The notes beneath the pieces were generated by a model that was not told the origin of the DNA, ran no database searches, and was given only the letters and a program-made list of their open reading frames with translations. A stretch of DNA of 35,029 nucleotides from Marinimicrobium sp. (GTDB taxonomy: Bacteria; Pseudomonadota; Gammaproteobacteria; Pseudomonadales; Cellvibrionaceae). Below, piece by piece: positions 1 through 35,029 of the stretch (position 1 is the first letter of the stretch; each line of letters begins with the position of its first letter). The stretch covers positions 1 through 35,029 of the forward strand of contig DAHVRW010000010.1 in assembly GCA_027322215.1 (NCBI GenBank). The letters run 5' to 3'. Made by a program: the position numbers and the translations under genes.

Positions 1-54
1 CGCGAAGGCGGGAATCCAAGGCGGTGATGGACTCTGAATGCCCGCCTTCGCGGG
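1..54. repeat. REP-like intergenic inverted repeat
   Basis: CGCGAAGGCGGG at 1-12 is the exact reverse complement of CCCGCCTTCGCG at 41-52, giving a 12-bp stem around a 28-nt loop. Short GC-rich hairpins of this 'gcgaaggcggg' type are common as dispersed intergenic repeats in Pseudomonas-like gammaproteobacteria. The element may begin before the window, so its left edge is unknown. I saw no second copy elsewhere in the window, so the dispersed-repeat label is inferred from the motif alone. 61-193 holds no convincing gene. Confidence 0.5.
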
Positions 55-155
55 CATGACGGTGAATTGAGCCGGGCATGGCGGAACATTGGTCCGGGCG
101 TGACGAAGTACTGTTCCTCGCCTTCACAGGCATGAGGAGCGGACCTGGGAAACCC

Positions 156-175
156 GTCTGGATTTCTTCCCAGAC
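156..175 (-). terminator. Weak stem-loop after the FMN reductase gene
   Basis: GTCTGG (156-161) and CCAGAC (170-175) form a 6-bp stem with an 8-nt loop, 18 nt beyond the stop codon of the minus-strand FMN reductase gene. On the minus strand it is followed by only a short TTT, so it is a weak candidate terminator. Confidence 0.25.
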
Positions 176-193
176 CCGCATCGTCCAGAGGTA

Positions 194-760
194 TCAGCCC
201 CGCATGGGCTTGAGTGCCACGGCCCATTTCTTCAGCTCGGTCAACATGGTGGTCGCGGAGCTGTCGATGTGTGAGTTCGAGGTAAATACCTTGTTGTCGT
301 CCAGGAGCGAGGCAACCATCGGTATCCCGACGCCTTCGACCATCGGCATCATCTTCAAAGTAGTGGCGAGCTGTTTGGCGACTTGAACTGAGCGTAAACC
401 TCCGGAGACGCCGCCGTAGCTGACGAAACCGCAGGGTTTATAATTCCACTCGTTATAGACGTAATTCAGCGCATTGATTAGTGAGGGAGGAGGACAGTAA
501 TTGTATTCTGGAGTGACGAACACATAGGCATCTGCAGCGGCCACGCTGGCGCTCCAACGCTTGGTGTGTTCGTGCTGATAGTCTTGCAGTCGCGGGTGCT
601 GGGGCTCGTCGTAAACCGGGAGGTCGAAGTCCGCCAGATCGACTAACGTTGTATCGAACTCTTCGTGTTTCGCGGCGAAGTCGGCGAACCATTTCGCCAC
701 CGAAGGCCCAACGCGACCGGGCCGGGTGCTGCAAATAATTACTTGAAGTTTAAGAGACAT
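194..760 (-). CDS. NADPH-dependent FMN reductase family flavoprotein
   Basis: A 188-aa cytosolic flavodoxin-fold protein of the NADPH-dependent FMN reductase family, which reduces FMN or quinone/azo-type substrates with NAD(P)H. The N-terminal strand followed by STRPGR is the loop that binds the FMN phosphate, and TPEYNY followed by the Ser-Leu-Ile-Asn-Ala-Leu-Asn helix is the second family signature; a YGGVSGG loop follows. The length is normal for the family. I chose the ATG at 760, which has a GGTGGA-type ribosome site about 7 nt upstream; a GTG at 772 would add four residues. It lies downstream of uvrA on the same strand across about 150-200 nt, so co-transcription is possible but not shown. 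The substrate cannot be told from sequence. Confidence 0.85.
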   Translation of the reverse strand: MSLKLQVIICSTRPGRVGPSVAKWFADFAAKHEEFDTTLVDLADFDLPVYDEPQHPRLQDYQHEHTKRWSASVAAADAYVFVTPEYNYCPPPSLINALNYVYNEWNYKPCGFVSYGGVSGGLRSVQVAKQLATTLKMMPMVEGVGIPMVASLLDDNKVFTSNSHIDSSATTMLTELKKWAVALKPMRG

Positions 761-969
761 AGGGATATCCACCAGAGAGTAAATCGTTAACGTATTCGCA
801 TGATATATCGAAACTCTGGCCCAGGTCAGTGGCGTCTGGTCGATTGAGCCACACCTGAGCCGTATTGTCGCACTTTGACTTTGCGCGCTTCACCGCTGTC
901 TGCGGTCGAGCCATTATGGTTGAAGTATCTCCGCCAAATATTGACCGGTATGCGAGCGCTTGCGTTTGG

Positions 970-3900
970 TCAGCGTGGTCGGTGTGCCCTGGCGATGACC
1001 CGGCCACCGGCGCTGCCGCCTTCCGGCCCCATGTCGATTACCCAGTCGGCCTCGGCAATCACGTCCAGATTATGCTCGATCACCAGCACGGAATTTCCGG
1101 CGTCCACCAGGCGGTGCAGTACCCGCACCAGCTTGTCCACGTCCGCCATATGCAAACCCACGGTGGGTTCGTCGAGCACGTAGAGGTTGTGTTGCGCGCC
1201 TCGGCCCCGGGCATCTTCCGGTGTCATGCGTGCCTTGCTCAGTTCGGCCACCAGTTTAATGCGCTGGGCTTCGCCGCCGCTGAGCGTTGGGCTCTGCTGG
1301 CCCAGAGTAAGGTACCCCAGGCCGACGTCTTGCATAAGCGATAGTGCGTGGTGCACTTTGCTGACGGGTGCAAAAAACTCCGTCGCCGTGTCCACGTCCA
1401 TCGCCAGTACTTCGCCTATGTGCTTGCCTTTGTAACGCACGCTCAGGGTTTCATCGTTAAACCGCCAGCCGTGGCACACGTCGCAGGGGATTCGCACATC
1501 GGGCAGAAAATTCATTTCAACTTTTTGCATGCCCTGCCCCGCGCAGGCGGAGCACCGGCCGTCGCCCGCGTTGAAGGAGAAGCGTGCCGGCGTATAGCCC
1601 CGTAGCCGGGCGTCTACCGTGCCAGCGAAGAGCTTGCGGATGCTGTCCCAAATGCCCACATAAGTGGCCGGGCAGGAGCGTGGGGTTTTGCCGATGGGGG
1701 TTTGATCCACCTCCAAAATACGGTCAATGCCCTGCCAGCCGTTGATGTTGTCAGCGCCTTTCCAGGCAACCGATTTCTTGCGCTTGTGGGCTAGCGCATG
1801 CTTTACGTTGGCGTAAATGATGCCGCGCACCAGAGTGCTTTTACCGCTGCCACTGACACCGGTCACCGCTACCAGCTGGCGCAAGGGCACGGATACGTTC
1901 ACGCTCTTCAAATTATTGAGGTCGGCTCCTTCAATGTGTAGCTGCTCTTTGTCTTGCATCTGCCGCAGTGCCTGGTTGCGCACATCGGGCATCGGGTGAC
2001 GCAAGGGTTCGGCCAGCATTCTTCCGGTCAGGGATTCCTTGCTGGCCATAATTTGTTTCAGGCTGCCTTCGGCTACGATCTTTCCGCCATTGACGCCGGC
2101 GAGTGGCCCTATGTCGATCAGGTGATCCGCCGAGCGCAAGGTGTCTTCATCGTGCTCGACCACTACCACCGTGTTGCCTTGGGATTGCAGCTCGCGAAGT
2201 GTATCGATCAGTTTGCGGTTGTCCCGGGCGTGCAGCCCGATGGTGGGTTCGTCCAACACATAGCAGACGCCTTGCAGGCTGGAACCCAGCTGTGCGGCGA
2301 GCCGGATGCGCTGTGCCTCGCCGCCACTTAAGGTGGGCGCTGCGCGGTCCAGTGATAAATAATTCAGACCCACTTTTTGCAAAAAACGCAGGCGATTGTG
2401 CATCTCGGTGAGTAAGTCCCGGGCGATGGCCTGCTCGTTGTTCTTCAATTTTAGTTTCTCAAACCACTGGGCGGCGCCGTCCACCGGCATGGCGGCAAGG
2501 TCGGCAATGGAGTGGTTGCGAAAACGTACCGCCAGGGCGGTGGGGTTTAGTCGCTGCCCCTGACAGCCTGAGCAGATGCGCTCGCCGGCGTCGTCATCTT
2601 CGTCTGGCAGCCATGCTCCTTCTTCGCCGGTTTGTTCCGCGTCGAAGCCGGCCAGTTGTACGCCAGTGCCGTAACAGTCGCGGCACCAGCCGTGTTTTGA
2701 GTTATAGGAAAACAGGCGCGGGTCCAGCTCCTCAAAACCGCAACCGCAACTGGGGCACGCGCGCTCGGTGGAGAACAGCCGTTCGCTTTTTCGCTGGCCC
2801 TTGGCGCCCGCCTCGGGCGCAACGATGACGACACCGTTGCCCAGGTTGAGGGTTTGCTCCAGCGCTTCCGCCAAGCGCTGTTCCTCTTGAGGAGATACCT
2901 CAAGGCTAACCAACGGCAGTTCAATATCATGCTCTTTGTAACGGTCCAGTACCGGCCAGGGATCAGTGGGCAGGTACTCGCCGTCCACCCGCAGATGGGT
3001 ATAACCACGCTGGGCGGCCCATTGGGCCAGCTCTCGGTAAATACCTTTGCGCGCCACCACCAGCGGCGCCAGCAAGGTGACCTGACTGCCACGATACTCC
3101 TTTTGCACCCGAGCCAGGATAGCGGCGGGGGTTTGTGGCTCGATGGCCACATCGCAGCTGGGGCAATACTGGGTGCCCAGTTTGACGTACAGCAGACGCA
3201 GGTAGTGGTAGATCTCAGTCAGGGTGGCGACGGTACTTTTACGCCCGCCCCGGCTGGTGCGCTGTTCAATGGCCACGGCCGGAGGAATTCCGTAAATGGC
3301 ATCCACATCGGGTCGGGCCGCGGGTTGCACAAATTGCCGGGCATAGGCGTTGAGGGACTCCAGGTAGCGGCGCTGACCCTCGCCAAAAATCAGATCGAAT
3401 GCCAGGGTGCTTTTGCCACTGCCGCTGACCCCAGAGATCACCGTCAATTTATCCCGTGGGATGTTTACATCGATGTTTTTTAAGTTGTGCTCGCGGGCAT
3501 TGTGCACGCTGATGACGCGCGGGGGCTTAGCGGCGCGTTTGCGGCTTGCGGCCACCAAAGTGGCGGCCGCGCCCGGCTGCAGGGATTGGGCATAATCGCG
3601 CAGGGCTTGAGCGGTATAGCCGTTGTGCTCGGCCATGATGTGCTGGGGCGTGCCCTCGACCAGCAGCTGCCCACCGGCGTCGCCGCCTTCCGGGCCTATG
3701 TCGATAATCCAATCGGCGCTGCGGATCACATCCAGGTTGTGCTCGATCACCACCAGCGAGTGTCCGGCGGCCAGTAGTTGACCGAAGGCGCCCATCAACT
3801 GAGCGATGTCCGAAAAGTGCAAACCGGTGGTGGGCTCGTCGAACAAAAACAGGGTGTGCTCGTGTTGCTTCGCGGTGCCTGTGGCGACTAAGTGCCCCGC

Positions 3901-6477
3901 CAGTTTCAGGCGCTGGGCTTCGCCGCCACTCAAGGTGGGCACGGCCTGGCCCAGCTGCACATAGTCCAGACCCACATCGGCCAGCGGTTGCAGGCTGCGC
4001 TCAACGGTTCGCTCACCTTCAAAAAAGGCCAGGGCTTCGGCCACGGTCATGTTCAACACGTCGGCAATGGAGGCCGCGTGAGGTACATCGCTCGCGTTGG
4101 CGCTGCTGAGTACTTTGACCTCCAGAATTTCATCGCGAAATCGGCGGCCGTCGCAATCTGGGCAACGCAGGTACACGTCGCTGAGAAATTGCATTTCCAC
4201 GTGCTCAAAACCGTTGCCCTGACAGGTGGGGCAGCGGCCATTGCCGGAGTTGAAGCTGAACGTGCCCGGAGTGTAGCCCCGCTCCTTGGCCAGCGGTGTG
4301 GCGATAAACAGTTTGCGGATCGCGTTGAAGGAGCCCACATAAGTGGCGGGGGTGGAACGGGTGGTTTTACCGATGGCGCTCTGGTCTACCATCACCACCC
4401 GCTGCACCTGTTCCATACCGTCTATGCGGTCGTGGGCGCCGGGCGCGTCGGTTTGTTGGCCTTGGTGTTTGAGCAGTGCTGGGTAGAGCACCTGGCGCAT
4501 CAGCGTCGATTTGCCGGAGCCGCTGACGCCGGTCAAACACACGAAGCGCTGGAGTGGAATGGTGACGTCGATATTTTTGAGGTTGTGTTCCCGGGCGCCG
4601 CGAATCACAAGTGACCGGGTCTGAGCGGCATTTGCCGCCGGTTCCGATGCGATAGTGACTTGTTCGTCGCCATTGAGGTAGCGGGCGGTGATGTTGTTTT
4701 TACGCTTCAGCAAGGCTCTGGGGGTGCCAAAAAACTCGATCTGGCCTCCGCGCCGGCCCGGCCCGGGGCCTATATCCAAAATGCGGTCAGCGGCGAGTAT
4801 TACCTGCGGATCATGCTCCACCACCAATAGAGAGTTGCCCGCGTCGCGCAGCCGCTGCAACACACTGACCAGACGCTGGATATCCCGTGGGTGTAGACCG
4901 GTACTGGGTTCGTCCAGTACAAACAGGGTGTTGACCAGAGAGGTTCCCAAAGCGGTGGTCAGGTTAATGCGTTGCACCTCCCCGCCGCTGAGGGTGCGGG
5001 ACTGGCGGTCCAGGGTCAGGTAGTCCAAGCCCACTTCGCACAGGTAGTCCAGGCGTGTGCCAATCTCCCGCAGTAATAAAGTGGCGGTGTCGTCTACGGC
5101 GGCGCTGGCGCGGTTATCGAGGGCGGAAAAAAACTGTTGGCAACGAGCCAGGGGCAGGCCCATGACATCGTGAATGTTCAGCCCTGGCAGTTGTTCAAAG
5201 CGCTGCTCCGAGAGTGTGCTACCCACGGGGCGGAATCGTTTTCGCCCCGCCAGAGCCTGTTGCGCTTGCTCGTGGGTGCCCACGCGCCACCACAGGGAGT
5301 CGGCTTTCAGGCGCGCGCCGCCACAGGCCAGGCAGGGGGTGTAGGCCCGGTATTTGGACAGCAGCACGCGGATGTGCATTTTGTAGGCACGGCTTTCCAG
5401 CCAGTCAAAAAACTCATGCATGCCATACCACACGCCCTCATCCCAGCCCCCTTCCCCATCGATCACCCAGCGGCGCTGGGCTTCGGTGAGCTCCGCCCAG
5501 GGGGTGGTGATGGGAATGCCCCTTTTTTTTGCGTATTTAATGAGGTCGCTCTGCACCTCGGCATAGCTTGGGGTTTGGATCGGCTTGATGGCGCCGTCTT
5601 TCAAACTCTTCCGCTCATCGGGCACCACCAGGCCCCAGTCGACGCCGATGGTGCGGCCAAAGCCACGACAGGTATCGCAGGCGCCAATGGGCGAGTTGAA
5701 GGAGAAGTGGCTGGCGCTGGGTTCCGGGTAACTGATGTCACAGTGGGCGCAGTGATGGTGGCTGGAAAAACGTGTCGGTGAGCCCGCATTTCGATCATCG
5801 TCGAGGGGATAGACCAACATGTGCCCCTTGCCGTAATGCAGGGCGGCTTCCACCGCTTCGGTCAACCGGCCGCGGTTGTCGTCGTTAAGGCGCAGCCGAT
5901 CTTGCACCACCTCCACCCGGCTGCCATCGCGGCTGTGAACCCGGGTATAGCCCTGTTGGTTGAGCAGCTGGAGCACCGCGTCGTCGCTCAACGTTTCGGG
6001 TACCGATATTGGCAGGCACACCATAAGGCGCTGACCCTCGGGCCAGTCCTGATACAGGGTCTGCACAATACTTTGGGGACTGTCGGTCACCACTTCCCGG
6101 CCACAGCCTTGACAGTACAGTTGTGCCAGGCGGGCAAATAGCAGCTTTAGGTAATCGTTCAGCTCGGTCATAGTGCCGACGGTGGAGCGGGAGGTTCGCA
6201 CCGTGTTGCTCTGCTCGATAGCAATGGCCGGGGGCACACCGTCGATGCTGTCGACAGCGGGCTTGTCCATGCGGTCGAGAAACTGGCGCGCGTAAGCGGA
6301 GAAGGTTTCCACGTAGCGCCTCTGGCCTTCGGCGTAAATGGTGTCAAAGGCCAGGGTGGATTTGCGCGAGCCGCTCACGCCCGTGACCACGACCAGCTCG
6401 CCTAAGGGAATGTCCAAATCCAGATTTTGTAAATTGTTCTGGCGCGCGCCGCGAATCTTGATGGCGTCAAAGGTCAT
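970..6477 (-). CDS. uvrA: Tandem (double-length) UvrA excinuclease subunit, C-terminus frameshifted
   Basis: An 1835-aa protein made of two complete UvrA units in tandem (about 1-950 and 985-1835), the class III or 'double' UvrA arrangement; ordinary UvrA is about 940 aa. UvrA scans DNA for bulky lesions in nucleotide excision repair. Four ABC ATPase sites are visible: Walker A near residues 33-40, 650, 1016 and 1539, and LSGGE signatures near 496, 852, 1386 and 1732. CxxC...CxxC zinc modules are present in each half. Two oddities: the first Walker A reads GVSGSRKS, with Arg38 (CGC at 6364-6366) in place of the invariant Gly, and the reading frame shifts at 991-993, so the last residues ARAHRPR replace a normal UvrA tail that is intact in the next frame down to a TAA at 914-916. 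The ATG at 6477 starts the conserved domain and has GGGGA upstream; the frame also opens at 6540. Expression is probably under LexA control. Confidence 0.93.
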   Translation of the reverse strand: MTFDAIKIRGARQNNLQNLDLDIPLGELVVVTGVSGSRKSTLAFDTIYAEGQRRYVETFSAYARQFLDRMDKPAVDSIDGVPPAIAIEQSNTVRTSRSTVGTMTELNDYLKLLFARLAQLYCQGCGREVVTDSPQSIVQTLYQDWPEGQRLMVCLPISVPETLSDDAVLQLLNQQGYTRVHSRDGSRVEVVQDRLRLNDDNRGRLTEAVEAALHYGKGHMLVYPLDDDRNAGSPTRFSSHHHCAHCDISYPEPSASHFSFNSPIGACDTCRGFGRTIGVDWGLVVPDERKSLKDGAIKPIQTPSYAEVQSDLIKYAKKRGIPITTPWAELTEAQRRWVIDGEGGWDEGVWYGMHEFFDWLESRAYKMHIRVLLSKYRAYTPCLACGGARLKADSLWWRVGTHEQAQQALAGRKRFRPVGSTLSEQRFEQLPGLNIHDVMGLPLARCQQFFSALDNRASAAVDDTATLLLREIGTRLDYLCEVGLDYLTLDRQSRTLSGGEVQRINLTTALGTSLVNTLFVLDEPSTGLHPRDIQRLVSVLQRLRDAGNSLLVVEHDPQVILAADRILDIGPGPGRRGGQIEFFGTPRALLKRKNNITARYLNGDEQVTIASEPAANAAQTRSLVIRGAREHNLKNIDVTIPLQRFVCLTGVSGSGKSTLMRQVLYPALLKHQGQQTDAPGAHDRIDGMEQVQRVVMVDQSAIGKTTRSTPATYVGSFNAIRKLFIATPLAKERGYTPGTFSFNSGNGRCPTCQGNGFEHVEMQFLSDVYLRCPDCDGRRFRDEILEVKVLSSANASDVPHAASIADVLNMTVAEALAFFEGERTVERSLQPLADVGLDYVQLGQAVPTLSGGEAQRLKLAGHLVATGTAKQHEHTLFLFDEPTTGLHFSDIAQLMGAFGQLLAAGHSLVVIEHNLDVIRSADWIIDIGPEGGDAGGQLLVEGTPQHIMAEHNGYTAQALRDYAQSLQPGAAATLVAASRKRAAKPPRVISVHNAREHNLKNIDVNIPRDKLTVISGVSGSGKSTLAFDLIFGEGQRRYLESLNAYARQFVQPAARPDVDAIYGIPPAVAIEQRTSRGGRKSTVATLTEIYHYLRLLYVKLGTQYCPSCDVAIEPQTPAAILARVQKEYRGSQVTLLAPLVVARKGIYRELAQWAAQRGYTHLRVDGEYLPTDPWPVLDRYKEHDIELPLVSLEVSPQEEQRLAEALEQTLNLGNGVVIVAPEAGAKGQRKSERLFSTERACPSCGCGFEELDPRLFSYNSKHGWCRDCYGTGVQLAGFDAEQTGEEGAWLPDEDDDAGERICSGCQGQRLNPTALAVRFRNHSIADLAAMPVDGAAQWFEKLKLKNNEQAIARDLLTEMHNRLRFLQKVGLNYLSLDRAAPTLSGGEAQRIRLAAQLGSSLQGVCYVLDEPTIGLHARDNRKLIDTLRELQSQGNTVVVVEHDEDTLRSADHLIDIGPLAGVNGGKIVAEGSLKQIMASKESLTGRMLAEPLRHPMPDVRNQALRQMQDKEQLHIEGADLNNLKSVNVSVPLRQLVAVTGVSGSGKSTLVRGIIYANVKHALAHKRKKSVAWKGADNINGWQGIDRILEVDQTPIGKTPRSCPATYVGIWDSIRKLFAGTVDARLRGYTPARFSFNAGDGRCSACAGQGMQKVEMNFLPDVRIPCDVCHGWRFNDETLSVRYKGKHIGEVLAMDVDTATEFFAPVSKVHHALSLMQDVGLGYLTLGQQSPTLSGGEAQRIKLVAELSKARMTPEDARGRGAQHNLYVLDEPTVGLHMADVDKLVRVLHRLVDAGNSVLVIEHNLDVIAEADWVIDMGPEGGSAGGRVIARAHRPR

Positions 6478-6504
6478 AGATACAGCATCCCCGTTGGCGA
6501 AAAT

Positions 6505-6520
6505 CTGGCTAAATATACAG
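6505..6520 (-). promoter_or_regulatory. LexA (SOS) box of uvrA
   Basis: On the minus strand the sequence is CTGTATATTTAGCCAG, which fits the gammaproteobacterial LexA consensus CTG-N10-CAG and matches 13 of 16 positions of CTGTATATATATACAG. It overlaps the -10 element of the uvrA promoter and ends 27 nt before the start codon, where LexA binding would block transcription. E. coli uvrA is itself an SOS gene, which supports the call. Confidence 0.7.
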
Positions 6521-6540
6521 GAGCCTTGTCGGCATACCAA
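6512..6540 (-). promoter_or_regulatory. Sigma-70 promoter of uvrA
   Basis: Reading the minus strand: -35 TTGGTA (6540-6535), a 17-nt spacer, and -10 TATATT (6517-6512). The match is 4/6 and 5/6 to consensus with ideal spacing, and transcription would start about 28 nt upstream of the ATG at 6477. Confidence 0.6.
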
Positions 6541-6641
6541 GTGGCGTCAAAGCGGCGCGCAAAATTTTCGTCGATTCCGGTACACTGCTGCCTGCGCAAC
6601 ATGAAAACACCGGTTTACCTGTTAATAACAAGAGATTGCCT

Positions 6642-7442
6642 ATGGAACCGTTGCACGTCATTGTTTTGGCCCTGATTCAGGGGTTGACGGAATTCTTGCC
6701 GATTTCCAGCTCGGCGCATTTGATTCTGCCCAGCGAGTTATTGGGCTGGCCCGATCAGGGTTTGGCTTTCGACGTCGCCGTACATGTGGGCACTTTGGGT
6801 GCCGTGATTGCCTACTTCCGGCGCGACCTATTAGCCATGACCACGGGCTGGTTCGGTCAGTTCGGCGGCTCTGGCCTGAACGACGATGGCCGTATGGCTT
6901 GGCTCATTATTCTGGCTACGGTGCCGGTGTGTCTGGTTGGGTTACTGTTTCACGATGTGTTCGCCCAGCACATGCGTTCGATGTTGGTGATCGCACTGAG
7001 CACCATCGTGTTTGGATTGGTGCTGGGCTGGGCCGATTACCGCTCCCGCCCGAGCCGGCAGCTGGCACAAATGACGTGGCAGCTGGCACTGATCATTGGC
7101 TGCTTCCAGGTTATGGCGCTGATTCCCGGCACCTCCCGCTCCGGCGCCACTCTGACCGCCGGGCTGCTACTGGGTTTTAGCCGGTCGGATGCAGCGCGCT
7201 TCTCCTTTCTGTTGTCGGTTCCAGTGATTTTCCTCAGCGGCTTGCTGGAGGGCGTAAAGCTCATGGGTGTCGAACAGGTGCCCTGGGGCAGCATTCTGGC
7301 GGGCGCTTTAATCGCTGGCGTTACCGCCTATCTGACGATTCATTTCTTCCTGAGTTTTATCAAACGCCTGAGCATGATGCCGTTTGTAATCTACCGCTTG
7401 GCGCTCGGTGCGATTCTTTTGTTGATGGTCGGTTTTGGTTGA
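6642..7442 (+). CDS. uppP: Undecaprenyl-diphosphatase UppP (BacA)
   Basis: A 266-aa integral inner-membrane enzyme that dephosphorylates undecaprenyl diphosphate to recycle the lipid carrier for peptidoglycan and other envelope polymers; raised levels give bacitracin resistance. Both family signatures are visible: the N-terminal QGLTEFLPISSSAHL with catalytic Glu and the phosphate-binding PGTSRSGAT segment followed by a Phe-Ser-Arg-rich loop. About eight hydrophobic segments and the length are normal. I chose the ATG at 6642, preceded by AAGAG about 9 nt upstream; a TTG at 6636 would add two residues. It is divergent from uvrA across about 160 nt and followed by a non-coding gap, so probably monocistronic. 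Confidence 0.95.
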   Translation: MEPLHVIVLALIQGLTEFLPISSSAHLILPSELLGWPDQGLAFDVAVHVGTLGAVIAYFRRDLLAMTTGWFGQFGGSGLNDDGRMAWLIILATVPVCLVGLLFHDVFAQHMRSMLVIALSTIVFGLVLGWADYRSRPSRQLAQMTWQLALIIGCFQVMALIPGTSRSGATLTAGLLLGFSRSDAARFSFLLSVPVIFLSGLLEGVKLMGVEQVPWGSILAGALIAGVTAYLTIHFFLSFIKRLSMMPFVIYRLALGAILLLMVGFG

Positions 7443-7452
7443 GTCAGGCCGC

Positions 7453-7510
7453 CGTTCGTTGAACGTCTCAATTTAACCGCGGTGCAGCCCAGTCGAACCA
7501 TTGGCTGGGC
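7453..7510 (+). terminator. Stem-loops downstream of uppP
   Basis: Two small inverted repeats follow the uppP stop: CGTTC/GAACG (7453-7457, 7461-7465) and GCCCAG/CTGGGC (7487-7492, 7505-7510). Neither has a strong T-run, so they are possible but weak termination or processing structures. Confidence 0.2.
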
Positions 7511-7554
7511 ACGTCGGCGCTGCCATTGGTGGAATGCATCATCGTTAGGCCATT

Positions 7555-7583
7555 CAGGAAATGGCGAACGAGCATGTTATAGT
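7555..7583 (+). promoter_or_regulatory. Extended -10 promoter of the Dabb gene
   Basis: TGTTATAGT (7575-7583) is an extended -10 (TGn plus TATAGT). A poor -35, TTCAGG at 7555-7560, lies 17 nt upstream, as is usual for extended -10 promoters. The transcript would start about 28 nt before the ATG at 7618. Confidence 0.4.
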
Positions 7584-7617
7584 CGCCCGCGCCTAACTGA
7601 CTGATTCTGAGGTACTT

Positions 7618-7914
7618 ATGATCCGGCATATTCTACTGATTCAATTTAAAAACACCGCCCAGCCAGCACAACTGGAGTCGCTGCGAGAGCTGTTTATTGG
7701 CCTTGGGGAGAAAATCGAGGGAGTGAGCGGCGTTGAGTGGGGAGTGAATGACAGCCCCGAAGGCAAGAACAAGAACTTTACCCACGTAGTGATGATGACC
7801 TTTGCCGATGAAGCCGCCCGCCAGCGCTATTTGGTGCATCCCGAACACATGGCGCTCGTCGATGTGTTTGTCCCTTTGCTGGAAGATATCGTGGTGGTTG
7901 ATTACCCCGTGTAA
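7618..7914 (+). CDS. Stress-responsive alpha/beta-barrel (Dabb) domain protein
   Basis: A 98-aa protein consisting of a single Dabb domain, the dimeric ferredoxin-like barrel fold. Visible hallmarks are the N-terminal IRHILLIQFK strand, a helix that ends in GLGEKIEGV, the middle strand with HVVMMTFADEAARQ, and the C-terminal HPEHMALVDVFVPLLEDIVVVDY helix-strand. Members are induced by stress or act as small dimeric enzymes or chaperone-like proteins; the exact role here is unknown. GAGGT sits 5 nt before the ATG. It stands alone between two non-coding gaps. Confidence 0.85.
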   Translation: MIRHILLIQFKNTAQPAQLESLRELFIGLGEKIEGVSGVEWGVNDSPEGKNKNFTHVVMMTFADEAARQRYLVHPEHMALVDVFVPLLEDIVVVDYPV

Positions 7915-8256
7915 GACATCGCTTGGGCGAGCATCACCTGGGCCCGAAAGGAATCCGTGGGCTCAGGTTGCAGCGCTTCACCATATCCCCACGCTGGGAG
8001 CGTATGGTATGACGCTGATCACCTTTTTGTTCGCTGAAAATGGGAGATAAGTCCCAAATGCCACCGCGGCCTTAACCGCTCAATATGCCGTCGTTACGCC
8101 TTAACGCCCCTTCGCTGCCTGCCCGATATCGCGTTTCACGTACGAGCCGCTATACTTCCCTCACCAATGACCGCAATAACTGATGAACGGGTTGGTAGCG
8201 GTGTCTGAGCGTTCGCCTGAGCTCGGCACCGATTAGGATAATGAAAAGGTGTAACT
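7915..8256. other. Non-coding gap with two hairpins
   Basis: I see no gene here. Two inverted repeats occur just after the Dabb stop. ACCTGGGCCC (7936-7945) pairs with GGGCTCAGGT (7959-7968) over 10 bp with one G-U pair and a 13-nt loop. CCATA/TATGG (7981-7985, 8003-8007) encloses an inner CCCA/TGGG stem. Neither has a T-run. They may stabilise or end the Dabb transcript. An open frame across 7802-8050 is only a shadow of the Dabb gene. Confidence 0.4.
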
Positions 8257-9201
8257 TTGACGTTTCTCAGCCATACCCGGGCCGTAACTAAAGGCGCTTT
8301 CGCCGTCGGCGTTCTGTTATCTCTCTTAATGTTCTTGAGCGGTACCGCTGTGGCGGAAAACGGCGCGACCGAGCCGCTGGTGGTGCGTTATCCGTCCCTG
8401 GCCAACCCCTACGGCCAGGTATACAACCACAATTATTACTTGGAAATGTTGCACCTGGCGCTGGCGAGCTCTGGGCGCGACTATCGGGTCGAAACCGTCC
8501 CGTTGCCGGATTTTCGAGAGGTGCGCAGTGAGATATCCCTAGCCACGGGCGTTTACGATATCCACTGGCTGCACACCAATCGCCAGCGGGAAACCCGTCT
8601 GCGCCCCATTCGTATCCCATTGCTTAAGGGCATGATCGGCTGGCGGCTGTTGCTGATTCCAGAGCAGGCTCAGGAACGTTTTTCGGCGATTACCCATGTG
8701 GATCAATTAAGGAAGCTGCGCACGGTACAAGGTCATGATTGGCCCGATGCGCTTATTTTGCAGCACAACGGTTTTTCGGTGATTCGCTCCGCCAACTGGG
8801 AGGGCATGTTTCGCATGCTCGCGTTGGGGCGTGTGGATTATTTCCCCCGGGGGGCCACGGAAGTACACAGTGAAATCGCCCAGTTTCCTGACTATGGGCT
8901 GGTAGTGGAACAAAGCTTGGTATTGCATTACCCCTCCGCTTACTATTTCTTTGTGGCCCGGGACAATGAAGAATTAGCCGAAGTGATCGAAACAGGGCTG
9001 AACGCCGCCATTGCCAACGGCTCGTTCGATCGAGTTTTTAACAAGCATTTTGGCGAAAAAATAGAAGCGTTCGATCTGAGCAATAGAACTATTTTGCGTC
9101 TGGAAAACCCCCTGTTGCCACCCAAAACACCCCTTGAGCGGGCTGAGCTATGGTTTGACCCGCTTCAGTCGCCCCCTGAGCCTGCCTCCCTACACGATTA
9201 A
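8257..9201 (+). CDS. Periplasmic substrate-binding-like protein (SBP family 3-type)
   Basis: A 314-aa exported protein with the bilobed fold of amino-acid-type solute-binding proteins. Residues 1-33 form a Sec signal peptide with a hydrophobic core (AVGVLLSLLMFL) and a likely cleavage after AVA. The mature part starts with a strand and a Tyr/Asn-rich segment, has a crossover near residues 120-130 and 220, and ends with a short Pro-rich tail. The start is a TTG at 8257 with AAGGTG about 6 nt upstream, so it relies on the ribosome site. No ABC permease or ATPase is nearby; the next gene in the same direction is a sensor kinase. It may be an orphan binding protein or a sensory input protein; the ligand is unknown. 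Confidence 0.65.
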   Translation: MTFLSHTRAVTKGAFAVGVLLSLLMFLSGTAVAENGATEPLVVRYPSLANPYGQVYNHNYYLEMLHLALASSGRDYRVETVPLPDFREVRSEISLATGVYDIHWLHTNRQRETRLRPIRIPLLKGMIGWRLLLIPEQAQERFSAITHVDQLRKLRTVQGHDWPDALILQHNGFSVIRSANWEGMFRMLALGRVDYFPRGATEVHSEIAQFPDYGLVVEQSLVLHYPSAYYFFVARDNEELAEVIETGLNAAIANGSFDRVFNKHFGEKIEAFDLSNRTILRLENPLLPPKTPLERAELWFDPLQSPPEPASLHD

Positions 9202-9702
9202 TCGGCGCCGGCCCGCCATAGGGCATCGTAAACGGCGAATATCGGCAGTGTTTATTGTGCATTACATTCTCTGGCGGCCGCTACGGCCCGAATTTGTGAT
9301 GGACCACACGGTTTTGACTTGCCCCATAGCTCAAACCGGTGGATTTGTCTTGGACCTTTGGCAAAACGCTAAAAATGTTCTAGCCTTAACACTCCTGTAT
9401 GCTAAGCCCATTCGTTTGGGGCCGCCGTACACTCATCCGGCAAGCCACAGCCCTTGACGGCGTGTTACCTAACGACAATAGAAAAATTGGAAAGGATGCC
9501 AGCGTTTTGAAAAAAGCGGCCAACACCTTCATGTTCGTCCCCAGCCGGGCCCGTGCTATCTGGAACACAACAGGTCAGTCCTATCTGGGTCGGCCGGCGC
9601 ATGTCCTGGCTCAGTCGACTCAGCCAGGGAGGCCACGGAAACTACGAGTTTGCCCCACACTTTGCCCTACACCGAGGGCATTACCATGAGGCGTACATCC
9701 CC
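9202..9702. other. Non-coding region upstream of the hybrid kinase
   Basis: Five hundred bases with no gene I can support. The kinase frame is open from 9553 but the added 50 residues lack domain character, and a 96-codon frame at 9399-9689 has no recognisable features. A near-perfect 24-bp palindrome lies at 9605-9628. No convincing sigma-70 promoter was identified. Confidence 0.4.
9605..9628. promoter_or_regulatory. 24-bp palindrome upstream of the kinase, possible operator
   Basis: The outer arms CCTGGCT (9605-9611) and AGCCAGG (9622-9628) are exact complements and enclose the self-complementary core AGTCGACT (9613-9620); only the two symmetric positions 9612 and 9621 break the symmetry. 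It ends 74 nt before the chosen kinase start, so it could be an operator dyad or a leader hairpin. No known binding motif was recognised. Confidence 0.35.
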
Positions 9703-11820
9703 ATGACCAAGGATTCGGACACCCCGTCGTTGCATGAGCGCATTCAGCAGCTTGAAGCGGAGTTGAACCATTTGTTGGAGGCTCAGCCGCAAACCCAGCC
9801 CGGCTCTGAACTTCGACAGCCCGCGTCAAGCGTCCAGGCGACACGCTTGCAATACGCCATGGAGGCGTCACGAGATGGGCTGTGGGACTGGGATTTGCAA
9901 ACCGGCGTGGTTTACTGCAACCATAATTATCTGCGTCTGATCGGCTATGGCGACCGGGAGAGTTCCTTTCCCCTGAAGACCTTTCTCGCGCGCTTTTTTT
10001 TACCCGAGGATGCACGCAAGGCACATGAGCTTGTGAACGCAGCTCTGGACGCAGGAGAAGACAGCTTTTCCTTTGAGCTGCGTTTGCGACATAAAGACGG
10101 CCACGTGGTTTGGACCTATTGCCGAGCCAGGTTTTTCGAGCCGGATGCCCGGGGTCGGGCGCAGCGCTGCGTGGGCTTGAGCGCCGACATCACCGATTTT
10201 GTACGCGCCCAGGAGCAACTTTTAGCGGCCAAATCCCAGGCGGATCTGGCAAACAAAACCAAGAGTGAATTTCTGGCGCGCATGAGCCACGAAATACGGA
10301 CCCCATTGAACGCCATCGTAGGCTTGGGACATTTGCTTCAGGATACGGAATTGACGTGCAAACAGCGTGGCTACCTGGATAGCATCAACGCCGCATCCGA
10401 CTCCTTACTCCACATTGTCAATCAGCTGCTGGACTTTTCAAAACTGGAAACCGGGAAAATTATTCTCGAGCATGCTCACTTTGATCTGGAGCTGGTGCTG
10501 GAGCGAGTGTCCCGCTTATTTGAGGTCAGCGCCTTTCAACGTGATGTCGAAATTATCTACGACATGGCCCGCGACCTGCCACGTTTTTTCCGCGGCGATG
10601 CGCAGCGTCTCACGCAGATTCTTAGTCATTTAATCAGTAACGCCCTTGAGCACTCGGGGAGCAAGCGGGTACTGGTAAAAGTGGAGGTGGCGCACAGCGA
10701 TCAGGCGGCGGTACGCATGAAATTTACCGTTAAGGATTTTGGCACGGGCCTATGCCCCGATGAGCTAAAACGTTTGCGCCATTTATTAACTTGTAAGTCC
10801 GAACAAACGGCGGATGCGCCGGCGGGTTTTGGTTTGAGTATTTGCCAGCATCTGGTGGCGTTGATGAATGGCGATATACACATCGACAGCGAACTTGGTC
10901 AAGGCTCTAGCGTACGTTTTACGGTTGAGTTTGAGCACAGCCACATCGGCTCTCGGGTGTTTCAAGACGAACCGCATCGCTTCGAAAGCCTGCGCGCACT
11001 GATTGTTGACGATAACCTGCTGGCGCGGGATATTCTGTGCAACACCGTTGAAGGTATGCGCATGATCGCCAGCACGGCACAAGGCGCGGATGAAGCTTTA
11101 GCGATGTTGCGTCAGGCCGCGGCCGAAGGTAAACACTACGATCTTGTACTCATGGATTATAAAATGCCGCGTGTTAATGGTCTTGAGGCAGCGGCACAAA
11201 TTAAGGCGGATCAATCCATCACCCGCACCCCCTATCTATTCCTCATATCTTCTTACCACCGAGATGAAATTTTTGATCGCCATCCCAGGGCGGATGTTAT
11301 CGATGCCTTTCTCAGCAAACCCATCAGTGAATCGCGTTTATTCGATGCGCTAGCGCAAGTGCTCAATGAGAAAACCAAATACACGGTGCCGGCATTGGAT
11401 AGCGATAAAAACACCGCGTTGGTGGGCGTTCGGGTATTGCTTGTAGAAGACAACAAAGTTAACCAACTGGTGGCGTCGGGCATGCTGGGGCGGTTCGGTG
11501 CTCTCGTTACGCTTGCGGAGCATGGTCGACAAGCCATCGATTTACTGCGCGCGGATCCAGATGGGTTTGATGTGATATTGATGGACTTGGAAATGCCCGA
11601 ACTGGACGGATTCGCGGCAACCCGTGAAATCCGCAACGGTAATTGTCGTGCTAATATTCCGATTCTTGCTCTAACCGCCCAAGCGATGCGGGATGACCGG
11701 ACACGCTGCATGGAGGCAGGCATGAACGGTTACTTGAGCAAACCCATCAGGCCGACATTATTGTACCGGGAGATTGCACGGTGTTTGGATGCCTCTGCAA
11801 TTTGCGACGATGAGGACTAA
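9703..11820 (+). CDS. Hybrid sensor histidine kinase: PAS, HisKA, HATPase, two receiver domains
   Basis: A 705-aa multidomain kinase with no membrane segment, so probably cytosolic. Order: short coiled-coil start; a PAS domain with PAC-like end (about 45-168); HisKA with H-box SHEIRTP and phospho-acceptor His196; HATPase_c with N-box Asn313, DFGTGL and GFGLSI boxes (about 295-412); receiver 1 (about 430-555) with VDDN, Asp485 in LMDYKMP and Lys539; receiver 2 (about 575-697) with VEDN, Asp628 in LMDLEMP and Lys680. Both receivers have complete acidic, Asp, Ser/Thr and Lys sites. There is no HPt domain, so an external HPt or response regulator is expected. I start at the ATG at 9703 because upstream residues look non-coding. 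The stop is 9 nt before the cyaA start, so the two are probably co-transcribed. Confidence 0.88.
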   Translation: MTKDSDTPSLHERIQQLEAELNHLLEAQPQTQPGSELRQPASSVQATRLQYAMEASRDGLWDWDLQTGVVYCNHNYLRLIGYGDRESSFPLKTFLARFFLPEDARKAHELVNAALDAGEDSFSFELRLRHKDGHVVWTYCRARFFEPDARGRAQRCVGLSADITDFVRAQEQLLAAKSQADLANKTKSEFLARMSHEIRTPLNAIVGLGHLLQDTELTCKQRGYLDSINAASDSLLHIVNQLLDFSKLETGKIILEHAHFDLELVLERVSRLFEVSAFQRDVEIIYDMARDLPRFFRGDAQRLTQILSHLISNALEHSGSKRVLVKVEVAHSDQAAVRMKFTVKDFGTGLCPDELKRLRHLLTCKSEQTADAPAGFGLSICQHLVALMNGDIHIDSELGQGSSVRFTVEFEHSHIGSRVFQDEPHRFESLRALIVDDNLLARDILCNTVEGMRMIASTAQGADEALAMLRQAAAEGKHYDLVLMDYKMPRVNGLEAAAQIKADQSITRTPYLFLISSYHRDEIFDRHPRADVIDAFLSKPISESRLFDALAQVLNEKTKYTVPALDSDKNTALVGVRVLLVEDNKVNQLVASGMLGRFGALVTLAEHGRQAIDLLRADPDGFDVILMDLEMPELDGFAATREIRNGNCRANIPILALTAQAMRDDRTRCMEAGMNGYLSKPIRPTLLYREIARCLDASAICDDED

Positions 11821-11829
11821 GCCAACATT

Positions 11830-14694
11830 ATGAGCGCCAAGGTCATCGATATTCACGACCTAAGCGGCGGATTGGATCGTCAGGAGCTGACGCGTATAAA
11901 ACAGCGCTTTCTGGCTCTGAACGCCGAGCGCTATCGCCGTGCACTTACCGGGCTATCCGAGCGGCAGCAAGATTTTTTAGCGCTCTTGCCGCTGATCTTT
12001 CACGTTAACCATCCTATGTTGCCGGGCTATGTGTCTCATCAAGCGCCGTGCGGCGTTGCCCACTACAAACCCAGTAAAGATGATTTGCGCCGCGCCCGGG
12101 GTCAGGCCCGAAGCTTTCGTTATAACCGCGAGCTGCGCGCCCGAGAGTTACACATCGACGCGTTGTTTGTGATGGGCAGCGCGGGCACCGTCGGGCAATC
12201 TGAGAGCAGTGACCTGGATATCTGGGTGTGCTACAACTCAAATCTGAGCGCCGATGCCTTGGCGCAACTTCGGCTAAAATGCCAACAACTGACCCGTTGG
12301 GCCGAACAAACGATTCGCCTGGAAGTGCATTTTTTTTTAATGGACCCCAGCCGATTTCATTTGGGCCAGCTGGGCAGCTTGAGCAGTGAAGGTAGCGGCA
12401 GCGCACAGCACTATCTGCTGTTGGACGAGTTTTACCGCACCGCGCTCTGGCTGGCCGGAAAAGTCCCCTTATGGTGGTTCGTACCTGCCAGTCAAGAAGC
12501 TAATTATCAGGCCTACGCGAATACCCTGCTGCGACAGCGCTTTGTGCGTGCCAATGATGTGATTGATTTTGGCGGCGTATCGGAAACGCCTCTGAGCGAA
12601 TTTGTCGGCGCCGGCATCTGGCATTTATACAAAGGTATAGAAGCGCCCCACAAATCCATGCTCAAGCTTCTGCTGTTGGAAGTCTACGCCGCCGATCGCG
12701 GGCGCGAACCCCTGGCATTAGAGTACAAAGCCATCGTTTACGCGCAGGAGCCGGATGCTGACTTCCTGGACGCTTATGTCATGATCTACCGGCGCCTGGC
12801 CGCCTACTTGAGCGCACGCGACCAAATCCAGCGCTTGGAGCTAGTGCGCCGGTGCCTCTATTTCAAAGTCGATAAACCTCTTACCCGCGCGCCCACAGGT
12901 GGCCAAAAATCCTGGCAGCGACAACTGCTGGAAACGTTGGTGGCGCAGTGGCAATGGCCAGCGCATGAGCTGTACGCGCTCGATAGCCGCCGTCAATGGA
13001 AGGCGCCGGATGTACTCGCGGAGCGAAACGTTTTGGTGTCCGAGCTAAGCACGAGCTATCGCCTGATCAGCAACATCAGCAAGACCACACAACTGGAAGC
13101 CTCCATCAGCGAGGAGGAGTTGATGGTTCTGGGGCGCAAACTGCACGCGGCATTTGAGCGCAAAGCGGGCAAGATCGAATGGCTAAACCCCGGCATTTCA
13201 GACAGCCTGCAAGAGTCGGCTCTTTATTTTCAATGTCAGCCGGACAAGGATGGAGACGGAGGGGTTTGGGCGGTGCATCGTGGCTCCCGGGCGGACTTTA
13301 TTGCTCGGGATCAAGCGTCCACCGCATTAAAAAAATCCCGGCACTTTCTGGAGTTGTTGCTCTGGTGTTATTGCAACGGCATGTTGGGTCCGGGCGGTGG
13401 CCTGGATGTAGAAGGTGAAGGCTGGGAGTTGAATGATGCCCAAAAACAGCAACTGCTTGTCATGCTGCGCCAATGGTTGCCGTTGCCTTTACGTGTGCCG
13501 CCGCACGAGGTTTTTAAAACCGCTGCCGTGCCCACACACTTGCTGATGGTGTTCAATCTGGGCGTGGAGCCCCAGCCAGCATTGCGAAGCAAAGGCTTAC
13601 ACCTGCTCAGCAGCCGGCATGACGCGCTGGATTACAGCGGCTTGCGAGAAAACCTGGTGCTGACCGCGGACATTATTCAGGTTAATAGCTGGCGGGAAAT
13701 TCTATGCCGACATTATGACCAGGATCCCTTGGTGCACAGTTTGCTGTACTATTTTAGGCTGGTGCCGCCGGGGCGCGGTCTGGCGCCGCCGGAGCTGACC
13801 ATCCGCTGTCTTAACATCCACCAAGGAGCACTTGTGGAACAGCGTTTGGAAGAGCTTTGGCGCGACCTTGTGGGTTGTTACTATTCCGGCACCCGGCCCG
13901 CCAACAGCCGCTACCTCTTGGAAACTGGCCAGGAATATCTTTTGGTGCAGTTTATACAGCAGCAGCCGCACATACAGCGTTTCCACACCCGCGCTGCATT
14001 ATTGGAAAAGCTGAGCGAGCCTTTGCTCGCTTACAGCCCGTTAGTGGTGGACCGTCATGCGCTCGTCGGCGAGCCGTTGAAACAACTTTTCCAGGTGGCG
14101 GGCCAGGCGGGCATTTACGTACTCTACGAACTTAACGACCAGCGCGCGACCATCACTGTGCTGGATGAAAAAGCGTCGTTGTTTTGCGTCGAAATGCCCT
14201 ACCACAACCAACACACCCTGCTACGGCCGCTGCAGCATTTCATCCGCGCTGTGCTCACCCGACAAAACCTCTTGGCGGATCTAACACAGACCGCGGTCAC
14301 TGAATATACAGCGCAGTTTTATCAGTGGCATGGCGAACATGGCCGCGGCCATATGCAAGCGCGCACCATCGCCGACGACATCAGCCAGCTCGAATTCGTA
14401 AACATTCAAGTGATTGCCGAGCCGGGGCTCGATGAGGGGCTCACCTACACAATTTATTGTGACCAGCAGGAGTTCTCTGCCCTCGAACACGGCAAAGCCT
14501 TATTCACCCGCGTGGCCGAATACATATTGAGCCGACGCCACGGTGCTCAGCGTTATCCCTGCTATATTACTGATCTGGATCTATCCCAGTGTCGGGATCT
14601 TCTCGCCCCGCAAGGGGGGCTGCAACTCAGCCACTATTTACGCATCAAAGCAGAGCTTGAGCAGCAGCTGGATATGGCGCTGCAAGCGCTCTAA
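11830..14694 (+). CDS. cyaA: Class I adenylate cyclase CyaA
   Basis: A 954-aa class I (enterobacterial-type) adenylate cyclase that makes cAMP from ATP for Crp/Vfr-type global regulation. The N-terminal catalytic nucleotidyltransferase-fold domain contains the MGSAGTVGQSESSDLDIW motif: Gly116-Ser117 and the metal-binding Asp128 and Asp130, matching the E. coli GS...SSDLDIW motif. The C-terminal half is the regulatory region. The length is close to that of Pseudomonas CyaA and longer than the E. coli enzyme (848 aa). The ATG at 11830 directly precedes the conserved N-terminus and lies 9 nt after the hybrid kinase stop. In many gammaproteobacteria cyaA is near cyaY-lptM-dapF-xerC; here lptM is 3.5 kb further on and cyaY was not seen. 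Confidence 0.96.
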   Translation: MSAKVIDIHDLSGGLDRQELTRIKQRFLALNAERYRRALTGLSERQQDFLALLPLIFHVNHPMLPGYVSHQAPCGVAHYKPSKDDLRRARGQARSFRYNRELRARELHIDALFVMGSAGTVGQSESSDLDIWVCYNSNLSADALAQLRLKCQQLTRWAEQTIRLEVHFFLMDPSRFHLGQLGSLSSEGSGSAQHYLLLDEFYRTALWLAGKVPLWWFVPASQEANYQAYANTLLRQRFVRANDVIDFGGVSETPLSEFVGAGIWHLYKGIEAPHKSMLKLLLLEVYAADRGREPLALEYKAIVYAQEPDADFLDAYVMIYRRLAAYLSARDQIQRLELVRRCLYFKVDKPLTRAPTGGQKSWQRQLLETLVAQWQWPAHELYALDSRRQWKAPDVLAERNVLVSELSTSYRLISNISKTTQLEASISEEELMVLGRKLHAAFERKAGKIEWLNPGISDSLQESALYFQCQPDKDGDGGVWAVHRGSRADFIARDQASTALKKSRHFLELLLWCYCNGMLGPGGGLDVEGEGWELNDAQKQQLLVMLRQWLPLPLRVPPHEVFKTAAVPTHLLMVFNLGVEPQPALRSKGLHLLSSRHDALDYSGLRENLVLTADIIQVNSWREILCRHYDQDPLVHSLLYYFRLVPPGRGLAPPELTIRCLNIHQGALVEQRLEELWRDLVGCYYSGTRPANSRYLLETGQEYLLVQFIQQQPHIQRFHTRAALLEKLSEPLLAYSPLVVDRHALVGEPLKQLFQVAGQAGIYVLYELNDQRATITVLDEKASLFCVEMPYHNQHTLLRPLQHFIRAVLTRQNLLADLTQTAVTEYTAQFYQWHGEHGRGHMQARTIADDISQLEFVNIQVIAEPGLDEGLTYTIYCDQQEFSALEHGKALFTRVAEYILSRRHGAQRYPCYITDLDLSQCRDLLAPQGGLQLSHYLRIKAELEQQLDMALQAL

Positions 14695-14798
14695 TCGCAG
14701 GATGGCAAAACCGAAGTAAAGAGGTTAGTCTTGACGGCTGTTTCATTGTCTGCACCTGCTAATAAGTTCTAAAAAACGTTTTCAAAGGACATTAGGTT

Positions 14799-15698
14799 AT
14801 GAGTCACTCGTTAGACCGACGTACTCTGCTGCGCACTATGGTCGCCGGTGCCCTGGGCATTGGTGCGGCAAGTGCTGTCGGGGCGCACGCCACCACAGAC
14901 GCTCTGGGCAGCAACCCGCTGAATCTCAAAGGCAACATTAACCACTCGGTGGCTCGTTGGACCTTTCACATGCTGTCGTTAGAAGAGCTGTGTGAAGTAG
15001 TCAAAGGTTTCGGCGTGAGGGCCATCGATTTGGTCGGTCCGAATGAGTGGCACATCCTTAAGCGCGAAGGCATTGATAGCTCCATGTGTAACGGAGCCGA
15101 AATTAATCTTGAAGATGGTTGGGGCGATAGCCGCTTCCACCCGGAGTTGATCGAGCGCTACCGCAAGCACATCGACCTAGTGGCCGAGGCGGGTTATCGC
15201 AATCTTATCTGCTTCAGTGGCAATGCCCGCGGTATGGACCCAGAGCAGGGTCTGGAGAACGCTGTGAAAGGGCTCAAACAAATTTTGGCGCAGGCAGAAA
15301 AGCGCGGCGTGGTACTGCAGATGGAGCTGTTTAACAGCAAGATCGATCACCCGGATTATTTTTGCGATAACAGTGCCTGGGGCATCGAGTTATGCAAGCG
15401 CTTGGGTTCACCTAACTTTAAGTTGCTTTACGATATTTATCATATGCAGATCAGCGAAGGCGATATCATCCGAACGATTAACGACTATCATGAATACTTT
15501 GGCCACTATCACACAGCTGGTGTGCCAGGGCGCAATGAAATCGATGATACCCAGGAGCTGTATTACCCAGCCATCGCCCGAGCCATCAAGAAAACCGGCT
15601 TTAAGGGTTATCTGGCCCAGGAGTTTATTCCCACTCCGGGTTCAATCGAAGGCAAAATTCAGTCGTTAAAGGCGGCGGTTCAAATCTGTGATGTTTAA
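14799..15698 (+). CDS. Tat-exported TIM-barrel sugar isomerase/epimerase-like protein
   Basis: A 299-aa protein of the AP-endonuclease-2/xylose-isomerase-like TIM-barrel superfamily, close to the hydroxypyruvate isomerase group. The start has a twin-arginine signal (LDRRTLLR, Arg7-Arg8, then a hydrophobic stretch to AHA near residue 31), so it is exported folded. Likely divalent metal ligands at barrel strand ends are Glu176 (QMELFN), Asp212 and His215 (YDIYHMQ), His238 (YHTAGV) and Glu275 (AQEF). It starts a three-gene cluster with a GMC oxidoreductase and its small subunit. Related TIM-barrel proteins act on 3-keto sugars or as hydratases in glycoside oxidation pathways; that role is an inference from the neighbours. 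An AAAGGAC ribosome site precedes the ATG. Confidence 0.8.
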   Translation: MSHSLDRRTLLRTMVAGALGIGAASAVGAHATTDALGSNPLNLKGNINHSVARWTFHMLSLEELCEVVKGFGVRAIDLVGPNEWHILKREGIDSSMCNGAEINLEDGWGDSRFHPELIERYRKHIDLVAEAGYRNLICFSGNARGMDPEQGLENAVKGLKQILAQAEKRGVVLQMELFNSKIDHPDYFCDNSAWGIELCKRLGSPNFKLLYDIYHMQISEGDIIRTINDYHEYFGHYHTAGVPGRNEIDDTQELYYPAIARAIKKTGFKGYLAQEFIPTPGSIEGKIQSLKAAVQICDV

Positions 15699-15752
15699 CG
15701 TTTCACACAGTGGCAATCCCGCGTACCAGTAACATGTAGTTGAGAAGTCATT

Positions 15753-17438
15753 ATGGCGAATAATCATTACGATGCGATTGTGGTTGGTTCTGGCATTAGC
15801 GGCGGCTGGGCCGCCAAAGAGCTAACCGAAAAAGGGCTCAAAGTTCTGCTGTTAGAACGCGGACGTAATCTGGAGCACATAAAAGATTACACCAATGCCC
15901 ACAAAGAGGTGTGGGACTATCCGCACCGCAACGTTCCCACTCAGCAAATGAAAGAGGACTATCCCGTCCTCAAGCGTGACTTCCCACTGAACGAAGCACA
16001 GCTTGGCTGGTGGACTGATGAACAGAAAAGCCCCTACATCGAAGACAAACGCTTCGACTGGTATCGCAGCTACCAAATGGGTGGTCGCTCCCTGTTGTGG
16101 GGGCGCCACAGCTATCGCTTTAACAAAATGGACTTCGAGGCCAACGCCCGCGAAGGCATCGCTATTGATTGGCCAATCCGCTATGAAGACCTCGCGCCCT
16201 GGTACAGTTACGTGGAGCCGTTCGCAGGCGTCAGCGGTAGCCGCGACGGCTTGGACGTGCTGCCCGATGGTAACCTTCTGCCGCCGTTCGAGCTGAACTG
16301 TGTGGAAAAAGACGTGGCGGCTCGGATTAAAAAAGCCTTTAAAGGCGACCGGCACCTGATCATTGGCCGCGTCGCGAACAACTCCGTCGCCCTGCCTGAG
16401 CAGAACCGCACAGGCTGTATGCACCGAAACAAATGCGGCCTCGGCTGTCCTTTCGGGGCTTACTTCAGCACCCAGTCCTCGACTTTGCCCGCCGCTATGG
16501 CGACCGGCAACCTGACTGTGCGCCCGTTTTCCATCGTCACACAAGTGCTTTACGACAAAGACAAAAAGCGTGCCCGCGGTGTGGAAGTTATCGACGCAGA
16601 AACTCATCAAACTTACGAGTTCACCAGCAACATCGTATTTTTGAATGCCTCAGCCTTTAACTCCACCTGGATTTTGATGAACTCCGCCACCGATATCTGG
16701 CCCGACGGTCTGGGCAGCAGCAGCGGCGAGTTGGGGCATAACGTGATGGATCACCACTTCCGCTTAGGTGCCGGTGGACGAGTTGAGGGCTACCTCGACA
16801 AGTACTACTACGGCCGGCGCCCCACCGGGTTTTACGTGCCGCGTTTTCGCAACCTCAACGGCGAGCGACGGGATTACCTGCGTGGGTTCGGTTACCAAGG
16901 TGCTGCCAGCCGCGAGGGCTGGAACCGCGACGTGGCCGAACTGGGTATCGGCGCCGGTTTGAAAGACGCGCTCAGCGAACCGGGCGATTGGACCATCGGC
17001 ATGGTCGGCTTCGGTGAGATGCTGCCCCATCATGACAACCGTATTTATCTGAACCGTGATGTCACGGACCACTGGGGCCTGCCGGTATTGGCGGCGGATG
17101 TGGAAATCCGCGAGAATGAACTGGCCATGCGTAAAGACATGATTCAGGACGCGGTGGAAATGTTCGAGGCCGCCGGTGTAAAAGATGTGCATGGCAGCGA
17201 TTGGGGCTATGCACCGGGCATGGGCATCCACGAAATGGGTACGGCGCGCATGGGCCGCGACCCCAAAACCTCGGTGCTCAATGGCAATAACCAGGTCTGG
17301 GATGCGCCTAACGTCTTCGTTACCGATGGGGCGTGCATGACCTCCAGCTCCTGCGTAAACCCGTCGCTCACCTACATGGCGCTGACCGCCCGGGCGGCAG
17401 ACTTCGCGGTTAAAGAACTGAAGAGAGGTAATTTGTAA
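15753..17438 (+). CDS. GMC family FAD-dependent sugar dehydrogenase, catalytic subunit
   Basis: A 561-aa glucose-methanol-choline family flavoprotein. The FAD-binding Rossmann motif is at residues 12-18 (GSGISGG) with the ribose-binding Glu at 35; the C-terminal active site has His493 (GIHEMGTARMG) and Asn536 (CVNPSLTYMAL). Cys222, Cys228 and Cys232 form a C-x5-C-x3-C cluster, plausibly the iron-sulfur site known from bacterial FAD glucose and glucoside 3-dehydrogenases. It has no signal peptide of its own, so export would be by piggy-back on the Tat small subunit, as in gluconate- and glucoside-dehydrogenase complexes. The stop overlaps the next start by 1 nt (TAATG). It resembles glucoside 3-dehydrogenase large subunits, but the substrate is not proven. 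Confidence 0.88.
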   Translation: MANNHYDAIVVGSGISGGWAAKELTEKGLKVLLLERGRNLEHIKDYTNAHKEVWDYPHRNVPTQQMKEDYPVLKRDFPLNEAQLGWWTDEQKSPYIEDKRFDWYRSYQMGGRSLLWGRHSYRFNKMDFEANAREGIAIDWPIRYEDLAPWYSYVEPFAGVSGSRDGLDVLPDGNLLPPFELNCVEKDVAARIKKAFKGDRHLIIGRVANNSVALPEQNRTGCMHRNKCGLGCPFGAYFSTQSSTLPAAMATGNLTVRPFSIVTQVLYDKDKKRARGVEVIDAETHQTYEFTSNIVFLNASAFNSTWILMNSATDIWPDGLGSSSGELGHNVMDHHFRLGAGGRVEGYLDKYYYGRRPTGFYVPRFRNLNGERRDYLRGFGYQGAASREGWNRDVAELGIGAGLKDALSEPGDWTIGMVGFGEMLPHHDNRIYLNRDVTDHWGLPVLAADVEIRENELAMRKDMIQDAVEMFEAAGVKDVHGSDWGYAPGMGIHEMGTARMGRDPKTSVLNGNNQVWDAPNVFVTDGACMTSSSCVNPSLTYMALTARAADFAVKELKRGNL

Positions 17439-17998
17439 TGAACCGGCGCGAACTTCTCAAGTTTATTGCCGCCGCTACCGGCACCGCCATGATCGGTGGC
17501 AGCACCCTTCTGGCGGGTTGCGCCCGCAACGGCAGCGTTCCGAATAGCACATTCAGTGCCCAGGACATACTACTTCTGGATGAAGTGGCGGAAACCATTG
17601 TGCCTCGCACGGACACCCCGGGTGCTAAGGATGCCGAGGTTGGGGCTTTCATGACGGTGATGGTGAACGATGTTTACACACCCGAGGAGCAGACGATTTT
17701 TCACCAGGGTTTGCCGCAGATTGATGCGGCGAGCCAGGCTGAGTTTGGTCGTGATTTCCTGCAGCTGAGCCAGGAGCAGCGTCATGCATTGGTGAGCCAG
17801 CTGGATAAAGAGGCCCTTGCCTACACCCAGCAGCAGGCTGATCCGCACTACTTCACCATGATCAAACAGCTGACCCTGTTTGGCTTTTTCACCTCCAAGG
17901 TTGGGGCCAACGAAGTACTTCGGTATGTGGCTATTCCCGGCCGCTACGACGGCTGCGCGCCCTACAAAAAAGGTGATCGCGCCTGGGCCACCCAGTAA
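17438..17998 (+). CDS. Gluconate 2-dehydrogenase subunit 3 family, Tat lipoprotein
   Basis: A 186-aa small subunit for the preceding GMC flavoprotein. The start has a twin-arginine motif (MNRRELLKF) followed by a hydrophobic segment and a lipobox ending LAGC at about residue 28, so it is likely exported by Tat and then lipidated, which would anchor the complex to the membrane. The rest matches the gluconate_2-dh3 family: a helical body with the LDEVAETIVPRTDTPGAKDAEV segment and the terminal GRYDGCAPY motif. The start overlaps the GMC stop by one base, which indicates translational coupling. No cytochrome c subunit follows, so the electron acceptor must be encoded elsewhere or be a soluble or quinone carrier. 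Confidence 0.87.
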   Translation: MNRRELLKFIAAATGTAMIGGSTLLAGCARNGSVPNSTFSAQDILLLDEVAETIVPRTDTPGAKDAEVGAFMTVMVNDVYTPEEQTIFHQGLPQIDAASQAEFGRDFLQLSQEQRHALVSQLDKEALAYTQQQADPHYFTMIKQLTLFGFFTSKVGANEVLRYVAIPGRYDGCAPYKKGDRAWATQ

Positions 17999-18004
17999 AC
18001 CTCT

Positions 18005-18026
18005 GGCCGGCACCTTGGTGCCGGCC
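18005..18026 (+). terminator. GC-rich hairpin after the sugar dehydrogenase cluster
   Basis: GGCCGGCACC (18005-18014) and GGTGCCGGCC (18017-18026) form a perfect 10-bp inverted repeat, 7 nt after the stop of the small subunit. There is no T-run, so intrinsic termination is uncertain, but position and stem strength fit a transcript end. Confidence 0.45.
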
Positions 18027-18104
18027 GCTGCTCCACACCTCCCCCAAGCGACCCGAGTAAGGCGTCGCTTTCACTTTGTGGCTAATCGCGGCCCGGCCTT
18101 CGTG

Positions 18105-18133
18105 TTGTGACGCTGCCGGGGCGCGGTTATACT
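18105..18133 (+). promoter_or_regulatory. Sigma-70 promoter of the lptM-xerC operon
   Basis: -35 TTGTGA (18105-18110), a 17-nt spacer, and -10 TATACT (18128-18133). The start point would be about 35 nt before the lptM ATG. It lies downstream of the hairpin at 18005-18026, so it would drive an independent unit. Confidence 0.55.
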
Positions 18134-18175
18134 GCCCGACTGTTTTTTCAACATACTACCGCGCGAGGAACCGAC

Positions 18176-18478
18176 ATGAAAAAGTGGCCTGGGCCCGTTT
18201 GTGCCGGCCTTTTAGCGGCATCTGTAATATTGGCCGGTTGCGGCCAGAAAGGCCCCCTGTACCTGCCCGAGAACGGTGATAGCCCTGCCGAGAGCAGCGG
18301 TGCCACAGAAAGCACCATGACAGAAAGCACCACCACAGAAAGTATTACTACGGAAAGTGTGACCACTGAAAGCACGACGACCGAAAGTACTACAACCGAA
18401 AGTACGGGCATAGAAAGCACTGCCACAGAAAATACCGATACTGATACCGATACAGAGAGCGCCGTCGATGAGGAGTGA
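18176..18478 (+). CDS. lptM: LptM lipoprotein (LPS translocon stabiliser) with Thr-Glu-Ser repeat tail
   Basis: A 100-aa outer-membrane lipoprotein. The signal peptide ends in a lipobox LAGC (Cys22), followed at once by the LptM hallmark GQKGPLYLP. LptM (formerly YifL) helps LptD mature in the LPS export translocon. Typical LptM is shorter; here residues 47-86 are eight pentads of the T-T-T-E-S type, then an Asp/Thr run and an acidic end, a low-complexity acidic tail. The ATG at 18176 has GAGGAA 6 nt upstream; an earlier in-frame ATG at 18107 would hide the signal peptide. It is first in the lptM-lysA-dapF-DUF484-xerC operon, just before lysA. Confidence 0.9.
   Translation: MKKWPGPVCAGLLAASVILAGCGQKGPLYLPENGDSPAESSGATESTMTESTTTESITTESVTTESTTTESTTTESTGIESTATENTDTDTDTESAVDEE
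18314..18433 (+). repeat. Eight tandem 15-bp repeats encoding Thr-Thr-Thr-Glu-Ser pentads
   Basis: A 120-bp in-frame tandem repeat inside lptM with a degenerate unit of the form Thr-x-Thr-Glu-Ser. The copies differ at synonymous and first positions, so they are not fresh duplicates, yet their unit length allows copy-number change without frameshift. Confidence 0.7.
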
Positions 18479-18488
18479 GTCAGACCCC

Positions 18489-19739
18489 ATGCATGCGTTT
18501 CAGCGCCGTAACGGCGAGCTTTACGTTGAAGATATTCCGCTGACGCAGCTGGCGGAGCGCTTTGGCACTCCTTTATACGTTTACAGCCGAGCGGCATTTA
18601 CCGAGCGCTATCTGGCCTATGCCCAGGCACTGGGCGATCATCCGGGCATGATCTGTTACGCCGTCAAGGCCAACTCTAACCTGGCGGTACTCGACCTGTT
18701 GGCGCGCCTGGGCGCTGGCTTCGACATTGTGTCTGGGGGTGAACTGGAGCGCGTGCTGCGCGCGGGCGGCGACCCGAAGCGGATCGTATTTTCCGGTGTG
18801 GGGAAAACCCGAGAGGAAATGACCCGGGCGCTGGACGTGGGCATCTACTGCTTCAACGTGGAATCCGAGGCAGAGCTCGATCTGCTAAGTGAAGTGGCAG
18901 CGGGGTTGGGAAAAACGGCGAACGTCTCTGTACGGGTCAATCCGGACGTGGACGCCAAAACCCATCCGTACATTTCAACCGGGTTAAAAGACAACAAATT
19001 CGGCATCGATATCGCCCGGGCGCCGGAGGTTTATCGCCGGGCCCAAACCTTACCGGGTTTGTCTGTTACCGGGCTGGACTGCCACATCGGCTCGCAACTG
19101 ACTGAACTTGCGCCGTTTTTGGACGCTCTGGACCGCCTCTTGTTGCTGGTGGATAAGCTCGCCGCCGATGGTATTCAGATCAATCACCTGGATCTGGGCG
19201 GTGGTCTGGGCGTAACCTACCGGGATGAAACCCCGCCACCGGTGGCCGATTATATGGCCGCAATCAAAGCGCGATTGGGTGACCGACCCCTGAGCCTGCT
19301 GTTTGAGCCGGGCCGTTCCATTGCCGCCAATGCCGGGGTATTGCTGACCCGGGTGCTCTACCTCAAGCCTGCAGAGCACAAAAACTTCGCGATTATCGAC
19401 GCCGCCATGAACGACAACCTGCGCCCGTCCCTGTACCAGGCTTGGCAGGATATCGTGCCGGTTCACACCTCCTCCGAATCCAACGCCAAAACATGGGATC
19501 TGGTCGGTCCGGTGTGCGAAACCGGCGATTTCCTCGGCAAAGACCGCACTTTGGCATTGGCCCCGGGTGACGTGTTGGCGCTTATGTCCGCCGGTGCTTA
19601 CGGTTTCAGCATGAGCTCCAACTACAACAGTCGCGGTCGTGCCGCTGAAATTATGGTGGATGGGGGCGACGCGCACCTGGTCCGGGCGCGTGAAACTCTG
19701 GAAGATCAGCTCCGGGGTGAGCGCTTACTACCCGGTTGA
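18489..19739 (+). CDS. lysA: Diaminopimelate decarboxylase
   Basis: A 416-aa PLP-dependent fold-III enzyme that decarboxylates meso-diaminopimelate to L-lysine, the last step of lysine synthesis. Visible sites are the Schiff-base Lys60 (CYAVKANSN), HIGSQ (199-203), the phosphate-binding GGGLG (237-241), EPGR (273-276), Cys343-Glu344 of CETGD and Tyr371 of the active site across the dimer. I chose the ATG at 18489, whose MHAFQRRNGEL matches the usual start of proteobacterial LysA; an ATG at 18468 would overlap lptM by 11 nt. GAGGAG lies 13 nt upstream. It sits between lptM and dapF, the standard Pseudomonas-like order. Confidence 0.96.
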   Translation: MHAFQRRNGELYVEDIPLTQLAERFGTPLYVYSRAAFTERYLAYAQALGDHPGMICYAVKANSNLAVLDLLARLGAGFDIVSGGELERVLRAGGDPKRIVFSGVGKTREEMTRALDVGIYCFNVESEAELDLLSEVAAGLGKTANVSVRVNPDVDAKTHPYISTGLKDNKFGIDIARAPEVYRRAQTLPGLSVTGLDCHIGSQLTELAPFLDALDRLLLLVDKLAADGIQINHLDLGGGLGVTYRDETPPPVADYMAAIKARLGDRPLSLLFEPGRSIAANAGVLLTRVLYLKPAEHKNFAIIDAAMNDNLRPSLYQAWQDIVPVHTSSESNAKTWDLVGPVCETGDFLGKDRTLALAPGDVLALMSAGAYGFSMSSNYNSRGRAAEIMVDGGDAHLVRARETLEDQLRGERLLPG

Positions 19740-19830
19740 GGCAGGGCCTGGCTGGCGCTTGGCCACAATCAGTGACACGAGAAGCGATAAGCGATAAGCA
19801 ATACGTCATAAGAGAGGCACGAGACAGTAC

Positions 19831-20661
19831 ATGCGCCTGCGGTTTAGCAAAATGCACGGCTTGGGCAATGACTTCGTCGTAATCGACGGCGTCAGCCAAA
19901 AAGTGCGTCTGAATGCCGACAAAGTCCGGCACCTGGCCGACCGCCGCTTTGGCGTGGGTTGCGACCAAGTGCTATTGGTGGAATCGCCCACCCGGCCGGA
20001 CCGGGACTTTCGCTACCGCATTTTCAATGCCGATGGCCGCGAAGTGGAAAATTGTGGCAACGGGGCACGGTGTTTTGCGCGCTTTGTTCGGGATCGGCGC
20101 CTGACTGGCAAGCGCACCATTTATGTGCAAACCGCTGGTGGCGATTTGACCCTTAAGGTGCTGAATAACGATCAAGTACGCGTCGATATGGGCGTGCCGC
20201 AACTGGAACCGGCCGATATCCCCTTTCAGGCACCGGGTCGAGCCCTCACTTACCCGCTAGAGGTCAACGACCGTACAGTGGAAATTTCGGCGTTGTCCAT
20301 GGGCAACCCCCACGCGGTTATTTTGGTGGACGATGTGGCCAGCGCCGCGGTGGATGAACTGGGGCCTGTAGTGGCTTCGCACCCGCGTTTTCCCAAAGGG
20401 GTCAACGTGGGCTTTATGCATATCGCGTCGCCCACCGAGATCAACCTGCGGGTTTACGAACGCGGGGTGGGTGAAACCCTGGCGTGCGGCACTGGCGCTT
20501 GCGCCGCTGTGGTGGCGGGCCGGCTACGTCAACAGCTGGAAACCACCGTCAAGGTCAATCTGCCCGGCGGCCAGTTGTCCATCCGCTGGCAGGGAGATGG
20601 GCAGCCGGTGAGTATGACAGGCCCCGCGACGACGGTATTTCATGGACAGGTAAATCTATAA
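19831..20661 (+). CDS. dapF: Diaminopimelate epimerase
   Basis: A 276-aa PLP-independent racemase that converts LL- to meso-diaminopimelate for lysine and peptidoglycan. The two catalytic cysteines are clear: Cys75 in NCGNGARC and Cys219 in ACGTGAC. The N-terminal [15 protein letters not shown] and central MGNPHAV motifs are also present. Length is standard. The stop overlaps the next ATG by one base. The 91-nt gap after lysA contains the short direct repeat GCGATAAGCGATAAGC and then a ribosome site (AGAGAGG). Confidence 0.97.
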
Positions 20662-21359
20662 TGTCAGATCAACCCAAAGACCGAGCTAAGAGCAGCCAAC
20701 TCACCGCCGACCAGGTAAGTGAGTATTTACAAGAGCATCGGGATTTCTTCGTCCATAACGAACATTTGCTGGCGGACCTGAGCCTGCCCCATGAAAGCGG
20801 CCCGGCCGTGTCGTTGGTGGAGCGTCAGGTATCCGTGCTGCGCGAGCGCAATATGGACATGCGCCACCGCTTGAGCAAACTGCTGGACAACGCCAGAGAA
20901 AACGACAAGCTGTTCGATAAAACCAAACGTCTGGTGCTGGCGCTGATCGAAGGTCAGGACCTGGGTGATATCGTGGATGCGCTCTACTACAGCTTTGATA
21001 ACGACTACCAAATTCATTACACCAGTCTGTTACTCTTCGGTAACGAAGATCGAATGCCCAGCAGCCAGGCAAGGGTGGTGAGCCTGCAGGAAGCCAAACA
21101 GCACATAGGACCGCTTCTAAAAAATAACCGTGCTATGTGCGGCACTTTGGGTGACGACGAATTGCAGTTTTTGTTTGGTCCCCAGGCGGAACATATCGGG
21201 TCGGTAGCCACCGTGCCCCTGGTTCACGGCAATACGTTCGGGCTCCTGGCAATCGGCAACCGCGACCCCCACTACTACCGCTCCAGCATGGGCACGTTGT
21301 TCTTAGGGTATATTGCGGAGGTGCTGAATCGTTTGCTGCCCAACCATTTGCCGCGTTAG
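20661..21359 (+). CDS. DUF484 family protein (YigA-like)
   Basis: A 232-aa DUF484 protein with a GAF-like fold. The N-terminal helix pair contains QVSEYLQEHRDFF and HLLADLSLPH, followed by a coiled-coil region with RERNMDMRHRL and a GAF-like C-terminal half (about residues 90-225). This family lies between dapF and xerC in most gammaproteobacteria (yigA in E. coli) but has no firmly assigned function. The ATG at 20661 overlaps the dapF stop by one base (TAATG), so the genes are translationally coupled. Cytosolic; no membrane segment. Confidence 0.92.
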   Translation: MSDQPKDRAKSSQLTADQVSEYLQEHRDFFVHNEHLLADLSLPHESGPAVSLVERQVSVLRERNMDMRHRLSKLLDNARENDKLFDKTKRLVLALIEGQDLGDIVDALYYSFDNDYQIHYTSLLLFGNEDRMPSSQARVVSLQEAKQHIGPLLKNNRAMCGTLGDDELQFLFGPQAEHIGSVATVPLVHGNTFGLLAIGNRDPHYYRSSMGTLFLGYIAEVLNRLLPNHLPR

Positions 21360-21400
21360 CGCCCAGTGTTCGATAACGCGGTCGTTAGGAGTTCGCTGTT

Positions 21401-22351
21401 ATGTCCCACTCTTCCGAGCCCGTTATCCCGGGTTCTTCTGCAGAAGAACCTTTTGCTGAAGAGCGGGCCGCCTTCGACACGTATCTGCGCAGCGAAAAGC
21501 ACCTCTCCCCCCGCACCCAACAAAGCTATGCCCGGGACCTGGTCAAATTCTGCGCCTATTGCCAGAGCAACAACATTACCCGTTTTGATCAGATAACCAC
21601 CCAAAGCGTTCGTCAAAACCTGGCCCAACTGCATCGCACCGGTCTGAGTGGCAAAAGCCTGCGGCGCTGGCTGTCCTCCGTGCGTGCGTTTTTCCGTTTC
21701 GCCATTCGCCGAGGCTGGCTCAAACACAACCCGGCGGAGGGCTTACAAGCTCCGAAAATTGAGAAAAAATTACCCACGCTGTTGGACGCGGATCAAGCCA
21801 ATCAGTTTGTGGAGGTATCCGGGGATGCGTTTCTCGATCGCCGCGACCGCGCCCTATTAGAACTGATTTATTCGTCGGGCCTGCGCCTGGCCGAAGTTGC
21901 CAGCCTGAATGTGCAGGACGTTGACCTGTCCGACGCCATGGTGATGGTCACTGGTAAAGGCAACAGGACCCGCACGCTCCCGGTGGGCCGGCAGGCCGTG
22001 GCGGCGTTGCGCCAGTGGTTGCCAGAGCGGGCCTTGGCCGTCGCCGACGATCAGCCCGCGCTATTTATTACCGCTCGCGGGGATCGCCTCAGCCATCGGG
22101 CTATCCAGCTGCGCATGCAGAAGCTGAGTCAGCGCCAGGGCATGGACGGCCCGGTCCATCCGCACATGCTGCGCCATTCCTTCGCCAGCCATATGCTGGA
22201 ATCCAGCGGAGATTTGCGTCTGGTGCAAGAGCTTTTGGGCCACGCCAACATCTCCACCACGCAGATCTACACCCATCTGGACTTTCAGCATCTGGCAAAA
22301 GTCTACGACAGTGCCCACCCACGCGCGCAACGGAAAAAGCCTCAGGAATAG
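21401..22351 (+). CDS. xerC: Tyrosine recombinase XerC
   Basis: A 316-aa site-specific tyrosine recombinase that, with XerD, resolves chromosome dimers at dif under FtsK control. The N-terminal SAM-like DNA-binding domain spans about 18-105 and the catalytic domain about 125-300. All catalytic residues are present: Arg162, Lys186 (in TGKGNRTR), His255 and Arg258 (HMLRH), His281 (LGHANIS) and nucleophile Tyr290 (TTQIYTH). It follows DUF484 by 41 nt with AGGAG before the ATG. The position after dapF-DUF484 distinguishes it from XerD. No dif site was recognised in the window. Confidence 0.95.
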   Translation: MSHSSEPVIPGSSAEEPFAEERAAFDTYLRSEKHLSPRTQQSYARDLVKFCAYCQSNNITRFDQITTQSVRQNLAQLHRTGLSGKSLRRWLSSVRAFFRFAIRRGWLKHNPAEGLQAPKIEKKLPTLLDADQANQFVEVSGDAFLDRRDRALLELIYSSGLRLAEVASLNVQDVDLSDAMVMVTGKGNRTRTLPVGRQAVAALRQWLPERALAVADDQPALFITARGDRLSHRAIQLRMQKLSQRQGMDGPVHPHMLRHSFASHMLESSGDLRLVQELLGHANISTTQIYTHLDFQHLAKVYDSAHPRAQRKKPQE

Positions 22352-22382
22352 CGCCTGTAAAGACAAGGTTCCGTCTTTGCGC
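22351..22382 (+). terminator. Stem-loop downstream of xerC
   Basis: AAAGAC (22359-22364) pairs with GTCTTT (22373-22378), and the flanking GCGC blocks (22351-22354, 22379-22382) may extend the stem past a 4-nt bulge. It falls at the xerC stop in a convergent gap. There is no T-run after the structure, so it is only a candidate. Confidence 0.3.
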
Positions 22383-22446
22383 ACGGTGGTGCGGAATGAG
22401 TCCGTGTATCGGCGGCGAAGCGGGAGAGATCAGCGGTGTATCGCGA

Positions 22447-23142
22447 TTAGCGATCAGGTTCGAGGTTGGAGGCCAGAGCGTCCGTATTGCTGCTGTTCAG
22501 GGCTTGCTGGTAGCGCTCATACAAAATGGCGACCCGCTCAATATAGGTTCTGGTCTCGGCGAAGGGCGGCACACCCCGATGCCGGCGCACGGCGCCGGGG
22601 CCGGCATTATAGGCGGCGGTTGCCAGCCGGGTGTTGCCCTGGTGCTCGGCCAGAAGTTGGGCCAGGTAGCGCACGCCGCCATCGATATTTTGCTCCGGTA
22701 TCAGAGGGTCTTGTACATTCAGCGCCTCGGCGGTGGCGGGCATCAGCTGCATCAGACCTTGGGCGCCTTTGGGAGACAGCGCTTTGGGCCGAAACGCGGA
22801 TTCCGCGTGAATTACCGCTCGCACCAGCGCTGGGTCGACACCGTGTTGGCGTGCGGCTTGATTGATCGGTTCCACATACTGCCTCAGGTACAAAGGTGTG
22901 CTGTGCCAATCCACCTGAGACGCCAAGTCGCAGGCGTAACAGTTGTAGTGCAGTACTTCGAAGCGCGTGCCTCTGGGGGCGCGATCGGAAAACGACGGCA
23001 CGCCTCGATCGTTTCGATATTTATACACTTTAATCGTTGGCTGGCCGCTGTTGGCACTTTCCTGCGCGCCAGCCGCGGTGCTGTGCACGGACAGGCCCAG
23101 GGGCGCCAAGGCACAGAGCAAGAGCGTAAAAAGTGATCTCAC
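22447..23142 (-). CDS. Lytic transglycosylase, SLT domain with DUF4124-like N-terminus
   Basis: A 231-aa exported peptidoglycan hydrolase. Residues 1-26 form a Sec signal peptide. Residues 37-56 (YKYRNDRGVPSFSDRAP) resemble the DUF4124 domain often found before SLT domains. The SLT domain spans about 95-215, with catalytic Glu114 (HAESAF), the GLMQLMP segment and AYNAGPGAV. It cleaves the glycan chain to 1,6-anhydro products in the periplasm. The start is a GTG at 23142 with a weak ribosome site. It is convergent with xerC and stands alone. Two Cys pairs (Cys68, Cys71) may form a disulfide. Confidence 0.9.
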   Translation of the reverse strand: MRSLFTLLLCALAPLGLSVHSTAAGAQESANSGQPTIKVYKYRNDRGVPSFSDRAPRGTRFEVLHYNCYACDLASQVDWHSTPLYLRQYVEPINQAARQHGVDPALVRAVIHAESAFRPKALSPKGAQGLMQLMPATAEALNVQDPLIPEQNIDGGVRYLAQLLAEHQGNTRLATAAYNAGPGAVRRHRGVPPFAETRTYIERVAILYERYQQALNSSNTDALASNLEPDR

Positions 23143-23382
23143 CGGAAGCGATCTCGTAGCGTAATGATGGGTTGTTTTTCTCTATTGTAGAACATATTCC
23201 ACGCTAACAGAGGAAACGACGCCACAAACGAGACGGGATTCTCAGAGGTGCGTTGCGGTCATCTTAGGTCGCCACGCAGCGCGTAACATAAACCCGCCCA
23301 ACGGGTTGCATGGCGCTGGCTTATTACCGGCCCGAATTATTCTTCTAAGAGAATCGTGACCGGTTTGCTCAACATGAGATCG
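23143..23382. other. Gap between the transglycosylase and aldolase genes
   Basis: No gene is visible. It holds the inverted repeat AACCCG/CGGGTT (23291-23296, 23302-23307) and a short imperfect ATTCTT/GAGAAT repeat near 23338-23353, either of which could act at the end of the minus-strand aldolase transcript. Confidence 0.3.
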
Positions 23383-24399
23383 TTACCCGCTTTCCATTTG
23401 CTCGGTGTACTCTCCGCGCAGCGCCAAGCTGTTCAGCCGGGCCCGTTCTAAAAACACCGCCTGGGCACGCTCGCGATTCTGGCGCTCGCCACCCCAAATC
23501 CGCAAGGCCGGCTCCTGCAAGGCACGTGCAAACGAGAGATTTAACAGCCAGGGTGGCCGAGGCCTGCTCTGATTCAGGGCGTTGATGTTGGCGGTGGCCT
23601 CCTCCGGGCTTTGACCGCCGGAAAGAAAGTTAATACTGGGCACTGCAGCCGGCACGGTCCGTCGTAAACAGGTCAGAGTGGCTTGGGCCACCTCCTCGGG
23701 GTTAGACCGACCCTGAGCTTTCCCTGCCGTCACCATGCTGGGTTTCAGCATGACATACTCGAGAGCGACACCATGGAGATGCAGCGCGTGAAATACGCTG
23801 TGTAAAACCTGCTCGCTCACCCGCGCTGCCTCGTGGATGCTGTGATTGCCGTCGATCAACACTTCCGGCTCCACAATGGGCACCATGCCCGCCGCTTGGC
23901 ATTCAGCCGCGTAACGCGCCAGCACCTCGGCGTTGGCGCTGAGTGCTAACGATGTGGGGTTGTGTTCAGTGATGTTGTAAACGCTGCGCCACTTGGCAAA
24001 GCAAGCACCCTGTTGTTGATATTTTTCCAGTCGTTCCGCCAAGCCATCTAAACCGTAGCTGATCATATCGCCCGGTGAGCCGGTTAAAGGCCCTTTCCCC
24101 AGATCGACTTTCACGCCGGGCACCATGCCCTGTTTCCTAACCACGTCTACTAGTTTTGTACCGTTGGCGTCGTGCTGTTCCAAGGTTTCTTCAAACATAA
24201 TGACGCCGCTTAGGTAGCGGCCGACATTGGGAGTGGAGAACAGCAGCTCCCGGTACTCACGGCGGCGCTCTTCGGTGTTGTCGATCCCCTGGAGTTTGAA
24301 GCGTTGGCCAACGGTTTCGATGCTTTCATCCGCCGCCAGAATTCCGCGCTCGGAATCCACCAGCTTCGCAAGCGTCTCCTGTAGTTTGCGCTGCCACAT
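23383..24399 (-). CDS. Class I fructose-bisphosphate aldolase
   Basis: A 338-aa Schiff-base (metal-independent) aldolase that splits fructose 1,6-bisphosphate into two triose phosphates. Conserved sites are the start segment LAADES, GVKVDLG (Lys97), Lys136 (AKWR), Glu177 (VEPEVL) and the Schiff-base Lys219 (VMLKPSMV). This animal/plant-like class I type is less common in bacteria than class II. The ATG at 24399 has GGAGA about 9 nt upstream. It is divergent from a pfkB-type phosphofructokinase across about 155 nt, so the two glycolytic steps probably share a control region. Confidence 0.94.
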   Translation of the reverse strand: MWQRKLQETLAKLVDSERGILAADESIETVGQRFKLQGIDNTEERRREYRELLFSTPNVGRYLSGVIMFEETLEQHDANGTKLVDVVRKQGMVPGVKVDLGKGPLTGSPGDMISYGLDGLAERLEKYQQQGACFAKWRSVYNITEHNPTSLALSANAEVLARYAAECQAAGMVPIVEPEVLIDGNHSIHEAARVSEQVLHSVFHALHLHGVALEYVMLKPSMVTAGKAQGRSNPEEVAQATLTCLRRTVPAAVPSINFLSGGQSPEEATANINALNQSRPRPPWLLNLSFARALQEPALRIWGGERQNRERAQAVFLERARLNSLALRGEYTEQMESG

Positions 24400-24495
24400 G
24401 ATGGCTGTCTCCGTGGGTAGCCCTTGAGCTTTATGCTACCTGCCAACGCCGCCCGCCAACTTGATCTGCCTCAACCGGCGAGTGAGAGCCATCGT

Positions 24496-24501
24496 TATAA
24501 T
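24496..24501 (+). promoter_or_regulatory. Consensus -10 element upstream of pfkB
   Basis: TATAAT is an exact -10 match. The -35 region 17-18 nt upstream is poor (AACCGG), so an activator or another spacing may be used. A transcript from here would begin near 24508. Confidence 0.4.
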
Positions 24502-24553
24502 AAGTCGGCGAAACGTCATTTTATGTGCGCCCGTGTGTCCCTTTTACGAAGGA

Positions 24554-25522
24554 GTGCTTGCCATCAGCGCGATCGTCACGTTAACCATGAGTCCCTCCGT
24601 GGATTTGTTCGGCGTCACCGAGCGCCTTCTTGAAGAGAGCAAAACCCGCTGCAGGGAAACCGCGCGTCAGCCCGGCGGCGGTGGCATCAACGTTGCGCGC
24701 ACTTTGCACCGTTTGGGTGCCGACGTCCTGGCGGTATTTACCTGTGGGGGTGCCAACGGTGAGCTGCTGGAGCGCATGCTACGGGATGAAGGAGTGGCTT
24801 GCCTGGGCATTCCCGTTGATACCGATATGCGTCAGAATTTGGCACTTACAGTGACCGATACCGGTACCATGTACCATTTCGTTTTCCCGGCGCTGGAGCT
24901 CAAAGAGCCGGCGCTGCAGTTGTGCATGGATACGATTACTTCTATGAAACCCGTGCCCGAGTTTCTGGTGCTCAGTGGTAGCCTGCCGTTGTCTGCCCCG
25001 ACGGATTTTTATGGCCGTGTCACCCGGGCGGCTAATGCGAATAATGTCAAAGTAGTGCTGGATGTCTCAGGTACGGCTTTACAGGCGTCTCTTGATGAAG
25101 GCGTTTATCTGGCAAAGCTCAATCGCAAGGAGTTTCTGCAGCTCGGTTACGCTGGCCCCGATGAGCCTGATGCGCAACTGGATGCGATGGAGGAGATGGT
25201 TGCCAAAGGCTATGCGGATATTCTGGTGGTCACCTTGGGGCCAAAAGGCGCGCTGCTAACGAGTCGCTTTGGTGATCGAGAGGCGTTGACTCCGCCGCCT
25301 ACCGCCATTGTCAGCCATGTGGGCGCGGGGGACAGTTTTGTGGCCCTGATGACTTACCACCTCTACCGGGGTGAACCGATCTATGATGCGTTTCGCTATG
25401 GCGTATCAGCGGCTACTGCGGCTGTCAAAACGTCGGGCAATCATATTGAGGACCTGTCGACAGTTGACGAAATTAATCGTCAACTGTCGAGTCATCCGCA
25501 CCGGCGGCCAACTGGCGTGTGA
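24554..25522 (+). CDS. pfkB: Pfk-2-type 6-phosphofructokinase (PfkB family)
   Basis: A sugar kinase of the ribokinase/PfkB family, closest to E. coli Pfk-2: it phosphorylates fructose 6-phosphate with ATP in glycolysis. The N-terminal TLTMSPSVD, PGGGGINVAR, SGSLP and catalytic VGAGDS segments are all present. If the ATC at 24563 is counted as residue 1, the substrate-contact Asp is residue 14 and the catalytic Asp is 257, as in E. coli Pfk-2 (Asp14, Asp256). That ATC is 8 nt after AAGGAG, exactly where an ATG is expected. I annotate the nearest legal start, GTG at 24554, although it sits on top of the ribosome site; the frame is open from 24461. A 1-phosphofructokinase role cannot be excluded. 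A 14-bp hairpin lies near the 3' end. Confidence 0.88.
   Translation: MLAISAIVTLTMSPSVDLFGVTERLLEESKTRCRETARQPGGGGINVARTLHRLGADVLAVFTCGGANGELLERMLRDEGVACLGIPVDTDMRQNLALTVTDTGTMYHFVFPALELKEPALQLCMDTITSMKPVPEFLVLSGSLPLSAPTDFYGRVTRAANANNVKVVLDVSGTALQASLDEGVYLAKLNRKEFLQLGYAGPDEPDAQLDAMEEMVAKGYADILVVTLGPKGALLTSRFGDREALTPPPTAIVSHVGAGDSFVALMTYHLYRGEPIYDAFRYGVSAATAAVKTSGNHIEDLSTVDEINRQLSSHPHRRPTGV
25457..25490. repeat. Perfect 14-bp inverted repeat inside the 3' end of pfkB
   Basis: TCGACAGTTGACGA (25457-25470) is the exact reverse complement of TCGTCAACTGTCGA (25477-25490), with a 6-nt AATTAA loop. It is inside the pfkB frame, 32 nt before its stop, and about 46 nt past the stop of the convergent minus-strand DUF2892 gene. 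No T-run follows on either strand. Confidence 0.85.
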
Positions 25523-25535
25523 AGGATAGGGCTGG

Positions 25536-26003
25536 CTAGGAGCTTTGAGCCGCTTCGCCGGATTCTTTGCTATGGCGACCATTGCCGTGGGTTTTCTCCT
25601 GATCCCATGCTTTTCCGTTACTTTTGAACGCCTGCAGTGCGTAGCGCTCAGTTTCGATCTCCCGTGCCGTACGGCAACCGCTCCTGCGTAAAAGCTTCAG
25701 TGGTGGGCACCAGCCTTGCATCGAGTGTTGCAACAAAAACCCGCTGACCGCTATCGGTACCGTCCAGAATAACCGGTTAACGACCAGTCCCAACAGGCTC
25801 CCGCCTAACACTAAACTGGCGGCGTTGGTTTGCAAGGTGCGCTCGATATCCCATTCTTCATCAAGCTCTTGCAGGCGTCGCTCTATCAATTCAGGATGGT
25901 TCTTGTGATATTCAATGGACGCTTCGGTGGCCCGCTGAATTCGTTCGTTAATCTCCGACGGCGTCTGGTTGGTTACTCTGTCCGAAGTGGAAGATACTTT
26001 CAT
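25536..26003 (-). CDS. DUF2892 (YgaP-type) small membrane protein
   Basis: A 155-aa protein with a charged N-terminal part (residues 1-58, predicted helical), two hydrophobic segments (about 61-78 and 80-95), the CPPLKLLRRSG motif typical of the DUF2892/YgaP membrane domain, and a polar C-terminus. It has no rhodanese domain, unlike E. coli YgaP. Function unknown. The ATG at 26003 has an excellent GGAGGAG site. It follows the FadL-type gene on the same strand but a terminator lies between them. Its stop is only 13 nt from that of convergent pfkB. Confidence 0.8.
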   Translation of the reverse strand: MKVSSTSDRVTNQTPSEINERIQRATEASIEYHKNHPELIERRLQELDEEWDIERTLQTNAASLVLGGSLLGLVVNRLFWTVPIAVSGFLLQHSMQGWCPPLKLLRRSGCRTAREIETERYALQAFKSNGKAWDQEKTHGNGRHSKESGEAAQSS

Positions 26004-26070
26004 CGGGCTCCTCCTGTATCGACGTGAATGTATTAAATCGCAGGTTGTATCGGCCTACTGAAAAAGTCGG

Positions 26071-26096
26071 TAAAAAAAGAGGGCGTCCCTGCCCTG
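26071..26096 (-). terminator. Rho-independent terminator of the FadL-type gene
   Basis: On the minus strand AGGGC (26095-26091) pairs with GCCCT (26084-26080) around a 6-nt loop, followed by a run of seven T (26078-26072). It begins about 18 nt past the stop of the FadL-type gene. Confidence 0.75.
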
Positions 26097-26113
26097 GCAA
26101 GATTCAGCTTGCT

Positions 26114-27466
26114 TTACAACTTCCAGTTCAACTGGGCACTGAGAATATCGACCCGAGAGCTAAAACTTCCCACCACGTTATGTCCTGTTTCAGTATCGAG
26201 CGATGCGATATCGGCCCCCGCCACAATCAGGTGGGCATAGCCCGCGTCAATGCTGAGCTTGTCCGAGTGAGCATAATTGAAGCCCAGGCTTAGCCAGGTT
26301 CGGTCCTCATCGGGAATTCTCGGTGTCATGCGAGTGGCGTCTGTTTGGGGCGCCTCGTCAAACGCGACTCCAGCGCGAAAAGTCCAGGGACCGTTCGTGC
26401 GGTAGGTCGCACCTAAAGCCAAGCGATAAGTGTCGCTGTACTGCAACGCCAACGTTTCCACCAAGGTGCTCGTCTGTTGGTTGACCACATCCACATACTG
26501 AATGCTGCTCCATCGTGTCCATCCAATATCAGCGTGCACACTCCAAAAGTCATCAAGGTGATGGCTGGCGCTTAACGTTAATACGTCGGGCAGAGTGACA
26601 TCGGCGCGTACAGCACCTTCGCGAGACGCCAGTGCGGCGGTACATAATGTGCCGGTGGTGAAATTAGTTTCCGGTATGGGAAACCCGGCGCCAGGCGCGC
26701 AGAGGGCATTGCGGGTGAAATGCGCATCGCCGGACAAATCGAACGTGCCACCTTCGCGCCAGGCCAGTCCAAAGGTCGTCGCTTCGTTGTGCCGGTAGAG
26801 CGCACTGAGATCAAACACAATGTCATCCGCGTCGCCGGAAATTGTTCCATAGCTGTCCGTCTCTGGGTTGGGAGCGGCGCCCAGCGTTGAGTCGATCTGG
26901 CTCTCTAGCGTGACATCCATCTCCTGATAGCTGACGCCCAGGCCGAAGGAAAACTTTTCATTAAATGAATAGGCAGCCGTTGCGCTGAGACTAATCAGTT
27001 CCAGCTCGCTGAATGTTGCGAGGTAGCGCCCAGGCCATTGAGTGCCATAGTCGCTGGACAGGCCAAAGGGAACCGTCAGACCCAGGCCGAATGCCCATTG
27101 ATCATTCATGCGATGGGTGTAATAGAGATTGGGAACGATCGCCGACTCGCTGGTGCGCGCCCGCAGGTTACCCGTGTTGGAACCCTCATCGCGAAAGCGG
27201 GCTCTGGGCATAACGGCATTAAGGCCAGCCGTCAGTTGTTTACCGTCCAGTTGGGCCATGCCGGCGGGATTAAAATAAACCGTACTTGCATCGTTGATGT
27301 TGGAGGCCGTGCCCGCGAACGCATGACCTAAGTGCGCTGGGCTTTGTTCCAAAAGATAAAACGACGCGCCATAACTTGCCGGCGCAAAACCGATGGCGGC
27401 GGCCATCGCGCTGATTTGAAACCAATGTCTTAAACGAACGCGCGAGTTTTTCGTTTTGTTCGACAT
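26114..27466 (-). CDS. FadL/OmpP1/TodX family outer-membrane transporter
   Basis: A 450-aa outer-membrane beta-barrel of the FadL family, which takes up long-chain fatty acids or other hydrophobic compounds. The Sec signal peptide ends near residue 33. The mature start has the plug-domain motif FYLLEQSPAHLGHAFAGTA and then NDASTVYFNPAGM (NPAGM at 66-70), the family signature. The barrel region alternates in hydrophobicity and ends in Trp-Lys-Leu. The true start is the ATG at 27466, with GGGGAGG upstream; the frame also runs to 27544. A good terminator follows. The ligand is not determined by sequence. Confidence 0.92.
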   Translation of the reverse strand: MSNKTKNSRVRLRHWFQISAMAAAIGFAPASYGASFYLLEQSPAHLGHAFAGTASNINDASTVYFNPAGMAQLDGKQLTAGLNAVMPRARFRDEGSNTGNLRARTSESAIVPNLYYTHRMNDQWAFGLGLTVPFGLSSDYGTQWPGRYLATFSELELISLSATAAYSFNEKFSFGLGVSYQEMDVTLESQIDSTLGAAPNPETDSYGTISGDADDIVFDLSALYRHNEATTFGLAWREGGTFDLSGDAHFTRNALCAPGAGFPIPETNFTTGTLCTAALASREGAVRADVTLPDVLTLSASHHLDDFWSVHADIGWTRWSSIQYVDVVNQQTSTLVETLALQYSDTYRLALGATYRTNGPWTFRAGVAFDEAPQTDATRMTPRIPDEDRTWLSLGFNYAHSDKLSIDAGYAHLIVAGADIASLDTETGHNVVGSFSSRVDILSAQLNWKL

Positions 27467-27640
27467 GCCCAACCTCCCCTGTTGCGGATATGCGCGCTGT
27501 GTACACAAATGCAGTCTATGGCTACGAGTCACAGCGTCTGGCAAAGTTTCATGGTTTCCACTTTATGGCTCGCGTTTCATGACTGACTGAGTGGTAACAA
27601 GCCGTAGAATCGTCGAGCGAAATTTACCGCGTGACGCGCA

Positions 27641-27668
27641 TTGAAATGAGTTGTTGAGTCTTTATACT
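27641..27668 (+). promoter_or_regulatory. Sigma-70 promoter of the CopD-like gene
   Basis: -35 TTGAAA (27641-27646), a 16-nt spacer, and -10 TATACT (27663-27668), each 5/6 to consensus. The start would be about 35 nt before the ATG at 27709. Confidence 0.65.
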
Positions 27669-27708
27669 GGGCTGCGCTGTTGTCACATCACAGAAGGGAG
27701 TTCTGCGA

Positions 27709-28152
27709 ATGGTTTGGATTCTGGTGCTGCATATTTCCGCCATGCTGTTTTGGTGTGCCGCACTGTTGTATCTCTCTTCGTTAATCGTCGGCACCGCGCA
27801 TTCACAAACTGAGATTACTGACGCGCCCGAACACCATGACTCAATGGCGCGCTTCGTATTTACTCACATCGCCACCCCAGCCGCGCTACTGGCCATTATC
27901 TTCGGTACCTTGTTGTTCGTCGTCGATCTTATCGTGTCGTCATGGCTTATGGTAAAGCTCACGCTGGTTACCGCATTAGTTTTGGCGCACGCCTCGTCAG
28001 GGATTCTTGTGCTGCGATTGGAAAAAAATATGGCTGAGCCGCTGCGGCTGTGGTGTTGGATTCTGGCCGCGACGTGTGGCGTGTTGATGCTGGCGATAGT
28101 CTGGGTCGTGTTGGCAAAACCCACTGAGGAGGTTTTGCCATGGATTGGGTGA
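27709..28152 (+). CDS. CopD/HemJ-like four-helix membrane protein
   Basis: A 147-aa inner-membrane protein with four hydrophobic segments (about 2-26, 50-73, 78-100 and 113-135). Helix 1 has His8 and Trp15, and the second helix starts with FVFTHIATPAA; the conserved histidine layout resembles the CopD/HemJ-like superfamily. Such proteins occur beside haem-copper oxidase genes and may help in haem or copper handling, which is an inference here. GAAGGGAG precedes the ATG. It is convergent with the DUF2231 gene. Confidence 0.65.
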   Translation: MVWILVLHISAMLFWCAALLYLSSLIVGTAHSQTEITDAPEHHDSMARFVFTHIATPAALLAIIFGTLLFVVDLIVSSWLMVKLTLVTALVLAHASSGILVLRLEKNMAEPLRLWCWILAATCGVLMLAIVWVVLAKPTEEVLPWIG

Positions 28153-28164
28153 TCTACGGTATCG

Positions 28165-28183
28165 CGGCACTGGAGTCGTGCCG
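28165..28183. terminator. Small stem-loop between convergent CopD-like and DUF2231 genes
   Basis: CGGCAC (28165-28170) and GTGCCG (28178-28183) form a 6-bp stem in the 44-nt gap between the two convergent stops. No T-run follows, so termination activity is uncertain. Confidence 0.3.
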
Positions 28184-28196
28184 ACGGCGTGTGTGG

Positions 28197-28676
28197 CTAA
28201 GGTTTTACGCGGCGATGCAGCGCCTCATGGGTGTTAACGCCTATCGCATACTCGTACACCAGTTGGCCGCCGAGAATTCCCGTGGCCATAATCAACGCGC
28301 CAGTGAGCAACGAAAGGTATGGGCCCCACGGGAAAATATGCGCAACCGCATCGGTGTAACGCAGCAGCCAATTGAGCGTGGCCAGCGACAGCATCATGAC
28401 GGCAAGAATGGCATGGCTCCAGGCGGTGATGAGGCGGCGAATTCGTGTTACCAAGAGCAAATCTATCAGACCGATGCTGCCGGCAATCCAGCCACCAAAT
28501 GCGCCAATGCCGGCCAACCACAACCCGGCACGTGCCCAGAACTCATCGTGAGTGACAAGGTATCCGACGTCGGTGCCAATCACGCCGATCAGGGCCGCGA
28601 CAGGAAAGTGAATCAAAGTCGGATGAACGGGGTGGCCGCCGATCGCCATCTTGCTCAATATCGGTTCACGAACCAT
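28197..28676 (-). CDS. DUF2231 family membrane protein
   Basis: A 159-aa inner-membrane protein with about four hydrophobic segments. The N-terminal IGGHPVHPTLIHFPVAALIG is the DUF2231 signature, with histidines that could bind haem or metal. The family is often seen beside oxidase or multihaem genes, but its function is not established. I chose the ATG at 28676, which has GAGAGGG 5 nt upstream; an ATG at 28706 would add ten residues with no ribosome site. It lies on the strand opposite to the oxidase operon. The long plus-strand frame covering this region is its shadow. Confidence 0.82.
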   Translation of the reverse strand: MVREPILSKMAIGGHPVHPTLIHFPVAALIGVIGTDVGYLVTHDEFWARAGLWLAGIGAFGGWIAGSIGLIDLLLVTRIRRLITAWSHAILAVMMLSLATLNWLLRYTDAVAHIFPWGPYLSLLTGALIMATGILGGQLVYEYAIGVNTHEALHRRVKP

Positions 28677-28730
28677 GAATGCCCTCTCATCGGTAGTGAA
28701 TGTCATGCGCGTGTTCGGTCGCGTCGATGG

Positions 28731-29444
28731 GTGAGATTAACAGTCCTGAGCAGTGCGTTCATCCCCATTTTTCTCAGTGGCTGCAGCGGACCTTTTTCGG
28801 CGTTGGATGCGGCCGGCTCATCGGCGCGTATCGCCCAGTGGTTGTGGTGGGCCATGGTGCTTTACGCCACCGTGGTGTTTCTGGTGGTCGTATCGCTGTG
28901 GCTGTATGCCATCCGCCGGCCACACGAGGACATAAACAGTGAACAAACAAAAAAATTTGGTCGGCGCCTCATTATAGCCGGGGGCGTCATTTTGCCGATT
29001 GTCAGTACTGGGCTGCTGTTGATTTTCGGAATTCCTGCTGGGCACCGGATGTTGCCGTTGGCGCCGGAAGAAGGCGAGGTGTTTCATGTTCATGTCACCG
29101 GTCACCAATGGTGGTGGGAGGTGCACTATCCCGATTCGAACATCAGCTTGGTGGATGTTGTGCACATTCCGGCGGGCGTCGCTGTCGATGTGCATCTGCG
29201 CAGCGCGGATGTGGTTCATTCGTTTTGGGTGCCACGCCTGGCGGGCAAGCTCGATATGATCCCCGGCCATACCAACGTGTTGCGCATACAGGCGGACGAG
29301 CCCGGCACGTACCGAGGTCAGTGCGCGGAGTTCTGTGGTACCGTCCATGCTCATATGAAATTTGTGGTACACGCACACGCGCCGGAGGACTTTGATCGGT
29401 GGTGGCGTCAGGCCCAGGAGGAGCAGCACGCCTATGAGCACTAA
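28731..29444 (+). CDS. Cytochrome c oxidase subunit II, lipoprotein type
   Basis: A 237-aa subunit II. A signal peptide ends in a lipobox FLSGC (Cys18), two membrane helices follow (about 35-60 and 80-101), then a cupredoxin domain with a complete CuA site: His163 (VVHSFW), Cys198, Glu200, Cys202, His206 and Met209 in QCAEFCGTVHAHM, and the aromatic QWWWE segment for electron entry. No haem c domain is fused. CuA marks it as a cytochrome c rather than quinol oxidase. The frame is open from 28140, but upstream residues are antisense to DUF2231; the GTG at 28731 gives a proper signal peptide. It overlaps the next gene by 11 nt. Confidence 0.88.
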   Translation: MRLTVLSSAFIPIFLSGCSGPFSALDAAGSSARIAQWLWWAMVLYATVVFLVVVSLWLYAIRRPHEDINSEQTKKFGRRLIIAGGVILPIVSTGLLLIFGIPAGHRMLPLAPEEGEVFHVHVTGHQWWWEVHYPDSNISLVDVVHIPAGVAVDVHLRSADVVHSFWVPRLAGKLDMIPGHTNVLRIQADEPGTYRGQCAEFCGTVHAHMKFVVHAHAPEDFDRWWRQAQEEQHAYEH

Positions 29445-31950
29445 CCATCGCAGCGAAGGCAGTGCACTGCGTGAAGAATTAGAGAAGGTTTGGGCGAACC
29501 TTCCCGGCTGGGGCGCGCTGGCGGCGGTCAACCACACCAGCGTCGGCCTGCGATTTATTATTACCGGTGGTGTGTTCTTTCTGATCGGCGGAATTTTAGC
29601 CATGCTGATGCGAACGCAGTTAGCGCTGCCGGAGCAAAACATCGTGCATGCGGAACTGTACAACCAGCTGTTTACCATGCACGGCACAATCATGATGTTC
29701 TTGTTCGCTATTCCGATTCTTGAAGGCCTTGCGGTCTATCTGATACCTAAAATGATTGGTGCCCGGGATTTGGTGTTTCCGCGCATCGGTGCTTTCGGGT
29801 ACTACTGTTATCTGTTCGGTGGAATCATCATTCTGTTCAGTCTGTTTATGGGCGTGGCGCCCAACTCCGGCTGGTTTATGTACACGCCGCTAAGCAGTTC
29901 CACCTACGCGCCGGGGCCGGGCTCGGATGTTTGGTTGTTGGGCGTTACCTTCGTGGAAATCTCGGCCTTGTCGGCGGGTATCGAACTGGTGGCGTCGATT
30001 TTACGCAGTCGAACCAATGGTATGACCTTGGGCACCATGCCCATATTCTGTTGGTACATTCTCGGCATGGGGCTGATGATTGTGTTCGGCTTTCCGCCCT
30101 TGATTCTGGCCAGCATTTTGTTGGAGCTGGAGCGCAGCGTAGGCATGCCGTTTTTTTCCGTTGAAGGCGGGGGCGACCCGCTGCTGTGGCAACATCTGTT
30201 CTGGCTCTTCGGGCATCCCGACGTCTATATTATTTTTCTGCCCGCCGCCGGGGTGGTATCTACCATTTTGCCGGTGTTCGCACAGCGGCCTCTGGTGGGT
30301 TATCGCTGGGTCGTTCTGTCCATTATCGTTATGGGATTTATCAGCTTCGGATTGTGGGTCCACCACATGTTTACCGTGGGAATCCCGCAACTGGCACAGG
30401 CTTTCTTCTCCGCCGCCAGCATGTTGGTGGCGGTGCCCACGGCTATTCAGATTTTTGCCTGGCTGGCCACCCTGTGGACGGGAAAGGTTATTTTGGCGTT
30501 ACCCATGTTATGGATATTGGGATTTTTGTTCATCTTTGTGGCCGGCGGTCTGACCGGCGTAATGCTGGCCCTGGTGCCATTCAATTGGCAAGTTCATGAT
30601 ACCCACTTTGTGGTGGCTCATATGCATTACGTCATGGTGGGCGGAATGCTCTTTCCGGTGTTGGCGGGCTTGTATTATTGGTTGCCACAAGTGACCGGGC
30701 GTATGCCGAGCAAACTGTTGGGCTATTGGGGTTTTTGGCTAACGTTTATCGGCTTTAACATGACGTTTTTTCTGATGCACGTCACCGGCTTACTCGGTAT
30801 GCCACGAAGGGTGTACACCTATGAGGCGGATCTGGGGTGGAGCGGATTCAACCTGTTGTCATCGGTCGGCGGGTTTGTGATGGCGGCCGGCGTAGCGGTC
30901 GTTGTTATCGATCTTGCGTTGCATTATCGCTATGGTCGTAAAGCGGGGCGCAACCCATGGAATGCAGACACCCTCGAATGGGCGGTAGAAAAACCCCAGA
31001 GCACATTTAATTTCGCCAGCTTACCCACCGTGCGCAGCCGGCATCCCCTGTGGGACGACCCCACGTTACCCGAGACGATGAATGCAGGTCGGCACGGTTT
31101 GGCCCATGCCCCCCACGGCCGGCGTGAGATTTTCGGCTGTGATCCCATCAGCGGTCGCACACAGGAAATTATTCACGTATCCACCAACTCCTGGTGGCCG
31201 CTGCTGGCCGCCGCCGCGTTGGCCGTGGTGTGCGTCAGTTTATTGCTACGCAGTTATCTCGTGGCATCTGTCGGCGCATTGGTCGCGGTCGCTTTTATGC
31301 TGCGGTGGAGTTGGGAAAACGGACTGCATTCTAAAGCGGCGCCCATGAACGGCGTCGAGCCCGAAGGGGTGCCGCTGCATTCGCGCACTCAAGACGGACC
31401 GGGGCTGTGGGGCATGGGACTGGCGCTGTTGGCAGACGCGGCACTGTACATGTCTTTACTGTTCGGTTGGTTTTATCTGTGGACCGTGGCCGCGGATTGG
31501 CAGGCGCCCGAGCAGATGCCTCTAGCGCTGCCATCATTACTTGCCAGCGGCGTAGCGCTCGGTATTGCCGCCGGATTTTATCACAAGCTGGTGGCCCAGC
31601 TGCGCCGTGGGCGCGGCGATTCGCTGGAGCGGCGTTTGTGGTGGATCAGCGCTATTGGTCTGATTCACGTGGCGTTGATGGGTTGGACACTGCGGGCGAG
31701 TACGCTCGCGCCGACCGAGCTGGCTCACGATGCGGTGCTGTTGGTGATGCTCATTTACATTCTTGTTCACTCCGCTTTGTCGACGGCGGTAACGATGCTG
31801 CAAGCTCTGCGAGTCAGGAAGGGCTACGTCACGAAAGATCTGCCCTACGAGCCCATGGTGTTGCGTCCTCTATGGGTTTATAGCGCCGCCATTTTTTGGT
31901 TGAGCATTCTGGCTTTTATTTTAATGCCGTTGGGCTGGGGGACAGTGTGA
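29434..31950 (+). CDS. Cytochrome c oxidase subunit I/III fusion
   Basis: An 838-aa inner-membrane protein: subunit I (about 1-530) joined to a subunit III-like domain (about 640-838). It reduces O2 at a haem-CuB centre. All metal ligands are present: His83 and His398 (low-spin haem), His261, His310 and His311 (CuB), His396 (high-spin haem), and Tyr265 for the His-Tyr crosslink; GMPRR near the haem propionates is kept. By hand comparison with bovine/Rhodobacter subunit I, the K-channel Lys is Gln339 (PTAIQIF), the helix VI Glu is Asp263 (HPDVY), and D-channel asparagines become Val101, Gly119 and Glu184, while the entry Asp112 remains. The ATG at 29434 overlaps subunit II by 11 nt; AGGAGGAG is upstream. 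The next start overlaps its stop by 1 nt. Confidence 0.93.
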   Translation: MSTNHRSEGSALREELEKVWANLPGWGALAAVNHTSVGLRFIITGGVFFLIGGILAMLMRTQLALPEQNIVHAELYNQLFTMHGTIMMFLFAIPILEGLAVYLIPKMIGARDLVFPRIGAFGYYCYLFGGIIILFSLFMGVAPNSGWFMYTPLSSSTYAPGPGSDVWLLGVTFVEISALSAGIELVASILRSRTNGMTLGTMPIFCWYILGMGLMIVFGFPPLILASILLELERSVGMPFFSVEGGGDPLLWQHLFWLFGHPDVYIIFLPAAGVVSTILPVFAQRPLVGYRWVVLSIIVMGFISFGLWVHHMFTVGIPQLAQAFFSAASMLVAVPTAIQIFAWLATLWTGKVILALPMLWILGFLFIFVAGGLTGVMLALVPFNWQVHDTHFVVAHMHYVMVGGMLFPVLAGLYYWLPQVTGRMPSKLLGYWGFWLTFIGFNMTFFLMHVTGLLGMPRRVYTYEADLGWSGFNLLSSVGGFVMAAGVAVVVIDLALHYRYGRKAGRNPWNADTLEWAVEKPQSTFNFASLPTVRSRHPLWDDPTLPETMNAGRHGLAHAPHGRREIFGCDPISGRTQEIIHVSTNSWWPLLAAAALAVVCVSLLLRSYLVASVGALVAVAFMLRWSWENGLHSKAAPMNGVEPEGVPLHSRTQDGPGLWGMGLALLADAALYMSLLFGWFYLWTVAADWQAPEQMPLALPSLLASGVALGIAAGFYHKLVAQLRRGRGDSLERRLWWISAIGLIHVALMGWTLRASTLAPTELAHDAVLLVMLIYILVHSALSTAVTMLQALRVRKGYVTKDLPYEPMVLRPLWVYSAAIFWLSILAFILMPLGWGTV

Positions 31951-32288
31951 TGTTATCACCCGTACACCCGCTGCAATTGGTTTTAGGGCTAACTGTGTGG
32001 GCGGTGTGGTTTGTCATCTGGTATACCGTTTTATCCCTCGCGTGTGAGTTTGCGTCGGCCGGCGGAACATCGGTCAGTTGGATCAATGGCTTGTTGGTCG
32101 TTATTAGCCTGCCCTTTATTGTTTTGCTTTGGTATTGGGCGCGACGGTGCTGGCGTGCAGCGGGCGCGCCAGAGGTGTCCAGCCCGCATCGTTTTGTCGC
32201 TCAGGTGTCCGCAGGAGCGCATAGCGTTGCCGGATTTTCGGTGGTGTTTATGGTCATCCCCGGACTGGTGCTGCCGCCATGCGTATAA
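31950..32288 (+). CDS. Small membrane protein of the oxidase operon, family not recognised
   Basis: A 112-aa protein with three hydrophobic segments (about 9-32, 45-63 and 82-108). I do not recognise the family. It overlaps the subunit I/III stop by 1 nt (TGATG) and the ctaG start by 10 nt, so it is translated within the operon and may be a small oxidase subunit (in the place of subunit IV) or an assembly protein. The frame is open back to 31896, but that part lies inside the upstream gene. Confidence 0.75.
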   Translation: MLSPVHPLQLVLGLTVWAVWFVIWYTVLSLACEFASAGGTSVSWINGLLVVISLPFIVLLWYWARRCWRAAGAPEVSSPHRFVAQVSAGAHSVAGFSVVFMVIPGLVLPPCV

Positions 32289-33094
32289 TTTCTTTGGGGT
32301 TGGCGACATGGTTGCTCTGTAGCCCCTCGGCGTGGGCTCACAACCCCATCACCAGTGATGGTCCGGAGCAGGCGGCGGCACTGTTCAGCGCTTTGTTATT
32401 GGTACTGTTCTGGGGTGTATACACTTTGGGAGCCTGGCGGCGCCCTCCTGGACTGAGCCGGGGGTTGCTCTTTCACAGCGGATCGCTGCTGTGCGCACTG
32501 GCGGTGTTAGGGCCCCTGGATCATTGGGCCAAAGAGAGTACCGCCGCCCATATGGCGCAACATATGATGTTGATGGTGGTGGTTACGCCATTGTGGGCGT
32601 TGAGCCGGCCGCTGCCGCAAATGATCGCCGGTGCAGGCCGCTGGGCTATTTGGTGCGTCCGGCCCATGTTGCCACTGGTGCGCCGCCCCATGTTAAGTGC
32701 TTATCTCCATGCCGCCGCTATTTGGATTTGGCACACACCCGTGTTCTATATGGTGGCGGTAGAGAACCCCTGGTGGCATGCGTTTGAGCACCTGTGTTTT
32801 GTCGCCACGGCGGGATGGTTTTGGTGGTCGATTATGACCCGCAGTGAAAGACGTGCGCCCTGGGCTCTGCTGGCGCTGTTGTTTACCTTGATGCACACGG
32901 GCTTTTTGGGCGCACTGCTGACCTTTGCCCAGAATCCGCTATACGACGAAGCACGCAGCTTAGGCGATCAGCAGCTGGCGGGCTTGATTATGTGGGTACT
33001 GGGCGCAATTCCCTACCTGGGCGTTTCCGCCTGGATGGGACATCGCTGGTATCGGCAGCTTCAGCGACGGATGACAGCCGATCACGTCTCTTAA
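32279..33094 (+). CDS. ctaG: Cytochrome c oxidase assembly factor CtaG (caa3_CtaG family)
   Basis: A 271-aa inner-membrane protein of the caa3_CtaG family, involved in assembly of the CuB centre of caa3/aa3-type oxidases; it is unrelated to the Cox11-type CtaG. Features are an N-terminal signal-like helix (SPSAWAHN), about seven hydrophobic segments, a His-rich AAHMAQHMMLM segment, WHTPVFY, WWHAFEHL and a C-terminal DQQLAGLIMWV. The ATG at 32279 overlaps the preceding gene by 10 nt. It ends the oxidase operon. Confidence 0.88.
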   Translation: MRIISLGLATWLLCSPSAWAHNPITSDGPEQAAALFSALLLVLFWGVYTLGAWRRPPGLSRGLLFHSGSLLCALAVLGPLDHWAKESTAAHMAQHMMLMVVVTPLWALSRPLPQMIAGAGRWAIWCVRPMLPLVRRPMLSAYLHAAAIWIWHTPVFYMVAVENPWWHAFEHLCFVATAGWFWWSIMTRSERRAPWALLALLFTLMHTGFLGALLTFAQNPLYDEARSLGDQQLAGLIMWVLGAIPYLGVSAWMGHRWYRQLQRRMTADHVS

Positions 33095-33126
33095 TGTCTC
33101 TTCGTATCTCTTCGTATCTCGCTGTA
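33087..33126 (+). repeat. Four 10-bp tandem repeats at the end of ctaG
   Basis: Decamers TCTCTTAATG, TCTCTTCGTA, TCTCTTCGTA and TCTCGCTGTA start at 33087, 33097, 33107 and 33117. The second and third are identical. The array covers the ctaG stop codon and enters the gap to the MATE gene. The rest of 33127-33314 is non-coding, with a TTGAGACTCAA dyad at 33198-33208. Confidence 0.6.
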
Positions 33127-33314
33127 TCCCTCCGCCGCTTTAATCTCAACAAGCTGGCTCGATCGTTTTACTGGATACGGAACCGGATGTGCTTTACTTG
33201 AGACTCAATACGCTATTTCCTTTGCTCGATACGTATAACTAACGGTGTTGCTATTGCCTGGTAAAACGTAGAATAGGCGTTCCTTTCTATTGGTGTTGTT
33301 GAGCTGTCCGCTTT

Positions 33315-34730
33315 ATGTCTTCCAAGATCCCGTCATCTCAGGCTCGGTCGTCCCCTGTTACCGTGAACCCGTCGCCCAACAACTCCCGCTTTTGGTGGAC
33401 AGTGATCGCGCTGGCTCTACCCATTGCCTTGCAGATGTTATTGCAGTCCATGCTGGGCATGGCGGATGTGATGATGGTCAGCGGGTTGGGTTCGGCCGCG
33501 GTGGCGGCGGTTGGGCTGGCCGCCAAGCTGCATTTTCTACTGCTGGTCATCATGGGCGGCCTGGCCACCGGTTGCAGCGTGTTGGTGGCTCAGTACAGCG
33601 GCGCCAACATGTTTTCCCGATGTCAACGAACCCTGGCGGTCACGTTGGTGGTGGGGGTCGTTCTGGTAATGCCGTTTGCGTTGCTATTCGGTGTGGCTCC
33701 GGAGCTCTGGCTGGGCTGGGTAAATCCCGATCCTGACGTGGTGAGGCTGACCGCCCAGTACCTGCGCATCACCGCGCCGGCATTGTTGTTAATTCAGGTG
33801 ACCATTACGTTCGAGGCATCGCTGCGGGCGTTGGGCAATACCACCTTGCCGTTACTGGCCAGTGCGTTCTCGGTAGTGATTAATGTCGCGCTGAATTATG
33901 TTCTGATCTTCGGCCACTTTGGCTTTCCGCCACTGGGTGTCGCCGGTGCCGCTTGGGGCACTCTGGTAGCCAGAGCCCTGCAAATGCTGTTTATTCTTGG
34001 CTGGATTTACGGGCGCAACCACGGTTTCGCCTTGCACCGGAGCCACTTTCGGGAAGCGCTGAACGGCGCAGTTGTTAAACGTTTCGCCGCGTTTGCGCTA
34101 CCACTGATGGTGAACTATGGCATTTGGGGTTTGGGCAATGCCACCTATCACGTTCTGACCGGCTACGCGGGCACCCATGCGCTGGCCGTGATGGGCGTGA
34201 TTGTGCCCATAGAGAGTGCTTTTTTCGCGCTCTTCGTGGGCCTGGCCAACGCCAGCGCGGTTATGGTGGGGCGCAGCTTGGGGGCGGACGACAAGGAGGA
34301 CGCTTGGCGGCTGCACAAAATCTTCGATCGCCTGACGATTATTCTCGTTGTACTTTTGTCACTGCTACTGTGGTTGCTACGGCCTTGGATACTGGGTTTT
34401 TTCGATCAAGTGCAAGAGTCAGCGGCCAGCTTGCTCAACTATACCCTGATGATTTTTTGCGCGTTGGTGTGGATCAAAATTTTGAACATGGTGCGCATTA
34501 TTGGCGTGCTGCGTGCCGGGGGCGATAATCGCTTCGTTCTGATCACTGACTTCACGGTTATGTGGCTTATCGGATTGCCGGCTGTGGCGTACGGTATTTT
34601 TATTCTGGGCCTGCCGTTCTTGTTTATCTATGCACTGATGTTTGTTGAAGACATCTTTAAGTTTTTGCCTGCCTGGTGGCGTATCGGTAAGCGCCGCTGG
34701 ATGCAGAATCTCACCCGCGACGAGAAATAA
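33315..34730 (+). CDS. MATE family multidrug/metabolite exporter
   Basis: A 471-aa inner-membrane exporter of the MatE family (NorM/DinF-like), which expels cationic drugs or metabolites in exchange for Na+ or H+. About 12 hydrophobic helices are seen after a polar N-terminal 28 residues, in two pseudo-repeats of six; the family start LALPIALQMLLQSMLGMADVMMVSGLG and the central repeat of it (FALPLMVNYGIWGLGNATYHV) are clear. The ATG at 33315 has only a weak ribosome site. It stands alone, between the oxidase operon and a convergent rhodanese gene. The substrate is unknown. Confidence 0.9.
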   Translation: MSSKIPSSQARSSPVTVNPSPNNSRFWWTVIALALPIALQMLLQSMLGMADVMMVSGLGSAAVAAVGLAAKLHFLLLVIMGGLATGCSVLVAQYSGANMFSRCQRTLAVTLVVGVVLVMPFALLFGVAPELWLGWVNPDPDVVRLTAQYLRITAPALLLIQVTITFEASLRALGNTTLPLLASAFSVVINVALNYVLIFGHFGFPPLGVAGAAWGTLVARALQMLFILGWIYGRNHGFALHRSHFREALNGAVVKRFAAFALPLMVNYGIWGLGNATYHVLTGYAGTHALAVMGVIVPIESAFFALFVGLANASAVMVGRSLGADDKEDAWRLHKIFDRLTIILVVLLSLLLWLLRPWILGFFDQVQESAASLLNYTLMIFCALVWIKILNMVRIIGVLRAGGDNRFVLITDFTVMWLIGLPAVAYGIFILGLPFLFIYALMFVEDIFKFLPAWWRIGKRRWMQNLTRDEK

Positions 34731-34752
34731 AAAGGCGGCCTGAGCGCCGCCT
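34729..34752 (-). terminator. Rho-independent terminator of the rhodanese gene
   Basis: GGCGGC (34734-34739) pairs with GCCGCC (34746-34751) around a 6-nt loop; on the minus strand the stem is followed by TTTTT (34733-34729). It overlaps the stop region of the convergent MATE gene, and the stem could also serve that transcript, though without a T-run in the plus direction. Confidence 0.65.
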
Positions 34753-34789
34753 CTGCGTTAAGCTGACTGTGCCGTTTTCGCTGGCCTGG

Positions 34790-35029
34790 TTAGTGATGAG
34801 CAAACCAATCCTTGGTGCCGCCTTCGTAGTCATACACTTGCGTGAAACCCTCCTGCTGCAACTTTTCCGCAGCTCTGGTGGAGGCATCGCAATCGAAACT
34901 CGCACAGTAAACCACTACCTCACGTTCTTTGCTCCCGGCGATCTGTTCCACCCGAGAGGTAAAGTTATCTTCATCCACGGGTACATTAACCGAGGTACGT
35001 ATATGCTCTTTGTTAAAGCTATCCTGGGG
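34790..35029 (-). CDS. Rhodanese-like domain protein, partial (5' end outside the window)
   Basis: The last 79 residues of a rhodanese-like protein; the frame stays open to the window edge, so the start lies beyond 35029. The visible part has the pre-active-site KEHIRTSVNVPV segment typical of rhodaneses, the active-site loop VVYCASFDCDAS with the candidate catalytic Cys, a helix with AAEKLQQEGF, and the ending YEGGTKDW. The family transfers sulfane sulfur or acts as a sulfur carrier or binding domain. The internal GTG at 34978 is not a true start because the domain continues upstream of it. A terminator lies 38 nt after the stop. Confidence 0.85.
   Translation of the reverse strand, partial: PQDSFNKEHIRTSVNVPVDEDNFTSRVEQIAGSKEREVVVYCASFDCDASTRAAEKLQQEGFTQVYDYEGGTKDWFAHH

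Follow-up and report, generated by a model that had tools for sequence, protein, structure and literature searches.

A clade of haem-copper oxidases that lacks the K-pathway lysine and carries additional conserved carboxylates

A widespread bacterial branch of haem-copper oxidases appears, from its residue patterns, to have dispensed with one of the textbook proton routes and to carry the other in a form altered by extra acidic residues. The enzyme under study is encoded in a 35,029-nucleotide stretch of DNA from Marinimicrobium sp. (assembly GCA_027322215.1, contig DAHVRW010000010.1, positions 1 to 35,029), hereafter the window, as a fusion of subunits I and III. On the aligned sequences, the pattern is a property of the known fused-oxidase family and not of the window enzyme alone, since the combination is fixed in the whole clade, which we term K-less. 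We tentatively favor the reading that the window enzyme is a functional CuA-containing haem-copper cytochrome c oxidase of a distinct A-type-like branch, which would obtain its protons by a rebuilt route along helices II and IV; whether it pumps is uncertain.

Residue requirements for proton uptake and pumping have been argued largely from single mutants, which often stop or uncouple the enzyme. The K-less branch offers a natural test of proton movement in oxygen-reducing respiratory enzymes, since a clade with a fixed combination allows the roles of the K-pathway lysine, the asparagine gate and the helix VI acid to be examined in enzymes that selection has shaped. Culturable genera with clade members, among the best 80 of 591 loci, include Halomonas, Marinobacter, Stutzerimonas and Rheinheimera. 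Definitions of type A that rely on channel residues would miss a branch.

The fused gene and its locus

Translation of positions 29434-31947 yields 838 amino acids without stops, and the stop codon ends at 31950. In the predicted structure, subunit I spans residues ~1-540 with 12 transmembrane helices and subunit III spans residues ~588-838 with seven. The fused protein scores 712.5 bits against TIGR02891 (CtaD_CoxA, cut-off 670.75), and its subunit I part matches Pfam COX1. The Pfam COX3 model found no match in the C-terminal half. Because the best Foldseek match of the fused protein is the Thermus caa3 I+III chain (2yev_A, 814 columns) and the C-terminal half is predicted to contain seven helices, we regard this half as a diverged subunit III. 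The predicted structure has a mean pLDDT of 83.6 and is weak around D263, which lies within the regions where ten-residue means are 48-68 (141-160, 251-270, 301-330, 371-400 and 451-470).

The haem and copper ligands H83, H261, H310, H311, H396 and H398 and the cross-link Tyr265 are all present, as a sequence-only reading of the window had claimed, so the six histidines and the tyrosine after the CuB histidine that characterize subunit I of the superfamily are complete. dN/dS for the COX1 part was 0.046-0.089 in three comparisons, rough values given that dS of 1.8-2.0 is near saturation. The open frame, the dN/dS and the intact ligands rule out a pseudogene. A nitric oxide reductase identity was also rejected, the NorB-like COX1 match of the genome being a separate gene (L004).

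Table 1. Features of the oxidase locus and of the channel residues, in window coordinates
Feature	Coordinates	Strand	Basis or remark
UPF0093 (HemJ/CopD-like) membrane protein	27709..28152	+	Named CopD family in annotated relatives
DUF2231 membrane protein	28197..28706	-	
Subunit II	28731..29444	+	GTG start inferred from sequence; lipobox-like LSGC; CuA ligands kept; overlaps fused-gene start
Fused subunit I+III, aa3-type oxidase	29434..31950	+	TIGR02891, predicted helices, Foldseek
E97 codon, helix II	29722..29724	+	Clade-fixed carboxylate (116/117 rows)
V101	29734..29736	+	Place of D-channel Asn113 (Paracoccus)
D112	29767..29769	+	D-pathway entrance Asp124 kept
G119	29788..29790	+	Place of D-channel Asn131
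E175, helix IV	29956..29958	+	Clade-fixed carboxylate (117/117 rows; Paracoccus Gly190)
E184, helix IV	29983..29985	+	Place of D-channel Asn199 (Glu in 117/117 rows)
D263	30220..30222	+	Place of helix VI Glu278
Q339	30448..30450	+	Place of K-pathway Lys354 (Gln in 117/117 rows)
Small hydrophobic protein, 112 aa	31950..32288	+	Possible extra subunit; no Pfam match
CtaG, caa3 type (assembly factor)	32279..33094	+	Above Pfam cut-off; NCBIfam caa3_CtaG below cut-off

The gene neighborhood (Table 1) recurs in the best 80 of 591 relatives' loci, where the fused gene was found in 80/80, COX2 in 79/80, the CopD-like gene, the DUF2231 gene (on the opposite strand) and the small hydrophobic protein in 78/80 each, and CtaG in 48/80. 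CtaG is located upstream in three plasmid loci of Alphaproteobacteria. The FadL-like and MatE neighbors of the window were seen in none of these 80 loci. The DUF2231 protein and the 112-residue hydrophobic protein are possible extra subunits or assembly factors.

Besides the fused oxidase, the window genome (86.8% complete) carries genes for a canonical A1 oxidase (L001), another COX1-family protein (L003) and the NorB-like protein. A K-less-type match was found in 10 of 58 related genomes, the window genome included. All ten also have an A1-kind match with 40-43% identity over ~505 residues, the channel residues of which were checked in L001 and the fetched loci.

Channel residues of the window protein

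Alignment with the Paracoccus chain of 1ar1 places V101 (GTC), D112 (GAT), G119 (GGT), E184 (GAA), D263 (GAC) and Q339 (CAG) at N113, D124, N131, N199, E278 and K354, respectively. These are the six residues that the sequence-only reading had named from a comparison by hand, and translation confirmed each of them. The first outcome that would have spoken against that reading did not appear: the aligned sequences have no lysine at the place of K354, and the asparagines of the D-channel are not intact. Three features are absent from that reading: E97 in helix II, E175 in helix IV and the loss of the entrance glutamate of subunit II.

The residues listed for the D-channel of type A1 are Asp124, Asn199, Asn113, Asn131, Tyr35, Ser134, Ser193 and Glu278, and those for the K-channel of type A are Lys354, Thr351, Ser291 and Tyr280, in the relevant passages of PMC3084760. 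Compared with the first list, the window protein keeps Asp124, has changed the three asparagines, Ser134, Ser193 and Tyr35 (F41), and has aspartate for Glu278. Of the second list it has lost Lys354 to glutamine and kept Thr351, Ser291 and Tyr280. The helix VI tyrosine of type A2 (YSHP, as in L163 and 2yev) is likewise missing, the window motif being FGHPD.

E97 and E184 both lie in predicted helices. In the MAFFT alignment E97 is matched to Paracoccus F108 across a gap; in the register that runs ungapped from N113, which we used for the helical wheel, it corresponds to G109. By this reasoning E97 precedes the N113 position by four residues (about one helical turn) and sits on roughly the same face. 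Wheel geometry points E175 away from E184, so E175 may not line the same path.

Conservation across the clade

We compiled 117 clade rows, consisting of the window and 116 relatives, from 58 related genomes, 299 genomes of the phylum (among the matches listed), the best 80 of 591 named loci, eight plasmid loci (taken from 960 plasmid records with a match) and further stretches. Two copies of the window (L002, L005) were dropped. Rows with more than 58% identity, 92 with the window, are called gamma-type, a set that includes some betaproteobacteria (Nitrosomonas, Azoarcus); 25 are others. L135, a fused-gene copy broken in genome G106 (two overlapping matches), was excluded from the 117 clade rows and from the 28 A1 rows used as controls.

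The six histidine ligands and the tyrosine are complete in 117/117 rows. The same holds for glutamine at the K354 place, glutamate at the N199 place (E184) and glutamate at the Gly190 place (E175). The N113 place is occupied by I, V, M or L throughout and never by asparagine, and the N131 place has asparagine in six rows, all among the 25 non-gamma rows, and S, T, G or A in the rest. E97 is glutamate in every row except L140, which has Q. In the non-gamma rows the D-entrance aspartate is replaced by asparagine in five and by glutamate in three, with E175 and E184 unchanged. Ser291 is kept in 91/92 gamma-type and 19/25 other rows, and Thr351 in 92/92 gamma-type rows, the 25 others having T (15), S (8) or A (2). 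Lys354 and asparagine at N113, N131 and N199 were present together in all controls (28/28 A1, 9/9 bo3/qox and 4/4 further HPE rows).

The presence of Q339 and E184 in all 116 other rows rules out a sequencing error or single-genome oddity. The helix VI aspartate is found in 4/92 gamma-type rows (the window, L006, L040 and L100), so we set it aside as a local swap rather than the key oddity. The tree does not group L100 with the other three, so this aspartate arose at least twice.

That lineage-specific drift at residues of little functional weight accounts for the pattern, with nothing special about the enzyme, is very improbable: the fused family is indeed already known and D263 is a mild change confined to few rows, but the substituted residues do not vary among the gamma, beta and alpha lineages and dN/dS is low.

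Phylogeny of the K-less branch

A quick maximum likelihood tree was calculated from 78 of the rows, L135 included, with SH-aLRT support without bootstrap and a midpoint root for drawing; L163 (A2) and 7rh5 were used in the 1ar1 alignment and the tree only. All 52 K-less proteins of the tree fall in a single branch (SH-aLRT 100), apart from A1, bo3/qox, A2 and Actinobacterial aa3 proteins. Within it, four HPWVY rows form a group (99), as do the remaining 48 (98).

In these four rows (L142, L143, L144 and L161, from genomes G276, G309, G336 and G006), the helix VI glutamate is replaced by tryptophan and the K-pathway lysine by A, T or Q. They keep the haem/CuB ligands and the D-channel asparagine triad, and have none of E97, E175 and E184. 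With A1, bo3 and A2 as outgroup, we infer that loss of the lysine probably preceded gain of the carboxylates. Genome G006, from the family of the window, holds three K-less members: a fused one (L014), an unfused HPE one (L160) and the HPW one (L161).

Five further relatives (L137-L141) are unfused, their matches ending near query residue 630, and have Q at the K place, E175 and E184. Their D-pathway entrance aspartate is asparagine in all five rows. In L137, COX3 is a separate protein and COX2 carries cytochrome c. In the tree, unfused L137-L140 and L160 adjoin the fused proteins (96, 99). Fusion alone was ruled out as the cause of the residue pattern: the fused Thermus protein (2yev) has the lysine and the three asparagines, and Q, E175 and E184 occur without fusion in L137-L141 and L160.

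Subunit II

The subunit II count covers 116 rows (without L135); the L089 locus has no subunit II, and the entrance column is a gap in L160. The K-pathway entrance glutamate is absent from 115/115 clade rows with a letter there, including the window, and present in 25/25 A1 rows. No column around the entrance has an acid in a majority of the clade subunit II rows. No cytochrome c domain was found in the window subunit II.

The CuA ligands, which define a cytochrome c oxidase, are all present in the window subunit II. Across the clade, the first histidine is kept in 115/116 rows, and both cysteines, the second histidine and the methionine in 113/116 each. In L094, L122 and L129 CuA ligands are replaced (S or G, S or N, Y), which suggests another electron donor for these members of the clade; the L122 gene is annotated 'cytochrome B'. 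L116 has histidine for the methionine, and L067 has arginine in the first histidine column.

Proton routes

Among Rhodobacter mutants, E286D is active and K362M is nearly inactive. A-type enzymes take up about two protons via the K-pathway and six via the D-pathway, according to the passages of PMC6934443 on the two routes. The Discussion of that paper describes Rhodobacter N139D and N207D as uncoupling pumping, with activity kept in N139D, and the paper also reports no effect of the equivalent mammalian mutants on pumping (PMC6934443).

The reading that we favor, tentatively, starts from a loss of the K-pathway lysine in a common ancestor, after which proton uptake for oxygen chemistry would have moved to a rebuilt D-type route. 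Protons would pass along it through the carboxylates of helices II and IV and so reach the acid of helix VI (glutamate; Asp263 in the window). In place of the asparagine gate stand an acid at N199/N207 (Paracoccus/Rhodobacter) and, at N113, a hydrophobic residue that E97 precedes by four positions. We place the main route on helices II and IV because the entrance aspartate varies and E175 and E184 do not. Since an acid at N199/N207 uncouples the Rhodobacter enzyme (N207D), the most natural expectation is that pumping would be lowered or gated differently, although this precedent is a single-site mutant in another context. The window enzyme would thus probably pump less, or by a different gate, and may serve as a second cytochrome c branch beside the canonical A1 oxidase. 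The evidence agrees with the suggestion in the sequence-only reading that other proton routes or altered pumping may be involved; the residue combination itself is fixed clade-wide, and altered pumping would be a deduction from the residues.

A broader claim, which we offer with considerable doubt, is that the clade is a large natural branch without a working K-pathway, in which every proton would pass by a single rebuilt helix II/IV carboxylate route. The HPWVY sister group, which also lost the helix VI glutamate, would then make two natural outcomes after loss of the K-pathway. If true, A-type chemistry can do without proton uptake by two pathways.

It is also conceivable, though on balance unlikely, that the K-pathway works without its lysine, with Gln339, Thr336, Ser276 and waters carrying the reductive-phase protons as in the B and C types, and the D-pathway changes only tuning pumping. 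A glutamine/water route is possible because Thr351 and Ser291 (window Thr336 and Ser276) are mostly kept, the glutamine is invariant, and the K-channels of B and C types lack that lysine, as the channel lists of PMC3084760 indicate. However, the entrance glutamate of subunit II is lost too, the HPW sister rows carry A, T or Q at the K place, and residues at the channel ends are described as essential in characterized A-type enzymes in passages of PMC8239185.

We consider it improbable that the enzyme is a naturally uncoupled oxidase, an electron sink that consumes O2, draws its protons from the cytoplasm by the altered D-pathway and does not pump. The uncoupling by an acid at the N207 position in Rhodobacter and the co-occurrence of an A1-like oxidase would agree with this, but the extra fixed carboxylates suggest a selected new function and not simple loss. 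Some double-acid mutants regain pumping, so the residue logic need not be additive, which counts against the uncoupled reading.

Comparison with known systems

Fused COX1-3 proteins of Proteobacteria have been described as 'COX operon type a' (PMC4013037) and later as 'A1, subtype a' (PMC6431628), with an example from R. palustris of at least 841 residues. PMC4013037 names the R. palustris COX1-3 protein YP_782773. The window resembles COX operon type a in having a COX1-COX3 fusion beside COX2, in Proteobacteria, and from these descriptions of fusion and operon we infer that it probably belongs to this type. The passages of both papers on the fusion, the operon and the tree position mention neither loss of the K-pathway lysine nor gain of the glutamates. 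In the literature covered, to which the supplementary K-channel variant figure of PMC8239418 and a 2020 review do not belong, we found no description of glutamine at the K place together with the glutamate set. Thus the fused family is known and the channel pattern appears new, though the lysine loss may already be shown in that review or supplement. Nor did the literature yield any biochemistry of the K-less clade; passages on the Halomonas elongata caa3 oxidase (PMC9006882) say nothing on channels. In the survey passages of PMC3084760, channel residues of the own type were missing in only 4 of 1216 sequences, and those four grouped with type B; the K-less clade would be an exception to this count.

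CoxMNOP is an alternative oxidase of rhizobia and Pseudomonas, from the passages of PMC5492768 and PMC4274787 that treat it. L137, with its separate COX3 and cytochrome c COX2, is like the coxMNOP clusters described there (PMC5492768), and size and gene order suggest that L137-L141 are CoxN. These CoxN-like proteins share with the window enzyme the glutamine, E175, E184 and (except L140) E97, but are unfused and have asparagine for the entrance aspartate. The A1 aa3 oxidases of Paracoccus (1ar1) and Rhodobacter (1m56) share with it the metal ligands, the cross-link tyrosine, the entrance aspartate and the fold, whereas in the window K354 is replaced by Q, N113, N131 and N199 are changed and the subunit II glutamate is lost. 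The Thermus caa3 A2 oxidase (2yev) is likewise a I+III fusion, but it keeps the lysine and the three asparagines and has YSHP where the window enzyme has FGHPD.
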